In this document: in pieces, positions 1 through 64,000 of the stretch
How the letters are laid out: every line of letters starts with the position of its first letter
Numbering within the stretch: the stretch's first letter is position 1
NCBI GenBank assembly: GCA_963169355.1
Contig: CAUJCR010000002.1
Span: 124,001 to 188,000 of the forward strand
DNA length: 64,000 nucleotides
Direction of reading: 5' to 3'
Source: Bacteroidota bacterium
GTDB taxonomy: Bacteria > Bacteroidota > Bacteroidia > B-17B0 > Aurantibacillaceae
Position numbers and translations under genes: made by a program
Notes under the pieces: model-generated
What the model was told of the DNA's origin: nothing
What the model saw: the letters and a program-made list of their open reading frames with translations, nothing else
Database searches by the model: none

Positions 1-667
1 ACCATTTATTAAGTATTGCTAAGCCAGAAAACAAACCTATTAAGAAAATATTTTTTAATGTTTTATGATGAATATATCTTGTTAATGCCCATATAGAAGC
101 AAAAATTAGATTAATAAAAACAACATCGTTATGGTCTGTAGCTATTGCTCCAGATAATTGTTCGTTCATGTAATTATTTAAACAATAAAACAATGCAGCA
201 TAAAATCCAATTCTTGAGTTGGCAATATTTTTTCCAATGCCATAAATAAAAAAAACACCAGCTACAGCATAAACTAAACTAGGAAATCGTACCGCAAAAT
301 ATGAATTTCCAAATATCTTGATGCTTAATGCTATTTGCCACAAAAACCAAGGCTGTTTATGTAACCAAATGGAAGAGTCCCACCAGTTTTTATAATCATG
401 TTCAAAAAAAGGATCTTTATATAACAAAGGTTTTAATGGGTTGTCGGCTAAATGTTTTGCTACTAAACCATGAAATGATTCGTCCCACAACATTAAATAA
501 GGAGTGAGTAAGATCATAAAAAGTTTTATCCCTAAAGCGCCAGTTAATAGTAGAAACAGAGATTTGTTATTATCGTAAATCTCAAAATGAACGATAGAAA
601 TAGCAATAAATAGAAATGATACCGCTAAAATAACTTGTAGATATATTGCAAAATATGAATCGAACAT
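1..667 (-). CDS. GT39/ArnT-like membrane glycosyltransferase, partial (C-terminal part lies beyond the window)
   Basis: The visible 222 residues begin at an ATG (665-667 on the plus strand) and run off the left edge. Several hydrophobic helices are visible: about residues 3-22, 31-48 and 115-140. The first large loop carries W-D-E-S-F-H followed by a stretch ending L-H-K-Q-P-W-F. This matches the acidic loop and the K-P-P-L-like motif of the dolichyl-phosphate-mannose-protein mannosyltransferase/ArnT family (GT39, PMT_2), integral membrane enzymes that move sugars from polyprenyl-phosphate donors to lipid or protein acceptors outside the membrane. Substrate and acceptor cannot be told. A 56-base gap separates it from the lipoprotein gene upstream. 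Family call is fairly firm; specificity is unknown. Confidence 0.75.
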   Translation of the reverse strand, partial: MFDSYFAIYLQVILAVSFLFIAISIVHFEIYDNNKSLFLLLTGALGIKLFMILLTPYLMLWDESFHGLVAKHLADNPLKPLLYKDPFFEHDYKNWWDSSIWLHKQPWFLWQIALSIKIFGNSYFAVRFPSLVYAVAGVFFIYGIGKNIANSRIGFYAALFYCLNNYMNEQLSGAIATDHNDVVFINLIFASIWALTRYIHHKTLKNIFLIGLFSGLAILNKW

Positions 668-723
668 TTTAAAGCGTTACTTTCTAGTTTAAATTTTAAA
701 TAGAAAGTTAACATAAGTATAAT

Positions 724-1281
724 TTATTGTACGGCTTTTATTTTATAAAAAGATAATTTTATATCATCACAATCTAAAGTCGATTTACCATCTGGGTTAA
801 AAGAATATGACTTAATAATTAAACCATTTCTATTTATAATGTTAGCTGGGAAAGTAACACTATCTACAACTTGAATCCATTTATTGGTTTCAGCAATATG
901 ACTTCTGAAATCAATTTTTTCCCACTTTAAGACATGTCCATTGCCATCTTCTAACGACAATGCAAATTCTTTATTGTGCGATAAATCGCCTACCCTCACC
1001 CATCCTTCAAATTTTACTTTTGCATCGGCTTGCAATAAACTATCATGCACATTAAAAATAAATCCACTTCCATAAATGTTAGAACTATCAGCTCTTGAGA
1101 AGAAATTACCCGAATGAGCATCTCCCTTAACTTCAACTTTTATAGTGGTATCTTCAAAATCGGTAAAGTGCGTATAAACTAATGTACTTTTTTCTTCGGT
1201 TTTGCTTTCATTGTTTGAGCAAGACACCGCTATTATTATAGATAGAACGCCTAAAAATTTATATACTAATTTCCCTTTCAC
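724..1281 (-). CDS. predicted lipoprotein of unknown function
   Basis: This 185-residue protein has a short lipoprotein signal peptide. A hydrophobic stretch at residues 8-19 is followed by A-V-S-C, so Cys21 is the likely lipidated residue. An acidic, Ser/Asn-rich linker follows. The rest looks like a beta-rich domain (a carbohydrate-binding-like jelly roll is possible), but I recognise no family. The start is GTG; no ATG lies before the lipobox, so the GTG is needed to keep the signal. It lies 10 bases downstream of the CoA-transferase gene on the same strand and is probably co-transcribed with it, without an obvious functional link. Confidence 0.7.
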   Translation of the reverse strand: MKGKLVYKFLGVLSIIIAVSCSNNESKTEEKSTLVYTHFTDFEDTTIKVEVKGDAHSGNFFSRADSSNIYGSGFIFNVHDSLLQADAKVKFEGWVRVGDLSHNKEFALSLEDGNGHVLKWEKIDFRSHIAETNKWIQVVDSVTFPANIINRNGLIIKSYSFNPDGKSTLDCDDIKLSFYKIKAVQ

Positions 1282-1291
1282 AATTACTAAT

Positions 1292-2002
1292 TTATTTTTT
1301 CCTTACGGTTACTTGTTCTATTCGTTTTTCGTATTTCTCTCCTTTAAAAATACGGTGTACATAAATACCAGGTGTGTGAATTTGGTTAGGATCTAATTCG
1401 CCAACCTCTACTAGTTCTTCCACTTCGGCAATTGTAATTTTTCCGGCCATCGCAATCATTGGATTAAAGTTACGAGCAGTGTATCTAAATACTAAATTAC
1501 CTGCTGTATCACCTTTCCATGCTTTTACAATCGCAAAGTCGGCTTCAAATGCCTTTTCTTCAAGGTACTCTTTAGTTTGTCCGTTATAGGTAAAAGTACG
1601 CACAGGTTTACCAATGGCAACTTCAGTACCTACGCCTGCAGGCGTATATATAACAGGCATTCCATAGCCTGCAGCTAAACAACGAGTAGCTAATGTTCCT
1701 TGAGGGATTAATTCAACTTCAAGTTCCCCACTTAACATCTGGCGTTCAAATTCGGCATTTTCACCAACGTAAGATGCTACCATTTTTTTAATTTGTTTGT
1801 TTTGTAACAACAAGCCTAAACCAAAATCGTCAACACCAGCATTATTACTAATACAAGTTAAACCTTTAATTCCTTTTTTTACTAGCGCAGCAATACAGTT
1901 CTCTGGGATGCCACATAAACCAAAACCACCTACTAATAATGTGGCGTTGTCTTTAATGTCTTTTGTTGCCTCTTCGGCATTTTTTACTACTCTGTTAATC
2001 AT
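1292..2002 (-). CDS. scoA: 3-oxoacid (succinyl-CoA:acetoacetate-type) CoA-transferase, subunit A
   Basis: The 236-residue protein has the length and hallmarks of the A subunit of family I CoA-transferases (ScoA/AtoD/PcaI). These include a [11 protein letters not shown] loop near residues 25-35, which belongs to the CoA-binding region of the family, and a conserved N-N-A-G sequence. The enzyme moves CoA between succinate and 3-oxoacids such as acetoacetate. The catalytic glutamate sits in subunit B. No B-subunit gene lies on either side: upstream is the penicillin-binding protein, 25 bases away, and downstream is a lipoprotein. The partner must therefore be encoded elsewhere, or this gene has become separated from it. 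Confidence 0.9.
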
Positions 2003-2027
2003 AACTTCTATTTTAATTTTACTTCAA

Positions 2028-4283
2028 TTAATTCTCAAAATCAAAATCCTGAATTGGATTTTCTTTCTCGGTCTCTGCATCGTATTTAGAACAATCCAGT
2101 TCAATATTACCCATATTTTGGGGTTTTTCAAAACCATTTTTACTAACCTTTAAACTTGGGTCGGCATACACTTTTTGAAAAAACTTAGCCCAGATTGGAA
2201 GCGCCATGCTCGCACCTTGCCCTTCGTTAGTTGAGTTAAAATGAATACTTCTATCCTCTCCACCTGTCCAACAGCCTGCAGCTAAATCAGGCGTTAAACC
2301 CATAAACCAACCATCTGCATTGTTTTGTGTAGTACCTGTTTTACCCGCAATCTCGTTTTTTAAACCATATCTAAATCTTAAGCGAGCACCAGTACCATAA
2401 TCAACAACGCCACGCATTAATTGTATCATCACGTAAGCTCTCTCTTCACTAAACACCTCATCACTATTTGGAAAAAACTCCTCAAGTACTTTTCCATTCT
2501 TATCTTCAATTCTAGTTACAAAAGTGGGTTCAATGTGCGTGCCTTTGTTAGCAAAAGTAGCATTGGCTGCTACCATTTCAAATACCGAGATATCAGGTGT
2601 TCCAAGGGCAATAGATGGAACAGATTCAATGGGTGATGTAATTCCCAAACGGCGCACTAATTTAATGACTGCTTCAGGTCCAAATTGCTTCATTACCCAA
2701 GCAGTTACATAATTTATAGAGCCTGCTAATGCATAACGCAAGGTTACCATTTTTCCCGTTCCTTTAGCACCATCCGAATTTTCTGGACACCAAGCAGGTT
2801 GCCCAGGTATTTCAATACAAGTTTTTACATTGGGTACTTGATAGCATGGCGAATAACCTTCCTGTATAGCTAAAGCATATACAAATGGTTTAAAAGTAGA
2901 ACCTACCTGACGACGTCCAACTTTTACATGATCAAACTTAAAATGCTTGTGATTAACGCCACCTACCCAAGCTTTCACATAACCCGTAGATGGTTCAATG
3001 GCTACAAAACCTGTATGTAAAAAACTCTTATAATATCGAATACTATCCCATGGCGACATAATGGTATCTATCTCACCTCTGAGGCTATATACCGTCATCT
3101 CTACAGGTTTTTTAAACTCCTCCATTATTTGTTCGCTCGATAAGCCCATATTTTTAAGTGAACGATATCTATCACTTCGTTTCATGGAGCTAATCATAAT
3201 ATTTTGAATTTGCTCTTTATTTACATTCCAAGCAAAAGGTGCATTTCTTTTTGTTTTACATTCTTTATTAAATTGTTTTTGTAAATCAGTCATGTGTTCA
3301 GCAACAGCTTCTTCGGCATATTGCTGCATACGCATATCAATGGTTGTAAAAATTCGCAACCCATCTTTATAAATATTGTATGGCTTATTTGTTTCAGGAT
3401 TAATATGATTTTTACACCATTCGCGCAAATAATTCTCGCGCAAATACTCTCTAAAATAAGGTGCAGGGCCATCATTGTGGTCTTCAGGGTGATATGATAA
3501 ACCAAGAGGTAAATTCTTTAAACTATCATATTTTTGTTCAGATAAATAGCCATACTTTACCATCTGGTTCATAACCACATTGCGTCTTTGTTTGGTAGCA
3601 TCAGGTCGTTTAATTGGATCGAATAAAGAAGGATTTTTAGCCATACCAATAAGCATGGCGGCTTGCTGAATTTCTAAACTATCTTGAGAACGATTAAAAT
3701 AAATTTGAGCAGCCGACTTAACTCCTACGGCTAAGTGTAAAAAATCAAACTTATTAAGATACATGGCTAAAATTTCATCTTTCGTGTAATTGCGTTCGAG
3801 TCGAGCTGCAATAACCCATTCCTTTAATTTCCTTATTACTGTTTCAAATTTGGTTAGTTTCTCACGCGGAAACATCATTTTAGCTAATTGCTGTGATAAT
3901 GTACTACCACCACCACTACTTGAACTTCCAGTTAATGCACCAAATACAGCTCTACCAAGCGCTTTTAAGTCAACACCGCTATGCTCTTTAAAACGGGCAT
4001 CTTCGGTAGCAATCAGGGCTTCTACTAAGTTAGAATCTAATTCATAGTATTTTACATTTACCCTATTTTCAGCATAATATTTACCTAAAATTTTCATATC
4101 GCTACTATACACCACTGTTGCTAAATTGCTTTTAGGGTTTTGAAGCTCTGCCACACTCGGTAAATCAAAAAATATCTCGAAAGAAATTAAAGAAATAATG
4201 GAAAGAATTAATAAAAATGGCGACCAAACTAATAACCAAGTAAGTGCTATGAATTTTGAGTTTTTATTAGATGCCATATACAA
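2028..4283 (-). CDS. class A penicillin-binding protein (PBP1A type): glycosyltransferase plus transpeptidase
   Basis: This bifunctional peptidoglycan synthase acts at the periplasmic face of the inner membrane. One helix lies at residues 13-37. The GT51 glycosyltransferase domain follows, with E94-D-A-R-F-K-E-H and the G-G-S-T-L-S-Q-Q motif near 125-132. The transpeptidase domain has all three penicillin-binding motifs: S462-T-F-K465, S522-I-N524 and K648-T-G650. The size (751 residues) suits the family. Two ATGs lie close together (residues 1 and 3), and either could be used. A TAACTTTG -7 box lies 12 bases upstream. The scoA gene follows after 25 bases. Confidence 0.95.
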   Translation of the reverse strand: MYMASNKNSKFIALTWLLVWSPFLLILSIISLISFEIFFDLPSVAELQNPKSNLATVVYSSDMKILGKYYAENRVNVKYYELDSNLVEALIATEDARFKEHSGVDLKALGRAVFGALTGSSSSGGGSTLSQQLAKMMFPREKLTKFETVIRKLKEWVIAARLERNYTKDEILAMYLNKFDFLHLAVGVKSAAQIYFNRSQDSLEIQQAAMLIGMAKNPSLFDPIKRPDATKQRRNVVMNQMVKYGYLSEQKYDSLKNLPLGLSYHPEDHNDGPAPYFREYLRENYLREWCKNHINPETNKPYNIYKDGLRIFTTIDMRMQQYAEEAVAEHMTDLQKQFNKECKTKRNAPFAWNVNKEQIQNIMISSMKRSDRYRSLKNMGLSSEQIMEEFKKPVEMTVYSLRGEIDTIMSPWDSIRYYKSFLHTGFVAIEPSTGYVKAWVGGVNHKHFKFDHVKVGRRQVGSTFKPFVYALAIQEGYSPCYQVPNVKTCIEIPGQPAWCPENSDGAKGTGKMVTLRYALAGSINYVTAWVMKQFGPEAVIKLVRRLGITSPIESVPSIALGTPDISVFEMVAANATFANKGTHIEPTFVTRIEDKNGKVLEEFFPNSDEVFSEERAYVMIQLMRGVVDYGTGARLRFRYGLKNEIAGKTGTTQNNADGWFMGLTPDLAAGCWTGGEDRSIHFNSTNEGQGASMALPIWAKFFQKVYADPSLKVSKNGFEKPQNMGNIELDCSKYDAETEKENPIQDFDFEN

Positions 4284-4294
4284 TAAATGTTTTG

Positions 4295-4302
4295 CAAAGT
4301 TA
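4295..4302 (-). promoter_or_regulatory. -7 box of the PBP gene promoter
   Basis: On the minus strand this reads TAACTTTG, a full match to the Bacteroidota -7 element TAnnTTTG. A TTTAG lies 18 bases further upstream and is only an approximate -33 element. It is placed just before the PBP start. Confidence 0.4.
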
Positions 4303-4462
4303 TATTAAATGCTCAATTATCTAAACTATATTTAAAATTTAGTAGTGGTTTAAATTGATATTTTAAAATAGGTATCTCAAAAAAACCTCTAAATAATTTA
4401 GGAATCCAATATTACCCTGAATTTTTTAAGATGTTAAACTTCAAAATTTCGACAAAATAACA

Positions 4463-4492
4463 TTGTAAATATAAAAAAAAGGACTATTTTTG
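4463..4492 (+). promoter_or_regulatory. promoter of the first giant T9SS protein gene
   Basis: TTG at 4463-4465, a 19-base spacer and TATTTTTG at 4485-4492 match both elements of the Bacteroidota housekeeping promoter at the usual spacing. It leaves a leader of about 65 bases before the ATG at 4564. The rest of the 280-base gap (4284-4563) is AT-rich and I see nothing else in it. Confidence 0.6.
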
Positions 4493-4563
4493 GTTGAAAA
4501 TAAGATACCTGGTATGTAAGAATAAAGTACATATCTGTTATTTTTTTATTATAAAAACTAACT

Positions 4564-7500
4564 ATGAAAAAAAATCTACTCATTATTTTAACAGCGTTTG
4601 CTAGTATTGCAGCATTAGCTCAAAACAGACCAGTTGAAACAAAGAAAGACCCTAACGTGTTTGATGAAGCAGCAGCAAGAGCACAAGCTAAGGCTAAAAA
4701 TCTTAAATCAACCGAAATTGAAGGTTATGTAAATTATTTAAGAAACGATTTCTCTTCTAAAAAAGCGTTAGCTAAAGAAACTCATCATCATACGCCTTAC
4801 GAACCTGCTGGAACATTAGGTGTTCAAGAAACGGTTATTTATCTTGAACCTGGAAAGCCCATGAGCGTGGGATGCCCAAATATGGGATTTGAACAATTTA
4901 ACTTTACTGGTTGGACTGGTGGAATTGGAACTGTTTCTACAGGACCAATAGGTGGAAATCCTAACTATACACCAACAGGCGCAACAATTATCAATACAGC
5001 TGGTAATAACGTATCCCAAGCAAACACCATTAATTATCATACAATTTTATCGTTGCCTCCTGTTGATCCGAATTACTTAACTATTAATGGTTATGATTCG
5101 GCTGCTTGTAGAGCAGTAGGTACACAAACCATTTCAGATATTCCGTTTGTATCTCCTTTTAGTTTCGATCCAGTATCAGTGCGTATGAATGGAACAAACT
5201 CTAACTACAGAGCTTGTCGTTTAAAATATATTACCACTGTTTCTCCAACTAATCTACGTTTATCTTTTAGTTATGCGGTAGTATTACAAAACCCGAGTGG
5301 TCACGCTACAGAAGAGTCTCCGTACTTTAAAGTGGAAGTAAAGAACGAAGCTACTGGCGTTATCTTACCTGGTTGTACATCATACACATTCAATCCAAAA
5401 TCGAGTTTACCTTCTGATTCCTTAAAATTGTCTGTAATCGGCAATAGTTTTGACCCTACCTATTATAGAAAATGGCAATACTACTCGGTAGATTTATCTT
5501 CATTACCTGCAGGAACAAACGTATCCATAAACTTTGAAGTAGGTGGTTGTACCTTAGGCGGACACTGGGGTTATGCTTATGTGGATGCAGAATGTGGAGG
5601 TATAGGTACACCTTATGCCAACATGTGTTCGGGATCTAACTTTGCTACCTTAATTGCCCCTACTGGCTTTAATAATTACCAATGGTATGGTCCAGGTGGT
5701 ATTATTGCTGGAGCAACTAATGATACGCTAATTCAATCGCCTGCAACCCCAGGAGATACTTATACAGTTACAATGGTATCACCTGGCGGATGTGCTTTAT
5801 CGCAAACAGTTTCCATAGGGTTTACAACTGTAAACATTATTAATTTAAACTCAACAAGTTCATGTCCTGGTGGAAATTCAGGAACTGCCTCTGTTCAAGC
5901 AAATGGTAGTAATGGAATTTATACATATACATGGACAAATACCTCAACTGGACAGGTTGTATCAAACAACCAAACAGCAACAGGCTTAGCACCTGGCAAT
6001 TATAGCGTTGTAGTTGCATCTACCACCTGTGGTCAAGCCTCTGCAAACCTATCCGTGGGTGTTTCACCACCATTCTTTCAAGCTATGTCTAAAGCATTTT
6101 GTGGAAACTCCACCATTATTGCTTTAGCTGGTGGCTCCAATTATCAATGGTATTTTAATAATACTCCAGTTGCCGCCCCTCTTGGTACTAATGATACGAT
6201 GTATATTAATAATGCAACTAACGGAGATATTTTTACTGTAGTGTATAATAATGCCCAAGGTTGTAGAGACTCTATAAAATATACACTAAATCAAATTACT
6301 GGTGGAAGTGCTTATTTTTCTAACACTACAAATGTTTGTCCTAATAATACAAATGGATCAACAGTATTAAACTTAAATACACCGTTTGCAGCTCCATATA
6401 GTTATTATGTTACTGGACCTACTTCTTCTAATGTAGTGTTAAATACAAGTTCAAGTGCAACCACTCAAACCTTGTCGCCACTAGCACCAGGTACATATAC
6501 AGCGGTTATTAATGATGGTACTTGTATTTATAATTATACAGTAGCTATTGGAGTTATTCAAACAAACTTTACAATTACACCAACTAATACTGTATTATGT
6601 TTTCCAGAAGAAACTACATTTAACTTAAGTTTTGGTGATGTAGCTCCTAGCACTTGTGGGTTATCCGCTACGGGAGGATGTTCAACTCCTAATGTAGTAC
6701 AAATTGGAAATGGTACAACTGTAAACTCAACCACATCATATCCTGCTATATATGGTAACTTTTATAGAAACACAAGACACCAATTGTTATTTAGAGCAAG
6801 TGAGCTAATTGCTGCTGGTGTACAGGCTGGTAAACTATCAAGCATCTCATTTTTTGTAACAACAATTAATGGTGCAACTGCTTATCCAAACTTTACTATT
6901 AAAATGAAGTGTACTACTGTAAATGATTTACCTCCTGGTTCTGCTTTTGATAATACAGGTCTAGTACAAGTGTATAATGTGGCTACAGCAAATATAACTA
7001 CAGGTTGGAATACCTACAACTTCCCTAATGCTTATGAATGGGATGGCGTTTCTAACTTATTAGTAGATGTTTGTAATGCTCAAACAGCCTCTTGGACAAA
7101 CAACTCTTCATCTCCTTATACAATAACACCTTTCAACTCAGTAAGATGGTTTAATAGTGATGGAACAGTTGCGTGTGGAAATTCAACATCTTCTGGATAT
7201 ACGCCTAACACTACTTACCGTCCTAATGTACAATTTGGCAATTGTGGTGCTTCTGCTCCTTCAGCTTATAGCGTGGCAGTATCTTCTAACGGAACTGTTA
7301 CTGTGAATTATGCAAACGATTCGTTAAAGGTTGCGCCAACATTTACTACTCCTCCTGCTAATGGTCAAGTAGTATATACATTCTCTGTTACAAATCCAGT
7401 AGGTGGATGTGTAGAAACAAAAACTATTGCAGTGTTGTATCCTCCATTAACTACAAGTATTACAACTGCTGTCACAAATAGTACAATATGCGAAGGAGAC

Positions 7501-8496
7501 ACAACCTCTTTATTAGCTTTTGGAGCATACAACTACAGCTGGTCTTATTTCCAAGGTGGTGGATTAACACCTATTGCTACCTCTTCTACTATTAATGTTA
7601 CGCCTCCATCGGTGGGGTTAAACACTTATGTAGTTACAGGAAATGCGCCATGCCCATCGGCAACGCCTGATACAAAAACGGTAACTGTAAATGTAATTCC
7701 TAAAGCTAACCTAATAGCTGCTCCACTAAATAACGTGGTGAAGTGTTTAAACCAACCATTTATATTAAATGTAGGCGTTGGTTCATCTACATCGGGTAAT
7801 GCAGGTACTCCTTATTCGTATTCTTGGACCGAGCAACCTTCAAATACTCCAGCTCCAGGAGCTACAAACTCATCTACGTACTCTGCTAACTCAAATAATA
7901 CAACTACATATCAAGTTGCCATTACAGGTTCTTGTGCCATTGGTACTACTGCAACGGTAACCGTAAGTAACTTTGTAAATGACTTAGGAGTTTCAATTAT
8001 TGATTCGGCTGCAATTTGTCCTCGTAGTGATTTTGAGTTAAATGCTATATCTAATGGAGGACGTCCAAATTATAATTATAACTGGACAATGGCTCCTTCA
8101 TTAAGTAGTATTAGCAATACTAATCATTTATCAATGAACTCTCCAGAAACTGAAGGTACTTATACTATCATGGTAACTTCTACAGATAGTTGTGGTTATG
8201 TAGCATCTGACATTCAATTAATCACTGTTTTACCTCCATGTGAGATTGTGATACCAAATGTTATTACGCCAAATGGTGATGGAGTAAATGAATACTTCAA
8301 AATCAAAAACTTAGAATACCACCCTAACACTTCATTAATAATTTATGACAGATGGGGTAAAAAAGTGTATGAAAGTAATAACTACGACAATATGTGGAAA
8401 GCAGAAGGTAAAAATGATGGCACATTCTTCTATATCCTAGATGTACCTGATGATAAAAAATATACTGGTCATATCACGGTTTTTAGTAAGCCATAA
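4564..8496 (+). CDS. giant secreted surface protein with type B T9SS sorting domain (paralogue 1)
   Basis: The 1310-residue protein has a Sec signal peptide (residues 1-19, ending A-L-A) and a helical, Lys/Ala-rich segment at about 22-70. An N-terminal module follows, with C-P-N-M-G-F-E near 99-105 and many cysteines. Several Ig-like modules come next, each with Cys near its start and a Y-x-W core. A jelly-roll-like domain lies at about 690-900. The last 85-90 residues carry I-P-N-V-I-T-P-N-G-D-G and I-Y-D-R-W-G-K, the gliding-motility-associated C-terminal signal (T9SS type B). The protein should therefore cross the outer membrane by T9SS and stay surface-bound or be released. The next gene is a full-length paralogue. 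Its role (adhesion, gliding or matrix) cannot be told. Confidence 0.9.
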   Translation: MKKNLLIILTAFASIAALAQNRPVETKKDPNVFDEAAARAQAKAKNLKSTEIEGYVNYLRNDFSSKKALAKETHHHTPYEPAGTLGVQETVIYLEPGKPMSVGCPNMGFEQFNFTGWTGGIGTVSTGPIGGNPNYTPTGATIINTAGNNVSQANTINYHTILSLPPVDPNYLTINGYDSAACRAVGTQTISDIPFVSPFSFDPVSVRMNGTNSNYRACRLKYITTVSPTNLRLSFSYAVVLQNPSGHATEESPYFKVEVKNEATGVILPGCTSYTFNPKSSLPSDSLKLSVIGNSFDPTYYRKWQYYSVDLSSLPAGTNVSINFEVGGCTLGGHWGYAYVDAECGGIGTPYANMCSGSNFATLIAPTGFNNYQWYGPGGIIAGATNDTLIQSPATPGDTYTVTMVSPGGCALSQTVSIGFTTVNIINLNSTSSCPGGNSGTASVQANGSNGIYTYTWTNTSTGQVVSNNQTATGLAPGNYSVVVASTTCGQASANLSVGVSPPFFQAMSKAFCGNSTIIALAGGSNYQWYFNNTPVAAPLGTNDTMYINNATNGDIFTVVYNNAQGCRDSIKYTLNQITGGSAYFSNTTNVCPNNTNGSTVLNLNTPFAAPYSYYVTGPTSSNVVLNTSSSATTQTLSPLAPGTYTAVINDGTCIYNYTVAIGVIQTNFTITPTNTVLCFPEETTFNLSFGDVAPSTCGLSATGGCSTPNVVQIGNGTTVNSTTSYPAIYGNFYRNTRHQLLFRASELIAAGVQAGKLSSISFFVTTINGATAYPNFTIKMKCTTVNDLPPGSAFDNTGLVQVYNVATANITTGWNTYNFPNAYEWDGVSNLLVDVCNAQTASWTNNSSSPYTITPFNSVRWFNSDGTVACGNSTSSGYTPNTTYRPNVQFGNCGASAPSAYSVAVSSNGTVTVNYANDSLKVAPTFTTPPANGQVVYTFSVTNPVGGCVETKTIAVLYPPLTTSITTAVTNSTICEGDTTSLLAFGAYNYSWSYFQGGGLTPIATSSTINVTPPSVGLNTYVVTGNAPCPSATPDTKTVTVNVIPKANLIAAPLNNVVKCLNQPFILNVGVGSSTSGNAGTPYSYSWTEQPSNTPAPGATNSSTYSANSNNTTTYQVAITGSCAIGTTATVTVSNFVNDLGVSIIDSAAICPRSDFELNAISNGGRPNYNYNWTMAPSLSSISNTNHLSMNSPETEGTYTIMVTSTDSCGYVASDIQLITVLPPCEIVIPNVITPNGDGVNEYFKIKNLEYHPNTSLIIYDRWGKKVYESNNYDNMWKAEGKNDGTFFYILDVPDDKKYTGHITVFSKP

Positions 8497-8520
8497 ACAT
8501 ACCAGTATGTAAAAGTTTTG

Positions 8521-8554
8521 TAAAAAGAAGTGTTTAGTTAAACACTTCTTTTTA
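8521..8554 (+). terminator. intrinsic terminator between the two giant paralogues
   Basis: A near-perfect hairpin pairs 8521-8536 with 8539-8554 around the core GAAGTGTTTA / TAAACACTTC. The right arm ends in TTTTT. It lies 25 bases after the stop of the first giant gene, so the two paralogues are probably separate transcription units or expressed at different levels. Confidence 0.75.
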
Positions 8555-8573
8555 TTTTTACGTATAATATAGC

Positions 8574-11500
8574 ATGAGATGCTTTTGGTTCATAGTTCTA
8601 TTTCAACTTACTTTATATAAAGTAATGCTATCTCAGTTAGAAAACGCAACAAAATTACCAAATACCTTTAACGAACAAGTTGCCAAGCAACAAGCAATAA
8701 ATAAAGGACTAAAGGGTTCAGAAATAGCGGGATATATTAATTACCTAAAAGCTGATTTTTCGAGTAAACAACATCAAAGAATTTTCAAAAAACACTCCAT
8801 TCATCAGCCCTATAAAGCGGAGACTAATGCCATTATTCTTGAACCAAATTCACCAATGAGTATTAGTTGCCCTAACATGGGGTTTGAACAATTTAATTTT
8901 AATGGCTGGACTGGAAGTACAGGAAGTGTTACTGCAGGTAGTAGCTACCCAAACTACAATCAAATTTCTACTGGCACATACAATACAGCAGGAGATAATG
9001 TTTCGTTGCTAAACACCTTAAATTACCACACCATTATGTCGGTAGCGGCCAGTAACCCACAATACCCAAGTTGTGTTGGTTACGACTCGTTAGCTTGTAT
9101 TACAGTAGGAACTCAAATAGTGTCTCAAATCCCAGTGGTAAGCCCTTATAGTTTTGACCAAGTGTCGGTAAGAATGAATGGTGCATTGGCAAATGGAAGA
9201 GCTTGTAAATTAAAATACATTACCACCACTAGTGTAAATAATAAACGGCTTTCTTATAGTTTTGCATTAGTTTTTCAAGATCCAAACAACACTATTCCTG
9301 CACATACAGCAGGAGAATCTCCGTATTTTAAAGTAACCATCAAAAATGAAAATACAGGAACAGAATTACCGGGCTGTACATCATACTCTCTAAACACATT
9401 AAACGCACAACCTCATGATTCATTAGAAACATCAGTGGTATTTACAGGAGACCCAGTTAAATTTAGGAAATGGTATTATTATACGGTAGATTTATCTTCA
9501 TTGCCAGGCGGTACACCTGTTTCACTAAATTTTGAATTAGGAGGATGTACCGAAGGAGGACATTTTTGTTATGCTTATGTAGATGCTGAATGTGGTGGCT
9601 TAGCTACACCTTATGCTAATATGTGTTCGGGAACAAACTTTGCAACATTAATTGCACCTCCTGGGTTTAGCACTTATCAATGGTTTGACGCATTTGGCTC
9701 GCCTATTTCGGGTGCAACGAATGACACATTAATTGAACCTACAACACCTGGCACCGTTTATTCTGTGGCCATGACGCTTCCTAACGGTTGTGTAATTACT
9801 AAAACAGTTACCGTTACACTTACAACCGTTAATATTATTAACTTAAACAGCACTAGTTCATGTGCTGGAGGAAACTCAGGCTCGGCAACCGTTATAGCTA
9901 ATGGAAGTAATAATAATTATAATTACACTTGGGTAAATGTAAGTACAACCCAAACGGTATCCACTAGCCAAACCGCTACCAATTTACCTGCAGGTAACTA
10001 TAGCGTAGTAGTTTCATCTCCAGGATGTGGGCAAGCATCATCTAACTTTAATATAGCTTATTCTCCGCCATATTATTACAGTGAAATAAAAAGCTTTTGC
10101 GGTAATGCTACATTTATTGATAAGTCTGGAGGCAGTAATTACCAATGGTATCAAGGCTCCACCATGCTACCGCCACCCATTGGTAATAACGATACTTTAT
10201 TTTTAGGCGATGCACAAAGCGGAGAGATTTACACCTTAGTATATAAAAACACACAAGGTTGCAAAGATTCCATCAGCTACGTTTTAAATAGATTACCAAG
10301 TGGCACGTTAGATTTTTATGCATTATCCAATAGTTGTATGGGAGATAGTAGCGGTTCTGCTAATCTACAATTTAATAGTACCTACTCGCCTCCTTATCAA
10401 TATCAAATTTTAGGTCCTAGCAGTTCAGATGTTATTTATAGTAATACGGGAAGTAACACAACCATCTCTCTTAGCAACTTGCCTGTAGGTACTTATACAA
10501 CCTACGCAAACGATGGGACTTGTTACTATCAAAAAACTATCACTATTAATCCTATTCTTTCCAATTACACCCTCACTCCACAAACCTATACTCTTATTTG
10601 TTTTCCAGACGAAGTTACAGTGGGTGTAAATATCGGAGAAGAAATTCCAACAAGTTGTGCTTTAAGTAACATACCTTGTTATTCGTTACCTAAGCAATTA
10701 TTTACAACGGGGCCATTTGCTCAAAACACAGCCACTACATACCCTACTCCTTATGGGAACTGGTACACCAACGGAAGAAACCAATACCTCATTCAAAAAA
10801 CAGACTTAAATAATGCTGGAATTTTCGCAGGAAAATTAAACAGTATTGCATTCAATGTATTGGCTATGAATAACAGCGTTAGAAAATACACCAACTTCTC
10901 AATACAAATTGGCTGCACAAGTCTTAACACTTTACCAAATGTAGGAAGCGGCAATCAACCATTTATTACTGGCTTAGTAAGTGTGTATTCTCATTCCAAT
11001 CAACCAGTTTCCGAAGGCTGGCAAACTTATGATTTTACTCAAAGCTATAACTGGGATGGTTTGTCAAACATCATTGTGGAAGTTTGTTTTTCGTTTCCTA
11101 ATGTATCAGGAACAGGTAATTACTCCGAAAATATTTCTGTAGAGTTAAAGTCAACCTCTTATATTGCTAATATGTACCATGTAGAAGATGCAAATCCAGT
11201 ATGTGGTAATAACCAGCCAGCAGACAATGCTATAGGTTCAATGATGCCTGGTGGTTCTAATATGTTACCAAATATGCGGTTTGGATATTGTACCGTTCAA
11301 AATCCAGATGATTATACAGTAACTATCTCGCCTAATGGTACAATTACAGCTAACTATAATAATGATTCAATTACCATTGCGCCAAACTTTGTAACTCCAA
11401 CAGGAACCGTTATATATACTGTTTCAGTTGCTAACCCAGATGGTGGATGTGTTACAACACAAACCATCACTGCATTTTATCCTCCACTCAACACAACAGT

Positions 11501-12779
11501 TACAGCAAATCCAACCAGTACTACTGTTTGCCAATTTGACTCATTAACCATGACCGCAAGTGGTGCTATCAATTATAATTGGTATGCTAATGGTTCTGGC
11601 ACCTCTATCTCAACCACATCTATCCTCGCAACGGTTCCTCCTAATGTTGGTACAAACACGTATGTGGTTACTGGCGATTTTCCTTGTCCTAATAGTGTAT
11701 CTGACACTAAAACAATTACTGTAAATGTAACACCTAAAGCTACTTTAGTTAACAATTTACCAAGCTCAATTACAAAATGTTTAAACAAAGATTACATTAT
11801 TTTATCAAACGTAACATCAACCACTACCGGAAATAGTGGATTGCCTTATACTTATACCTGGACAACAATTCCTAGTGGAACTTTAGCACCAGGCGTGAAC
11901 TCTGCTTCGAGTTATACGGTTTCAAGTAACTCTACTAACACATTTGTAGTTACAGTAGATGGACAGTGTGCTTATCAAACAAGTGATACCATCGAGGTAA
12001 AGAATTTTGTTGATGACCTTGCCATTTCAATTTCAAATTCATTAACTGTATGTGCAAATGCTACTTTTAATATGAACTCAACTACAATGGGTGGGCGGCC
12101 TGCTTATATTTATACTTGGACATTAAACTCTACAAACGTAGCTAATACCCCATCGCTTAGCACACAGAGTCCAGCCTTTGGAGGCAATTACAATATTCAA
12201 GTAACTGTAATGGATAGCTGTGGTTATCAAAGAAGCGCTTCTCAACAAATTTATGTATTACCAAACACATTAAATGTTTCCATTACAGATTCTGTTTCTT
12301 TATGTGGTAAAACCCCATTTACTCTTCATTCAACATCTTCTGGTGGTTATCCAGTTTATACCTTTAATTGGTATTTATTACCTAGTAACACTAGTATTTC
12401 AACCAGCGATTCGCTACAATACATAACACCAGAAGACGAAGGACAATACCAAATTAAAATTGTAAAACGAGATAGTTGTAATAACGAAGCTTCGGATATA
12501 AAAATATTAAATGTATTGCCGCCATGTATGGTTGAGATACCCAACGTTATTACACCTAATGGTGACTTTGTGAATGATTACTTTAAGATTAAAAACAGTT
12601 CTTACCACCCTAACATTCACCTCACCATTTTTGATAGATGGGGAAAACAAGTTTATGAGTCGTCTGATTATCAAAATGATTGGAAAGCAGAAGGCTTAAA
12701 TGATGGCACTTATTTTTACACAATTGATGTGCCTGATGATAAAAGGTATTCAGGTTTTATAACTGTGTTCAGAGAATAA
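8574..12779 (+). CDS. giant secreted surface protein with type B T9SS sorting domain (paralogue 2)
   Basis: The 1401-residue protein matches the preceding gene from the N-terminal helical segment onward: the same C-P-N-M-G-F-E motif, the same order of Ig-like modules and jelly-roll-like domain, and the same type B T9SS end (I-P-N-V-I-T-P-N-G-D then F-D-R-W-G-K). The signal peptide is residues 1 to about 20. It carries one extra Ig-like module just before the sorting domain (about residues 1240-1315), beginning S-I-T-D-S-V-S-L-C, which accounts for most of the extra length. A tandem duplication followed by module gain or loss is the simplest reading. A weak -7-like TATTTTTA lies at 8553-8560, directly after the terminator. 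Confidence 0.9.
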   Translation: MRCFWFIVLFQLTLYKVMLSQLENATKLPNTFNEQVAKQQAINKGLKGSEIAGYINYLKADFSSKQHQRIFKKHSIHQPYKAETNAIILEPNSPMSISCPNMGFEQFNFNGWTGSTGSVTAGSSYPNYNQISTGTYNTAGDNVSLLNTLNYHTIMSVAASNPQYPSCVGYDSLACITVGTQIVSQIPVVSPYSFDQVSVRMNGALANGRACKLKYITTTSVNNKRLSYSFALVFQDPNNTIPAHTAGESPYFKVTIKNENTGTELPGCTSYSLNTLNAQPHDSLETSVVFTGDPVKFRKWYYYTVDLSSLPGGTPVSLNFELGGCTEGGHFCYAYVDAECGGLATPYANMCSGTNFATLIAPPGFSTYQWFDAFGSPISGATNDTLIEPTTPGTVYSVAMTLPNGCVITKTVTVTLTTVNIINLNSTSSCAGGNSGSATVIANGSNNNYNYTWVNVSTTQTVSTSQTATNLPAGNYSVVVSSPGCGQASSNFNIAYSPPYYYSEIKSFCGNATFIDKSGGSNYQWYQGSTMLPPPIGNNDTLFLGDAQSGEIYTLVYKNTQGCKDSISYVLNRLPSGTLDFYALSNSCMGDSSGSANLQFNSTYSPPYQYQILGPSSSDVIYSNTGSNTTISLSNLPVGTYTTYANDGTCYYQKTITINPILSNYTLTPQTYTLICFPDEVTVGVNIGEEIPTSCALSNIPCYSLPKQLFTTGPFAQNTATTYPTPYGNWYTNGRNQYLIQKTDLNNAGIFAGKLNSIAFNVLAMNNSVRKYTNFSIQIGCTSLNTLPNVGSGNQPFITGLVSVYSHSNQPVSEGWQTYDFTQSYNWDGLSNIIVEVCFSFPNVSGTGNYSENISVELKSTSYIANMYHVEDANPVCGNNQPADNAIGSMMPGGSNMLPNMRFGYCTVQNPDDYTVTISPNGTITANYNNDSITIAPNFVTPTGTVIYTVSVANPDGGCVTTQTITAFYPPLNTTVTANPTSTTVCQFDSLTMTASGAINYNWYANGSGTSISTTSILATVPPNVGTNTYVVTGDFPCPNSVSDTKTITVNVTPKATLVNNLPSSITKCLNKDYIILSNVTSTTTGNSGLPYTYTWTTIPSGTLAPGVNSASSYTVSSNSTNTFVVTVDGQCAYQTSDTIEVKNFVDDLAISISNSLTVCANATFNMNSTTMGGRPAYIYTWTLNSTNVANTPSLSTQSPAFGGNYNIQVTVMDSCGYQRSASQQIYVLPNTLNVSITDSVSLCGKTPFTLHSTSSGGYPVYTFNWYLLPSNTSISTSDSLQYITPEDEGQYQIKIVKRDSCNNEASDIKILNVLPPCMVEIPNVITPNGDFVNDYFKIKNSSYHPNIHLTIFDRWGKQVYESSDYQNDWKAEGLNDGTYFYTIDVPDDKRYSGFITVFRE

Positions 12780-12819
12780 TCTTCGAAATTTCATCATTTA
12801 AGAGCCCATTTTCTTTTAG

Positions 12820-12827
12820 TATATTTG
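12820..12827 (+). promoter_or_regulatory. -7 box directly before riboflavin synthase
   Basis: TATATTTG matches TAnnTTTG in full and ends only four bases before the ATG at 12832. If used, transcription would begin at or within a few bases of the start codon, giving a nearly leaderless mRNA. No clear TTG lies at the -33 distance. Confidence 0.35.
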
Positions 12828-12831
12828 CAAT

Positions 12832-13425
12832 ATGTTTACAGGAATCGTAGAAGCATTAGCTAAGGTAGAACACATTGAACATGATGGGACTAATATTCAT
12901 TTTACGTTTAGTTGTCCGTTTACACATGAGTTAAAAATTGACCAAAGCATTGCACATAATGGCGTATGCTTAACCGTTATTAAAATAATTAATAACCAAT
13001 ATACAATTACAGCCATTGAGGAAACACTTAAAAAAACAAATCAAAAATATTTAAAAGTTGGAAATTACGTTAACATAGAACGATGTATGCCTGCTAATGG
13101 AAGATTTGATGGGCATATTGTACAAGGCCATGTTGATCAAACTGGAAAAGTGATTTCTATTGTTAAAAAAGAAGGGAGCTGGGAATTTACCATTCAATAT
13201 AATTCATCCCTTGGAAATATAACTGTAGAAAAAGGAAGCATTACAGTAAATGGCACAAGCTTAACGGTGGTGAATTCAAGAAAGGATACTTTTTCTGTAT
13301 GTATTATTCCATACACTTACGAAAATACAATCTTTAAATATCTAAAAGTAGATGATGTCGTAAACCTAGAATTTGATATTATTGGTAAGTACATTGCAAA
13401 AATACTGACAAAACAATCATCTTAA
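12832..13425 (+). CDS. ribE: riboflavin synthase (alpha chain type)
   Basis: Riboflavin synthase converts two molecules of 6,7-dimethyl-8-ribityllumazine into riboflavin and a pyrimidinedione. The 197 residues start with M-F-T-G-I-V-E, the conserved N-terminus of the family. The protein shows the expected internal duplication of two lumazine-binding barrels: H-N-G-V-C-L-T-V in the first repeat corresponds to V-N-G-T-S-L-T-V in the second, and G-H-I-V-Q-G-H-V-D lies at the junction. It stands alone among rib genes; the next gene, nadB, belongs to NAD synthesis. There is no room for an FMN riboswitch in the 52 bases upstream. Length is normal for the family. Confidence 0.95.
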   Translation: MFTGIVEALAKVEHIEHDGTNIHFTFSCPFTHELKIDQSIAHNGVCLTVIKIINNQYTITAIEETLKKTNQKYLKVGNYVNIERCMPANGRFDGHIVQGHVDQTGKVISIVKKEGSWEFTIQYNSSLGNITVEKGSITVNGTSLTVVNSRKDTFSVCIIPYTYENTIFKYLKVDDVVNLEFDIIGKYIAKILTKQSS

Positions 13426-13484
13426 AATAATCGGACTTTTTTATCCTTTTATACAAAATTATACCATCAACTTATTCATATTTG

Positions 13485-13492
13485 TATATTTG
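13485..13492 (+). promoter_or_regulatory. -7 box upstream of nadB
   Basis: TATATTTG matches the Bacteroidota TAnnTTTG element 22 bases before the TTG start of nadB. No good TTG lies at the -33 distance, so this is a half-supported promoter. Confidence 0.35.
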
Positions 13493-13514
13493 TAAAAATA
13501 TAAACGATTAAAAG

Positions 13515-15101
13515 TTGGAACAGCAAAAAATAGACTTCTTAATTATTGGTAGCGGTATAGCTGGATTGAGTTATGCCTTAAAAGTTGCTGAATATGGTTC
13601 GGTATATATTGTTACGAAGAGCAACGAAGACGAATCAAATACAAAATACGCACAAGGCGGTATAGCAGCCGTGTGGCATGATAACGATAGTATTGAAAAA
13701 CATATACAAGACACATTGATAGCTGGAGCTGGGCTATGCGATGAAGAAACTGTAAGAATTGTTGTTACAGAAGGAACAGAAAGAGTAAAAGAGCTAATAG
13801 CACTAGGGGCTACATTTGATAAAAATAAAGAAGGCGATTATGATTTAGCTAAAGAAGGCGGGCATTCAGAACACCGTATTTTACATTATAAAGATATTAC
13901 AGGATACGAGATTGAGCGGGCATTAATTAATCAAATTCGTAAACATAAAAACATAACTGTATTAGATCATCATTATGTTATTGATATAATTACCCAACAT
14001 CACTTAGGCGAAGTAATTACTTCACACTCCGAACACGTCAAATGTTTTGGTGCATACATCTTAAACATAAAAACACAAAAGATAGAAACTACCTTATCCA
14101 AAATCACCGTTATGGCTAGTGGTGGAGCAGGACACGTATATGCTACTACTACAAACCCAACAATTGCTACTGGTGATGGCATTGCGATGGTATATAGAGC
14201 AAAAGGACGAGTAAAGGATATGGAATTTGTGCAGTTCCATCCTACATCATTATATAATCCTGGCGAGCATCCTAGTTTTTTAATTACAGAGGCAATTCGT
14301 GGTTTTGGAGCGGTATTAAAAACAATAGATGGGAAGGAATTTATGCACAAATACGATGATCGTTTGTCGTTAGCACCACGTGACATTGTGGCTCGTGCCA
14401 TAGATAATGAAATGAAAATGCGTGGAGATGATTTTGTGTATTTAGATTGTAGGCATTTAGACAGAAAAGCCTTTATAGAACACTTTCCTAACATCTATGA
14501 GAAGTGCATGAAAATTGGTATTGACCCATTTGTAAAGATGATACCTGTAGTTCCTGCCGCACATTACTTATGTGGCGGAATTATGGTAGATAAACAAGCG
14601 CGATCGAGTATCAAAAATTTATATGCTATTGGAGAGTGTGCTTGTACAGGATTGCATGGAGCTAACCGTTTAGCTAGCAACTCCTTATTAGAAGCAGTTG
14701 TATTTGCTCACAGAGCAGCGCAAACATCAATAAAAGAAATTAAGATTATCACACACCAAGAACATATTCCAAATTGGGATGCCGAAGGAACAGAACATGC
14801 TGAGGAGATGATTTTAATTACCCAATCTCAAAAAGAAGTTCAGCAAATTATGAGTAACTATGTGGGCATAGTTCGTTCTGAACTACGCTTAAAAAGAGCC
14901 TTTGACCGATTAGAAATTCTATATAAAGAAAACGAGAGTTTATACGATAAAACAACCGTAACCCAAAAATTAGGAGAATTACGGAACCTTATCTGTATTG
15001 GTTACTTAATTATTAAACATGCCATTAGGCGTAAGGAATCTGTTGGACTACATTACATGGTAGAATACAAAAAATCGGAAATAAAAAAAGCGACTTTATA
15101 A
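13515..15101 (+). CDS. nadB: L-aspartate oxidase
   Basis: NadB oxidises L-aspartate to iminoaspartate, the first step of de novo NAD synthesis, using FAD. The 528-residue protein has the FAD dinucleotide-binding motif G12-S-G-I-A-G17 at its N-terminus. It also has Y-A-Q-G-G-I-A, the H-S-E-H-R-I motif, G-G-A-G-H-V-Y and E-F-V-Q-F-H-P-T, all typical of L-aspartate oxidases as distinct from succinate dehydrogenase flavoproteins. The start is TTG: an in-frame stop lies two codons upstream (13509-13511) and no ATG comes before the FAD motif, so TTG is effectively forced. The stop codon lies inside the terminator palindrome. nadA and nadC are not in the window. Confidence 0.95.
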   Translation: MEQQKIDFLIIGSGIAGLSYALKVAEYGSVYIVTKSNEDESNTKYAQGGIAAVWHDNDSIEKHIQDTLIAGAGLCDEETVRIVVTEGTERVKELIALGATFDKNKEGDYDLAKEGGHSEHRILHYKDITGYEIERALINQIRKHKNITVLDHHYVIDIITQHHLGEVITSHSEHVKCFGAYILNIKTQKIETTLSKITVMASGGAGHVYATTTNPTIATGDGIAMVYRAKGRVKDMEFVQFHPTSLYNPGEHPSFLITEAIRGFGAVLKTIDGKEFMHKYDDRLSLAPRDIVARAIDNEMKMRGDDFVYLDCRHLDRKAFIEHFPNIYEKCMKIGIDPFVKMIPVVPAAHYLCGGIMVDKQARSSIKNLYAIGECACTGLHGANRLASNSLLEAVVFAHRAAQTSIKEIKIITHQEHIPNWDAEGTEHAEEMILITQSQKEVQQIMSNYVGIVRSELRLKRAFDRLEILYKENESLYDKTTVTQKLGELRNLICIGYLIIKHAIRRKESVGLHYMVEYKKSEIKKATL

Positions 15102-15114
15102 AGTCGCTTTTTTT
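15083..15114. terminator. perfect palindromic terminator shared by nadB and the convergent BI-1 gene
   Basis: A 32-base perfect palindrome consists of A-tract, GCGACTTTA, TAAAGTCGC and T-tract. The A-run on one side and T-run on the other make it work in both directions. The nadB stop codon (15099-15101) is inside it, and the BI-1 stop is 18 bases beyond. Confidence 0.85.
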
Positions 15115-15131
15115 GTTTATTATGCATCTTA

Positions 15132-15872
15132 TTAATCTCTTCGTCCAAATAAACGCAATAAAGCCAAGAATAAATTTATAAAATCAAGGTACAAGGTTAA
15201 AGCCCCCATAACGCCTATTTTCTTTGCATCTGCCGATCCATCATTATGTACCGCCATTTCTTTAATTTTTTGAACATCATAAGCCGTTAATCCAGTAAAA
15301 ACTATCACACTAATTATACTTATAATATAACTCATAGAATCGCTACGCATAAACATGTTAATAAGTGATGCAATTACAATACCTATCAATCCAATCATTA
15401 ATAGGGAGCCTAACTTTGTTAAGTCGGTTTTAGTAGTATAACCCGCTATCGCCATTACTCCAAATAAGGCACAAGTACTAGCAAATACCGTAACAATCGA
15501 CCCTAAACTATACACATAAAATAATACACTAAATCCTATCCCATTTAAAATAGCGTATAAGAAAAACACCGATATAAGTGCAGGGAAAGAAAGTTTATTA
15601 AACGCAAAACTCATTAATAAAACTAAACCAATAGGCGCTAACATACATACCCAACCAAAGATAGACACAGTTTGGCGACCAGTAACTTCATCAACTCTAA
15701 AAATATACTGGCTAAGTTCTGGCACAAAAGCAAATAGCATAGAGAATGCTGTGGTAATACCCAATGCAACAAACATCCATGTAAAAACTGAGGCAAATAA
15801 CGAACGCTCATTTACAATTGATGCGCCTTCGATATTGTTTAAATCTGTGTTTCTGAATTGAAAATTTTCCAT
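15132..15872 (-). CDS. Bax inhibitor-1/YccA family membrane protein
   Basis: The 246-residue protein has about seven hydrophobic helices after a 30-residue cytoplasmic N-terminus. It ends with the family pattern in which an acidic residue lies in the last helices (L-T-A-Y-D-V-Q-K-I and L-Y-L-D-F-I-N-L-F). The BI-1 family includes calcium-leak channels and the E. coli proteins YccA and YbhL; YccA modulates the FtsH protease. The actual role here is not known. It is a single-gene unit, convergent with nadB. Confidence 0.9.
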   Translation of the reverse strand: MENFQFRNTDLNNIEGASIVNERSLFASVFTWMFVALGITTAFSMLFAFVPELSQYIFRVDEVTGRQTVSIFGWVCMLAPIGLVLLMSFAFNKLSFPALISVFFLYAILNGIGFSVLFYVYSLGSIVTVFASTCALFGVMAIAGYTTKTDLTKLGSLLMIGLIGIVIASLINMFMRSDSMSYIISIISVIVFTGLTAYDVQKIKEMAVHNDGSADAKKIGVMGALTLYLDFINLFLALLRLFGRRD

Positions 15873-15947
15873 TGTTTAACTTTAAATTATGAGTACAAAT
15901 ATACAACATAAAAACTATTAAAAACAGGGTGGAATTGCTAATTTACC

Positions 15948-16646
15948 TTAAAAGCTATAGCTAAGCTCTAAGCAATAATAGAATGTACGTTGGTGTGGCT
16001 CTTTAGAACCTGTGCCATAAGTTCGTTCTAAAATAAAATACGGATTAAATTCTAATTGTTGTGTTAATTGATAGTTGTACCCGATATACACCCTATTTCT
16101 TCCAAAGTAATAGCGTTCATTCTTTCCAAATAATTGAAATAATCCCTCATCCTCTATATATGCCGTTCCACGACGAGTGTGTTTAAATTTTAAAGTCAAT
16201 TTATCTCGCAATACAGTTGTAGATTTTTCTTCTAAAAAATCATTTGGAATAAAAGTGTTATTTGAGATTTGATACGTTAACCTATTTGACAAAGAAAAAC
16301 GAGAAGTTAAATTTAATTTATAGATAAGCGAAAAAGCATAACGGTAAGACGGAGAAAAACCTTGGTCAAATCTTTTTTGTTTCTGCATATAATAAAACTT
16401 AGCACCAGCTTCAAAATGCTTATGTAGTTTATAAGATACCTCGCCTCTCAAATAAATTCTATTTAATAAAGTAAAATTTTCGACTTGCCTTGTCATAAAC
16501 TTAGCTTTTAAGGTAAGTTGATTATTAATCTTCTTCTCTACTCCTAATCCCAATCTACATCCAGCATCATTAATTACCTCTTGAGCCTTTGTGGAAAAGA
16601 CGAATAAGGTAAAAAACAATACAAAATATGTAGGTTTAAATCGCAT
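15948..16646 (-). CDS. DUF2490 outer-membrane beta-barrel protein
   Basis: The 232-residue protein has a signal peptide (residues 1-21, ending T-K-A-Q) and then alternating amphipathic strands rich in Tyr, Phe, Arg and Lys. It ends in a strand with terminal Phe (L-S-Y-S-F), as in outer-membrane barrels. The pattern fits DUF2490, a Bacteroidota family of unknown role. It begins two bases after the stop of the DUF4956 gene, so it is the last gene of the VTC-DUF4956 operon. This arrangement puts an outer-membrane component next to the membrane and polymerase-like genes. Confidence 0.75.
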   Translation of the reverse strand: MRFKPTYFVLFFTLFVFSTKAQEVINDAGCRLGLGVEKKINNQLTLKAKFMTRQVENFTLLNRIYLRGEVSYKLHKHFEAGAKFYYMQKQKRFDQGFSPSYRYAFSLIYKLNLTSRFSLSNRLTYQISNNTFIPNDFLEEKSTTVLRDKLTLKFKHTRRGTAYIEDEGLFQLFGKNERYYFGRNRVYIGYNYQLTQQLEFNPYFILERTYGTGSKEPHQRTFYYCLELSYSF

Positions 16647-16648
16647 TA

Positions 16649-17293
16649 TTATTCGTAGAAATATATTTTAATCTGAGCGGCATCTCTCAAGAAATCAATT
16701 TTGTGGATGGAATATCTGTGTACATTAAATCCAGTTCTTAATTTTAAATCAGCTAATAGTTCTTCGCTTCTACCCGCTCTTATTAACTCAATGTTTTCGT
16801 ATAATATCGTTTTTACATTTTCTCTTTTAAGGAAGATTTTACTCTCTAATAAATAAGTAATTAATAATACAGAAGCATTAATTGCAATTAGGAATAAATG
16901 CTCGATACTATCTGGGGTGTCTTTAACTTTTGTAACTGCCGAAATTAATCCAATAGCTATTACTAAGAAAAGATAAGTCATATCCTTAATAGCTATTTCT
17001 TCGGTTTTATACCTCAACATACTAAACACAGCAAACAAACCAAACGCAGCCCCCATAGATAAATCCACGCGGTTTAGTAAAAAAGAAATTAAGAAAATAA
17101 TTATATTAAATATAAAATATGTAAAGAAAAATTCACGATGCTTATAAATAGGAAAATATATAAATCGAATTAATACAAATACCGAAACTAAATCAATTGC
17201 TAACCTTGAGAATAATTTCAAAGATATTTTATTTAATTCTTCATAACCTGTAACTACAGGAACTACATCACTTGCTAATTGTAGTAAAGTCAT
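16649..17293 (-). CDS. DUF4956 inner-membrane protein
   Basis: The 214-residue protein has four or five hydrophobic helices between residues 28 and 150. A conserved-looking G-A-A-F-G-L-F-A-V-F-S-M-L-R-Y motif follows, and then a soluble C-terminal tail of about 70 residues. The pattern matches DUF4956, whose function is unknown but which is often encoded beside VTC-domain and CotH-type genes in bacteria. Its ATG overlaps the end of the VTC gene by 26 bases, a strong sign of coupled translation. A membrane partner or channel for the VTC enzyme is a guess from context. Confidence 0.8.
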   Translation of the reverse strand: MTLLQLASDVVPVVTGYEELNKISLKLFSRLAIDLVSVFVLIRFIYFPIYKHREFFFTYFIFNIIIFLISFLLNRVDLSMGAAFGLFAVFSMLRYKTEEIAIKDMTYLFLVIAIGLISAVTKVKDTPDSIEHLFLIAINASVLLITYLLESKIFLKRENVKTILYENIELIRAGRSEELLADLKLRTGFNVHRYSIHKIDFLRDAAQIKIYFYE

Positions 17294-18038
17294 AATCTTT
17301 TAATTTTTTAATGTTTAATATTTTGCTTTTGAAATTATTTTTCTTAATGTTATTAAAAACGCTAGCTACTCCAAAACAATATTTACTAATTGAGCCCTCA
17401 CGAATGTGTTCATCTTTCATTATCTGAATAAATGGCGAGGGTGTTTTGCTATCTTGTTTCACTTCAGCAATAACTAAGTAATCCATCATTTGCTTTTGAT
17501 TATCTTTTTCAAATTCTAAAAATAAATCAAGCGTTAATCGTTCAGCCGATGTTTTATTTACTAGTGTAATGCGACTATAATTAATCCATATTTTAGGAAT
17601 TAATGTTTGTGGATTAAATGGTAGCGTTTTCTCAAGAAACTCGAATGCTTTCCCATTATCCAACTCAGGAATATTTTTTTCTTTAATACGTGTTTTTACT
17701 GTCCTACCCTTATTATTCTTATATTTTACTTCTAAGAATCCTAATTTGCTTTCAACATAGGTGCGATGTCTAATCTTATAGCGATTAAGTTTGCCGCTAT
17801 GATGCTGATTATACAAATCGAAATCAGTTGTGTCGTAATAAAGCGTTTTGTAGCGACTAATTCTATTTCCTTCAACATCTAGCACTTTGTAAAATGGCTT
17901 AGCCTGCGTTAAAACATGTGATAGCTTATTAATATTAAATGTATATTTAGTATCAGTTCTATCCATTAACTTAACGCCATCCATTTCAGCCAGTGTAATA
18001 GGCTCGTAAGAGGATAATATGTCGAGAAAAGTGCTCAA
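17268..18038 (-). CDS. VTC-domain polyphosphate polymerase-like protein
   Basis: The 256-residue protein matches the VTC domain (a TTM-type tunnel enzyme that makes polyphosphate from ATP in yeast vacuoles). Recognisable parts are D-R-T-D-T-K-Y near residues 26-32, R-Y-K-T-L-Y-Y-D-T near 62-70, the basic pair in Y-K-I-R-H-R, the acidic-basic strand L-E-V-K-Y-K and K-T-R-I. No membrane helix is seen, so it is probably cytosolic or bound to DUF4956. The start is TTG, five bases after the preceding stop. An in-frame stop just upstream excludes other starts, and the next Met would remove conserved sequence. Polyphosphate synthesis itself is inferred, not shown. Confidence 0.85.
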   Translation of the reverse strand: MSTFLDILSSYEPITLAEMDGVKLMDRTDTKYTFNINKLSHVLTQAKPFYKVLDVEGNRISRYKTLYYDTTDFDLYNQHHSGKLNRYKIRHRTYVESKLGFLEVKYKNNKGRTVKTRIKEKNIPELDNGKAFEFLEKTLPFNPQTLIPKIWINYSRITLVNKTSAERLTLDLFLEFEKDNQKQMMDYLVIAEVKQDSKTPSPFIQIMKDEHIREGSISKYCFGVASVFNNIKKNNFKSKILNIKKLKDYDFTTISK

Positions 18039-18043
18039 TAATA

Positions 18044-18520
18044 TTATTTAAATGTGTAAGTATATTTTTTAGTGCTTGTTAATTTGCCAGCAGCGTTATA
18101 AGTTTTTCTTTCTGTTTTTAACCCTTTAGAGTCGTACGTGTAAAGGTGTTTTTTAATTAATTTATTTGAAGCATCATACACATCTTCTTGTTTTTTGTCG
18201 CCATTTGCATTATATTTTATAACAGCATGTTCTTTTAACTTATTATGTTCATCATATTCATCTTCCTCAATGGCATCACCCAAATTGTTATATTTATAGG
18301 TAAGACGCTTCTTTAGTGAGCCATCTTTATTATACTCTATATATTCCAAGACTTTACCATCAGAATTATAAACCGTTTTTTCATCATTTAAGGTTTTTCC
18401 GTCTTCCATTTTTGTAACGGTTATGGAAGTAATCTTATTATTCTTAATATCCTTCTTACTTTGAGCAAGTGCAGAGCATGAAACTAAAAGTAAGAAGAGA
18501 ATCAAACATCTATTTATCAT
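18044..18520 (-). CDS. secreted YD/MORN-like repeat protein
   Basis: The 158-residue protein has a signal peptide (residues 1-19, ending A-L-A) followed by about five short repeats with the pattern Y-(N/D)-x-x-G-K-x-x-x-x-x-x-Y, as in toxin_YD/MORN-like strand repeats. It has no enzyme motif. The gene lies five bases before the VTC gene and five bases after the lipoprotein gene, and so belongs to the same operon. A structural or sugar-binding periplasmic role is possible, but I cannot assign one. Confidence 0.7.
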   Translation of the reverse strand: MINRCLILFLLLVSCSALAQSKKDIKNNKITSITVTKMEDGKTLNDEKTVYNSDGKVLEYIEYNKDGSLKKRLTYKYNNLGDAIEEDEYDEHNKLKEHAVIKYNANGDKKQEDVYDASNKLIKKHLYTYDSKGLKTERKTYNAAGKLTSTKKYTYTFK

Positions 18521-18525
18521 AATTA

Positions 18526-18930
18526 TTATCTGTTTATTGTTATCGTACCAACATCTATGGATGACTTGTTTTTGGATATTACTGCATCTACAGAAACAGC
18601 AGCATCCATTACATCAAAGGAAGTTCCTATCCTTTCTTCGCTTATGGCATAAATTTTATAATTTCCTTTTCTTAGGTATTTGAATTCAAATTCACCATTA
18701 GCGTTCGTGTTTACCTTATCTCCTGCAGTTACATCATCACCATATATGATATAAACTTCTACATCAACTCCATCATACTCATGTTGTAATACAAATGTTT
18801 TGCTATAATCTTTCACCCACACTTTTCCTTTTATTGAACTATTACCGCCCTCTCCGGCTGGTTTCTTACATGATGATATAATTACTGAAATTACAATCAA
18901 ACATACTATATAGATTTTTTTTATTGTCAT
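18526..18930 (-). CDS. lipoprotein with carboxypeptidase-regulatory-like/Cna-B-like fold
   Basis: The 134-residue protein has a lipoprotein signal (hydrophobic residues 7-19 then S-S-C; Cys21 is the likely lipid site). One domain follows, with the pattern I-K-G-K-V ... N-A-N-G-E-F-E-F ... L-R-K-G-N-Y-K-I-Y, typical of carboxypeptidase-regulatory-like or prealbumin-like beta sandwiches. It opens the downstream half of the cluster. The 166 bases before it (18931-19096) may hold a promoter: TATTTTTG on the minus strand at 19052-19059 fits the -7 element, without a clear -33 partner. Confidence 0.7.
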   Translation of the reverse strand: MTIKKIYIVCLIVISVIISSCKKPAGEGGNSSIKGKVWVKDYSKTFVLQHEYDGVDVEVYIIYGDDVTAGDKVNTNANGEFEFKYLRKGNYKIYAISEERIGTSFDVMDAAVSVDAVISKNKSSIDVGTITINR

Positions 18931-19096
18931 GTTAAGTAAAAATATTTATAATATTAAATAATTGATAAATTTAATCATTTTCCTTCATTCTTGTACTCAT
19001 TAAGCCTATTTATGAGATAAACTAGTGTGATTTATCGGTGTAATTTATTGTCAAAAATAATAAGCAATTTTAATGTTCATACACCTAAATTATATT

Positions 19097-21364
19097 TTAG
19101 TGAATGACTACAAATTTTAAGGCTTGGTTTCCAATGCGTAAAAAATAAACTCCTTGCGCTAAAGCTGATGTGTTAATTTGAGTGCTTTCAGTAAATGTGT
19201 CTTTAAAGATGAGATTACCTTCCATATTTGATAGTTGATATATAACAGCTTTATTAACACGACATCTTATCTTAATAAACTGATTAGCTGGATTTGGAAA
19301 CAAAGAAATATCATTAGCATCAATTTCAAGTTCGTTAATACCTACTAAGCAATTAGAAGCATTAAATGTTGGAGGTGCAACCTGTTCAAAAGCGCCAGTT
19401 CCATCAGGGCATCGAGCCATTGAGGCGTCTGCTATTTGTGGCCCAAATGTAATGCTGTCGATTACTGTTCCTGATTTACTTAACATTAACTGTTCGCCAC
19501 TACCTGAAAGTTTAAAATTACAATGCAACTCAGTAGCTGTAGAATTATCTTCATCTGCCCAAACAATTAAAAATCCATGTGCTGGAATAATTGTATTATT
19601 TGGAAATGTAAATTTTTGAGGATTAATATAACTATCGGTTAAAAATAAGCCACTTAAATCAAGTGTACTGTTTGTATTATTATAAAGTTCAATCCAGTCT
19701 TCTGTTTGTCCTGATTCATCCGTATGCCCTGTTTGGTTAGACGCTAAAAACTCATTAATAACTACCTCGCCTGCATTAGGTTGCGCAATATTTGTATTAA
19801 TTAAATAATATTCGTGTTCTGCTCTTTGCGGCGAAAACATACCAGCGTTATCATTTTCGGCATAAATATAATATTGCATTTGGGTTGATGTTACAATTAT
19901 ATTTGCACCATAATTATTATCGCCTGCTGCGCCATCATTATGTGCGCCATCGTCGTACATTAACTCACGGGTAAATTTTTTAGTAATATCATCTCTATAT
20001 CCAATATAAACTGTTCCTGTATTTACCACATCGGCAGTTATAGCAATAGTAGAATTAAGTACTGGTGTAGCTGTACTAACGTTTATGTTACTTATACTTG
20101 GAGTTGTGTATCCAAAATCAGTTGTTCCCTGCAAATAGGTAACACGAGATGACATTAAATTACTAATACCCGGAACCGAATAACTACCAATAGATGTATT
20201 GGCAGTTAACCCATTTTGAAATGCTGCATAGGAATAAAATTTTGCATTATCGCTTAATACAGAAGTATCAATAAGTGCTTGATGTTGTTGAGCCATTGTT
20301 ACATATTGGTTGTTTGCAAAAAACTCATTTGTAATAGTTCTAACATGTGCCCACATCATACGTTTATATTGTGGATTTGAAAACACTAAATTTATTAATG
20401 GCCAATAAGGATCGGTAGCATGGGCGTTTACAGGCAACTGTTGTAATCCTGTAATGCTTTGTTGAGCCAAGCTACTATTACCTGAACCAATATAAGGAAA
20501 GCCACCAAAACTCATATTCAAATCCCATATCACGGGATTATAGTGATTGGTGTAGTCTTTATACAAATAATAATTTTGACAGAATGCACCAGTATAACTA
20601 TCTAAATTTACTAGTACTGAATTAAATGCTAACATCCAAATAACTCTATCAATATCTATATTTCGATAAGCCAGCGATTGAAAATTAGTTACCGTATCAG
20701 CTAGAGCTCTTAACGCATTCCATCCATAATCCGACTTTAATTCATAAAAATTAAAATAATTACTACTATCACCAGTGGTAAAATATTTTAAATTTGATTT
20801 AGCATTTGGACTTGGGTTTACAATAGGATTACACTTAATGGCAATATTGCTCGAAGAATAAAAATGATCTGAATAAAAAGGTTTTCCAATACTTTCAGCA
20901 TTTGAATAAACTCCGTAATAAGCACCATTAATATACACTTTTGCAAAATTAGCCTGCGGGCAATGCATATAGTTTTGTAAAATTTGGTAAGCTAGCACTT
21001 CTCTAATCATGGAAGGATCGGCATAGTTATTCCCCAATTTTATATCCTTTACGCCATTGTATGACTGACTTTTAAAGGTATTTAATTCAATGTGTAATGG
21101 GTTCTTAGAGTTTGTTGAGTTGTAAGAGCTATTTCCTTTATACTTAACTCCAACGCTATCAAAATAAGTTCCATTTATATAAACCGATTGAGCCATTATA
21201 TAGCCATCTGCACCCGTCTTAGAGGTATCCATCTGATAATCCCAATTAGGTTGTGTGAAATTAATTTCAATTTTTTGAATGGTATTAAGGTCATAAAAGT
21301 TTTGTGCGGAAACTTTTCCGCACAAAACAATAAACAAAAAGAATACAATAATAAATCGTAACAT
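19097..21364 (-). CDS. secreted CotH-kinase / lamin-tail protein with type A T9SS signal
   Basis: A signal peptide (ending V-S-A-Q) leads into a CotH-kinase domain of about 380 residues: V-G-V-K-Y-K-G-N-S near 72-80, I-N-G-A-Y-Y-G-V-Y, N-Y-Y-L-Y-K-D and V-I-W-D-L-N-M-S-F-G, the metal-binding-loop region. An Ig/chitobiase-like segment follows. A lamin-tail domain starts at about residue 540 (G-E-V-V-I-N-E-F-L-A-S-N). The end carries a type A T9SS signal (L-F-P-N-P-A-N-Q). CotH proteins are atypical secreted protein kinases in Bacillus spore coats. I take the ATG at 21362-21364, one base after the preceding stop; a TTG three codons upstream is also possible. The target is unknown. Confidence 0.85.
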   Translation of the reverse strand: MLRFIIVFFLFIVLCGKVSAQNFYDLNTIQKIEINFTQPNWDYQMDTSKTGADGYIMAQSVYINGTYFDSVGVKYKGNSSYNSTNSKNPLHIELNTFKSQSYNGVKDIKLGNNYADPSMIREVLAYQILQNYMHCPQANFAKVYINGAYYGVYSNAESIGKPFYSDHFYSSSNIAIKCNPIVNPSPNAKSNLKYFTTGDSSNYFNFYELKSDYGWNALRALADTVTNFQSLAYRNIDIDRVIWMLAFNSVLVNLDSYTGAFCQNYYLYKDYTNHYNPVIWDLNMSFGGFPYIGSGNSSLAQQSITGLQQLPVNAHATDPYWPLINLVFSNPQYKRMMWAHVRTITNEFFANNQYVTMAQQHQALIDTSVLSDNAKFYSYAAFQNGLTANTSIGSYSVPGISNLMSSRVTYLQGTTDFGYTTPSISNINVSTATPVLNSTIAITADVVNTGTVYIGYRDDITKKFTRELMYDDGAHNDGAAGDNNYGANIIVTSTQMQYYIYAENDNAGMFSPQRAEHEYYLINTNIAQPNAGEVVINEFLASNQTGHTDESGQTEDWIELYNNTNSTLDLSGLFLTDSYINPQKFTFPNNTIIPAHGFLIVWADEDNSTATELHCNFKLSGSGEQLMLSKSGTVIDSITFGPQIADASMARCPDGTGAFEQVAPPTFNASNCLVGINELEIDANDISLFPNPANQFIKIRCRVNKAVIYQLSNMEGNLIFKDTFTESTQINTSALAQGVYFLRIGNQALKFVVIH

Positions 21365-21365
21365 A

Positions 21366-22370
21366 TTACTCAATTGATAATTTTAAATTTTGAATTTGAT
21401 TATTTTGGTTCTTCACCATTAGCATATATAAACCCGAAGACAAGCCTAAATCTGTTACAGTATAAGATGATTGATTGATATTTTTAAGCTGCAAAACATT
21501 CTTAGAAGAAATATCAAATACATTAATTTCTTGAATCATGCTATTATCAGACGATACAATATTAACAGTATTTTTCGCAGGATTAGGAAACATTTTAAAA
21601 CTTGTGTTTAATCCTATTTCTATTACTGAAACTGATGTACAGGATAAACAATAATTATAACAGATATTAGGAAAAACAGTGTCTTTAGAAACTGTTATAA
21701 ACCTTACTCCAGAACTAGCACATGATGAAGGAACCGCACTCTCAGTATTTCCTGATGTATTACCATTTACAAAATTAAAGTTATAAGTGCCATTATTTAC
21801 AAAATGAATCACTTCATACACGTTTGCATCTGGGTTATCAGAAAAACTATACATTGTACTTTTATTAGGCGAAAACATATTATAGTTAGCTGCCAAATGA
21901 ACACTATTTGAAGACACGGTTACAAGACTCATATCAACTTTATATCTAACAAGACTCATGCCTGCAGGTGCATTGCCACCAAACACTATAGCTCCTATGT
22001 TAGTAGTGTCGTTTTGTAACGAATCTAAATAGAACCAACGATTATCGTTGAAATTATAGCCAACACGCGATTCATCTGGAATAAACTCCGACTCATACGT
22101 TTGATCACCATTAATAAAACGAAATTCGTATTTTTGAAATGCAGGTATATCTACCACAATACTATAAATATTAGTGGAACCTTCTTGAGTTAGTTCAGTA
22201 AGTGAAGGGTCCCAATCTAAAGCATAACCTGCCGCAACTTGAAAATCACCAACAACGTGCACGCCTAACGAGCTAACAGTTTCGTTACTCATATCAACTG
22301 CAAACTTTACTTTCTTAGCAGAAGCATTTAATACTATAAGAGATAAAATTAGAACTAAGTGATTTTTCAT
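21366..22370 (-). CDS. secreted two-module beta-sandwich protein with type A T9SS signal
   Basis: The 334-residue protein has a signal peptide (residues 1-18) and two related modules. The first starts V-K-F-A-V-D-M (about residue 20) and the second V-R-Y-K-V-D-M (about residue 142). Each continues to V-H-(V/L) and ends with F-R-F-I-N-G or F-N-F-V-N-G. These look like starch-binding/CBM48-type sandwiches, but I cannot show sugar binding. A Cys-rich segment and a T9SS type A signal (M-F-P-N-P-A-K-N-T) close the protein. Its stop lies one base before the CotH ATG and its start 11 bases after the sulfotransferase stop, so all three are one operon. Confidence 0.75.
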   Translation of the reverse strand: MKNHLVLILSLIVLNASAKKVKFAVDMSNETVSSLGVHVVGDFQVAAGYALDWDPSLTELTQEGSTNIYSIVVDIPAFQKYEFRFINGDQTYESEFIPDESRVGYNFNDNRWFYLDSLQNDTTNIGAIVFGGNAPAGMSLVRYKVDMSLVTVSSNSVHLAANYNMFSPNKSTMYSFSDNPDANVYEVIHFVNNGTYNFNFVNGNTSGNTESAVPSSCASSGVRFITVSKDTVFPNICYNYCLSCTSVSVIEIGLNTSFKMFPNPAKNTVNIVSSDNSMIQEINVFDISSKNVLQLKNINQSSYTVTDLGLSSGLYMLMVKNQNNQIQNLKLSIE

Positions 22371-22381
22371 ATTAACTTAAT

Positions 22382-24073
22382 TTATTGGTTTAGTACTACT
22401 TTTTTATATGCTGGTCTTTTGCCATCAATAGAAACAGCAAATGTATAAACACCATTTGGTAAAGTTGTAATATCAATACGTGAATGATTTTCAAAACTCA
22501 TTACTTCTTTTCCTACCATATCAAAAACTACAACTTTTAAATTATTTACATTTTGATAATCCACATCAACATCTACAATTCCTTGTGTTGGATTTGGGTA
22601 AAGTGTAATGCCTGTAGTTTCTGCTAAATCTTTTACTAAAGTAGCTATAGAATAATTATATCCAGGAGAATATCTATAAACACATCCATTTGCATCTGTT
22701 ATTCTAACAACATATACGCCACTTTGAGTAGGGGTATAATTTTGTGAAGTTGCCCCTGGTATTAAATCGCCATTCATATACCATTGATAAGTGGTAGCAG
22801 ATGTAGAAGTTAAATCATTTCCACTTAACGAAATTGATGGAATAGCAGGTGGTGTATTATTAATATAACAAGTTGTGTAACGATGCGCTTGTGCAACTGA
22901 TCCACCAGCACTTTTTGACCAAATAGCTGTAGTGCCTGTCGGTGCAATTTCATAAATAGTTCCAGATGTTGCTAAACAGATTAATTGATTACCATTAGGA
23001 AACTGCTCTGAGTTGCCCATATTAGAGTTGTATGCCGTACAAACAGTTCTTGAATTATAAGTACCAGGTGTAAAAGCACTACCAGGTGTAATGGTGTAAT
23101 TGTATCCAGAACGTGGCACAACAATTTGGTCGATAGTAGAACGTTGAGGACTAGTTTGCCCCCCATTATTATATCCAACTAAACGACCAGCATTAGGAAC
23201 ACCCTCTGGTATCCAATGCGCATCATGCGTTACGTTTAAAATTTTAGTACCTGTAGCGCCATAAGCGGCAGGGTTTCCCCATCGGTATAAAAAATCACCT
23301 CCTTTACCAGAATTACCCCCACTATGAGAAGCCGCTTGAGCCGTTGTCGTACTATGATCTATAATATACCATTCATTTAAATTATGTGAACTTAATACAA
23401 TTTGATCTAATATTGGATTATAATCTATTCCATTCATGTGCATCCAATCTTTAGTGCTTTTATAATTAATGTTCAATAATTCAGGATGATCTACAATTGA
23501 AGTTTGATAGTTGGCTTTAGATGAGTTTACATTTTGTACTAAATGATCCCATACATGCCATTCCCAAACCACTGTACCTGTAGTAGCAGTTAAAGGTTGC
23601 ACCTCAATAATTTTCTCAGACCAAATGGTGGAGAGCGAAGTGTTAGTTCCACCAGCAGCTGCCAGCTCAGCCTGTGTTTTCGATTCATATACTATTAACA
23701 ATACATTACCATTTGGCATCACGCAATGATCGTGATGAGAGTACTGCGTAGTGCTAGATACAGTATAAGTCCAAATCACATTATTATTATAATCGATTTT
23801 TTGAACAGCTCCACATGCTCCACCTCCATTAAATGTAGAATTATTTATTTTAATACTTCTTACTAAGGTGCCACCCGGTTCAAGGTAGGTTGAATAACCT
23901 GTTCCGCCAGTACCTGAATATGTTTTCACGGTTGTTCCATTGGTATCTACTAATAATACACTGGTATTATTTTGAACACCATATAAGGTTAAACCATTCC
24001 ATTGTTGCGCAAAAGCATTTAATGAAACCATTGCCGACATTAGAAGCATTGTTTTGGTAATAAATTTTCGCAT
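22382..24073 (-). CDS. secreted arylsulfotransferase-like (ASST) propeller protein with type A T9SS signal
   Basis: The 563-residue protein has a signal peptide ending N-A-F-A. It continues with a beta-propeller having the marks of bacterial aryl-sulfate sulfotransferases: H-H-D-H-C-V-M-P-N-G-N-V, V-V-W-E-W-H-V-W-D-H, D-W-M-H-M-N-G-I-D-Y-N and H-D-A-H-W-I-P. An Ig-like segment and a type A T9SS signal (L-Y-P-N-P-T-Q-G) follow. ASST enzymes move sulfate from phenolic sulfates to other phenols by a covalent histidine; here the substrate is unknown. T9SS export implies action outside the cell, unlike periplasmic E. coli ASST. It leads the CotH operon and follows the LytTR regulator gene after 91 bases. 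Confidence 0.8.
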   Translation of the reverse strand: MRKFITKTMLLMSAMVSLNAFAQQWNGLTLYGVQNNTSVLLVDTNGTTVKTYSGTGGTGYSTYLEPGGTLVRSIKINNSTFNGGGACGAVQKIDYNNNVIWTYTVSSTTQYSHHDHCVMPNGNVLLIVYESKTQAELAAAGGTNTSLSTIWSEKIIEVQPLTATTGTVVWEWHVWDHLVQNVNSSKANYQTSIVDHPELLNINYKSTKDWMHMNGIDYNPILDQIVLSSHNLNEWYIIDHSTTTAQAASHSGGNSGKGGDFLYRWGNPAAYGATGTKILNVTHDAHWIPEGVPNAGRLVGYNNGGQTSPQRSTIDQIVVPRSGYNYTITPGSAFTPGTYNSRTVCTAYNSNMGNSEQFPNGNQLICLATSGTIYEIAPTGTTAIWSKSAGGSVAQAHRYTTCYINNTPPAIPSISLSGNDLTSTSATTYQWYMNGDLIPGATSQNYTPTQSGVYVVRITDANGCVYRYSPGYNYSIATLVKDLAETTGITLYPNPTQGIVDVDVDYQNVNNLKVVVFDMVGKEVMSFENHSRIDITTLPNGVYTFAVSIDGKRPAYKKVVLNQ

Positions 24074-24097
24074 TTTAAAATTATTTTTAAGTTATTG

Positions 24098-24111
24098 TTA
24101 CCTAAAGGTAA
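24098..24111. promoter_or_regulatory. palindrome in the leader of the sulfotransferase-CotH operon
   Basis: TTACCT-AA-AGGTAA has six-base arms with a two-base spacer and lies 24-37 bases before the ATG. It sits 12 bases downstream of the candidate -7 box, where a repressor site or short leader hairpin would act. No regulator is known for it. Confidence 0.35.
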
Positions 24112-24123
24112 TTTTATTATTAA

Positions 24124-24155
24124 TAAACTTATATAATTTGAGATAAAAACGCCAA
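24124..24155 (-). promoter_or_regulatory. candidate promoter of the sulfotransferase-CotH operon
   Basis: On the minus strand TTG (24153-24155), a 21-base spacer and TAAGTTTA (24124-24131) fit the Bacteroidota promoter apart from the last base of the -7 box. It lies in the 91-base gap after the LytTR stop. Confidence 0.35.
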
Positions 24156-24164
24156 TATTTGAGG

Positions 24165-24851
24165 TTAAACACTAAAATGTTTTAGAATTTCGCTTTCATA
24201 ACTATTTCCTACAGGAATTCTACAATTATTAATGGTAATTATTTTATTCTTAATACTAGAAACTTTATTAATAGCAATGATAAACGAACGATGTACTCTT
24301 ATAAATTGGTTTGATGGTAATTTTTCTATCATAGCCTTCATAGTCATACGTGCCACAATATTTTTTTGATTGTGTAGATGGATTTTTAAATAATCATCTA
24401 AGGCTTCAATATACATAATATCTTGTAGTATTATTTTTTGCAGGCTATAATCGGCTCGAATAAAAATATGTTCTATTTCTTTAGGATTACTTTGTAAATT
24501 AGAGTAATCGCGGGCTTTTTCAGTAGCCACCTTAAATCTATCAAAATCAAAAGGTTTTAATAAATAATCCAAAGCATTTAAATTAAATCCTTCTACTGCA
24601 TATTGCCCATGAGCCGTGCAAAAAATAACCATTGTTTTTTGTTCAATACTTTTATAAAAATCAATTCCGGTTAGCGCTGGCATGTGAATATCTAAAAATA
24701 ATAAATCAACGGGGAATTTTTTTAAGTACTTAAGTGCCTCATTGGGTTGAGTAAAGGTTTTTTGTAAATCTATATAATCCAATTCGGCACAAAATGTTTC
24801 AATTACACTTAATGCTAATGGTTCATCATCTATGGCTATTGCTTTAATCAT
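24165..24851 (-). CDS. LytTR-family response regulator
   Basis: The 228-residue protein has a receiver domain (D8, D9 and phospho-acceptor D54 in F-L-D-I-H-M-P-A; the later K in L-L-K-P-F) and a C-terminal LytTR DNA-binding domain of about 100 residues (I-F-I-R-A-D-Y then I-R-V-H-R-S-F-I-I). Such regulators bind pairs of short direct repeats about 21 bases apart. Its ATG overlaps the kinase gene by eight bases, so the pair is co-translated. Its position just before the sulfotransferase-CotH operon on the same strand makes that operon a likely target, though this is inference. Confidence 0.93.
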   Translation of the reverse strand: MIKAIAIDDEPLALSVIETFCAELDYIDLQKTFTQPNEALKYLKKFPVDLLFLDIHMPALTGIDFYKSIEQKTMVIFCTAHGQYAVEGFNLNALDYLLKPFDFDRFKVATEKARDYSNLQSNPKEIEHIFIRADYSLQKIILQDIMYIEALDDYLKIHLHNQKNIVARMTMKAMIEKLPSNQFIRVHRSFIIAINKVSSIKNKIITINNCRIPVGNSYESEILKHFSV

Positions 24852-25884
24852 GAATATTTAAAGTTAAATTTACAATAAAAACAGTACCAGTATGCGAAAT
24901 ATTTAATGTATGCTGCTGAGGGTACAGAAAGCTTAATCGTTCTTTTGTATTTTGAATACCAAAGCCACTTTTATTAAGTGTATTATTATTAGTTGTTACA
25001 CAATTATTTTTCACCTGTAAATTTACTGTTGTATCCGTTATTGTAATTTGAATATCTATATTAGAATTTTCTTCGGAATTTACACCATGTTTAAAGGCAT
25101 TTTCAATAAAAGGAATTAATACTAATGGCGCAATTTTTTGTTGATGTATGTTGCCTTCACAAGTGTAATTAAGTTGCACATTAGAAGTAAGTCTCATGCG
25201 TTGTAACTCAATATAGCTTGATATATATTTAATTTCCTTTTCGAGCAACACAAAGTTATGCTGGCTATCGTTTAATACATAACGCATCATGTCCGATAAC
25301 TTGATAATAGCATTAGCTGTTTTATCACTCTTAATAATTGCTAATGAGTAAATACTATTTAAGGTATTAAACAAAAAGTGAGGGTTAATTTGTGCTTTTA
25401 AATATTGTAACTCAGCATTTGCCTTTTCGGTTTCGGTTTTTTTGAGTCTTTCTCTAATGTGTAATAACATGGAGAAAATAAATACAATTAAAAATTCGAG
25501 TACATGATGTCGTAAAAAAAACAAAACAGACATGCCTCTTGGAGGTCTTGGTGGTGGATTATGATTAAATAGTGGAGCATTGGGTGGTGGCTGATGACCA
25601 ACAATTAGCAATGATGGTAAAAACGTAATTACTAAAAACCCCACAATAACCCAAATTGAGAAATAAAAGAATTGTTTGGTTACATAAAACTGAGGCATTA
25701 GCACATAATAGTTTATGTAGAAAAACAACAACAATAAAACACTCGATAAAAACTCTCGTTGAAAAGGCGTAACACTAAAAATAGTTACCAAATCATTATT
25801 ATCGGGTGAGAAGATAACAGGTATAGATAGGAAAAGAATACAGCCTAATAAATGAATACTAATATTTTGAAGGCGATTTCCCAT
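24844..25884 (-). CDS. LytS/YehU-type sensor histidine kinase
   Basis: The 346-residue protein has four hydrophobic helices (about 8-26, 44-64, 72-95 and 118-142). The loop between helices 3 and 4 is unusually rich in proline (residues 99-115). A short coiled linker follows, then the His_kinase domain with H169 in I-N-P-H-F-L-F-N-T-L and the N-box P-F-I-E-N-A-F-K-H-G. No separate sensor domain is present, so the signal is probably sensed by the membrane part or the proline-rich loop. It pairs with the LytTR regulator that it overlaps. Confidence 0.92.
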   Translation of the reverse strand: MGNRLQNISIHLLGCILFLSIPVIFSPDNNDLVTIFSVTPFQREFLSSVLLLLFFYINYYVLMPQFYVTKQFFYFSIWVIVGFLVITFLPSLLIVGHQPPPNAPLFNHNPPPRPPRGMSVLFFLRHHVLEFLIVFIFSMLLHIRERLKKTETEKANAELQYLKAQINPHFLFNTLNSIYSLAIIKSDKTANAIIKLSDMMRYVLNDSQHNFVLLEKEIKYISSYIELQRMRLTSNVQLNYTCEGNIHQQKIAPLVLIPFIENAFKHGVNSEENSNIDIQITITDTTVNLQVKNNCVTTNNNTLNKSGFGIQNTKERLSFLYPQQHTLNISHTGTVFIVNLTLNIHD

Positions 25885-25959
25885 TATACTAAAATACGAA
25901 AGGTTTAGTATTTTATATTATAATATAGGTAAAGTTATTTTATTTGTAGGTAAACTATT

Positions 25960-26736
25960 TTACTCGCTTATATTTTCAACTAGTTTTGTTAGGATAACAA
26001 ACTCCTCTACATTCAATTGTTCGGGGCGTTTCTCTAATAAGGGATGCTCAATAGTTTTCCCATTTAAAAGCGATTTAATAGAATTACGTATGGTTTTCCG
26101 ACGTTGATTAAATGCTGTTTTCACCACTCTAAAAAATACATCTTCATTACAATTTAGATTAACCGTATTGTTTCGAGTTAATCTTATCACCGCTGATTTC
26201 ACTTTAGGTGGTGGATTAAATACATTTTCGTGAACCGTAAAAAGATACTCTATTTTATAAAATGCTTGCAATAACACACTCAATATACCATAAGTTTTTG
26301 TGCCGGGTTTTTCGGCAATACGCTGCGCCACCTCTTTTTGAAACATACCAACTAATACAGGAATATTGTTTCTATGTTCTAAAACCTTAAACATTATTTG
26401 GGTAGAGATATTATATGGAAAGTTTCCAATAATATGAATATTGCCCTTAATTAAAAGTGATGATAAATCAGATTCTAAAAAATCTTGATAATGTATTTTA
26501 TGTTGATGTTGCGGATATGTTTGTTTTAAATAGTCGATAGATTCCGTATCAATATCAAAAGCAACAAAGTTTTCATTATGAATAAGGTACTGTGTAAGAA
26601 CACCTGTTCCTGGCCCAATTTCAAGTACAGTAGCTTTCACATCATCAGGTAAGGCTTTCACAATTTTTTGTGCAATATTCAAATCTGTTAGGAAATGTTG
26701 TCCTAAATGTTTTTTTGCTTTTACTGGAGATGTCAT
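25960..26736 (-). CDS. rsmA: 16S rRNA dimethyladenosine transferase
   Basis: RsmA (KsgA) dimethylates two adjacent adenines in the 3' hairpin of 16S rRNA during small-subunit maturation. The 258 residues show K-K-H-L-G-Q-H-F-L near the N-terminus, the SAM motif E-I-G-P-G-T-G (39-45), the catalytic N105-F-P-Y108 (the family usually has N-L-P-Y) and the C-terminal P-P-P-K-V-K-S-A-V-I-R-L. A TACCTTTA -7-like box ends four bases before the ATG on the minus strand. The gene stands alone between the kinase and a hypothetical gene. Confidence 0.95.
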   Translation of the reverse strand: MTSPVKAKKHLGQHFLTDLNIAQKIVKALPDDVKATVLEIGPGTGVLTQYLIHNENFVAFDIDTESIDYLKQTYPQHQHKIHYQDFLESDLSSLLIKGNIHIIGNFPYNISTQIMFKVLEHRNNIPVLVGMFQKEVAQRIAEKPGTKTYGILSVLLQAFYKIEYLFTVHENVFNPPPKVKSAVIRLTRNNTVNLNCNEDVFFRVVKTAFNQRRKTIRNSIKSLLNGKTIEHPLLEKRPEQLNVEEFVILTKLVENISE

Positions 26737-26842
26737 GCCTTAAAGGTAAGGAATAATTAGAATACTACATGAGCAACCTTTACCGAACTTATAGCAAATG
26801 CAATTATATTTGAGTTTTAATTGATTATCCATATATCACTGA

Positions 26843-27334
26843 TTACTTTGTTAAATTTTGAAAATCTAATTCAGTAATTCTTAATGCTGTTTTAGCTGTT
26901 ATATAAATATGTTTATCTTGCACAAAACTAGCTACTATGCCAGCAGCCATTATAATTCCTGTAACCATAGCACCTTGTTCGGTTACCACTTTAGATGTAT
27001 TGAACATATAATGGTAAAACACCTCCGATTCTAAAAAACCTAAAGCAGAGTTATAAAGAATATAATTCAGCTTAATGCCTGGTATTTTTAAAGCTTTAAT
27101 TTCATTAAGTTTTATGGTTTTATCATTATCAAAAAGGATTAGGCTGTCTTGCATATTAACCACCTTATTGGCATGATAACGAAATTGCCCTTTTAACTTA
27201 TAATGTAAAACTTGATTGTTATATAATTGATGTGTTTTATGTTTCCCAAACAAAGAGTAATAATGGATATTAAGAATCTTTTGAGAGAATCCGCATGTTG
27301 ATATTATGCATAACACTATACAAAGCCAACGCAT
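26843..27334 (-). CDS. hypothetical exported protein
   Basis: The 163-residue protein has a signal peptide (residues 1-17) and a basic, strand-rich middle. A hydrophobic stretch of about 18 residues near 118-137 (G-I-I-M-A-A-G-I-V-A) could be a membrane helix. I recognise no family. Its ATG overlaps the TAA of the DUF4286 gene by one base (TAATG), so the two are translationally coupled. Confidence 0.6.
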   Translation of the reverse strand: MRWLCIVLCIISTCGFSQKILNIHYYSLFGKHKTHQLYNNQVLHYKLKGQFRYHANKVVNMQDSLILFDNDKTIKLNEIKALKIPGIKLNYILYNSALGFLESEVFYHYMFNTSKVVTEQGAMVTGIIMAAGIVASFVQDKHIYITAKTALRITELDFQNLTK

Positions 27335-27633
27335 TACACTATTTGCAATAGAGTTCTAAATGCTGCGTATTTTCCTTCGTATCGTTTACTGTGCTCAGCT
27401 TGTAGTCTAGCTGCATCATTCTTTTGATACGCTTCTATATCGGCCATATCTTTAAATGTATATTGTATTGAGAATGTATCGCCCTCATCATCCACATGCA
27501 ACACCTTGCATATTTTATTTTCTATAAAATAGCCCGTTTTAAGCACATCAGGAATATGCACTGTTTTCATCCATTGCAACCAGTCTTCAGTTAAACTTTT
27601 ATCAATACTTACCGTAACATTATAAATATACAT
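27334..27633 (-). CDS. DUF4286 family protein
   Basis: The 99-residue protein starts M-Y-I-Y-N-V-T-V-S-I-D, contains W-x-x-W-M-x-x-x-H-I-P and ends with Y-A-A-F-R-T-L-L. This is the typical form of DUF4286, a small Bacteroidota protein of the ferredoxin-like (dimeric alpha-beta barrel) kind. Function is unknown. It lies 19 bases after the TPR gene and overlaps the next gene by one base. Confidence 0.85.
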   Translation of the reverse strand: MYIYNVTVSIDKSLTEDWLQWMKTVHIPDVLKTGYFIENKICKVLHVDDEGDTFSIQYTFKDMADIEAYQKNDAARLQAEHSKRYEGKYAAFRTLLQIV

Positions 27634-27652
27634 TGTTTTTATTATTTAAAGG

Positions 27653-29470
27653 TTAATTTATCACATCGCCTCTTAGCTCTCTAAAACGTTTACGAGCTTC
27701 TACTACATAAATGCTTCCTGGATATTTAGTTAACACATCTTGGTATAATTGCTGAGCTTTGGCTTTATCGTTTAAATGCTTATCATACAATTCGGCTTCG
27801 TTAAACAGAGCATCGTCGCCATACAAATCATTAGGATAAAACTCCAAAATATTCTCATACATTTTAGCAGCATCTGCATAACGATGTGTTTTCTTAAAAA
27901 TATCTGCCTTCTTAAAATAAATATCATCGCCCAAGGTGTGCTCTGTAAACATACTATTTATGCTATCTAACTTACTAATTGCCCTGTCGTATTGGTGTTG
28001 TAGTATCAGTAACTCCGCCGAAGCAACCATACTAAGTGGTGCCGAATTCGTATCAATACCTATGGCGTCTGAAATAACTATTGATAAATCTAAGGCATCG
28101 TTTGCAATGGTTTTACTTGTAGCGCCCTTTAGCACATCGCACTGTGTTTTAGCCCATTTAAAATCTGAAGCGTAATAGCTAAGTTTGGCATTTTTAAACT
28201 TAGCTAATTGCCCTATGGTTTCATATTTAAAATCTTTATCTACTTGCATGTATAGTAATGAAGCGTCCCAAATATTGCCCAATAATAAATTCATATCAGC
28301 CAAATCAATCTTAAGCTCAGCCATATTTTCTCTATTAAATTTATATTGTGCAATAATATCTTCTAATGATTGAATGGCTTGTTGCGACTGATTCATATAA
28401 TAAGCTTGGAGTGTAGCCGATTTTTTAATTAAAGGCAAAGTCATATTACTAATTCCAAATTGAGTAATGCAATTCTGCATATCAGAAAACAGTTTATTAA
28501 TATCTTCAATTAATGGCTTGGGTTGCGAAGTAATTTGTTCATATTTAGCATTTAATCGTTCAATAGAAGCAATATCATAATATGGATTGTCTTTACCTTT
28601 ACTTAATACATATTGAAAACATTTCTCCGCTACATCATAACGATCATTACTAACACATAACTTGGCTAATTCCATCAGTCTGGTGCCATCTTCTTTTTGT
28701 CGCTTATCAAGTGCTTTGTTTTGAATAAACGAAGCATCAAAATCTTTTTGTTGGTTTAATAAAAAAATTAAAAACTCCGAAAAAATAATCTTATCAGGTT
28801 TTTGTTGAATCCGTTTTTGAAGCTCTTGTTTTAAGATGGGGTTATTGAGTCGTCCATTAGTTTCGTCATACCCAAAAGATTGTTGTAAATTAGCTTGTGC
28901 TGTGTATAGTTCGCTTTCTCTAAAATCAATGGCATCTAAATATTCATTAACCATCGCTTTTAAATCGCCTTTCTTTTTATATAAATCGGCTAGTTCATAA
29001 AAGTAGGGGTAGTTAGGCGAATTGGCTCTGCCCTTTTTATAGGTTTCAATAGCGTAGTCATACAAGCCTTCTGCCTCAAAACTATGTGCTAAAGAAAATA
29101 AAGAATTTTGTACAGGTATTACTTCTTTAATAGCCTTTTTATATTGTTCTTCTTCTTTTTTAAAATCGCCCTGCAACTTATAGATATTACCTAGTTTTAC
29201 ATATAAATAAGCATTAGATGTATTTCGTTTAAGTTGTTTCTTAACTACTTTTTCGGCGGTTTTATAATCTTTTAATTCAGTTAAACATTTAAAGTAATAT
29301 GTAAAGTAGGCATCGGGTTGTTTATCAAATAATCGCTCATAATAGGTTACAGCTTTATCATATTGCTTTTGCTCATAAAATTGAAAGGCTAATTGATCAT
29401 CTGTGTTTTTTTGAGCATAGGTATTACCTAACACAAAAAACACAAGAAATACAAAAAGCCAAGTTCTCAT
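27653..29470 (-). CDS. large exported tetratricopeptide-repeat protein
   Basis: The 605-residue protein has a signal peptide (residues 1-19, ending T-Y-A-Q) and then TPR helices along most of its length. The clearest lie at about 25-190 (A-F-Q-F-Y-E-Q-K-Q-Y-D-K-A-V-T-Y-Y) and at the C-terminus (about 500-600), where the spacing resembles outer-membrane tol-pal-like TPRs (L-Y-D-K-H-L-N-D-K-A-K). Such proteins are scaffolds. The gene follows a lipoprotein gene after three bases, so the two probably work together at the envelope. Confidence 0.85.
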   Translation of the reverse strand: MRTWLFVFLVFFVLGNTYAQKNTDDQLAFQFYEQKQYDKAVTYYERLFDKQPDAYFTYYFKCLTELKDYKTAEKVVKKQLKRNTSNAYLYVKLGNIYKLQGDFKKEEEQYKKAIKEVIPVQNSLFSLAHSFEAEGLYDYAIETYKKGRANSPNYPYFYELADLYKKKGDLKAMVNEYLDAIDFRESELYTAQANLQQSFGYDETNGRLNNPILKQELQKRIQQKPDKIIFSEFLIFLLNQQKDFDASFIQNKALDKRQKEDGTRLMELAKLCVSNDRYDVAEKCFQYVLSKGKDNPYYDIASIERLNAKYEQITSQPKPLIEDINKLFSDMQNCITQFGISNMTLPLIKKSATLQAYYMNQSQQAIQSLEDIIAQYKFNRENMAELKIDLADMNLLLGNIWDASLLYMQVDKDFKYETIGQLAKFKNAKLSYYASDFKWAKTQCDVLKGATSKTIANDALDLSIVISDAIGIDTNSAPLSMVASAELLILQHQYDRAISKLDSINSMFTEHTLGDDIYFKKADIFKKTHRYADAAKMYENILEFYPNDLYGDDALFNEAELYDKHLNDKAKAQQLYQDVLTKYPGSIYVVEARKRFRELRGDVIN

Positions 29471-29473
29471 TAT

Positions 29474-30049
29474 TTATGAATTAGTAGTAATTAATTGAGG
29501 TAATGCACCCGCATTTAATTTTTTAATAATTGATTCGTAAGCAGGTAAATACTGATTATATAATTCAATATGCTTGCGCATATTATCGGTATTTGTTTTA
29601 AGAACTTCTATTGCCTGAAAGGCATTCGTTTTTTCTTCGTTAATATAACTTACAGCCTCCGTATGATTAACGCTTCCGTTTTTTAAATCATTCGTTAAAG
29701 TTTGAAGCTGATGAATAGATTGTTGCGCTCGCTGTATCCAATTTGAACGATACTTCACATACGTATCAAATCCAGATTTTAAAGATTGAAACTGTTGTAT
29801 TTGTTCTGCATCCTGTTTTGAGATAGTATCTTTTAAATGAGTTTCTAAAAAATGCAAATAGGTGCTTTGCTTATGTTGCGCATTATAACAAGTAGCGCTA
29901 TCAATAGTTTTAAAATTAACTAATGCTTGTTGTATTACAATTTTTAAACTATCTAATTCTTTAATTGGTTCATCATAAATCGGTTTTGTTTGACAAGAAA
30001 ATAAAACTAAACCTCCAATAAAACTAACTAATAAAGTAAGTGTTTTCAT
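29474..30049 (-). CDS. predicted lipoprotein, helical
   Basis: The 191-residue protein has a lipoprotein signal (hydrophobic residues 5-17, then F-S-C; Cys19 is the likely lipid site). The rest is mostly charged and Gln-rich helix, which suggests a coiled-coil or helical bundle facing the periplasm. No family is recognised. It begins the transcript that continues into the TPR gene and is divergent from the permease gene, with 70 bases between starts. Confidence 0.65.
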   Translation of the reverse strand: MKTLTLLVSFIGGLVLFSCQTKPIYDEPIKELDSLKIVIQQALVNFKTIDSATCYNAQHKQSTYLHFLETHLKDTISKQDAEQIQQFQSLKSGFDTYVKYRSNWIQRAQQSIHQLQTLTNDLKNGSVNHTEAVSYINEEKTNAFQAIEVLKTNTDNMRKHIELYNQYLPAYESIIKKLNAGALPQLITTNS

Positions 30050-30056
30050 ACCTTAC

Positions 30057-30064
30057 CAAATTTA
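30057..30064 (-). promoter_or_regulatory. -7 box of the lipoprotein-TPR operon
   Basis: On the minus strand this reads TAAATTTG, a full match to TAnnTTTG, seven bases before the ATG. The transcript would have almost no leader. A divergent -7-like box (TATCTTTA, plus strand, 30108-30115) ends four bases before the permease ATG. Confidence 0.4.
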
Positions 30065-30119
30065 GGTTTTTATTAGATAATAAAAATAAAATATATCCTA
30101 AAAAATATATCTTTACGTA

Positions 30120-31364
30120 ATGTTTTTACTTCTATTAAAAGAAAGTATCTTATTTGCTTGGCAGGCTTTGGTTTCCAACAAGCTCCGCACTTTTCTTAGT
30201 TTGCTAGGCATTACCATTGGTATTTTTGCCATTATCACCGTATTTACCGTAGTAGATAGCCTTGAACGAAATATCAGAAGCAGTGTTCAAAGTCTTGGCG
30301 AGGACGTGGTATTTATAATGAAATGGCCTTGGACATTTGGCCCCGACTATCCTTGGTGGAAATACATGAGTCGCCCCGTACCCGAATTTAATGAAGTGTC
30401 GGAAATCATGCAACGCACCAAAAGTATTGAAGCAATTGGGTTTAAAGTTAGCAGTCGTAAAATAGTAAAACACAGAAATAACATTATAGAAAACGCCAAC
30501 TTATCTGGTTGGTCGTATGGTTTTGATAAAGTAAAATCGTTTGATTTATCTGATGGTCGATATTTCACTGAGTCAGAAGCTAATAATGGTTATCACGTGT
30601 GTTTAATTGGTGATGCGATTGTTCAGGCATTATTTCCATATAATGAATATCCTATTGGGAAAACGATAAAGATAGCTGGAAAAAACTGTAAGGTAATAGG
30701 CATATTTAAAAAGGAAGGAGAAAGCATGTTAGGAAGTAGTATGGATAATCAAGTGGTAATTCCTTATCACTTTGCTCGCTTATTTATAGATGTACGTTCA
30801 GAAAATAGCGAACCACTCATTGCTGTAAAAGCAAAAAACGGTATAATCAATGAACAACTAAAGGACGAACTTACTGGTATAATGCGTTCCGTTAGAGGCT
30901 TAAAACCAATGGCCGACGACAACTTTGCATTAAATGAAACTAATTTATTAAGCAAAAATTTTGATAGCCTATTTGATATTGTGGGTATTGCAGGAGCCAT
31001 CATTGGTGGTTTTTCTATACTAGTAGGCGGTTTTGGCATTGCTAATATTATGTTTGTGTCTGTTCGTGAGCGCACCAATTTAATTGGAATTCAAAAATCA
31101 TTAGGAGCCAAAAATTATTTTATCCTTACTCAGTTTTTATTTGAAGCCGTTTTTCTTTCACTTATTGGTGGCATTATAGGTCTTTTGCTCATTTATTTAC
31201 TTACGTTAGTTTTAGGTGGTGTAATAGACATGGAAATTACTTTAACACGCTCGAATATTATTTTAGGACTAACCGTAAGTGTTTTAATTGGTGTAATAAG
31301 CGGATTTATTCCGGCTTATGGCGCCTCACAACTTGATCCAGTAGAAGCAATAAGAACAAATTAA
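30120..31364 (+). CDS. MacB/FtsX-type ABC transporter permease
   Basis: The 414-residue protein has the layout of MacB-like permeases. An N-terminal helix (about 18-42) carries the L-R-T-F-L-S-L-L-G-I-T-I-G-I motif, a large periplasmic domain follows (about 45-270), then three helices form the FtsX domain (about 280-305, 330-360 and 375-400). The end is L-D-P-V-E-A-I-R. It is probably an efflux or lipoprotein-type mechanotransmission permease. No ATPase gene is adjacent, so it must use one encoded elsewhere. A small membrane protein follows after one base. Confidence 0.88.
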   Translation: MFLLLLKESILFAWQALVSNKLRTFLSLLGITIGIFAIITVFTVVDSLERNIRSSVQSLGEDVVFIMKWPWTFGPDYPWWKYMSRPVPEFNEVSEIMQRTKSIEAIGFKVSSRKIVKHRNNIIENANLSGWSYGFDKVKSFDLSDGRYFTESEANNGYHVCLIGDAIVQALFPYNEYPIGKTIKIAGKNCKVIGIFKKEGESMLGSSMDNQVVIPYHFARLFIDVRSENSEPLIAVKAKNGIINEQLKDELTGIMRSVRGLKPMADDNFALNETNLLSKNFDSLFDIVGIAGAIIGGFSILVGGFGIANIMFVSVRERTNLIGIQKSLGAKNYFILTQFLFEAVFLSLIGGIIGLLLIYLLTLVLGGVIDMEITLTRSNIILGLTVSVLIGVISGFIPAYGASQLDPVEAIRTN

Positions 31365-31365
31365 T

Positions 31366-31713
31366 ATGGCTATTGTCAAACGTCCGAAATCTATTTCTGC
31401 TATATGTGTTATTGCAATAATTTTGGTATTACTTGCTTTTCCTATGTTATTTACGCCATCTATTAAACGCATGGGCGATTTTATACCGATGATACTAGGG
31501 ATTATTATTACACTTCAGTTTGTATCACTCATTGGAATATGGCACATGAAACGCTGGGGTGTTCAATTATTCGTTATTATGTTTTTTACTCGTATGATAA
31601 CTTTTATGTTTCTTGAGTTATACACGTTCCAGTTTTACTTTAATATCTTTTACTCTATTATTTTTCTAGTTTTCTTTTTCATTCATTATAAAGAGATGGA
31701 TTCAAATCTTTAA
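31366..31713 (+). CDS. small four-helix membrane protein
   Basis: The 115-residue protein is almost wholly hydrophobic, with about three or four helices (12-30, 36-55, 62-80 and 84-105) and a short basic N-terminus. The family is not recognised. It starts one base after the permease stop and is certainly co-transcribed with it. Confidence 0.6.
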   Translation: MAIVKRPKSISAICVIAIILVLLAFPMLFTPSIKRMGDFIPMILGIIITLQFVSLIGIWHMKRWGVQLFVIMFFTRMITFMFLELYTFQFYFNIFYSIIFLVFFFIHYKEMDSNL

Positions 31714-31807
31714 TATAACACACTGTTTCTTAATGGTTAAAACATCAATTAGCTAGTGTTATCTTAAAAGAATAGTTATTATTAAGTAATAAGCGCTCTC
31801 AAAGTCT

Positions 31808-31830
31808 AAAAAAGGAGGAAATCCTCTTTT
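31808..31830. terminator. weak hairpin between the permease operon and recQ
   Basis: AAAAGGAGGA and TCCTCTTTT pair with one bulged G around a two-base loop. A-run and T-run ends would allow weak termination in either direction. It lies about 95 bases after the last permease-operon stop. Confidence 0.35.
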
Positions 31831-31899
31831 GCCATTCCACCGATTCATCGCACTATTCTGTTAATTTGTCTGAAAATGCTATTTAATCGTCAAATAATT

Positions 31900-31931
31900 T
31901 TGTTTTATTCAAAAATTTAGTTATATCTTTA
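31900..31931 (+). promoter_or_regulatory. candidate promoter of recQ
   Basis: TTG (31900-31902), 21 bases and TATCTTTA (31924-31931) fit the Bacteroidota promoter except for the last base of the -7 box. The leader would be about 55 bases. Confidence 0.35.
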
Positions 31932-31989
31932 TAGTAGCAATTTTGAATTTCATTCACTCATTCAAACATACATTTTAATCAATAAAACC

Positions 31990-34197
31990 ATGATTACAGA
32001 AGTTGAAACACACAATTTACAAGAAACGCTAAAAGAGTTTTTTGGATTTGATGGATTTAAAGGAAACCAAGAAGCAATTATTAATAGCATATTAAATAGG
32101 CAAGATACTTTTGTGATTATGCCAACTGGTGGTGGTAAATCATTATGTTACCAATTACCTGCTATTATGAGCGAAGGAACAGCCATTATTGTTTCTCCGC
32201 TTATTGCCTTAATGAAAAATCAGGTGGATGCTATTCGTGGTTTTAGCAATGAATCAGGTATTGCACATTTTTTAAATTCTTCGTTAAATAAGTCAGAAAT
32301 AAATACAGTTAAAAATGATGTTTTATCTGGCAAAACTAAATTATTATATGTAGCGCCTGAAACTCTAAATAAGGAAGATAATATTGAGTTCTTTTCAGAA
32401 TTTCCTATTTCGTTTTTTGCCATTGACGAGGCGCATTGTATTTCAGAGTGGGGGCATGATTTCCGCCCAGAATATCGCCGCTTACGCCCTATTATTGATA
32501 AGTTAGGCTCGGTGCCAGTAATGGCATTAACCGCAACAGCAACTCCTAAAGTTCAACAAGATATTCAAAAGAACTTAGGGATGATGAAAGCAAATGTATT
32601 TAAATCTTCGTTTAACCGCGAGAATTTATATTACGAGGTAAGAGCAAAAAAAGATGTAGTTAAAGAAATTATTAAATATGCTAAGCAAAATCCTGGAAAA
32701 TCAGGTATTGTATATTGCTTAAGTCGTAAAAAGGTAGAAGAAGTAGCGCAAGCATTATTAGTAAACGGAATAAAAGCAGCAGCTTACCATGCAGGATTAG
32801 ATGCTAAGGAACGTGCTAAAACTCAAGATGGCTTTTTAATGGAAGAAATTGATGTGATTGTAGCCACTATTGCATTTGGTATGGGAATTGACAAGCCAGA
32901 TGTGCGTTATGTTATACATCATGATATTCCAAAATCATTAGAAGGCTACTATCAAGAAACAGGTCGTGCGGGGCGAGATGGCGGAGAAGGAAATTGTATT
33001 ACATTTTATAGCTATGATGACATCGTTAAGCTAGAAAAATTTATGAAAGACAAACCTGTAAACGAACAAGAGATAGGTAAGCAAATGCTATCTGAAACTG
33101 CTTCATTTGCCGAAACATCATCTTGTCGCCGTAAGTTTATCTTACACTATTTTGGAGAAACTTTTGATGAAGCAAAGTGTGGCGAAATGTGTGATAATTG
33201 CCGTCATCCTAAACAACGCTTTGAAGCACAAGACGATTTATTGTTAGCACTTAAAGCTGTAAAAGAAAGTAAAGAAAAACATAAAGTAAAAGACATTATC
33301 AATATATTAATGGGTACGCTTACCGCAACTGGAAAGTCTTACAAACATAACGAACTGAAAACTTGGGGTGAAGGCGTAGATCATGACAAAGATGATAAAT
33401 TTTGGAATGCCGTTATGCGTCAGGCTTTGGTATATGGATTTATGTCAAAAGACATTGAATCGTACGGCTTAGTAAAAATAACCGACAAGGGCAAAGAGTT
33501 TTTGAAAAAACCAGTTAGTATTAAATTTACTAGAGACAACGATTTTAGTAATACTGATGAAGATAGCGACGATGTAATTGTTGCAGGAAAAGGCGCGCAC
33601 AGTGCTGATGAGGTGTTGTATGGTATGCTAAAAGACTTAACCAAAAAAACAGCCAAACAAAACAACTTGCCTCCTTATGTTATTTTTCAAGAAACATCAC
33701 TTGAAGAAATGGCCACTAATTATCCAATCACTATGGATGAGTTGGCAAAAATTACAGGTGTAGGAGCAGGTAAAGCAGCAAAATATGGCAAACCGTTCTT
33801 AGCGCTTATCAAAAAACACGTAGAAGAAAATGAGATTGAACGCCCGAGTGATATGGTTATTAAATCGGTAGTTAATAAATCAGGTTTAAAAGTGTTTATC
33901 ATTCAAAACACCGATAGAAAAGTGAGTTTGGAGGATATGGCAAAAAACAAAAACATAAAAATGGATGATTTATTAACTGAGCTTGAAAGTATTGTGTCCT
34001 CTGGAACTAAAATAAACATCAACTATTATATAGACCAAGTAATTGACGAAGACAAACGTGAAGATATTTTAGAGTGCCTTCGTGAAACAGAAACAGATGA
34101 CTTAAAAGCTGTACTTAAAGAACTTGGAGAAGATGAATATAGTGAAGAAGAGGTGCGATTAATGCGTATTAAATTTATTAGTGAATTTGGTAACTAA
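31990..34197 (+). CDS. recQ: ATP-dependent DNA helicase RecQ
   Basis: RecQ unwinds DNA 3' to 5' in recombination and fork repair. The 735 residues show G-G-G-K-S-L-C-Y-Q-L-P (Walker A), D-E-A-H-C-I-S-E-W-G-H-D-F-R-P-E-Y (motif II and aromatic loop), and the helicase C-terminal motif E-T-G-R-A-G-R-D-G. The RQC zinc site is at about 380-405 (C-R-R-K, then C-G-E-M-C-D-N-C). An HRDC domain lies at about 565-620. A further C-terminal region of about 110 residues holds a winged-helix-like segment, as in other Bacteroidota RecQ proteins. It is a single-gene unit, convergent with the nor cluster. Confidence 0.96.
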   Translation: MITEVETHNLQETLKEFFGFDGFKGNQEAIINSILNRQDTFVIMPTGGGKSLCYQLPAIMSEGTAIIVSPLIALMKNQVDAIRGFSNESGIAHFLNSSLNKSEINTVKNDVLSGKTKLLYVAPETLNKEDNIEFFSEFPISFFAIDEAHCISEWGHDFRPEYRRLRPIIDKLGSVPVMALTATATPKVQQDIQKNLGMMKANVFKSSFNRENLYYEVRAKKDVVKEIIKYAKQNPGKSGIVYCLSRKKVEEVAQALLVNGIKAAAYHAGLDAKERAKTQDGFLMEEIDVIVATIAFGMGIDKPDVRYVIHHDIPKSLEGYYQETGRAGRDGGEGNCITFYSYDDIVKLEKFMKDKPVNEQEIGKQMLSETASFAETSSCRRKFILHYFGETFDEAKCGEMCDNCRHPKQRFEAQDDLLLALKAVKESKEKHKVKDIINILMGTLTATGKSYKHNELKTWGEGVDHDKDDKFWNAVMRQALVYGFMSKDIESYGLVKITDKGKEFLKKPVSIKFTRDNDFSNTDEDSDDVIVAGKGAHSADEVLYGMLKDLTKKTAKQNNLPPYVIFQETSLEEMATNYPITMDELAKITGVGAGKAAKYGKPFLALIKKHVEENEIERPSDMVIKSVVNKSGLKVFIIQNTDRKVSLEDMAKNKNIKMDDLLTELESIVSSGTKININYYIDQVIDEDKREDILECLRETETDDLKAVLKELGEDEYSEEEVRLMRIKFISEFGN

Positions 34198-34267
34198 TTT
34201 GCTACTGTAATTTACCGCCATCTAGCTATTAGCTAAATAATCATTTTATAGTTAGCCTATTTCTTGC

Positions 34268-34519
34268 CTAAGATTTTAATACAAAGGCCGAAACTATTAT
34301 TATACCTATTAGAAATAGTAAACTAAGCCGCCAAAATAAATGGGCTTTTTTAAGTTCCATAAAATACATAGCAACCATCATGATTTTAATAAATGAGATG
34401 AACATAATCAGCCCTTCTGAATGAGTAATCACATTGCTTAAATACAGAAAAACACTTGTAAGTGTTAGTAAAACCAAAAAAACAAGTATGCTATTAAGTC
34501 CTCTTATAAACATTATCAT
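34268..34519 (-). CDS. small cytochrome-oxidase subunit IV-like membrane protein (NorF-like)
   Basis: The 83-residue protein has three hydrophobic helices (about 8-28, 33-53 and 60-80) and the motif M-M-V-A-M-Y-F-M-E-L-K, typical of the prokaryotic cytochrome c oxidase subunit IV family. In nor clusters a protein of this kind (NorF) goes with the subunit III-like NorE and supports full reductase activity. It is the last gene, 17 bases after norE. Two Mets (1 and 3) are possible starts. Confidence 0.75.
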   Translation of the reverse strand: MIMFIRGLNSILVFLVLLTLTSVFLYLSNVITHSEGLIMFISFIKIMMVAMYFMELKKAHLFWRLSLLFLIGIIIVSAFVLKS

Positions 34520-34536
34520 TAAGCTTTAATTTACTT

Positions 34537-35127
34537 TTAGTTCATCAAATAAAGTATTGGGAAAATAAGTAGCCAAATTAAATCGCACATGTGCCAAAAT
34601 GCACCAGAAGCTTCGATATTATCCAATATTATTTGATTAGATTTTTTGACACTGTAATAAGTAAGCAACAGAATAACCAAGCCCACTAAAACATGCACTA
34701 AATGAAAGAGGGTTAAAAACCAATAGTATGAATAGAAAGTATTTGTATCAATAAAAATTCCTTGCTGTATTTTTTGAAAATACTCCACACATTTAAAGAC
34801 AATAAATAACAAACCTAAAACCATAGTAATCACAATACTAAACTTAAATTTCACAAGGTCTTCTCGTTTAACGTCTTGTATTGCTTTAGCCATAAAATAA
34901 CCACTCAGCAATAACAACACCGTATTAGTTGTGCCTATAAAAAGGTTAAGTTGATTAGAAGATTGTTTAAAGACTTCTGTCTCAAGATTAGAAGATAGTG
35001 TAAATGCAACTATTGCCATTCCAAACGTAATCAGTTCAAGGAAAATAATTATCCAGATTAATATCCCACCAGGAGGATAATAAATGTGATTAATTTCGTT
35101 AGTTGTATTTATATTCTCCTTTGTCAT
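34537..35127 (-). CDS. norE: cytochrome c oxidase subunit III-like protein NorE
   Basis: The 196-residue protein has five helices and the subunit III signatures W-F-L-T-L-F-H-L-V-H-V and F-W-H-M-C-D-L-I-W. No subunit I or II of an oxidase is near, while norC, norB, norQ and norD are directly upstream. It is therefore best read as NorE, an accessory membrane protein of nitric oxide reductase. It starts nine bases after the norD stop. Confidence 0.85.
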   Translation of the reverse strand: MTKENINTTNEINHIYYPPGGILIWIIIFLELITFGMAIVAFTLSSNLETEVFKQSSNQLNLFIGTTNTVLLLLSGYFMAKAIQDVKREDLVKFKFSIVITMVLGLLFIVFKCVEYFQKIQQGIFIDTNTFYSYYWFLTLFHLVHVLVGLVILLLTYYSVKKSNQIILDNIEASGAFWHMCDLIWLLIFPILYLMN

Positions 35128-35136
35128 CTTCTTATT

Positions 35137-36906
35137 TTATGATATTCGTTTTATCTTATCATATAATTTCACTAATGATGTTAGCAGCTCCACAGGAGTA
35201 GTTAATATCTGAAAATGATTCTGCCCGAACATCTGAGGGAGATAGTACTTAGCTTGAGCCTCAATAGCAAGAGCGTAGGAATGAATTTGTTGTTGGTTTA
35301 ATTCTCGCAAGGCTTGCTTTACATCATTTATACCATACTTTCCTTCATATTTATCGTAATCATTGGGTTTCCCATCCGAAAGTAAAATCAACCATTTGTT
35401 TTTTGAACTACGGGCACTTAATTTTTTCCCAGCATGACGCAGCGCTGTTCCGATTCTAGTATAACCTTGTGGTTCTACTGCACCAATTCTTTGCTTAGAC
35501 ACTTCCCATTTATCATCAAAATCTTTTAAGGTAAGATAACTAGAATAATTTCGTGTTTTTGAATAAAAAGAATCTATACAAAAATCAATTTGAAATTCAT
35601 TTAATATTTCTCCAAATAAAATTGACACCTCCTTCTCCACATCAATTACTCTATTGTTTGCAACATATCCATCACTCGACAAGCTAACATCAAGTAAAAT
35701 TAAAATGGAAATATCTTTTTCTTTCTTACGATTAGAGATGTAAATATTTTCGGATGGAGTTCTTTTTGATTGAATATCCACATACATATCTGTAATAGCA
35801 TCTATATCAAACTCAAACCCCTGTGTCTGTTTTCTTTGTTGAAGGAATTTATTATTAACATTGGTAAGCATTTTTCTCAGCCCCATCAATGTTGTGTGAT
35901 GTTTTTTTAGAGTATTGTAGTAATAATCACTATCCGTTTTTATTTGTATCTTAGGGTATAATTTACAGAAATCTACTTTGTATGAAGATTTGCTACAATC
36001 CCATTCATCATATTTAATAAACAGCCCATCTTCATCACGTTCGGCACTTTCCGAAACATTTGTGTTCTCAATAAATTCAGCTTGATAGATAGAGTGTGTA
36101 TCATTGTCCACCCTAACTGTATATTTCATATTCAATTCTTCGAGTGCATCACTATGCTCTTCTAACTCATCTTCGCCATCAAAGTCTCTCCAAGTTCCAT
36201 CAAACTCCTCTGCGGTTTCTACCTTTTCAAAACTATGCAACAGCACAAAATCTTCTTGCTGTTTTTTATCTACTTCCACTGTTTTAACCTCTTCAACTCC
36301 ATTCGCTTTCAAAACAGTCTGTGGTTTTAATTCGTTTTTAGTTTTTATCTTATTTGAAAATTGATTTAAAAGTGTTGAAGTTTCTTTTTCATCATTTATC
36401 ATCCATTTACCGTATAACCACGAATAATCAACTGATGAATTAGATGTAGAAATGCTTTCAAAATGTTTTTTTAATAGCCAATAAATCTCCTCAATAAACT
36501 TAAACTCTTTAAATAATCTATCAAGTACCTGTTGAGAGGTTCTATAAGCTTCCTGTTGAGACAGCTCATTTGTATAATCCTTTTTAACATGCCAATTAAG
36601 ATTCAATTCTTTTTGAATACTTAAATAAAGTACTCTAAAGTAATAGAAGGCTTTGTTCTGTTCTTTTGATGCAAGACGCGAAAATGAAATTGGTAGAAAA
36701 AAGGAATTGTTTTTGTAACCTCCCTCTCTTTCAGAAGGATAAATATCAATTGCTTTTCCAGTTACTGCTCTAGCAATAATGATAAGTTGAGGTTTTATTT
36801 CGGCTAATGTTACCGTTCTATCAACAACATATTCATTAGCTTTTCGTTTTGCTTTGAAATACTTTACAACTTTTCCATAAATATATTCATCTAACTCCAA
36901 GCCCAT
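35137..36906 (-). CDS. norD: NorD-like von Willebrand factor A protein
   Basis: The 589-residue protein has a long charged N-terminal region, a central acidic stretch (residues about 235-265) and a C-terminal VWA domain. The metal-ion site is visible as L-D-V-S-L-S-S-D-G and the later S-D-G-K-P-N-D-Y. NorD works with the AAA+ protein NorQ to insert or activate the non-heme iron of NorB. It follows norQ after 21 bases. Family and context both support the call. Confidence 0.9.
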   Translation of the reverse strand: MGLELDEYIYGKVVKYFKAKRKANEYVVDRTVTLAEIKPQLIIIARAVTGKAIDIYPSEREGGYKNNSFFLPISFSRLASKEQNKAFYYFRVLYLSIQKELNLNWHVKKDYTNELSQQEAYRTSQQVLDRLFKEFKFIEEIYWLLKKHFESISTSNSSVDYSWLYGKWMINDEKETSTLLNQFSNKIKTKNELKPQTVLKANGVEEVKTVEVDKKQQEDFVLLHSFEKVETAEEFDGTWRDFDGEDELEEHSDALEELNMKYTVRVDNDTHSIYQAEFIENTNVSESAERDEDGLFIKYDEWDCSKSSYKVDFCKLYPKIQIKTDSDYYYNTLKKHHTTLMGLRKMLTNVNNKFLQQRKQTQGFEFDIDAITDMYVDIQSKRTPSENIYISNRKKEKDISILILLDVSLSSDGYVANNRVIDVEKEVSILFGEILNEFQIDFCIDSFYSKTRNYSSYLTLKDFDDKWEVSKQRIGAVEPQGYTRIGTALRHAGKKLSARSSKNKWLILLSDGKPNDYDKYEGKYGINDVKQALRELNQQQIHSYALAIEAQAKYYLPQMFGQNHFQILTTPVELLTSLVKLYDKIKRIS

Positions 36907-36927
36907 CTTTAAACATAATTATAGACA

Positions 36928-37707
36928 CTAAATCATTAAGTTGCATAAATCCTTTAAAGCCTCAATGGTTTGTGGCTCATCTGTTAGTGGTTCCACAATT
37001 GCCACATGGCATGATAATCGTTTGGGAAGCCCTGTACAAATCAGTTTAGAAGCATCAACCAATAAACGTGTTGAAACGGTTTCTGTTAAACCTAGTTCTG
37101 TTAAATTACGTATCTTATTACCAATTGCAACTAATTGCTTAGCTGTGTCAATATCAACCCCAGTTTCTTTAGTTAAAATCTCTGCTTCTGAATTCGCATT
37201 GGGATACCTAAAGGTAATTGCAATAAATCTTTGTCGTGTAGAAGGCTTAAGTTCTTTAAATCCCTTTTGATACCCTGGATTAAAAGATGCCACTAACATA
37301 AAATCATCGTGCGCCTTTATGGTTATTCCTAATTTATCTATATATAATTCTCTTCGATGATCTGTTAAGGAATGAATTGCAACAATAACATCAGGACGAG
37401 CCTCGGCAACTTCATCAAGATACAAAATAGCGCCTTCTTTTACGGCAGTTGTTAATGGTCCATCAATCCACACTGTTTCAGAACCTTTAATAATAAAGCG
37501 CCCTATTAAATCGGTTGATGAGGTTTCTTCGTGGCAACTAATTGTAATTAATTTCTTATTAAGTTGATGAGAAACATATTCAATAAAGCGAGATTTACCT
37601 GTTCCAGTAGGTCCTTTTAATAAAAACGGAATCTTATTTTTATAAGCCTGTAAAAAAACATCTTCCTCCTTATCAATTACGTAATAATATGGTGTGCTAT
37701 TTTTCAT
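36928..37707 (-). CDS. norQ: NorQ/CbbQ-type AAA+ ATPase
   Basis: The 259-residue MoxR-class ATPase has Walker A G32-P-T-G-T-G-K-S39, Walker B Y-L-D98-E99, sensor I (V-A-S-F-N-P-G-Y) and the CbbQ_C tail. NorQ forms ring oligomers that remodel NorB together with NorD. It lies between norB (83-base gap) and norD (21-base gap), all on the same strand. Confidence 0.93.
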   Translation of the reverse strand: MKNSTPYYYVIDKEEDVFLQAYKNKIPFLLKGPTGTGKSRFIEYVSHQLNKKLITISCHEETSSTDLIGRFIIKGSETVWIDGPLTTAVKEGAILYLDEVAEARPDVIVAIHSLTDHRRELYIDKLGITIKAHDDFMLVASFNPGYQKGFKELKPSTRQRFIAITFRYPNANSEAEILTKETGVDIDTAKQLVAIGNKIRNLTELGLTETVSTRLLVDASKLICTGLPKRLSCHVAIVEPLTDEPQTIEALKDLCNLMI

Positions 37708-37790
37708 AAAATCATTTTAAAAAAAACCAGAGTTAATTAGATTATAAATTATAATTTCTTTAAACTCTGGTTTTACAAACAACAAACAAT

Positions 37791-39131
37791 CTAACTAAGT
37801 TTTGCTTCTAGAGCTTCGTCGGTTGGTTTACCATATTTTATAAATTCATAGATATATAATATAATACCAGTTGCAAATAACGTAGCGCATAAAATTAAAA
37901 CAACAAAATGGATGCTGATTTCGTTTTGCACATCCATAAATTCCATCTTCATTTTTCTTTCCATATAAACCTGTGCAACACCAGCTACACCAAAAGCTGT
38001 AGTCATTCCAATCATACCAATATTTGATAACCAGAATGCTAATTTACCTTGAGTGCTTTCATGACGTTTTCTGCCTGTTAAATTAGGAATAGCATAGCTG
38101 ATAATTGCGAGAACAATCATAGCATAAGCTCCCCAAAAAGCTAAGTGACCATGCATAGCTGTAACTAAAGTTCCATGGGTATATAAATTAGTTTGTGGTA
38201 GAGTATGAGCAAAACCAAGAACTCCAGCTCCAATGAATGAGACAATAGCTGCACCAATTGTCCAGAATATTGCTAACTTATTTGGATGACTCTTTTCGCC
38301 TTTACGATACATATTGATTGCAAAGAGTGCCATTGCTAAGAACGCTAATGGTTCAAGGGCTGAAAAAATACCACCTACTACTAACCAAATTTTGTTTACG
38401 CCTATGTAATAATAATGATGCCCAGTTCCTAAAATACCTGATAAAAATGTTAACCCTACTATTACATATAACCATTTTTCAATTACTTCTCTATCTACGC
38501 CTGTTAACTTAATAAGTAAGAAAGACAAGATACCGCCCATTATTAATTCCCAAACACCTTCAACCCATAAATGCACAACCCACCAGCGAAAAAAAGCATC
38601 AGTTACCTGGCTATCAAACCAAATCATACCAGGCAAATACAATAAAGCAGCAAATAATAAGCCCATTGTAAGCACGATTGCTGTTGTTGTTTTTCGTTTA
38701 CCTTTCCATAAAGTTGCTAAAATTAATCCTAAGAATAGAAGAACATTTACAACTACTAAGAAATCTAACTCTCTTGGAATTTCTAAAAATTTTCTTCCTT
38801 CCCAGTAGTTAAAATGATACCCAACTACTGCCACTACACCTACTACGGCTAAGGAAATTAATTGAACATAGGCTAGTTTTACATTCACCAATTCTTGTTG
38901 AGCTTCTTCTGGAATAATGTAATAAGCTGCACCCATAAAACCAGTGAGTAACCAAACAACTAATAAATTAGTATGAACAGCGCGTGCTGTATTAAACGGA
39001 ATGACATCATGAAGACCATCCATTCCTACTCGGGCAAAACCCATGATGAAGCCATATACGATTTGTAACACAAGTAATAACATGCATAATGCAAAAAACC
39101 AATAGGCTACTTTTTGTGATTTATATTTCAT
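37791..39131 (-). CDS. norB: nitric oxide reductase, cytochrome b subunit (cNor)
   Basis: NorB is the catalytic subunit that reduces 2 NO to N2O in the inner membrane. The 446 residues form about 12 helices and keep the expected ligands: H53 (low-spin heme), H187 with H238 and H239 (non-heme iron), H327 and H329 (heme ligands), and the glutamates E191 and E195 of the catalytic pocket. It lacks the fused N-terminal quinol-oxidising extension of qNor, so it needs NorC. norC lies 22 bases upstream. Confidence 0.96.
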   Translation of the reverse strand: MKYKSQKVAYWFFALCMLLLVLQIVYGFIMGFARVGMDGLHDVIPFNTARAVHTNLLVVWLLTGFMGAAYYIIPEEAQQELVNVKLAYVQLISLAVVGVVAVVGYHFNYWEGRKFLEIPRELDFLVVVNVLLFLGLILATLWKGKRKTTTAIVLTMGLLFAALLYLPGMIWFDSQVTDAFFRWWVVHLWVEGVWELIMGGILSFLLIKLTGVDREVIEKWLYVIVGLTFLSGILGTGHHYYYIGVNKIWLVVGGIFSALEPLAFLAMALFAINMYRKGEKSHPNKLAIFWTIGAAIVSFIGAGVLGFAHTLPQTNLYTHGTLVTAMHGHLAFWGAYAMIVLAIISYAIPNLTGRKRHESTQGKLAFWLSNIGMIGMTTAFGVAGVAQVYMERKMKMEFMDVQNEISIHFVVLILCATLFATGIILYIYEFIKYGKPTDEALEAKLS

Positions 39132-39153
39132 AATTTTTGTTTTTAAAGGTTAG

Positions 39154-39585
39154 TTATTTTTCTTTCGATAAAGGGGATACTACTTGGTCAAATCCATTCA
39201 AATTAATTTCACCTATCCACTTAAAATATGCAATTACAGCATCTGCATCTGCATTATTCATTTTATAAGCAACCATTTTTCGTCCCTTTGGTCCCCATGG
39301 AATTGGTGATGTAAGAATAGATTTAATATAACCTTCTCCTCTTCTTTCATAAACCTTAGTGAGTTCGGGCGCATAATAAGCTCCTTCGCCTAATATGGTA
39401 TGACATCCCATGCAATTGTTAGACTCCCATATTTCTTTACCTCTAACAACTTTTTCATCAATGTTCTGATGATTAGTTTGATCGTTTTTAGGGCTTAGCG
39501 AATACACCGTTAATCCAATAAAGATTAAAAATGTAACGGCTGTTCCTCCTAAAAAAAACGCTCTGGCTTGTGATTTTGATAGCAT
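39154..39585 (-). CDS. norC: nitric oxide reductase, cytochrome c subunit
   Basis: The 143-residue protein has one N-terminal membrane anchor (about residues 10-30) and a single c-type heme site C58-M-G-C61-H62. Met residues that could be the sixth ligand lie downstream (K-M-V-A-Y-K-M). It receives electrons from periplasmic carriers and passes them to NorB. It is the first reductase gene of the cluster, 48 bases after the porin gene. Confidence 0.95.
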   Translation of the reverse strand: MLSKSQARAFFLGGTAVTFLIFIGLTVYSLSPKNDQTNHQNIDEKVVRGKEIWESNNCMGCHTILGEGAYYAPELTKVYERRGEGYIKSILTSPIPWGPKGRKMVAYKMNNADADAVIAYFKWIGEINLNGFDQVVSPLSKEK

Positions 39586-39633
39586 AGTTTTTGGTTTTTT
39601 TAGATTTATTACTGAGTTGATATTTATTTTTTG

Positions 39634-40968
39634 TTATTTATTACCATTTAAGAAAGTAGGCTTAAAACTAATCATCAAATAAGCCCAATTATTTGTTAGG
39701 TTCGTTCTACCATCGCCCTTATAATCTTTAACGTTTTTAATTGTAGCTAAAGTGTTAGACACTAGGTAATGAGAGTAACCTCCCTTTATCATTACATTAT
39801 TTGGTAATTTATAGGTAAGTGTTAAATCGATTTCAGTTCCTAAGTTACTATCAAGTGCTTTGTATTCACCTGTTTTAGCTAATTCTTTTGTATTTAGGGC
39901 ATTAGCAGCTGTTATAAACTGATGAAAATCGAGCGCTATACCCCAAGTTTTCTCATTATATCCTAACCTAACAACAAAATCTTGTAAGCCTACATTATTT
40001 AAATGATTTCCTACATAATAATAATCCATATAACCATTAAACTTATGATTAGTCCCAAAAACCGGATTAAACGCATGATTTACATCATTATAGGCTTTTG
40101 TGGTGTCTGTTTTGCTTTGTCCAGAGATATATTCATAACCTATTCCCATCAAAAATTTTTCTTTTATTGTATAAGCTATATCTATACTACCTAATAACGC
40201 ATTTACCTTTTTAGGTTTACCTGTGCTAGTACTTGTAATATCATCACCTGTTTGATAATAAAAATTTGCGCCCACAAATAATGGTTTGGTTTTATATTCA
40301 ATTCTAGTTCCAGCGGTAGTAATGTATCGAGTGCCTCCAACACTAACTGGAGATTGTTGTCCTACATTTAAACCTAACAAGCTAATCTTTAATTGTTTTA
40401 TCTGCTTGTGAAGCCATAAATATTGCATCTCTTTATAACTTCCAACAATTGTATAAGCAGTAGCCACATTACTTACCTTGTCTTGATTGTAGGCAACTCC
40501 AGCATGTATCGCCCATGAACTATCTACATATTTTAAAACCATTGCATCATGACTTCTTGCTTGTTGCGCCCAATCAACAGCTCCTAAAATCCGTTCATCA
40601 TCATAACCTAACTCCTGACGGCCTAATTTCATTGATAGCTTCTTAGTAAATAAATACTCAGCCCAGCCCTCATGTAAGCCATAGGTATTTATATCATTAT
40701 TATTTGCTTGGCTTTGATTTCCCCAAACGCGTACATCTTGTAATACAATCCCGAGTTTTATCTTCTCATGACTATACCCAAAGTTAAGTCGGGTACGCTG
40801 CTGTATAAATTGCGAAGAAGATTGTCCTGAATCTATTGGTGTTGAAAAACCATGCCTATACTCAAAGCGAGGACGAACTTCCCCACTTAAAACTATTTGT
40901 GCTTTTACGGTATAAAACAAAAACATGATTGTAACATAGGCTACAGTTCTATTTAAATCTACTTTCAT
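39634..40968 (-). CDS. alginate-export-family outer-membrane porin heading the nor cluster
   Basis: The 444-residue protein has a signal peptide (about residues 1-23, ending V-K-A-Q). It continues with a beta-barrel pattern starting V-L-S-G-E-V-R-P-R-F-E-Y-R and the motif K-L-G-R-Q-E-L-G-Y-D-D-E-R. These are marks of the alginate export (AlgE-like) barrel family. In Bacteroidota such barrels often accompany respiratory genes and are not evidence for alginate. The gene shares orientation and a probable promoter with norCBQDE. A role in letting small solutes pass near the reductase is only an inference. Confidence 0.82.
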   Translation of the reverse strand: MKVDLNRTVAYVTIMFLFYTVKAQIVLSGEVRPRFEYRHGFSTPIDSGQSSSQFIQQRTRLNFGYSHEKIKLGIVLQDVRVWGNQSQANNNDINTYGLHEGWAEYLFTKKLSMKLGRQELGYDDERILGAVDWAQQARSHDAMVLKYVDSSWAIHAGVAYNQDKVSNVATAYTIVGSYKEMQYLWLHKQIKQLKISLLGLNVGQQSPVSVGGTRYITTAGTRIEYKTKPLFVGANFYYQTGDDITSTSTGKPKKVNALLGSIDIAYTIKEKFLMGIGYEYISGQSKTDTTKAYNDVNHAFNPVFGTNHKFNGYMDYYYVGNHLNNVGLQDFVVRLGYNEKTWGIALDFHQFITAANALNTKELAKTGEYKALDSNLGTEIDLTLTYKLPNNVMIKGGYSHYLVSNTLATIKNVKDYKGDGRTNLTNNWAYLMISFKPTFLNGNK

Positions 40969-40986
40969 ACCTCATAAATTTTAATA

Positions 40987-40994
40987 CAAATTTA
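40987..40994 (-). promoter_or_regulatory. -7 box of the porin-nor operon
   Basis: On the minus strand this reads TAAATTTG, a full match to TAnnTTTG, 18 bases before the porin ATG. The nearest TTG (minus, 41021-41023) is 26 bases upstream, too far for a normal -33 element. This suggests an activator-dependent promoter. Confidence 0.5.
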
Positions 40995-41012
40995 TCGGAC
41001 AAAAACATCCGA
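40995..41012. promoter_or_regulatory. inverted repeat abutting the nor -7 box (candidate operator)
   Basis: TCGGA-N8-TCCGA (five-base perfect arms) lies directly upstream of the -7 box. The position suits an NO- or oxygen-responsive regulator. It is not the FNR consensus TTGAT-N4-ATCAA, and I do not recognise the arms as any known site. Confidence 0.35.
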
Positions 41013-41094
41013 ATAATTGACAATAATTAGTTTAATAGAAAATAAATCGTGATTATTGTTAGTTTTAAAGGGAGAATATAGTAATGAGGAGGTG

Positions 41095-44000
41095 TTATTT
41101 TATTCTCACCCCAATAATGGTAACATCGTCTATTTGCTCGAGTGTACCCACCCAATTATTAAAAGTAGTTTCCAATAGTTGATATTGCTCCTGCATTGGC
41201 AGATGGGCGTTTGTAGCTAATAATTCTCTCAAATTCTTACTCATAAATTTCTTTGCCTTCGGTCCTCCAAATTGGTCGGGAAAACCATCAGTTAGAGTAT
41301 AAATCACATCGTCTTTCTGAATTTCAAACTCATGTATGGTAAATGATTCCTCTTGCCTATCATGCTTGCCTACTGGCATTTTATCTGGTTTAACCTCTAT
41401 AACCTCTCCTGCTCTTACAATCCATACTGGATTATTAGCGGCTGCAATTTGTAATTTATTATGCTCTAAATCATATACGCAAAGACTACAATCCATACCA
41501 TCTTTACCGCCTTCTTCACTCCCATCTCTTTTAAGTCGTTCAATAATGGTTTTGCGAGTAGCATTAAGTATGTCGTGTGGTTTATTAAATTTCTCAATCG
41601 CTTTTTCTAAACTGGTAATATTTAATAAACTCATAATAGCGCCAGGCACACCATGCCCTGTACTATCCGCAGTAGCTAAAATAAATTGACCATTTGATAA
41701 TGTAGCACTCCAATAAAAATCGCCGCTTACCACATCTTTCGGTTTAAAAAACACAAAATAATTTTCAGACTTATGAGTTGCTGATTCAGAATTAAGATTA
41801 ACATCTAAATGTTGTTTGGTAGCTAAGAAACTACGTTGAATTCTTTCAGCATAATTTATACTATCCGTTATTTCTTTGTGTTTTTCTTCTATTAAATGTT
41901 TTTGAGCTACCACCTCGGCTGTACGCTCTTTTACAATCAACTCCAACTGGTTTTTGGCCTTTACTAATCGACGAACGCTTATTTTTATAATTACATAAAT
42001 GGTTCCTATAACAAGCAATACATATAAAGCATAAGCCCAATAGGTACGATACCACGGTGGTAGAATAATAAAAGAGAAGGACGATTCTATACTCTCTTCA
42101 TGATAATTATTTTTAGCTTTTACTCTAAAAGTGTAAGTTCCTTCTCTTAAATCAGTATATTCTTTATTATTCTTAGTTATCCAAGCAGACCATTCTTTAT
42201 CATACCCTTCTAATATGAAACTATATTGTAATTTATCTTCCGAACCATAACTTGTTGCAGAAAAATCAAAAATCATCGAATTATATTGATACGCGATTTC
42301 AGTCTTCTTTAACGAATCAACAAGATATCCTCTATAAATAGTAGAATCTTTATCTATCGTTACCTGACGTATCAAAGCATAATAAGGAATTGAAAAATCT
42401 TTCTTTACTCTGTCGTCATAACGCACAACGCCATCAGGGCCTCCCAACCATGTAATTCCATCTTCTTGTGGATAAATAGCATGAATTTCTCTTTCTACAA
42501 TTCTTAAAAAAGGCTGTGTGTGTAGAGAATATGAGCCATTAGATTGAGCCGTTGCCTCTAGTACAAGTTTCTCTCTTTTTCCAGAAACCGTAAACATCAA
42601 GGTAGTTAAACTATCCTTAGGTACAAAACGATAAATTTGTTTATCACGAAATGCATTACCATACAATTGCGATGGATAGAATCGCGATGTGTTTTTATTA
42701 AATTGATACAAACCCTGTGTTGTTGCAAAAACAAGTTGATGATTATATAAACGAGGAATATTATACTGCATATCTGGTAAGCCCTGCGATGTATCATAAT
42801 GATGAATAGAGTATGGCTGTCCCCAAGCAGTTAGGTTACTATTTTTAGACTTCTCAGTTTCTGAAAAATTAATTTGAAATATGCCATTTAATGGTGTGCC
42901 GAGCCAAATATTATGAGAGTCATCTTCGGCAATACTTCTTATTTCATCATCAATTCCTTCAAGATAGTCTTCATCAACCCATTGCTTGTTATCATAACGT
43001 ATAGAAGATACACCATCGGAATTTGCAATAAACAAGCGGCTTGTGTTTTGAGCAGACTGCATAAGATTAAAACTAAAACAGGATTTAATAAACTCTGCTG
43101 AGAACTGATTAATCTGGGCAATACCAGCCTCAGTAGCTACTAACAACAAAGTATCAGTTTGAGTATAGAATTTTTTTAATGCCCAAGATTGAACATTAAT
43201 GCCGTGTATAGGAACAAAATAATCGTTTACTGAACCATACACACCCAATGAAGTTGCTACATATAATATGTCTTTAAATTTAATTATATCATATACATAG
43301 CCAACTAATCCTTGTGCATCATTTAAAGTTGTTAATGGTGAAGACGCCTCAATGTGGGCTAAGCCATTAGCTAAAGCTACCCAAAAATCACCTTGAATAT
43401 CCGTAGTAATAAATTTTACAGCATCATCTCTTAATCCACATTTTTTATTAATTATACGGTTTAACTTACCTTGTTGGTCAATTATAATAACACCTCCTTG
43501 CAGAGTGGCAAAAGCAAATAATCCATTCTTTAATTTACAAGCTCCGTAAACTTGTTGGGCAATAAGTTCATTATTAACTTCGATATTCCACTCTCTAAAT
43601 AATTTATCCTGCGCAGCCTTCTTATCAAGAAACCATAATCCATTTTCTCTTGTTGCTATTAAATATTGATTGTCTGAATAAGCAACAATAGAATAAATAC
43701 GAACATCTTTAAAAATCTCAGCTCCTGGTAATAGAAGCAGTGAGTCATGAATAAGTTGTTTCAGTCCTTGACCACGTTCATTAATAAATAACTGTCCATC
43801 CACTTCAAAACTTAGATGAAATGATGTTGAAGGTTTCCACACTTTAACAGATTGGTTTTGTACTCTAATTAGTTTAGTAAAGGTTTGAAAATAAACTGCA
43901 TCACCTATAATATACGTTTTCCATACATCAGCAAAATTTCTTTCATTAATAGGTAATAAATTAACTAAAGAGGTATAAGATAATATGCCTTCCTTATTAG

Positions 44001-44331
44001 GAGCTAAGTAGCCAAATTCGCCCACAGCACCTACATAAATCACACCATCTTGGTTAATGGCAATAGAACGAACGATAGAAGCATTACTTACAGGGATAAG
44101 ACTCCATGTGCTCCCATCATATTCAAGCACTCCAGTTGAATTACCAAAGTACATAACACCGCGCTTATCTTGTGCCACCGCCCAATTATCTGGAGATTGT
44201 CCATATTCTGCTGGACTATAATTTCTAATAAAAGGAATGCCTTTTAGTTGTTGTGATAAACAATTTTGATCTAGCAGCAACAACAGCAAACAAGAAATTA
44301 TTGATATGTTGAACTTAACCCTCAAAGCCAA
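41095..44331 (-). CDS. propeller-Y_Y_Y sensor fused to SpoIIE-type PP2C phosphatase
   Basis: The 1078-residue protein has a signal or anchor helix (about 8-22) and a large periplasmic beta-propeller of Reg_prop type (repeats such as I-W-L-G-T-P-L-N-G-I and V-A-L-A-N-G-L-A). A Y_Y_Y domain follows (E-G-T-Y-T-F-R-V-K-A-K), then one membrane helix near 770-790 (Y-A-L-Y-V-L-L-V-I-G). A coiled coil (about 795-850) leads into a C-terminal SpoIIE phosphatase (S-G-D-F-Y-W, T-A-D-S-T-G-H-G-V-P-G, L-T-D-G-F-P-D). It replaces the usual histidine kinase with a Ser/Thr phosphatase. TTG is the only plausible start; a stop lies two codons upstream. Confidence 0.88.
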   Translation of the reverse strand: MALRVKFNISIISCLLLLLLDQNCLSQQLKGIPFIRNYSPAEYGQSPDNWAVAQDKRGVMYFGNSTGVLEYDGSTWSLIPVSNASIVRSIAINQDGVIYVGAVGEFGYLAPNKEGILSYTSLVNLLPINERNFADVWKTYIIGDAVYFQTFTKLIRVQNQSVKVWKPSTSFHLSFEVDGQLFINERGQGLKQLIHDSLLLLPGAEIFKDVRIYSIVAYSDNQYLIATRENGLWFLDKKAAQDKLFREWNIEVNNELIAQQVYGACKLKNGLFAFATLQGGVIIIDQQGKLNRIINKKCGLRDDAVKFITTDIQGDFWVALANGLAHIEASSPLTTLNDAQGLVGYVYDIIKFKDILYVATSLGVYGSVNDYFVPIHGINVQSWALKKFYTQTDTLLLVATEAGIAQINQFSAEFIKSCFSFNLMQSAQNTSRLFIANSDGVSSIRYDNKQWVDEDYLEGIDDEIRSIAEDDSHNIWLGTPLNGIFQINFSETEKSKNSNLTAWGQPYSIHHYDTSQGLPDMQYNIPRLYNHQLVFATTQGLYQFNKNTSRFYPSQLYGNAFRDKQIYRFVPKDSLTTLMFTVSGKREKLVLEATAQSNGSYSLHTQPFLRIVEREIHAIYPQEDGITWLGGPDGVVRYDDRVKKDFSIPYYALIRQVTIDKDSTIYRGYLVDSLKKTEIAYQYNSMIFDFSATSYGSEDKLQYSFILEGYDKEWSAWITKNNKEYTDLREGTYTFRVKAKNNYHEESIESSFSFIILPPWYRTYWAYALYVLLVIGTIYVIIKISVRRLVKAKNQLELIVKERTAEVVAQKHLIEEKHKEITDSINYAERIQRSFLATKQHLDVNLNSESATHKSENYFVFFKPKDVVSGDFYWSATLSNGQFILATADSTGHGVPGAIMSLLNITSLEKAIEKFNKPHDILNATRKTIIERLKRDGSEEGGKDGMDCSLCVYDLEHNKLQIAAANNPVWIVRAGEVIEVKPDKMPVGKHDRQEESFTIHEFEIQKDDVIYTLTDGFPDQFGGPKAKKFMSKNLRELLATNAHLPMQEQYQLLETTFNNWVGTLEQIDDVTIIGVRIK

Positions 44332-44340
44332 AACCTATAC

Positions 44341-44348
44341 CAAATATA
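44341..44348 (-). promoter_or_regulatory. -7 box of the propeller-phosphatase gene
   Basis: On the minus strand this reads TATATTTG, a full match to TAnnTTTG, nine bases before the TTG start. A TTG lies only 14 bases further upstream (44363-44365) and overlaps a repeated AGTCCAA heptamer. Confidence 0.4.
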
Positions 44349-44540
44349 GCAATAATTTAGTCCAATCTGCTTATTCTTTTTTTCATCAATACTTCTCTGT
44401 AAGCTTCCCATAGTTGGACTATTTGTTAGTAGAAAAAACGATTCAGTCCAAAACAAATTGCCAATATCCCAAAAGGGTATTAACAATGCGTGGGTATAAA
44501 AAGGGAGTTCACAACTATCTACTATTTTAATGATAACCTA

Positions 44541-45431
44541 TTAAATTTTAATCGTGCTATTTTGTTTATCTAACCCACTGATAGCCACTCTTCTTGGATT
44601 TTTTGTATCATATTTAACAAACACCGTTTTTCCATTTTCAAGTTTATGCAAAGATGATTTAGGTGAAATCATAAACATCTCTTTTTCGAAAGGATCAATG
44701 CTTGTTCCTTTTACCAAGATAGTAACTTTCAAAATATTAATATCTGGCATAAAATCTTTGTAAACAATCTCACAACCTACTATTTCGGCAATACTATCAG
44801 CTCCCACAATGTTTAATTCATCTAATAAAGCCGAATCCAACTGTACTCTTTGCATTAAATCTGGAGGTGCAGCCTGTTGAGCATCAACTAAATCTTGGTG
44901 CGTGTAACTTAATCCTGCACCCATGTTTAGTGGATTATTTCCACCTAGCTTAGTATTATTTTGATCTAGAACAACTTTGCTTTTATCGTTGGGATCATAG
45001 ATGACTTTCATCTTTAATCCTGGTTGATACATCCCAAGTTGATTGATTGGAGTCATATGTTTAATTGTTGCTTGCCAAGTTTCGTTTTTATTACGAACAT
45101 TCACCTCAATCAACAATTGATAGTATTTTTTTGCATATATTGAAACAACCATACCTCCTTGCTGAGAAGAAATAATTGTAGCAATTGCCAATTTCCCATT
45201 TGGTATATCCTCTGATTTAATGAATTTTTTTGTTAATTTTTCACTTTTGTTCTTGTCAAACAAGCCAACGCCAGCTATTTTTTTCATGAAAAAGTTAATC
45301 ATCAAAATAATTAGTACAATAAAAATAATTGTACCAATAACAAAACCATTAGTACTTATATCAAAAGCAAATTCTGATAACAATAAATAAAATACCGCAA
45401 CAAATGCAAATCCTATAAAAAAGCCTTTCAT
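44541..45431 (-). CDS. hypothetical membrane protein with duplicated DUF3592-like segment
   Basis: The 296-residue protein has two N-terminal helices (about 3-22 and 30-48) and then a soluble part. Two related strands (V-I-Y-D-P-N-D-K-S-K-V-V-L near 162-175 and V-K-Y-D-T-K-N-P-R-R-V-A-I near 272-285) resemble the end of DUF3592-like beta domains, so the soluble part is probably two copies of one fold. No function can be named. It is a separate unit: a terminator and then a promoter lie between it and the giant gene upstream. Confidence 0.6.
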   Translation of the reverse strand: MKGFFIGFAFVAVFYLLLSEFAFDISTNGFVIGTIIFIVLIILMINFFMKKIAGVGLFDKNKSEKLTKKFIKSEDIPNGKLAIATIISSQQGGMVVSIYAKKYYQLLIEVNVRNKNETWQATIKHMTPINQLGMYQPGLKMKVIYDPNDKSKVVLDQNNTKLGGNNPLNMGAGLSYTHQDLVDAQQAAPPDLMQRVQLDSALLDELNIVGADSIAEIVGCEIVYKDFMPDINILKVTILVKGTSIDPFEKEMFMISPKSSLHKLENGKTVFVKYDTKNPRRVAISGLDKQNSTIKI

Positions 45432-45473
45432 GTTTCTTTATAATTTTAATGGTTAACCCCAGATTATTTCCAA

Positions 45474-45500
45474 CAAAAATAAGATATTCTCCGACATCAA
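45474..45500 (-). promoter_or_regulatory. candidate promoter of the duplicated-domain membrane protein
   Basis: Minus strand: TTG (45498-45500), 16 bases, TATTTTTG (45474-45481). The -7 box is a full match; the spacer is one base shorter than usual. It directly follows the terminator of the giant gene. Confidence 0.45.
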
Positions 45501-45505
45501 CACAT

Positions 45506-45543
45506 AAAAAAACGAGCCTATGAAACTCATTCATAGGCTCGTT
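45506..45543 (-). terminator. strong terminator of the SUMF1-adhesin operon
   Basis: On the minus strand a 13-14 bp perfect stem (AACGAGCCTATGA with its complement, five-base loop) is followed by seven Ts. It lies 20 bases after the stop of the 1986-residue protein. Confidence 0.9.
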
Positions 45544-45562
45544 CTAAGAAAAATCAAATCAA

Positions 45563-48500
45563 TTATTTCATTATAATCAACTTTTTAACCAACATTTGTT
45601 TTCCAACTTGTATGTGAATGAAATAAATACCAGGACTATAATAATCCGTTGATACTTGCTCAACAAAATTTCCACTAAATCCTCTACTCTCAATTCTCTT
45701 AATATGTTTTGCTTGAGCATCTTTAATATCAATAGTGATATCTTCCTCCACTGGCAAGAAACCTTTTAAGGTAAATTGATCGCGTGCAGGATTAGGATAA
45801 AGTTCAAACCCACCAAGTGCTTTAATAATAGTAGTGGCTCGAGTAGGTATGCCTGTACTATCATTTTCGTTAAACCATCTAGCGTTGCCTCCTGCACCAA
45901 CAACAATCCCTTTTCCACCACCACCTTTCACTCTTAATGTACTTTGATCGCCTTTATTTCCTACAGAGTATCTAATCCAGTTGTTTCCATTATCAACCGA
46001 TTTATATACGATACCGCCTGTACCAGTTGCCCAAATAGTATCTGAACTTGCTACCTCAACACTATTAAAATCTACATCCACACCTGTTAGTGATGGCAAC
46101 CAATTTAAACCTCCATCAGACGTTTGTAAGATATTACCATTTGAACCAACTGCAAATCCATTTACTAAATCTGAGAAGCGAACATCTTTAATATGGAAGT
46201 TAATTGGCGAAGATTGTGCTGACCAGTTCGAACCGTCATACGCTAAGATTGTTTGATTATCTCCCACCGCAAAAGCATTTCCATTTGATAATTCAAAAAT
46301 ACCATTGAGGTGTTCTGTAGTACCCGAACTCTCAGGGGTAAATACAGTACCATTATATTTTTGAATGGTACCGTTTTTACCTACTATATGACCAAGTGAT
46401 GTACTTGAGAAATGCGAAGCGTTGATGTCTTCGGTTGTTCCAGTTGAAACAGGAGACCAACTGGCTCCATCATCTATTGATGTTAAAACTGTACCGTTTT
46501 TACCTGTTACGAACCATTTGCCTGGTAATGCGCAAGCTCCAGTTAATGGCACAGAATTACCTGTCGGTAATGGCGTAAACACTTTTCCACTATCAACACT
46601 TAATCCACAATTACCATCTGCTAAAGCAATAATTCCTTTAGTAGGGTCTTGGAACGAAACACCTGTAATATCAATAGTAGTACTAGTTACACTAGCATAA
46701 CTTGGGAATAATTGTTCTACCTCTATATAATCATTCTTAACTAAGGTTTTAGAACATCCTGCATTATCTGTTACAGTTAAAGATACTGTATGATAAGCTA
46801 TAGTATTATAAGTGTGGCTTGGGGCAGCTAAAGTAGAAGTTCCACCGTCACCAAAATCCCAAGCATACGTATAAGGAGGGAATCCAGTTGTATTTGCCGA
46901 GAATGTGGTTACCGCATTAGGAATAAACACTAACGTAGGAGTTCCTGTAAAATCAGCTAATGGATCATCTACCTCTACTGTAAAGCCTGTAGAACTTGTA
47001 CCACAATTATATATATTATAATTAGTTACACTATACGAACCAGCAACCAAAATGGCAACTGTTTGTGTGGTAGCACCATTACTCCATAAATAAGCATCGG
47101 CTACATCAGTTGATAGAATAACTGAATCTCCGATACAAATACTGCTCGGTCCTAGAGCTGTAATAGTAGGCGTTGATGGATTAGGATTTACTACAACTTC
47201 GATGCTCGCTGTTGTTGCAGCCGCACAACCATATAAATCATCTACCGATACGGAATATATTCCAGCTGTGGTAACATTAATGGTTTGTGTAGTAGCACCT
47301 GTACTCCAAGCATAATTTGTACCTGTGTTTGCCGATAACACAACACTTCCACCTGCACAGAATGTAGGAGAACTAGCAGGCGTAATACTTGCTACGCTTG
47401 GGGTATAAACTGTTACTGCAATTACAGATGATGTAGCTGTACAACTACCATTACTTACAGTTACACAATAATTATCACTAGTAGTTGCTGTTATACTCGA
47501 GGTTGTAGCGCCTGTATTCCAAGTATAAGAACTTGCTGATGAAGAAGCTACTAAATCAACACTTCCACCTACACAGAAAGTTGTGTTTCCAATGGCACTA
47601 ATACTTACTGTAGGCGTAGGATTTACAAAAATGGTTATCTCATCACTTGAAGAACAACCACCCGATCCTGCATTTACAGTATAAGTTGTAGTAATAGTAG
47701 GATTAGCCACAACCGAATAACCCGTATTGGCACTTAAACCAGAAGTTGGTGTCCAAGTATAAGTTGAACCTCCAGTTGCTATAATAGTTGTTGATTGACC
47801 TTCGCAAATAGTTTGGTCAACACCTGCATCTATTACTAAGCTGTTTGTTACAATAACAGAAACAACATCTGTAGCTGTACATCCATTATCGCCCACTATA
47901 ACAGTATATGATATTGTAATACTTGGATTTGCTACTGGAGAAGCACTATTTGGATTATCTAATCCAGTAGATGGTGTCCACGTATAAGTTGAACCACCCG
48001 TTGCTGTTAATGTAGCCGATGTTCCAGTACATATTGTAACATCATTACCCGCATTGGCTAAAGGAAGCGGAGTAACCGAAACAGTAACCACATCACTTGC
48101 TGTACAAGTACCATCACTAACGGTTAATGTTAAAGTTGAAGTGCTTCCTAATGTAGCTGTAGGCGCATAACTATTAGGGAAATCAAATACTCCCGAAGGA
48201 CTCCAAGTATATGTTGTTCCTGATGTTGAAGGATTCATCACGACTGAATTTCCTTGACATATAGATTGATTGCTTCCAGCATCTACCATAGGCAGTGGTT
48301 TTGCATTTACAACTACCACATCTGTAGAAACACATCCACCAGATGTTGTTACTGTTACAGTATAAGCTGTTGTGGTAGTTGTTGTTACTACCGGATTTGG
48401 AATGCCAGTATTACTTAATCCTTGTGGCGGACTCCAAACATAAGTAGCACCACCACTAGCATTTAAAATAGCGGAAGATCCATAACATAAATTTATATCA

Positions 48501-51500
48501 GATCCTGCATTTGCAAACGGGGTATTATCAACTGTTACAGTAACCACGTCGCTTGATACACAGCCACCGCTATTACTTGCCGTTAATGTATAAACGGTTG
48601 TAACAGATGGGTTAGCCGTAGGATTTGGAACATTCACATTATTTAATCCAGCCGAAGGTGTCCAAGTGTATGATGTGCCTCCACTTCCATTAAGCGTTGT
48701 AGAAGCACCAAAACAAACACTAACATCAGTTCCTGCATCTACATTAGGTAAAGGAGTAACCGAAACAGTAACTACATCGCTAGCAGTACAAGTACCATTA
48801 CTAGCTGTTAAAGTAAATATAGATGTAGAACTTGGTGAAGCAGTTGGATTTAAACTATAAGGGAAATCAAATGCACCAGTTGGATTCCAAGTAAAGGTTG
48901 TGCCCGAAGTAGTTGGGTTCATCATCACAGACCCACCATTACATATTACTTGATCTAATCCAGCATCTACAGTTGGTTTAGCTATTGCAAAAACTGTCAT
49001 TACGTCGGTAGATGAACAACCGCCAGCATTGGTAACCGTTACTGTGTAATTAGTAGTATTAGTTGTTGTTACAATTGGTGTAGCAATTCCTGGATTACTT
49101 AAACCAGCAGATGGCGACCACACATAACTTACCCCACCAGTGGCATTAAGCGTAGAAGACGAACCATGACAGAGATTAATATCTGGACCAGCATAAGCTG
49201 TAGGTGCTGTTTGAACCGTAACTAACACATTATCGTTTCTTACACACACACCATTACTCACGCTTACCGTATAATCTGTGGTTGAAGTAGGATTAACAAT
49301 TGGATTAGATACATTTGGATTATCTATATTGAACACTGGAGTCCAAGTATATGAAATGCCTCCAGATGCATTTAACCCTACCGAGTTTCCTAAACAAATT
49401 GTTACATCACTTCCAGCATTAGGTGTAGGAGGTGATACAACAGTTACATTAACTACATCGGTTGCTGTACAACTTCCATTACTTGCCGTTAAAGTATAAA
49501 CTGTTGTTCCATTAACATAAGGAAAGGCTTTTGGTGTCATGCTATTTGGATAATCAATAATTGGGTGAAATGTCCAACCATCAAAATAAGTAGTAGGCGA
49601 CCAAGTATAGGTTACACCTCCCGATCCATTTAATGTTACTGAATCACCCGAACAAATTGTTTTATCTAAACCAGCATTTACACTTGGCAATGATAATACT
49701 GTTACGTTTACTTCATCGGTTGAAGAACATGCTCCATTAGATACAGTTACAGTGTAAGTAGCATTTGTAGTAGTACTTACTACTGGATTAGCCACTGTAT
49801 TTGAACTTAATCCTGTAGCTGGTGTCCAAAGATAAGAAGTACCACCGCTCGCATTAAATGTAGTAGTTGAACCTAAACAAACTGATTTATCAGCTCCTGC
49901 ATTTGCTGTAGGAGCCGCTAAAACATTTACACGCACAACATCATCTTTCGTACAACCATTATTAGTTACAGTTACTGTATAATCTGTTGTGATAGTAGGA
50001 TTAGCAACAGGACTAGCAATATTAGTAGCACTTAATCCTGTGGCTGGCGTCCAGCTATACGAAGTACCTCCAGTAGCTGTTAAAGTTGTAGAGGCTCCAA
50101 TACACACGGTTGCATCGGTTCCTGCATTTGCTGAAGGTAAAGGCGTTACCGAAACTGTAACAATATCCTTTGCTGTACAAGTACCATCACTTACCGTTAA
50201 GGTGTAATTGGTTGTTGTAATAGGTGTTGCTGTTGGATTTGCACTATTAGGGAAATTTAATGAACCTGATGGTGTCCAGGTAAATGAACTACCTCCAGAA
50301 GCGTTAAGCATGGTTGATGAACCATTACAAATAGTTACATCAGATCCAGCATTAGCCGTTGGTAAAGATTTTACAGTAATAGTTACTACATCTACATCAC
50401 TACATGCACCATTACTAACGGTTAAGGTGTAGGTTGTTGTATTGGTAGTACTTACTACAGGATTAGCTGAAGTTGTAGAACTTAAGCCTTGTGCAGGCGA
50501 CCAATTATAAGTACCTCCACCCGAAGCATTAATGGTTGTATTTGAACCTATACATAAATTCAAATCAGGTCCTGCATTAGCCACAGGTGCCGCTGTTACA
50601 TTTACGGTTACCACATCCGTTTTACTACATCCATTTTGTGTTCCAGTAACAGTATAAATGGTAGTAACGGTAGGATTTGCTACAGGATTAGAAACGGTTG
50701 TGCTACTTAAACCAGTGGCTGGACTCCAACTATAACTTGTTGCTCCACTTGCATTTAATACAGTTGCATTACCGCTACATACTGTTGCGTTATTTCCTGC
50801 ATCTACTGTAGGTAAAGCATTTACAGTTATCGAATTAGTCATAACCTTTGTATCCGAACCAAACGCATTACTAACAGTTAAAGTAACACTATACACCCCA
50901 GGTGTGTTATATACCACATTAGGATTTTGAGTTGTACTTACAGAGGGCGTTCCTCCCGCAAAGGTCCAATTCCAACTTATTGGTGTATTGGTTGATTGAT
51001 CGGTGTAGCTTATTGCATTTCCAACACAAACAGTTTGCGTACTTACGCTAAACTGTGCTACTGGCGGATTTACAGAACACTGCGTGAACGTCGTCATTGC
51101 CGAACCATCATCTGTTCCCCCCATATAGGCATAAAACTGTGGAGGCGTGCCACATACGGTTGTAGTGTATGTAAGAAGAGATGAACCATCGTCTGTTCCA
51201 CCAAAATAAGCGTAAAACGCCGCAGGTGTACTACACACAGTTGTTGTATATGTAAGTAAAGCCGATCCTTCGTCGTTACCACCCATGTAGGCATAAAAAC
51301 TAGAAGGTGTTCCGCAAGCACTATAGGTTTTTGTATCGCTCGTTTTTAAATTTCCTGCGCCTCCAAAAAATGGAGAAAATTGTGGAGGCATAGCGCAAGA
51401 AACTAACGTATAAGTATCGGAGGTTTCAACATTTCCGTTACCTCCTATGTATTGAGCAAAACTAAGTGCAGGCAGAAGCAGGGCTAAACTTACCAAAAGG

Positions 51501-51523
51501 TGATATTTAGTTGCTTTTATCAT
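45563..51523 (-). CDS. giant adhesin-like protein: short repeats, PKD and Ig-like arrays, YCF48 propeller, type A T9SS signal
   Basis: The 1986-residue protein reads, in order: signal peptide (1-23); five short F-Y-A-Y-M-G-G-type repeats (about 25-150); PKD domain (152-237); 14 Ig-like modules of about 75 residues (239-1304), each with A-G-x-D, one Cys near its start and a second near its end; three divergent Ig-like modules (1305-1521); a second PKD domain (1522-1604; W-D-F-G-D-G-G). A YCF48/BNR-type propeller follows (1605-1895; repeats such as S-D-G-G-L-N-W), then a T9SS type A signal (L-Y-P-N-P-A-R-D). Paired cysteines suggest one disulfide per module. It is the last gene of an operon with two SUMF1-fold genes. 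A surface fibre or adhesin role is inferred. Confidence 0.88.
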   Translation of the reverse strand: MIKATKYHLLVSLALLLPALSFAQYIGGNGNVETSDTYTLVSCAMPPQFSPFFGGAGNLKTSDTKTYSACGTPSSFYAYMGGNDEGSALLTYTTTVCSTPAAFYAYFGGTDDGSSLLTYTTTVCGTPPQFYAYMGGTDDGSAMTTFTQCSVNPPVAQFSVSTQTVCVGNAISYTDQSTNTPISWNWTFAGGTPSVSTTQNPNVVYNTPGVYSVTLTVSNAFGSDTKVMTNSITVNALPTVDAGNNATVCSGNATVLNASGATSYSWSPATGLSSTTVSNPVANPTVTTIYTVTGTQNGCSKTDVVTVNVTAAPVANAGPDLNLCIGSNTTINASGGGTYNWSPAQGLSSTTSANPVVSTTNTTTYTLTVSNGACSDVDVVTITVKSLPTANAGSDVTICNGSSTMLNASGGSSFTWTPSGSLNFPNSANPTATPITTTNYTLTVSDGTCTAKDIVTVSVTPLPSANAGTDATVCIGASTTLTATGGTSYSWTPATGLSATNIASPVANPTITTDYTVTVTNNGCTKDDVVRVNVLAAPTANAGADKSVCLGSTTTFNASGGTSYLWTPATGLSSNTVANPVVSTTTNATYTVTVSNGACSSTDEVNVTVLSLPSVNAGLDKTICSGDSVTLNGSGGVTYTWSPTTYFDGWTFHPIIDYPNSMTPKAFPYVNGTTVYTLTASNGSCTATDVVNVTVVSPPTPNAGSDVTICLGNSVGLNASGGISYTWTPVFNIDNPNVSNPIVNPTSTTDYTVSVSNGVCVRNDNVLVTVQTAPTAYAGPDINLCHGSSSTLNATGGVSYVWSPSAGLSNPGIATPIVTTTNTTNYTVTVTNAGGCSSTDVMTVFAIAKPTVDAGLDQVICNGGSVMMNPTTSGTTFTWNPTGAFDFPYSLNPTASPSSTSIFTLTASNGTCTASDVVTVSVTPLPNVDAGTDVSVCFGASTTLNGSGGTSYTWTPSAGLNNVNVPNPTANPSVTTVYTLTASNSGGCVSSDVVTVTVDNTPFANAGSDINLCYGSSAILNASGGATYVWSPPQGLSNTGIPNPVVTTTTTTAYTVTVTTSGGCVSTDVVVVNAKPLPMVDAGSNQSICQGNSVVMNPSTSGTTYTWSPSGVFDFPNSYAPTATLGSTSTLTLTVSDGTCTASDVVTVSVTPLPLANAGNDVTICTGTSATLTATGGSTYTWTPSTGLDNPNSASPVANPSITISYTVIVGDNGCTATDVVSVIVTNSLVIDAGVDQTICEGQSTTIIATGGSTYTWTPTSGLSANTGYSVVANPTITTTYTVNAGSGGCSSSDEITIFVNPTPTVSISAIGNTTFCVGGSVDLVASSSASSYTWNTGATTSSITATTSDNYCVTVSNGSCTATSSVIAVTVYTPSVASITPASSPTFCAGGSVVLSANTGTNYAWSTGATTQTINVTTAGIYSVSVDDLYGCAAATTASIEVVVNPNPSTPTITALGPSSICIGDSVILSTDVADAYLWSNGATTQTVAILVAGSYSVTNYNIYNCGTSSTGFTVEVDDPLADFTGTPTLVFIPNAVTTFSANTTGFPPYTYAWDFGDGGTSTLAAPSHTYNTIAYHTVSLTVTDNAGCSKTLVKNDYIEVEQLFPSYASVTSTTIDITGVSFQDPTKGIIALADGNCGLSVDSGKVFTPLPTGNSVPLTGACALPGKWFVTGKNGTVLTSIDDGASWSPVSTGTTEDINASHFSSTSLGHIVGKNGTIQKYNGTVFTPESSGTTEHLNGIFELSNGNAFAVGDNQTILAYDGSNWSAQSSPINFHIKDVRFSDLVNGFAVGSNGNILQTSDGGLNWLPSLTGVDVDFNSVEVASSDTIWATGTGGIVYKSVDNGNNWIRYSVGNKGDQSTLRVKGGGGKGIVVGAGGNARWFNENDSTGIPTRATTIIKALGGFELYPNPARDQFTLKGFLPVEEDITIDIKDAQAKHIKRIESRGFSGNFVEQVSTDYYSPGIYFIHIQVGKQMLVKKLIIMK
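47612..50809 (-). repeat. fourteen tandem Ig-like modules with a three-module higher-order period
   Basis: The coding repeats are about 225 bases each. Modules 3, 6, 9 and 12 share a variant loop ending P-N-S or P-Y-S (for example D-F-P-N-S). Modules 2, 5, 8 and 11 share N-P-V-V or T-P-I-V followed by Thr-rich sequence, and modules 1, 4, 7, 10 and 13 share the A-N-P/V-N-P loop and mostly end in A-P or T-P. The unit of expansion was probably three modules (about 675-700 bases). Confidence 0.75.
51073..51451 (-). repeat. five short coding repeats at the adhesin N-terminus
   Basis: Repeats of 24-28 residues begin around F-Y-A-Y-(M/F)-G-G-x-D-(D/E)-G-S and end T-V-C-(G/S)-T-P, each with one cysteine. 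The last three are nearly identical; the first two are shorter and divergent (G-G-N-G-N and G-G-A-G-N). Confidence 0.75.
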
Positions 51524-51566
51524 TTTCTTAATCTGTTATATTTTAATTAATTGTGTTTACTTAGTT

Positions 51567-53024
51567 TTATCTCACACCACGACCACCGTATGTGTAAGCT
51601 CTTGCGGATTGGTTATAGTTAGGATATGAACGATTAGCCATAACTGCATAACCAGCAGTGTTTACCCAACAGCCGCCTCTTAGTGTTACACCATTAGTAC
51701 CTGAATAAACAGGCCAAGTAGCAGCATCATAATTACCGTTTGCATCTAATGCACCATCTCCTTTAGTTCCATTAAAAGCAACTCCATTAGAGTTTCCAGT
51801 TGTAATGGTAGTTTCCCACACATTTCCGCTCATTTCCATCGCACCATAATAAGCAGCCCCTGCAGATGAACGACCAGAAGAATTAGTAGCAAAAATACCT
51901 ACTCTGCAAGGACCATAAGAACCTGAAGAAGAATTTACACCATATAAACAAGAACCATTTGAAACGGTTGATGTAAATTTCTCTGTAGGCATTAAAGCAT
52001 TCGTTAAATAACCATTTGCATTGTAATAATAAGTGATATCTGTAGATCCCCAAGCATATTCATTAGCTACTATTGGCATTGGTCCACGACACACTTTTTC
52101 GTACTCCAACTCGGTCATTGGTCTTAAAGCAGCCCAATCTAAATACGACCACACATCGGCAGATGATAACTTATTACAAGCAATACTTTCGCCATCATCA
52201 CCATTGCTATAACCTGTTACAGTACTTGCTCCACAAGCAAATACAGCTGGCAAAGCAGAGTTGTTACCTGGTGTTTGAATAACAATAGTGTTTCTATTAT
52301 TACCGCTTCCATTACTTGTTAATGCGTAAGTATTAGCTGGTGAATTTGGAGCCACATCCACACGAGTAGCTTGTTGAGTGTAGGTTAAAGAATTTAAGAA
52401 ATCAACATATTGTTGTTGTGTGATTTCGTATTTCATGCAATAAAAACTGTTGTATCCCATTGGATAAGTACTTGGAATACCTACTGAAGATCCTCCAATA
52501 GTTGCTGCCGTTAAACCTGATGATTGAGCAGCAGCATCAATGAGGGTAGCATTATATTGTCCGCCCTCAGAGCCTGCTCCACCTGCGGTGAAAGTCCCAG
52601 TTGGTACATGTACCATTTCTATTCCGTACACTTTATAGTTATACGTTCCAGCAGGCACATTTAATTTTAATGTGATATTTGTAGCTGAAATATTACCTCC
52701 ACCCACAGCACTACGACGAATAAAAACACCTTTTCCATCACTTACTGTTTCTATCATAAGAGGTGCTGCCGCTGAATGATCTCCAACAACAGTGCTTAAA
52801 TTAGCATGGCTCCATAATTGAGTAGCGCAATCTTGTATTTTCACAAATACCCACACGGCGTCCCAGTTATTGGGTGCATAATTGGTATTCCAACTATTTT
52901 CCCAAGATATTTTAAAAGATAAATTCTGTCCAGATACAGAAGGTGTAGTTACCGTTACATTGTTTGCCTGTGTATTAAATAAACAAGCCAACATACTAGC
53001 AATAATTAATGTAAATTTTTTCAT
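51567..53024 (-). CDS. exported SUMF1-fold protein, probably non-catalytic (copy 2)
   Basis: The 485-residue protein has a signal peptide (about 1-20), an N-terminal beta domain (21-140, with W-E-N-S-W-N-T-N and N-N-W-D-A-V-W-V-F-V-K) and a SUMF1/FGE-sulfatase domain. The last shows Y-C-M-K-Y-E-I-T-Q-Q-Q-Y, R-P-M-T-E-L-E-Y-E-K-V-C-R, M-S-G-N-V-W-E, L-R-G-G-C-W and the end G-G-R-G-V-R. True formylglycine-generating enzymes need a pair of active-site cysteines near the G-G-S-W strand. Here one Cys is present and the second is missing, so enzyme activity is doubtful. It starts 45 bases after copy 1 and ends 43 bases before the adhesin gene. Confidence 0.82.
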   Translation of the reverse strand: MKKFTLIIASMLACLFNTQANNVTVTTPSVSGQNLSFKISWENSWNTNYAPNNWDAVWVFVKIQDCATQLWSHANLSTVVGDHSAAAPLMIETVSDGKGVFIRRSAVGGGNISATNITLKLNVPAGTYNYKVYGIEMVHVPTGTFTAGGAGSEGGQYNATLIDAAAQSSGLTAATIGGSSVGIPSTYPMGYNSFYCMKYEITQQQYVDFLNSLTYTQQATRVDVAPNSPANTYALTSNGSGNNRNTIVIQTPGNNSALPAVFACGASTVTGYSNGDDGESIACNKLSSADVWSYLDWAALRPMTELEYEKVCRGPMPIVANEYAWGSTDITYYYNANGYLTNALMPTEKFTSTVSNGSCLYGVNSSSGSYGPCRVGIFATNSSGRSSAGAAYYGAMEMSGNVWETTITTGNSNGVAFNGTKGDGALDANGNYDAATWPVYSGTNGVTLRGGCWVNTAGYAVMANRSYPNYNQSARAYTYGGRGVR

Positions 53025-53069
53025 GGTTATTCGTATTTATTATATATCTAAATTTTATTTATTATTTTT

Positions 53070-54542
53070 TTATCTCACACCTCGACCACCAACATTATAA
53101 TTTCTACTGTTTGGATTATTCCATTGCGAGTTTGTTCGATCTGCAAGTCTAGAGTATGTAGCTGCATTATACCAATCGCCTCCTCTTATACCCATTCCAG
53201 AAGTGGTTGGCCAAGAAGCTTGATTCGCACTTCCATCCACAGTTAAATTCCCATCTCCATTATTCCCTGTATAAGCTGCTCCAGCAGCATTTCTAGTACT
53301 CACAATATTTTCGTATAAATTACCGCTCATCTCCATTACACCATAATAGGTAGCTCCTGAAGATTCTCTACCCGTTGTTGATTCAGCAAAAATTCCTACC
53401 CTCAAAGGGCCATAAGCCACATTAGCATTTCCAAGACCATAAGCGCAACGACCATTTGATACTGTTGAAAATTTTTCGGTAGTTGTATTAACGTTTGTCA
53501 TACCACCCAAGGTATTATAAACTTGATAAATATTAGTTGAACCCCAAGCGTATTCATTAGCTACGGCTGGCATTGGACCTCTACAAATTTTTTCAAATTC
53601 CATATCCGACATTGGACGAAGAGCAGCCCAATCTAAATACGCGTATAAATCCATAGGACTTAAAAAATTACATGCAATGTTTTGTCCATCATCAGAATTA
53701 TTTTCAATTGTTGAGGTTAAGTCATTAGCATATACCGCTGGTATAGCCGCGTTTGAACCCGGAGTTAAGATTATTATACCATTACGATTGTTATAACTCG
53801 AACCTGCCTGCGTGCCGAAAGCATGCGTATAAGCAGCAGAAATCGGATCATAGTCGGTACGAGTAGCTTGCTGAGGATAGGTTAATGTATTTAAAAAATC
53901 AACGTATTGTAATTGCGTTAATTCATATTTCATGCAATATAGGGCATTATAACCCATAGGATAAGTATTAGGAATAGCTACCGAAGATCCTCCTAAGCTA
54001 GCAGCCGATAAACCAGAAGATTGTGCCGTAGCATCTACCACAATACTATTGTAACGTGTAGATTCACTCCCTACGCCTCCAAGATTAAATGTACCTTGAG
54101 GTACACTTACCATCTCTAAACCAAATACTTTATAGTTATAAGTACCTGCCGGAATGGTCATTTTAAGCGTAATAGAAGCATTACTAATATTACCCGACCC
54201 AACTGCCGAACGACGGAGAAACACGCCTTTACCATCACCCACTGTTTCAACCATTAATGGAGAAGCCGCCGAATGATCGCCAACGGTTGTACTTAATGAA
54301 GCATGATTCCATAATTTAGTATTACAATCTTGGTATTTTACAAATACCCAAGCGGCATCCCAGTTATTTGGTGCAATGTTGGTATTCCAACTATTTTCCC
54401 AACTAATCTGAAAAGTAATGTTTGTGCCCGATACCGAGGTATTTGTAATGGTGAGGTTATTGGCTCTCATTCCCACAATACCACCTAGTATCAGACTAAT
54501 GAAGAGTACAAATGATGTTTTCATAGTTTGTAAGGTTTTCAA
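53070..54542 (-). CDS. exported SUMF1-fold protein, probably non-catalytic (copy 1)
   Basis: The 490-residue protein matches the next gene along its length: same N-terminal W-E-N-S-W-N-T-N domain, same A-L-Y-C-M-K-Y-E-L-T and R-P-M-S-D-M-E-F-E-K-I-C-R motifs, same G-G-R-G-V-R end. The strand that is G-G-C-W in the sister protein reads G-G-D-W here, so neither active-site cysteine is present. The signal peptide is clearest from Met7 (54522-54524), which may be the real start. It is the first gene of the operon, behind a good promoter. Binding or structural use of the C-type-lectin-like fold is more likely than catalysis. Confidence 0.82.
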   Translation of the reverse strand: MKTLQTMKTSFVLFISLILGGIVGMRANNLTITNTSVSGTNITFQISWENSWNTNIAPNNWDAAWVFVKYQDCNTKLWNHASLSTTVGDHSAASPLMVETVGDGKGVFLRRSAVGSGNISNASITLKMTIPAGTYNYKVFGLEMVSVPQGTFNLGGVGSESTRYNSIVVDATAQSSGLSAASLGGSSVAIPNTYPMGYNALYCMKYELTQLQYVDFLNTLTYPQQATRTDYDPISAAYTHAFGTQAGSSYNNRNGIIILTPGSNAAIPAVYANDLTSTIENNSDDGQNIACNFLSPMDLYAYLDWAALRPMSDMEFEKICRGPMPAVANEYAWGSTNIYQVYNTLGGMTNVNTTTEKFSTVSNGRCAYGLGNANVAYGPLRVGIFAESTTGRESSGATYYGVMEMSGNLYENIVSTRNAAGAAYTGNNGDGNLTVDGSANQASWPTTSGMGIRGGDWYNAATYSRLADRTNSQWNNPNSRNYNVGGRGVR

Positions 54543-54566
54543 TTGATTTTTAATTTAATAAGTTAC

Positions 54567-54597
54567 CAAATCTATGAAAAAAACCAATTTTACCAAA
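54567..54597 (-). promoter_or_regulatory. promoter of the SUMF1-SUMF1-adhesin operon
   Basis: Minus strand: TTTG (54594-54597), 19 bases, TAGATTTG (54567-54574). Both elements match the Bacteroidota consensus at the usual spacing. The leader would be about 20 bases to the first ATG. Confidence 0.65.
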
Positions 54598-54651
54598 CTT
54601 TTGCGGTAAAAATACCCACCAGCACGGATATAAATACAACTAAAGTAGTAT

Positions 54652-54696
54652 AAAAAAAGCGGCTGTACCCATCCCCGTTTAAGATACATCCGCTTT
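54652..54696 (-). terminator. terminator of the DUF2807 barrel gene
   Basis: On the minus strand AAAGCGG pairs with CCGCTTT and TGTA with TACA (one mismatch between them), followed by seven Ts. It lies about 175 bases after the DUF2807 stop. Confidence 0.6.
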
Positions 54697-54778
54697 CTTA
54701 TTTAAACTAAACAAAACCTATGAAAAGAACGATAGTGTAAAATTAAATCCTATTTATTTTATTTCAATAGCTCAACTA

Positions 54779-54812
54779 ATAAGTGGTTGAACCTATTTGA
54801 TAAGTGGTTGAA
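54779..54812. repeat. 13-base direct repeat with 21-base period
   Basis: ATAAGTGGTTGAA occurs at 54779-54791 and again at 54800-54812. Two helical turns between copies is the geometry of paired binding sites such as those of LytTR proteins. Confidence 0.6.
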
Positions 54813-54871
54813 TTTGCCTTAAAATTGTGCTAAATTATTTATCTCTGATACCACTTAGCTAAGAACTCCCA

Positions 54872-56296
54872 CTAAAACGTAATAATCTTTATACCTATTG
54901 TGAACGGATATAATTCGGAGCCTTTATTCGTTTTAAATAAGGGCGTTAAAGCATAATCAGCATAAAGCGTAAAGTTGTGATAACCTATGCTAGCATGAGC
55001 ATTTACACGAAACGGATTTATATTATAATCATCTTTTCTAATAAATCTTAAAACATTGTTGTTTAATTCAACCACTTGGCGTGTGCGAGAACCTAAGCGA
55101 TATCCACCTATCACTCCAACAGCCACATGAAAAGCTTTCTTTGGATTGTTACTGGTGTTTACTTCTAATAATAGTGGCACATCTACAAAGGTTGTTTTAA
55201 ATCGGTTTTTCTTATAGCTATATGTGTTGGTGGTGTCTATCACGCCATAGGTATAACTACTATCGGCATTAAGTTTGGTTTTATTTGCAAATTCATACTG
55301 ACTCCATTCAAAACCAATACCAGTTACTAAATTCAAATAGTTTTTATAGATATGAAAATCTTTTTCAAATGGGTTTAATTTAAAATTGAGTGATTTTCCA
55401 TAGTTCAACTCCATATACTTTTGACCTGGAGGTAAATTCACACTGCCAAATCCAGTCCAGCCATTAATTCCCATTCCAAATCCAGCCCAGTGATGAAAGT
55501 TATCCTCTTTTGAATTTATTTTATCACTTTCTTCTTTATCCTTGCTAATTATCACATATTGTTTGTTCCTAAAATTAATGGTTGTAGAATCTTTCTTTTC
55601 TTGTTTTGCAGCTGCTTCTTCATCGGTAATTTTAGCAATTAATGAAGATGTAGAAGCCTCAGCGCTAACATCTTTTGGGTCGCCTTTAAATTTAATGGTG
55701 CTCGAACCTGTGGCATTAGCACTTATTTTTTCGGATGCAAATACTCTAGCATAAGATGCGCCAGATGCCTCAACAGAAGCAACTGGTGTATTTAGTTTAT
55801 ATGTTCTAAGAGATGAAGCGCCACTAATTGTGCTTTGTAACTTTTGTGCATCTCCTTGTAATACCGCGCTAGAAGCCCCGCTTAATAACACATCTACAAA
55901 TTGTGTTTTCACATCTGCATTTACACTACTGGCTCCTGAAGCATTTATAAAAATGGAATCAATAAGTAAGGTGTTTTTTGTAGTAAATTTTGACGCACCT
56001 GTTAATACCACTTCTTGCAAGTTATTCCCCATAACTGTTACTTTATAATCGTGTTTCAAAATGCCTTTTGCTTTAATAATTAAACTCTCTTGATCAAAAT
56101 CGGTAATAATGTTTTTTAACTCATCTTCGTTGGCCGACACAACAATTTTAAGTGTATCGCTTTGAATAAAGGTAACATGAGTTGCGCCAGATACCTCCAA
56201 TTTTTTAAAAGATTTAACCTCACGTATTTCTGTGGTTTGGGCCTTTACTAGTGAAAAAGCTATAAAGAATAAGGAAAGAATAAATGTGTGTTTCAT
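54872..56296 (-). CDS. DUF2807 (GIN-domain) protein fused to an outer-membrane barrel
   Basis: The 474-residue protein has a signal peptide (1-19). A DUF2807 right-handed beta-helix-like domain follows (about 22-220), with repeated L-(S/T)-G-A-S-(S/K) turns such as L-L-S-G-A-S-S-A-V and E-A-S-G-A-S-Y-A. A charged linker lies at about 225-265. The C-terminal 200 residues alternate in barrel fashion and end I-G-I-K-I-I-T-F, with terminal Phe. DUF2807 alone is common in Bacteroidota and its function is not known. The fusion would display the GIN domain beside an outer-membrane anchor. It is a single-gene unit. Confidence 0.8.
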   Translation of the reverse strand: MKHTFILSLFFIAFSLVKAQTTEIREVKSFKKLEVSGATHVTFIQSDTLKIVVSANEDELKNIITDFDQESLIIKAKGILKHDYKVTVMGNNLQEVVLTGASKFTTKNTLLIDSIFINASGASSVNADVKTQFVDVLLSGASSAVLQGDAQKLQSTISGASSLRTYKLNTPVASVEASGASYARVFASEKISANATGSSTIKFKGDPKDVSAEASTSSLIAKITDEEAAAKQEKKDSTTINFRNKQYVIISKDKEESDKINSKEDNFHHWAGFGMGINGWTGFGSVNLPPGQKYMELNYGKSLNFKLNPFEKDFHIYKNYLNLVTGIGFEWSQYEFANKTKLNADSSYTYGVIDTTNTYSYKKNRFKTTFVDVPLLLEVNTSNNPKKAFHVAVGVIGGYRLGSRTRQVVELNNNVLRFIRKDDYNINPFRVNAHASIGYHNFTLYADYALTPLFKTNKGSELYPFTIGIKIITF

Positions 56297-56381
56297 AAAA
56301 AGTAGTTTTAATTTATAATGCTGCTTTAAAATTTGTCGTAAGACGCTTATAAAAAAAGAAAAGTTACACTAACTCAAAAAA

Positions 56382-57698
56382 TTATTTTTGAGACTTAATC
56401 CAATCTGCCATATCGGTAATCAGTTTTTGCGAAACATTACCTTGTATTTGATACTCTTGTGGCCATGATTTTTCTTTACCGGGTAACAATAAGTGATTTA
56501 AGTCTGGGTACGACATAAATTTATTTTTGGGTTTATCTCCTAAGGCTTGTTTCCACAACTCAAAATCTTTCATAGTTACTTGATAATCTCTCTCGCCTTG
56601 TACTACTAACACAGGTTGTTTTAATTTTTTAGCCACTTCTACTTGATGATATTTATTAAGTGATTGCCAATAATAAGATGGTAAGCCAAGTGGCAACTCT
56701 TCTTTTTTAGAGTTCTTTAAAATTTTTGGTTGCTTTACTCGTGCTACTTGTTGTTGCAATGTATCTAACTCTTTAATATCATCATTACTTAAACTATCTT
56801 GCGAAGCTAAATATTTAACTTGTTCTAATATTAAATCTTCTAGTGGTCGGGCATTACCAGCCAGTAGCACAATACCTTTAACTTCTTTAGATTTTGAAGC
56901 AATTAACGGCGCACACATCGCTCCAAGGCTATGACCCGCAATAAATATAGGGGAGATTTTTAGATCTGGAAATGCACGAATGGTTTTTATAGCATTTAAA
57001 GCATCTTCTATTACTTCTTCAAAAAGTCCTACTTTTTCATAATTAGCGCTCAACTCTTTTCCGTAAACCAAGGTACGCTTATCATATCTAAAAGTAGCAA
57101 TACCCAAAGATGCTAAGCCAGTAGCTATATCTTTTAATGGTTTGTTAGGGCCAATGGTTTCATCTTTATCATTAGGTCCAGAGCCTGCTAACAAAAGTAC
57201 TACTGGTGGATTTTTTGTGTGATTTGGAATACATAAAGCACCAGGCAAAGACATGGTACCTGTTTTTACAGCCAATTTTGTTTCGTAAAATTTATGTGGT
57301 TGCACATAATCAGGGGCAGAATAAACTGTTTTATTTTTTGGTGGTGTAAAAAAGAAACCAATAATTTTACTTGGTGGATTATGATAAGCGAACTGTAAAT
57401 TAATTTTCATTTTTTCAAATGAACATAACACATATGTTAATAAAATGGAATCTTTTTCTTCGGTAGTGATGTCTGAAAACCCCTTGTACTCGCCCATATA
57501 TCGTGGCATGCTGCCCCACATTTGCTCTAACATGCCCGAGGAAATTTTGTTTGTTACCACCGTATCTAACATAGCATAACAACTGTCAAATTTCTGACGC
57601 TCTAACTTTTTAATGAACGTAACCGACAACTCTTCAGCTGTTTGTGCAGTTACAAACAGACTAAAAAAACAAGCTATGGTTATAAAAATGTTACGCAA
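56382..57698 (-). CDS. exported alpha/beta hydrolase with DUF3887-like N-terminal domain
   Basis: The 438-residue protein has a signal peptide (1-18) and a DUF3887-like helical/beta domain (about 20-105). An alpha/beta hydrolase domain follows, with nucleophile S257 in G-H-S257-L-G-A, an acid candidate in G-E-R-D-Y and the histidine in D-L-N-H-L. It is probably a periplasmic esterase or peptidase-like hydrolase of unknown substrate. The start is TTG and overlaps the end of the E2 gene by eight bases. No ATG exists before the signal peptide, and coupling to E2 translation supports TTG. Confidence 0.85.
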   Translation of the reverse strand: MRNIFITIACFFSLFVTAQTAEELSVTFIKKLERQKFDSCYAMLDTVVTNKISSGMLEQMWGSMPRYMGEYKGFSDITTEEKDSILLTYVLCSFEKMKINLQFAYHNPPSKIIGFFFTPPKNKTVYSAPDYVQPHKFYETKLAVKTGTMSLPGALCIPNHTKNPPVVLLLAGSGPNDKDETIGPNKPLKDIATGLASLGIATFRYDKRTLVYGKELSANYEKVGLFEEVIEDALNAIKTIRAFPDLKISPIFIAGHSLGAMCAPLIASKSKEVKGIVLLAGNARPLEDLILEQVKYLASQDSLSNDDIKELDTLQQQVARVKQPKILKNSKKEELPLGLPSYYWQSLNKYHQVEVAKKLKQPVLVVQGERDYQVTMKDFELWKQALGDKPKNKFMSYPDLNHLLLPGKEKSWPQEYQIQGNVSQKLITDMADWIKSQK

Positions 57699-59262
57699 GA
57701 ATAGTAACTGGGTTTTCTAAATAAGTGCGTAATGTTTGTAAGAAAGCAGCTCCTGTAGCGCCATCTACCGTACGATGATCGCAAGCTAAAGTTACTTTCA
57801 TAATATTACCTGGAACCACTTGGTTATTTTTTACCACCGGTACTTGACGAATTGCACCTACTGATAAGATACACGACTCTGGTGAATTAATAATAGATGT
57901 AAATGAATCAATACCAAACATACCTAAGTTAGAAACGGTAAATGTATTGCCTTCCCAATCGGCTGGTTGTAGCTTTTTATCTTTTGCACGTTTTCCTAAA
58001 TCTTTTACCTCAGCACTTATTTGTGATAAAGATTTTTGATCAGCAAAACGCACTACTGGCACTAAAAGACCATCTTCAACAGCAACAGCCACACCAATAT
58101 GAATGTGAGCATACTGACGAATCTTATCGCCCATCCAACTCGTGTTTACTTTTGGATGTTTGCGAAGTGCCGCAGCACAAGCTTTTATAACTAAGTCGTT
58201 AAACGACACTTTAGTATCTGGAATGGCATTAATAGCATTACGAGCCGTAATAGCATTGTCCATATCCACTTCTATTGTTAAATAAAAATGCGGTGCTCCA
58301 TTTTTGCTTTCTAATAAACGACGAGCAATGGTTTTACGCATTTGAGAAACTGGCGTATCTTCAAAACTCTCGGCACCTGGTATAAACGTGTGTACCGATT
58401 TTGCAGAAGAAGAAGCGTGCTGTGGTTTATAATTTTCAATATCAATTTTAGTTACTCTGCCATTATCGCCTGTTCCTGTAACCAATGAAATATCAATCCC
58501 TTTTTCTTTAGCTAAAGCTTTAGCTAAAGGCGATGCTTTTATTCTAGCATCTGTAGAAGCTGATTGTTTAGGTGTAGAAACCGTAACCACTGGCGTAGCA
58601 GATGCAGTAGCCGTTGGTGTAGATGTTGTTGCCACCGAAGCACTTGAATTAGCAATGGCTAAGATAGCATTTACATCTTCGCCTCCTTTTCCTAAAATAG
58701 CTAAGATGCCATCAACAGGAGCTGATGCTTTTTCTTGTACGCCAATATAAATTAATACGCCATCTTGAAACGATTCAAATTCCATGGTGGCTTTATCGGT
58801 AGCAATATCTGCCAATAACTCACCGCTCTTTACTTTATCGCCCACTTTTTTATGCCATTTTTCTACCACGCCATCTGTCATCGTATCACTTAACTTAGGC
58901 ATACGCACAATTTCTACACCAGCAGGAATTGTACCTGTAGCTGTATTGGTTGGTTGTGGTGCTGATGTAGTTGCTTCTGCTTTAGCAGGAGCCGATGAAT
59001 TTAGTAAAGCCGAAATATCTTCGCCTTCTTTTCCTAGTATAGCCAATATTGCTTCTACTGGTGCTGCTTGTTTTTCTTGTACACCAATATGTAACAGCAC
59101 ACCATCTTGAAACGATTCAAATTCCATAGTTGCTTTATCGGTTTCAATATCAGCTAATAACTCGCCACTCTTCACTTTATCGCCAATTTTTTTGTGCCAT
59201 TTAGCTACCACACCTTCTGTCATGGTATCGCTTAGTTTGGGCATTCTTACAATTTCAGCCAT
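57691..59262 (-). CDS. pdhC: pyruvate dehydrogenase E2, dihydrolipoamide acetyltransferase with two lipoyl domains
   Basis: E2 moves the acetyl group from lipoamide to CoA. The 523-residue protein has two nearly identical lipoyl domains (about 1-88 and 116-203, lipoyl lysines K43 and K157 in D-K-A-T-M-E), an Ala/Thr/Pro-rich linker and a peripheral subunit-binding domain (about 241-278). A catalytic domain follows, ending with D-H496-R-T-V-D500-G. Substrate type (pyruvate) is inferred from the neighbouring E1-alpha gene, 81 bases upstream on the same strand. The E1-beta gene is not in the window. Confidence 0.95.
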   Translation of the reverse strand: MAEIVRMPKLSDTMTEGVVAKWHKKIGDKVKSGELLADIETDKATMEFESFQDGVLLHIGVQEKQAAPVEAILAILGKEGEDISALLNSSAPAKAEATTSAPQPTNTATGTIPAGVEIVRMPKLSDTMTDGVVEKWHKKVGDKVKSGELLADIATDKATMEFESFQDGVLIYIGVQEKASAPVDGILAILGKGGEDVNAILAIANSSASVATTSTPTATASATPVVTVSTPKQSASTDARIKASPLAKALAKEKGIDISLVTGTGDNGRVTKIDIENYKPQHASSSAKSVHTFIPGAESFEDTPVSQMRKTIARRLLESKNGAPHFYLTIEVDMDNAITARNAINAIPDTKVSFNDLVIKACAAALRKHPKVNTSWMGDKIRQYAHIHIGVAVAVEDGLLVPVVRFADQKSLSQISAEVKDLGKRAKDKKLQPADWEGNTFTVSNLGMFGIDSFTSIINSPESCILSVGAIRQVPVVKNNQVVPGNIMKVTLACDHRTVDGATGAAFLQTLRTYLENPVTILA

Positions 59263-59343
59263 GTGCTTTTAATATTTAAGATTATAAGTTCGTTGTGTTT
59301 TGATACGAAAAAAATCTGAGTTGTTTAGTTCTAATTTTATTAC

Positions 59344-60357
59344 TTATTCAATTATAAACGGATAATTAGGTTCTGCGTACACATCTTTATACAATTCACT
59401 TGCATCAGGATACGGGCTTTCTTCGGCAAATTGAATTGATTCATCAACTAAGGCTTTTACGCGAGCTTCGGTTTCTTCAATTCCTTTTTCATCTATCCAT
59501 TTATTATCAAGTAAAGTTTTTAATACCTTATCAATTGGGTCGTGATTTGTTTGGTAATCCTTCACTTCGTCTTTAGTACGATAGGTTTGTGCATCACTCA
59601 TCGAGTGTCCCTTGTAACGATATGTTTTCATTTCTAATAATGTAGGACCATCGCCACGACGTGCTCTTGCCACAGCCTCTTCAATGGCTTCATGGACAGC
59701 CTCTACATTTAACCCATCTACGGGTTTTGATGGCATATCATACGATAATCCAATTTTCCATAAGTCGTGTACATTACTAGTTCTCACTACTGAGGTTCCC
59801 ATGGCGTACATATTATTTTCGATAATATACACCACTGGTAATTTCCAATTCATAGCCATATTAAATGCTTCGTGCAATGCACCTTGGCGCACAGCACCAT
59901 CGCCCATCGAACAAATACATACATTATCGGTTCCTAAATATTTTTCGGCAAAGGCAATTCCTGCACCCAATGGTATTTGACCACCAACAATGCCGTGCCC
60001 TCCCATAAAATTATGTTCTTTACTAAAAATATGCATTGAGCCACCCTTACCTTTGCTACATCCCGTAATCTTTGCATACATTTCTGCCATCACGTACTTA
60101 GGATGCAATCCTAATCCAATGGGATGTGCGTGATCGCGATAAGCTGTTATATGTTTGTCATCTTTTTTAGTAGCACTCACCGTACCCGCTACAATAGCTT
60201 CTTGCCCATTGTATAAGTGACAAAATCCTTTAATTTTTTGTTGAACATAAACCTGTCCGGTTTTTTCTTCGAAACGACGCATCAACAACATTGATTCGTA
60301 CCATTTTAAGTATTGTTCTTTAGAGAACTTACTCTTTTTTTCTGCTGTTTTAGCCAT
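59344..60357 (-). CDS. pdhA: pyruvate dehydrogenase E1 component, alpha subunit
   Basis: With thiamine diphosphate and the beta subunit it decarboxylates pyruvate and acetylates E2. The 337 residues show the thiamine-diphosphate motif G152-D-G154 ending N181-N182, H-I-V-G-G-Q-I-P-L-G-like core sequence and the regulatory-loop region Y-K-G-H-S-M-S-D. The gene has its own promoter and precedes the E2 gene; no beta subunit lies between them or nearby. Confidence 0.95.
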   Translation of the reverse strand: MAKTAEKKSKFSKEQYLKWYESMLLMRRFEEKTGQVYVQQKIKGFCHLYNGQEAIVAGTVSATKKDDKHITAYRDHAHPIGLGLHPKYVMAEMYAKITGCSKGKGGSMHIFSKEHNFMGGHGIVGGQIPLGAGIAFAEKYLGTDNVCICSMGDGAVRQGALHEAFNMAMNWKLPVVYIIENNMYAMGTSVVRTSNVHDLWKIGLSYDMPSKPVDGLNVEAVHEAIEEAVARARRGDGPTLLEMKTYRYKGHSMSDAQTYRTKDEVKDYQTNHDPIDKVLKTLLDNKWIDEKGIEETEARVKALVDESIQFAEESPYPDASELYKDVYAEPNYPFIIE

Positions 60358-60380
60358 ATTACATTGGATTTAACAAAGTA

Positions 60381-60409
60381 CAAAAGTAACAAAATTTAAT
60401 CAATACAAA
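60381..60409 (-). promoter_or_regulatory. promoter of pdhA
   Basis: Minus strand: TTTG (60406-60409), 17 bases, TACTTTTG (60381-60388). Both elements match the Bacteroidota consensus; the leader is about 20 bases. Confidence 0.5.
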
Positions 60410-60428
60410 AATACTGAAAATCAAGAGC

Positions 60429-60926
60429 TTACAAATACTTTTGATTAAACATAAGCGGCAACATACTTTCTATACTTTTGGCAATATATATTTTTCCCTT
60501 TTCGCCCGACATAATGATGCGAATAGGTTTCTTGCTTTTTGTTTCGTATTCCGCTATTGCTTGTCGGCATGAGCCGCAAGGCGCTAATGGTTCGGCAATA
60601 ACTGATTTTTTTGATTTCACAGAAATAGCAATAGCCACTACTTTAGCTTTTGGAAATTGAGATGCTGCATAAAATAAGGCCACACGCTCGGCGCACAAGC
60701 CACTTGGGTAAGCGGCATTTTCTTGATTATTGCCTGTAACTATTTTTCCATTATCTAATAGTACAGCAGCTCCAACATTAAAATTGGAGTAAGGCGCATA
60801 AGCATCTTTAACCGATTTTTTAGATTGTGCTAATAATTCTGCATCTATTTTTAGTAATTCTTTTTCGGAGGCATAAACTTCAAATTCGGTAAGAATTGAA
60901 AGCGTTTGAGTTTTTACTTTAGACAT
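60429..60926 (-). CDS. cdd: cytidine deaminase
   Basis: Cytidine deaminase converts cytidine and deoxycytidine to uridine and deoxyuridine in pyrimidine salvage. The 165 residues show F-N-V-G-A-A-V, the zinc site C78-A-E80 (E80 is the proton shuttle) and P-C117-G-S-C120-R-Q, typical of the small homotetrameric class. The N-terminus is longer than usual by about 30 residues. It is divergent from the dehydratase-ABC unit and on the same strand as pdhA. Confidence 0.95.
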   Translation of the reverse strand: MSKVKTQTLSILTEFEVYASEKELLKIDAELLAQSKKSVKDAYAPYSNFNVGAAVLLDNGKIVTGNNQENAAYPSGLCAERVALFYAASQFPKAKVVAIAISVKSKKSVIAEPLAPCGSCRQAIAEYETKSKKPIRIIMSGEKGKIYIAKSIESMLPLMFNQKYL

Positions 60927-61062
60927 AAACCGTACAAGTTAAAAACAGAAAGATAAGAAAGAAAAGCTAGTATTTCAATTTAATATTAAAAAAGTTTATC
61001 CCCTTACAATTTTGTCTAAGCCAGTTATTAATTCTATTTTAGAGGTTTTAAATCCATATATC

Positions 61063-61500
61063 ATGACGCCTAACGAGCCTATTGTATTGCCTAAAGATAT
61101 TTTAAATTATATTCCACAACGCCCTCCCATTGTATTAATTAGCAAGATATATAAATGCGATACAGAATCTATTATCACAGGTTTTGATATTACCGAAGAA
61201 CATATTTTTACAAAAAACAAGGCATTAACCGAATCAGGCATCATTGAAAACATGGCTCAAACCGCCGCTGCTATGGCAGGTTTTGAAGCAGTGGTAAATA
61301 AATCTGAACCCAGAGTAGGATTTATTGCTAATATAAAAAACTTGGAGATAACGCACTTACCTAGCATTAATAATGAAATTATTACCGAGGTTAAAACTAA
61401 AACTCAGGTAATGAATGTGTCAATCATCGAAGCTAAATCGTATTGCAATCAAACTCTTGTTGCTTCGTGCGAAATGAAAATATTTTTACAAGAAAACTAA
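61063..61500 (+). CDS. ApeP/FabZ-like 3-hydroxyacyl-ACP dehydratase (hotdog fold)
   Basis: The 145-residue protein has I-P-Q-R-P-P-I-V-L-I near its start, E-S-G-I-I-E-N-M-A-Q-T-A-A-A in the middle and a strand-rich second half. This is the pattern of small hotdog dehydratases used for aryl polyene or related lipid-like products. The FabZ H-F-P-G motif is not present, so housekeeping FabZ is excluded. I chose the ATG at 61063 because homologues begin a few residues before I-P-Q-R-P-P; a TTG at 61012 would add 17 residues in frame. Four bases separate it from the ABC ATPase gene. Confidence 0.78.
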   Translation: MTPNEPIVLPKDILNYIPQRPPIVLISKIYKCDTESIITGFDITEEHIFTKNKALTESGIIENMAQTAAAMAGFEAVVNKSEPRVGFIANIKNLEITHLPSINNEIITEVKTKTQVMNVSIIEAKSYCNQTLVASCEMKIFLQEN

Positions 61501-61504
61501 ACGT

Positions 61505-62251
61505 ATGTCGGCTTTAGTTGAAATACAACATGTAACTAAAACATACAAAAACGCTTTAAAGCCTTCGATAGATAATTTGTCGTTTCAAATTAATACTGGA
61601 ACTATCTTTGGATTACTTGGTCCAAACGGTGCAGGAAAAACAACACTAATTAGTATGTTATGCGGATTATTTCCACCAAATAGCGGGCAAATAACCATTA
61701 ATGGATTTACGCATCAAACAAACAGTAAAGCTTGCAAACAAATAATAGGTGTTGTGCCACAAGAAATTGCTTTATATCCAACGCTTACGGCTTGGGAGAA
61801 TTTAATTTTTTTAGGCAACATGTATGGATTAAATCGTTCGGTATTAATTGAAAGAATAAAGACATACTTACACATTTTTGGGTTAGAAGAAAATGCTCAC
61901 CAAAAAATTTCAACTTTTTCGGGTGGCATGAAACGACGTGTGAATTTAATTGCTGGTATTCTCCATCAACCACAATTACTTATTTTAGATGAGCCTACCG
62001 TGGGAGTTGATATTCAATCTAAAAACGCCATTATTACTCAACTTAAAACACTTAATAAAGAAAATGGCACAACTATTTTATACACGTCGCACCATTTAGA
62101 TGAAGCCGAAGATTTTTGTTCTCATATAGCTATTATAGATGAGGGTAAATTAATCACACAAGGTCATACTCAAGATTTAATTAAAACACATCAATGCCAA
62201 AACATAGAAGATGTGTATTTGAAAATAACAGGTAATAAGTTCAGAGATTAA
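61505..62251 (+). CDS. ABC transporter ATP-binding protein (ABC-2 type exporter)
   Basis: The 248-residue ATPase has Walker A G39-P-N-G-A-G-K-T-T47, Q-loop P-Q-E, signature F-S-G-G-M-K-R-R near 138-145 and Walker B L-L-I-L-D-E-P-T-V-G. It belongs to the CcmA/DrrA-like class that pairs with ABC-2 permeases. The permease gene follows after two bases. The exported substrate may be linked to the dehydratase product (inference). Confidence 0.93.
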   Translation: MSALVEIQHVTKTYKNALKPSIDNLSFQINTGTIFGLLGPNGAGKTTLISMLCGLFPPNSGQITINGFTHQTNSKACKQIIGVVPQEIALYPTLTAWENLIFLGNMYGLNRSVLIERIKTYLHIFGLEENAHQKISTFSGGMKRRVNLIAGILHQPQLLILDEPTVGVDIQSKNAIITQLKTLNKENGTTILYTSHHLDEAEDFCSHIAIIDEGKLITQGHTQDLIKTHQCQNIEDVYLKITGNKFRD

Positions 62252-62253
62252 AC

Positions 62254-63528
62254 ATGAAATTACTTTACAGCATTTATAAAGAATACAAGGTGCTTATCCG
62301 TGATAAAGCAGGATTAGCCATTTTATTTTTGATGCCTGTGGTTTTAATTTTAGTGATGACTTTGATTCAGGATTCAACTTTCAAATCTGTAAACGAATCA
62401 TCTGTCCCTGTACTTGTAGTGGATAACGACCAAGATTCATTATCATTAAAACTAAAACGCTACTTACAACAATCTCATTTTTTTAAATTAACCGATACAG
62501 TTTTAAGTTATCAAGATGCGAAACAAGAAATTGTGAAGGGACATTATTTAATTGGAATTATTATTCCAACACATACAAGCAAACAACTTAAAGAACAATC
62601 ATCAGAAAAAATTAGTAAACTACTTAGTAGTTTTAGTGGCGACACTACTTTAAATCCAACTGTAACCACGTCTAAATCTATTCCGCTTCAATTATTATTT
62701 GATCCTATTACAAAACAATCTTTTAAAACAACTATCACAAATAGCATTGAACGTATTATATCACAAATAGAATTAGAAGCCATGATGAGCGCCCTTCATA
62801 AAAACATGCTTGATATTTATCCTGATGCTAAACCTGCGCCTATCTCTAATCAATCCATTATTAGTATTAAAGAAGAATATGCCGCTCGTAATAACCATTC
62901 TATAATTCCAAATTCGGTACAACATAATGTGCCGGCTTGGACACTGTTTGCTATGTTTTTTATTTGCATTCCGCTAGCTAGTAATATTATTAAAGAACGA
63001 AACGATGGAAGCGCTTTTAGATTAATGACCATGCCTAACTCTTATTTTATTGTTATGCTTGGAAAAGTTACAACGTACTTAATAGTTAGTTTAATTCAGT
63101 TTTTCCTTATCCTCTCCATTGGTGTTTACATTTTACCTTTACTTGGTATTCCTGCGCTTAATATTGGTAATGAGTTGCCATTACTTATATTAGTGGCACT
63201 ATCTGCAGGTATAGCGGCTGTAGGATTTGGCTTATTAGTAGGCACTGTTGCCACCACACACGATCAAGCATCTTTATTTGGAGCTATTATGGTTATTATT
63301 TTTGCGGCTATTGGCGGTGTTTGGGTTCCAACATTTGTAATGCCTCACTTTATGAAATTAATATCGGTGTTTTCTCCTATGAACTGGGGGTTAGAGTCTT
63401 TTTATGCCGTATTTGTACGCAATTCAACACTTCAAGATATTTATGTTGAGCTCATAAAGCTGTGGGTGTTTTGCGCTATTACAATGGTTAGCGCGTTCTT
63501 GTATCAATCCTACAAGAAAAACCAATAA
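62254..63528 (+). CDS. ABC-2 type exporter permease
   Basis: The 424-residue protein has an N-terminal helix (about 20-42), a large extracytoplasmic domain (about 45-225) and five further helices in the C-terminal half. It contains P-L-A-S-N-I-I-K-E-R-N-D-G-S-A-F, the usual turn after the second helix of ABC-2 permeases. It ends seven bases before the convergent lepA stop, with no visible terminator in between. Confidence 0.9.
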   Translation: MKLLYSIYKEYKVLIRDKAGLAILFLMPVVLILVMTLIQDSTFKSVNESSVPVLVVDNDQDSLSLKLKRYLQQSHFFKLTDTVLSYQDAKQEIVKGHYLIGIIIPTHTSKQLKEQSSEKISKLLSSFSGDTTLNPTVTTSKSIPLQLLFDPITKQSFKTTITNSIERIISQIELEAMMSALHKNMLDIYPDAKPAPISNQSIISIKEEYAARNNHSIIPNSVQHNVPAWTLFAMFFICIPLASNIIKERNDGSAFRLMTMPNSYFIVMLGKVTTYLIVSLIQFFLILSIGVYILPLLGIPALNIGNELPLLILVALSAGIAAVGFGLLVGTVATTHDQASLFGAIMVIIFAAIGGVWVPTFVMPHFMKLISVFSPMNWGLESFYAVFVRNSTLQDIYVELIKLWVFCAITMVSAFLYQSYKKNQ

Positions 63529-63535
63529 ATACAAT

Positions 63536-64000
63536 TTAGTCGTTAAGTTTTAGAACGGCCATAAACGCGCTTTGAGGAATCTCTACATTACCAACCTGCT
63601 TCATACGTTTCTTGCCTTCTTTTTGTTTCTCTAATAATTTACGCTTACGGCTAATATCTCCACCATAACACTTAGCGGTTACGTCTTTTCTTATTGCTTT
63701 TATCGTTTCACGTGCTATAATTTTAGCCCCTATAGCCGCTTGAATCGGAATTTCGAATTGTTGTTTTGGAATTAACTCTTTTAATTTTTCACAAATTTTC
63801 TTTCCAAACTCATAAGCGTTACTTCTATGAATAAGTGCCGATAAAGCATCTACAGGCTCGCTGTTTAGTAAAATATCTAGTTTTACTAAATCAGATTGTT
63901 TCAATCCAATTGGATGATAATCGAATGAAGCATAACCTTTTGAAATAGATTTAAGACGATCAAAGAAATCAAATACAACTTCACCTAAAGGCATTTCAAA
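63536..64000 (-). CDS. lepA: elongation factor 4 (LepA), partial C-terminal part
   Basis: The visible 155 residues begin upstream of the window edge ([14 protein letters not shown] at the edge). They match the C-terminal part of Lep[30 protein letters not shown] and [12 protein letters not shown]. LepA is a ribosome-bound translational GTPase. The GTPase domain lies beyond the right edge. Confidence 0.95.

Follow-up and report, generated by a model that had tools for sequence, protein, structure and literature searches.

The window, the whole 64,000-nucleotide stretch of DNA analysed here (C2:124001-188000), belongs to a Bacteroidota assembly of 3.2 Mb in 61 contigs that is 97% complete. On its minus strand, running from position 40968 down to 34268, the list of open reading frames and the family matches gave seven genes in the order porin-norC-norB-norQ-norD-norE-norF-like. 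A reading made beforehand from the sequence alone had described a barrel gene followed by a complete nor set, with norQ, norD, norE and a norF-like gene accompanying norC and norB; all seven frames were confirmed and every accessory gene was matched by family. The first gene (39634..40968) encodes a predicted outer-membrane porin of the AlgE fold (Pfam Alginate_exp, PF13372, 72 bits against a cut-off of 25.2), a candidate nitrite/nitrate channel whose signal peptide, judged by eye, ends near residue 22. It is followed by norC (39154..39585), the cytochrome c subunit of the NO reductase cNor with one CxxCH motif, and norB (37791..39131), the catalytic subunit, which matched COX1 with 214 bits and carries the canonical ligand residues. 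The remaining genes are norQ (36928..37707), a CbbQ/NorQ-type AAA ATPase with AAA_5 and CbbQ_C matches, norD (35137..36906), an activation protein with a VWA domain, norE (34537..35127), a COX3-like protein matching COX3, and the norF-like gene (34268..34519), which matched COX4_pro narrowly (30.1 bits against a cut-off of 28.9).

The cNor gene set is ordinary and canonical. Alignment of NorB showed H53, HLWVEGVWEL, HH238-239 and HGH327-329 all to be present; we take H and HH to be the FeB ligands, HLWVEGVWEL to hold the glutamates, and H53 and HGH to be the haem ligands. NorC with its single CxxCH adjoins norB, and norQ of the CbbQ-type AAA family and norD with its VWA domain lie in the same cluster. 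Since NorB was 72-88% identical to the other aligned cNor NorBs of the phylum sample, the locus is not a chance assembly. Subunits, accessory genes and NorB ligands are those of the canonical norCBQD(E)(F) operon, from which the operon in the window differs in having an outer-membrane porin as its first gene. The porin is the interesting part of the locus.

The 126-bp gap 5' of the porin on the minus strand (40969..41094) is a likely promoter region. It holds TAAATTTG at 40987-40994, which fits the Bacteroidota -7 motif TAnnTTTG, and just upstream of it the palindrome TCGGA-N8-TCCGA (40995..41012), a possible operator. Because this palindrome was found in exactly one copy in the whole genome, no regulon could be read from it, and it was dropped as a regulon motif. 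From the porin through norF the intergenic gaps measured 48, 22, 83, 21, 9 and 17 bp. The sole minus-strand terminator-like match lay inside norB, and such matches occurred at chance level. Given these short gaps and a run free of terminators above chance, a single transcript from the gap at 40969-41094 across the porin and nor genes is likely. Upstream of the porin, on the same strand, lies a large SpoIIE/Y_Y_Y-type regulator gene ending at 41095; recQ lies downstream of the nor run on the opposite strand.

The sequence-only reading had seen no gene for a nitrite or nitrous oxide reductase, which holds for the window but not for the genome. A search of the genome located both outside the window. 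The genome's only nirK match, at C8:6912-7979, scored over the NCBIfam cut-off for copper nitrite reductase and is followed by SUMF and SCO genes, so that nirK-SUMF-SCO spans C8:6912-9436. A nosZ gene of the Sec-dependent type, also above its NCBIfam cut-off, lies at C2:105533-107530 in a cluster (~104.9-111.3 kb on C2) that ends ~13 kb before the window start at 124001 and includes a cytochrome c gene and genes that by eye look like nosL, nosD, nosF and nosY. With its own nirK-SUMF-SCO trio and nosZ cluster the cell does not fit the earlier suggestion that its NO may come from others, to be detoxified or respired. In the 97% complete assembly no molybdenum nitrate reductase match (PF00384) exceeded the cut-off, the best reaching 20.5 bits, and the genome search gave no match to NrfA. 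Because NirK, cNor and NosZ are present and these two enzymes gave no match over cut-off, the organism looks, by gene content, like a nitrite-to-N2 denitrifier. Bacteroidota are described as 60% terminators and 18% initiators in the excerpt of PMC12569097, and on those figures a bacterium that combines nir, nor and nosZ should be in the minority in the phylum.

How often the porin accompanies nor was counted in a phylum sample of 395 Bacteroidota genomes and a sample of 87 genomes from the window's order, which together held 19 cNor genomes. A cNor-type NorB was found in 15 of the 395; a further 17 genomes had NorB matches (E<=1e-30) at ~30% identity that are probably qNor. Seven of the 15 carried the porin within the nor cluster (the window genome, G103, G134, G126, G212, G068 and G202), that of G212 being only 26% identical and below the cut-off of the phylum porin search (E<=1e-15). 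In G126 the porin heads a run from nirK to nor. The porin lay on a different contig from nor in G296 (nrf-linked) and in G192 and G109 (both nirK-linked), and 28 kb away from nor in G273, while G150, G013, G034 and G131 had no porin match reaching 1e-15. In the window's order, 5 of 87 genomes had cNor (the window genome, G468, G415, G414 and G430), and in three of these the porin stood immediately 5' of norC. G415, which belongs to the window genome's family, carries a 75% identical porin directly preceding norC. G468, of the same genus and with a 99% identical NorB, has a contig that starts inside the porin, which is thus known from its last 28 residues only (417-444, 96% identical), and these precede norC. 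The nor cluster of G414 contained no porin, and in G430 an Rrf2 gene precedes norC on a 3.9-kb contig. A porin directly 5' of norC is so far peculiar to the window's order; the linkage itself is wider and not universal.

The link between barrel and reductase that had been put forward for testing therefore stood in part. Of all 19 cNor genomes, 9 had the porin in the nor cluster but only 3 had it directly 5' of norC, and the family is not specific to NO reductase: its members also lie beside nirK, nas, nrt-like, narK/narG and nrf genes, mostly with no nor gene nearby. If the barrel were a functional partner of NO reductase, serving NO/N2O passage or NorCB assembly, the 9 linked genomes would be readily explained, but nor was near only 11 of the 80 best named porin loci and 1 of the 40 stronger phylum loci described below, the nor clusters of the other 10 cNor genomes showed no porin (contig ends cut some of them), and NO and N2O are uncharged gases. 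We consider such a partnership highly improbable and rejected a NOR-specific partner on the ground that nor is missing near most porin loci. The barrel does not belong to the NOR enzyme, because NO as a small neutral gas needs no porin.

We compared porin neighbourhoods across the phylum. The window porin had no second match in its own genome at E<=0.001. In the 395 genomes a porin search at E<=1e-15 gave 88 places in 76 genomes; 63 of the 88 were mapped, and 59 of these, picked mainly by score, formed two counted sets (40 stronger and 19 weaker). An independent scan of named genomes contributed the best 80 loci of a longer list, including Flavobacterium denitrificans DSM 15936 (L302); being the best-scoring ones, these loci are biased to close kin, and the two scans may have species in common. 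As controls we used 20 regions picked arbitrarily from the same genomes, and one region far from the porin on a porin contig. A marker of nitrate, nitrite or NO metabolism lay within 8 kb of the porin in 127 of 150 loci, against 0 of 21 controls. Broken down by set, a marker was near 70 of the best 80 named loci; among the phylum loci it was near 35 of the 40 stronger and 12 of the 19 weaker ones; in the window's own order it was near 6 of 7, and all 4 porin-bearing cNor loci had one. When the porins were clustered at 65% identity, this first marker set marked 79 of the 98 clusters, or 77 of 96 once the rows selected for cNor were left out.

The markers themselves were checked against protein families. 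Representatives of NrfA, NrfH, NirB, NirD, NirK and NosZ passed NCBIfam cut-offs; the NarK-type carriers resembled NarK/NarU models but scored below cut-off; those of NasA, NarG, NirS and Hcp matched Pfam families, which for NasA and for NarG meant no more than the general Molybdopterin family. Two markers were not borne out, 'SIR-NirA' giving a rubredoxin domain only and 'NrtA' proving to be an NMT1-like binding protein. A stricter recount left out both, together with NrtB and an unchecked NarG-like marker. With only family-confirmed markers, or those homologous to the nor genes of the window, 122 of 150 loci remained marked (69 of 80 named; 11 of 19 weaker phylum loci); setting nor and Hcp aside left 115, and nitrate/nitrite reductases alone 100, with 0 of 21 controls marked at each step. 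The 15 loci separating the last two counts, among them 4 of the 7 from the window's own order, were counted solely through a NarK-like carrier once nor and Hcp were set aside. This change from 127 to 122 left the probabilities that we attach to the competing readings as they were. In the phylum sample the porin occurred in 76 genomes, nirK in 61 and both in 29 of 395 (Fisher p 2.7e-8, uncorrected for relatedness). Seventeen nirK matches in 16 genomes lay within 10 kb of a porin, and in 13 genomes with both, the window's included, the two lay apart.

Partners of the porin thus include NirK, NirS, Nas, NarK, NarG, NrfHA, NrtAB-like ABC carriers and nas/nirBD clusters, and on this gene content their common factor is nitrate or nitrite, not NO. 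Taken with the predicted structure described below, this suggests that the porin is probably an anion channel admitting nitrogen oxyanions to the periplasm, nitrite here and nitrate elsewhere. Nitrite would diffuse from outside through the porin into the periplasm, the site of NirK, which would reduce it to NO there, and cNor would remove the NO so made. The porin would then be an exchangeable nitrate/nitrite module, joined to differing reductase or uptake genes by lineage and travelling with nor in this genome. Nitrate and nitrite enzymes are indeed what it shares its neighbourhoods with; a general anion porin would yield much the same pattern. The main rival reading is accordingly a non-specific porin for anions or small solutes that is simply regulated together with low-oxygen respiration and has no preference for nitrite or nitrate. 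The 23 of 150 loci with no marker within 8 kb are in its favour, whereas the assimilatory-type nas/nirBD clusters and NrtAB-like carriers among the partners are not low-oxygen respiration, so it is the oxyanion and not anoxia that the partners have in common. We regard the non-specific reading as unlikely, though it deserves serious weight.

The same neighbourhoods bear on whether the porin serves a cofactor of its partner enzymes (copper, haem or molybdate) and not their substrate. Nrf and NirS need haem, NirK copper and Nas molybdenum. Copper for NirK and NosZ or molybdate for Nas and Nar could be what is supplied, and ModE-, moaA- or moaC-like genes, named by eye, lie near some loci, but no single cofactor is common to the partners, while nitrite or nitrate is. 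A cofactor porin is in our judgement improbable.

An AlphaFold2 model of the window porin, built from a 59-sequence alignment, had a mean pLDDT of 89.5 and 18 strands. Its top fold match was AlgE (4b61_A; Z 29.5, rmsd 3.0 over 351 residues, 17% identity; Foldseek best E 2.9e-17), followed by OccK2 (4fms_B; Z 28.1, rmsd 2.7 over 322 residues). A profile of the porin alignment found no solved relative by sequence at E up to 1. The OprD/Occ channels of Pseudomonas and Acinetobacter resemble the model in fold (Z 25-28) but differ in substrates and share 9-14% identity with it. OprD/Occ channels are substrate channels for small anions. That this fold is common to channels of many substrates speaks for the non-specific porin, as does the near-balanced lumen charge of the model (16 K/R, 12 D/E). 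Across the 59 aligned porins R34, R58, R60, R117 and R126 were invariant. In the model, K/R at positions 32, 34, 58, 60 and 114, and so most of the conserved basic residues on strands 1, 2 and 5, face the side judged by hydropathy to be the lumen; the conserved R80 and R117 fell on the outward side under a crude parity test. Nitrite/nitrate permeation and selectivity are what we infer for this barrel.

The Pfam name would make the porin a true exporter of alginate or another polysaccharide, and PF13372 did match 58 of the 59 sequences scanned, with AlgE the best fold match. The P. aeruginosa alginate exporter AlgE shares with the window porin this Pfam family and, in the model, the 18-strand barrel. 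According to the excerpt of PMC4118822 the gates of AlgE are L2 and T8, T8 being the periplasmic gate. In the predicted model each of the eight turns assigned to the periplasmic side is 2-4 residues long, and the one joining strands 16 and 17, which corresponds in position to T8, has three (389-391). A T8-like gate is therefore missing from the model, in which the long loop of AlgE is replaced by this short turn. The two also differ in that the window porin family lies in nitrate/nitrite neighbourhoods, where, by eye, gene clusters of at least 4 members included no recurring polysaccharide-synthesis family. Of all the readings we find polysaccharide export the least credible.

A parallel to the proposed oxyanion channel appears in B. 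thetaiotaomicron, whose BT1414, an 'alginate export family protein', belongs in the excerpt of PMC10434189 to the nrfAH operon BT1414-BT1418 (alginate export protein, ccsA, resB, nrfA, nrfH). These genes fell together 30-36-fold under iron limitation in a strain that consumes nitrite, and nitrite transport by BT1414 is not proposed in that excerpt. The order porin, cytochrome-c-assembly gene, ResB-like gene, nrfA, nrfH recurred at the homologue loci L109 and L114, families of nrf-linked loci having been checked on L096, L109 and L111. The likeness is one of gene order as published in that excerpt, not of alignment to BT1414, and the pathway there is DNRA whereas here it is denitrification. The open-access literature searched contained no paper stating a general link between this porin and nitrate or nitrite. 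To our knowledge, specific entry of these ions across the outer membrane has been studied much less than the inner-membrane carriers. The AlgE-fold porins named for alginate export and widespread in Bacteroidota may even be a dedicated family of nitrite/nitrate channels that is recombined with gene sets for assimilation, DNRA and denitrification and sets the substrate affinity of nitrite and nitrate use, a wider claim in which our confidence is evenly divided. If true, Bacteroidota would have an oxyanion channel that can be recognised as one porin family recurring beside NirK, NirS, Nas, NarK, NarG and NrfHA, and substrate supply in denitrification and DNRA could be tested by a single gene deletion. 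The misleading 'alginate export' annotation would be corrected as well, and transcripts so named, which the excerpt of an anammox MAG study discusses with polysaccharides (PMC6714388), could be re-examined.

Partner switching was followed on a porin tree of 149 sequences (2 of 151 were dropped for length). The denitrification label changed 20 times on it (starred branches require 18 or more gains or losses), the nas/nrt label 11 times, nrf 18 times and narG/K 10 times; these exact counts are soft, the tree being a FastTree one with flagged long branches. Taken together, partner labels changed 44 times against a shuffled mean of 88.5, so that partners were partly inherited and partly exchanged, and the porin loci counted above are not independent, the labels being clustered on the tree. 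The window porin and its 75% relative in G415 grouped with two porins of narG/narK loci in a starred set (99). Labels interleave on this FastTree phylogeny with its flagged long branches, and a nor-specific porin clade was not supported.

In G415, nirK-SUMF-SCO-porin-norCBQD-x-norE form a single run, the contig end cutting nirK. A simple split of one such nir-nor operon between SCO and the porin was rejected by quick trees of SUMF, SCO and NirK. The window genome's three proteins fell into starred three-member sets (100, 98 and 97) with those of G413 and G383 as the nearest sequences, and those of G415 grouped with Flavobacteriaceae-type sequences. Because the window genome's trio goes with G413 and G383 and not with G415, the porin-nor block and the nirK trio would have separate histories and have been brought together, which is consistent with the porin as an exchangeable module. 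In G413 and G383 the nirK-SUMF-SCO trio itself follows another porin, which shares 33% identity with that of the window.

Beyond the window, the same genome carries a second, divergent NorC/NorB-like pair on the same contig (G000:C2:284691-286425, corresponding to L050:8692-10426), whose NorB-like protein showed ~20% identity in the NorB comparison. When nine divergent NorB members from the genome's own order were aligned with the window NorB (37791-39131, minus strand), which served as the reference for residue numbering, H187 was replaced by N (S in one member), E191 by V, E195 by N and H329 by M, and H53, H238, H239 and H327 were retained. The pair is accompanied by genes for two tryptophanase-like lyases, proline dehydrogenase, RIC and fasciclin, and by a 621-aa protein without a Pfam match.

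The putative NO dismutases, as described in PMC3413370, likewise combine a His to Asn change with replacement of a catalytic-site Glu, which in the dismutases is replaced by Gln. They are qNor-type, however.

The divergent NorBC pair was also located near porin-bearing narK/moaA/Crp nitrate clusters in L235, L250, L258 and L259 (contigs from the scan of named genomes; NorB 23-25% to the NorB reference set) and in L197/L198 (21%).

In G192, from the phylum sample, norB (L048:6662-7998) is split in two by a stop or frame change that may be a sequencing error; the rest of the norCBQD run is intact. In G415, from the same family as the window genome, a 719-aa gene (L187:1120-3279) is inserted between norD and norE, and its N-terminus resembles by eye the SulP-type carrier gene L124:17287-18834 of the window's genome.

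Within the window, a TCGGA-N8-TCCGA palindrome, the sole exact copy genome-wide, abuts TAAATTTG upstream of the porin gene (39634-40968, minus strand), the two elements together spanning 40987-41012. Positions 45563-51523 encode a 1986-aa repeat protein that includes PKD-like repeats, whose C-terminal tail looks, by eye, like a Bacteroidota sorting domain.

Follow-up and report, generated by a model that had tools for sequence, protein, structure and literature searches.

The 64,000-nucleotide window analysed here, a stretch of a Bacteroidota genome assigned to the family Aurantibacillaceae, encodes a protein of 1986 aa in which 14 tandem Ig-like modules repeat with a period of three, as A-B-C blocks, and whose orthologues differ in length by whole trimers of modules. 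These features are best explained, with a probability of roughly 0.82, by a T9SS-exported, stalk-like protein in which the length of the Ig rod has been changed mainly by unequal recombination between A-B-C blocks, within a frame of flanking domains that stays fixed.

The array gene and its product

The array gene occupies positions 45563-51523 on the minus strand, as delimited by its open reading frame and by domain scans. From the N-terminus, its product comprises a signal peptide, short N-terminal repeats, a PKD domain, and the 14 Ig-like modules, followed by three divergent Ig_7-like domains (46964-47608, minus strand), a second PKD domain, and a YCF48-type propeller with a T9SS type A sorting domain (together 45563-46708, minus strand). 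Module boundaries were set by cutting the protein at a repeated start motif, which gives modules of 75-76 aa, except for module 6 at 86 aa. The modules span aa 240-1305, or window positions 50806-47609 on the minus strand; the initial annotation had the same number of modules but placed them at 47612-50809, and the 11-residue insertion it described in module 6 is real and recurs in module 6 of the orthologue L038.

The protein passes the cut-off of PF19081 (Ig_7, CHU_C-associated Ig-like domain) with 79.1 bits over the whole protein against 27.3, that of PF18962 (Por_Secre_tail) with 38.2 bits against 27, and that of TIGR04183 with 29.9 against 23, and the T9SS translocon SprA is encoded in the same genome. 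An AlphaFold2 model of modules 10-12 consists of three confident beta-sandwich domains (mean pLDDT 95, pTM 0.73). From the sorting domain and the domain make-up, an extracellular stalk is likely; the protein would be displayed outside the cell, at the surface or extracellularly, with a rod that may set reach or presentation distance. The scan of the array protein returned Ig_7, PKD, YCF48-type propeller, and sorting domains only, and "adhesin" is kept here as a putative label with an unproven binding function. At 1986 aa, the protein is mid-sized for its family.

The N-terminal repeats are 27 aa (81 bp) long and of the type F-Y-A-Y-x-G-G-x-x-D/G-G, with five in the window (about 51059-51457) and, by eye, about three in L039 and six in L035 and L036. 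The gene thus varies in length at another site too, independently of the array. The Ig/PKD region of the array protein has matches in more than 20 further long open reading frames of the 3.2 Mb genome (72 matches), so that a single genome encodes a large family of Ig-array proteins of the T9SS type, and a search for homologues on plasmids gave distant Ig matches only.

A period of three within the array

The likeness of every third module, noticed by eye in the initial annotation, holds when measured over the whole array. Mean protein identity between modules is 46% at a lag of one and 44% at a lag of two, but 56% at a lag of three, and it remains at 52% and 55% at lags of six and nine. Within-class identity exceeds between-class identity by 0.090 in the protein (permutation spread 0.018, z 4.2, p 1.5e-4) and by 0.051 in the DNA (p 5e-5), and the same permutation test gave negative values, none of them significant, for periods of two, four, and five in the window array. 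A self dot-plot of the DNA (60 b windows with at least 68% identity) agrees, with 492 matching windows at a distance of three modules and 263 at six, as against 171, 21, 48, and 84 at distances of one, two, four, and five; the peaks at single offsets fall at 675, 684, and 708 bases, close to the 675-700 bases that had been predicted.

As the distinguishing loops and strand of the initial annotation had been picked by eye, the signature columns were removed and the period retested; it persists (p 0.0002), and is present in the N-terminal and C-terminal halves of the module taken separately (p 0.0055 and 0.0041, respectively). The features themselves proved somewhat less exclusive than described. 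The Thr-rich strand is found in exactly modules 2, 5, 8, and 11. The P-N-S/P-Y-S loop does occur in modules 3, 6, 9, and 12, yet is not private to them, as module 13 also has PNS, and the A-N-P/V-N-P loop of modules 1, 4, 7, 10, and 13 is shared by module 14, which has ANP (a pattern match in module 3 falls in a different loop). The signal is carried by codon positions 1 and 2 and is absent at third codon positions (p 0.18), which argues that the A-B-C pattern is old.

Module classes and trees

Four trimers can be laid out along the minus strand: modules 1 (A), 2 (B), and 3 (C) at 50132-50806; modules 4 (A), 5 (B), and 6 (C, with the 11-residue insertion) at 49424-50131; modules 7 (A, divergent), 8 (B), and 9 (C) at 48743-49423; and modules 10 (A, divergent), 11 (B), and 12 (C) at 48059-48742. 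In a tree of the 14 modules, the C modules form a clade (79/99), as do the B modules without module 14 (84/80), and AU tests reject clades of adjacent modules (p-AU 0.009 for modules 1-3, 0.012 for 4-6, and 0.0001 for 8-10), so the modules do not group by adjacency. In a wider tree of 54 modules from seven orthologues, window modules 3, 6, 9, and 12 join L038 modules 3, 6, and 9 in a C clade (100/99), and window modules 2, 5, 8, and 11 join L038 modules 2, 5, and 8 in a B clade (94/89).

The A class is less well defined. Modules 1 and 4 group with their L038 partners (97/82), modules 7 and 10 are divergent, and module 10 lacks a close partner. A tree constrained to hold modules 1, 4, 7, and 10 and L038 modules 1, 4, and 7 as a single clade is worse by only 0.35 log-likelihood units. 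Three clades had been expected, and two of these, B and C, were recovered; A was found for modules 1 and 4 alone, and its extension to 7 and 10 is not rejected. By these trees A is not a resolved clade, which counts against the explanation favoured here.

Modules 13 and 14 (47609-48058, minus strand) stand outside the A-B-C scheme as a conserved terminal pair. Module 13, previously assigned to the A class, groups instead with the penultimate modules of other species (L038_10, L035_4, L036_7, and L040_7; 86/77), and module 14 groups with L038_11, the last module of L038 (98/95). Because both group with the end modules of other species, the array is best written as 4 x [ABC] + 2. The A, B, and C classes of the window's genus correspond weakly and inconsistently to those of the second group; either the trimer may have had separate origins or its classes may have blurred.

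Orthologues and changes by threes

With the non-repetitive C-terminus (propeller and T9SS tail) as query, six orthologous loci were found in other genomes, two of them also within the window's genus; a search of 87 + 395 + 36 + 395 genomes for further orthologues returned, beyond these seven, remote propeller relatives only. Orthology is confirmed by the neighbouring genes. A gene of the FGE-sulfatase fold upstream of the array gene (51567-53024, minus strand) has one homologue at the same place in all six loci, and a SpoIIE/Reg_prop/Y_Y_Y regulator gene downstream (41095-44331, minus strand) is likewise conserved in six of six.

Some details of this neighbourhood are particular to the window. 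Two FGE-sulfatase-fold genes lie in tandem (51567-53024 and 53070-54542), and both match the single FGE gene of the six loci; they probably represent a local duplication in which 53070-54542 is the less diverged copy. A DUF3592 gene (44541-45431) separates the array gene from the SpoIIE gene. None of the six loci has a counterpart of it, and there the SpoIIE gene comes soon after the array gene; the DUF3592 gene seems to have been inserted in this lineage or lost in the others. A tandem repeat of 18-21 bp is present at 45303-45366.

The number of Ig modules varies widely, with 2 in L039, 5 in L035, 6 in L037, 8 in both L036 and L040, 11 in L038, and 14 in the window. The divergent Ig domains that follow number three in each orthologue except L037, which has two, so the total Ig counts are 5, 8, 8, 11, 11, 14, and 17, all of the form 3n+2. 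This rule was spotted post hoc in a small sample of seven orthologues, and L037, whose six modules of the first type are not 3n+2, fits it only if the lost Ig of the second type is counted. The naive probability that all seven totals obey it is 0.0014; parsimony on the gene tree requires at least five length changes, and with steps taken at random modulo 3 the probability becomes about 0.004. In L040 (L040:4578-8219), the reading frame breaks inside the propeller and homology runs on past the break, consistent with either a frameshift or an assembly error.

Pairwise comparisons show that whole trimers have been gained or lost between species. The difference between L036 and L035 is the cleanest three-module difference, as modules 1, 2, 3, 4, and 5 of L035 match modules 1, 2, 3, 7, and 8 of L036 at 85-92% identity, leaving L036 modules 4-6 as extra; both proteins have little internal period of three, so trimer homology is not an obvious cause of this difference. 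Window modules 1-7 and 11-14 have matches in L038, which is missing one trimer's worth. In L037, modules 1 and 4 are 89% identical and modules 3 and 6 are 87% identical, with third-position identities of 0.65-0.75 as against 0.58 for other pairs, which suggests a younger, recent-looking duplication of modules 1-3 into 4-6.

These changes may be gains or losses. The initial annotation had proposed that the array grew by copying three modules at a time, and the three-module unit is upheld by module similarity, trees, and orthologues; the word "grew" is harder to sustain, as losses fit some of the differences at least as well. In at least two orthologue pairs, the additional modules do not closely copy those next to them, which makes the loss of three modules as likely as their gain. 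An analysis of the breakpoint inside L038 module 8, aimed at deletion versus duplication, gave no sign of an a-to-b split (p 0.41), and neither option was favoured by AU tests. In its non-repeat parts, the window copy has evolved about four times faster than L038 (end branches of 0.62 vs 0.15).

Other Ig arrays of Bacteroidia

Among 70 module runs from Bacteroidia, most of them gathered with trimer-length queries and some related to each other, clear super-repeats were found at lag 3 in eight arrays, at lag 2 in two, at lag 4 in two, and at lag 5 in one. A detrended lag-3 peak is positive in 47 of the 70 (sign test p 0.006), and in 41 of 64 when the window family is left out (p 0.03). The strongest trimer period belongs to L110, a 41-module member of a second family (0.66 vs 0.54 at lag 3, z 10.8); a third family is also trimeric (L067, z 4.6; L093, z 5.2), and L118, L122, L137, and L164 have trimer super-repeats as well; those of all these other arrays are independent of the window array and count in favour of the explanation preferred here. 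Other spacings occur too, including a period of five at 83% identity in L117 (22 modules) and clean period-4 super-repeats in L167 and L125. Among these 70 arrays, period three is the most frequent super-repeat, as a tendency and not a law.

Two more general ideas did not hold. A strict rule of copy number by threes for all arrays, stated beforehand, failed in the second family, where orthologues of L068 have 15, 24, and 41 modules. Avoidance of similar neighbours as a guard against misfolding (an idea from PMC4660218) is not general, since adjacent modules are at least as alike as the average in most arrays.

Mechanism and alternative explanations

In the favoured explanation, unequal recombination would take place between modules three apart, which are the most alike, so that a whole A-B-C block would be added or removed, repeatedly, while the N-terminal domains, the two-module end pair, the three divergent Ig domains, and the C-terminal propeller would be kept as a fixed frame. 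The period of three, its age, and the whole-trimer differences between species are established by sequence comparison; recombination between every-third modules is the mechanism that we infer from them.

Selection could act in place of a shared duplication unit. If three successive Ig domains made up a single turn of the structure or a single contact in an assembly, as may be the case in a filament such as GhpA, positions three apart would share the same surroundings and converge, and counts in threes would keep the ends in phase. The 3n+2 totals, the three-module difference of L035 and L036 without strong trimer homology, the recurrence of trimer periods in unrelated arrays, and the confinement of the signal to codon positions 1 and 2 are all in keeping with such selection, and the closest relative of solved structure is an extracellular hook made of several chains, a heptamer (PMC11205867). 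The period nevertheless extends over the full module, also in columns that lie outside the loops, and appears in the DNA offsets; moreover, the second family has counts of 15, 24, and 41, and arrays with periods of two, four, and five exist, so that convergence of this kind seems unlikely. It is similarly improbable that the 3n+2 rule itself reflects a structural phase, with three Ig_7 domains per rod or filament repeat and only whole-trimer changes keeping the end assemblies in register; were it true, it would account for the predominance of period three among the super-repeats of these Bacteroidia arrays.

Concerted evolution, with gene conversion still acting between modules three apart, would likewise yield a lag-3 peak without old trimer duplications, and module 5 of L037 looks partly converted toward module 4 (84% identity, vs 69% to module 2). 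Window modules, however, pair with L038 modules of the same position and not with each other in 10 of 11 pairs, most with bootstrap values of 98-100, and third positions have no period. Together, these two observations argue that the period is old and that the window protein has seen no recent homogenisation; conversion was rejected for this protein on account of the pairing by position across species, and it is very unlikely as the source of the period. Just as unlikely is chance, in which single and multi-module duplications happened to mimic a period of three in one protein. Many related arrays do have no period or another one, and the second family breaks the count rule, but the permutation test puts the period in the window protein at a p of about 1e-4, and differences between species in whole threes lend independent support.

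Comparison with known systems

The giant adhesins SiiE, MpAFP, and RTX adhesins are secreted by type 1 systems and stabilised by Ca2+. SiiE, the RII region of MpAFP, and RTX adhesins are built as long rods in which Ig-like beta-sandwich domains follow one another in tandem (PMC5466336, PMC4083281), a design shared by the window protein, which differs in having a T9SS tail and in that a binding domain was not found in the domain scan.

Super-repeats in which several domains were copied together are already known, and the present case is an unusually clear species series. A survey of domain repeats by Bjorklund, Ekman, and Elofsson in 2006 described multi-domain duplication units, including the seven-domain super-repeat of nebulin (PMC1553488). 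Autocorrelation was the method there too. As in those super-repeats, module similarity is highest at one set spacing of domains, and several domains expand together inside the repeat region. Unlike the Ig domains of the proteomes surveyed there, which expand by one or two, the bacterial Ig_7-type array described here changes by three, and whole-trimer differences between species are seen directly. A series of species with zero to four trimers in an otherwise constant gene and neighbourhood makes it possible to follow length changes in a bacterial Ig-like rod, and the wider set of arrays suggests a preference for threes in Bacteroidia, as against the growth by one or two of that survey.

In both sequence and fold, the nearest proteins of solved structure are pieces of GhpA (grappling hook protein A) from Aureispira sp. 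CCB-QB1, with structures in PDB entries 9flp, 9fls, 9flu-9fly, and 9g8b (Lien et al. 2024, cited in PMC11205867). GhpA is matched by the profile of the module family with an E-value of 1e-240 and by the window protein with 2.4e-129, and the seven best Foldseek matches are all GhpA entries. A profile of the trimer tiles end to end on GhpA, which was discounted as evidence of a period of three. GhpA forms a heptameric extracellular hook that is secreted by T9SS and attaches to prey flagella (PMC11205867). The modules of the two proteins are homologous, belonging to the same Ig-like family by sequence and fold. GhpA, at 5898 aa, is three times as long as the window protein, which has a YCF48 propeller at its end and is not known to form oligomers or to act as a hook. 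This link makes the question of a structural phase testable on existing cryo-EM entries.
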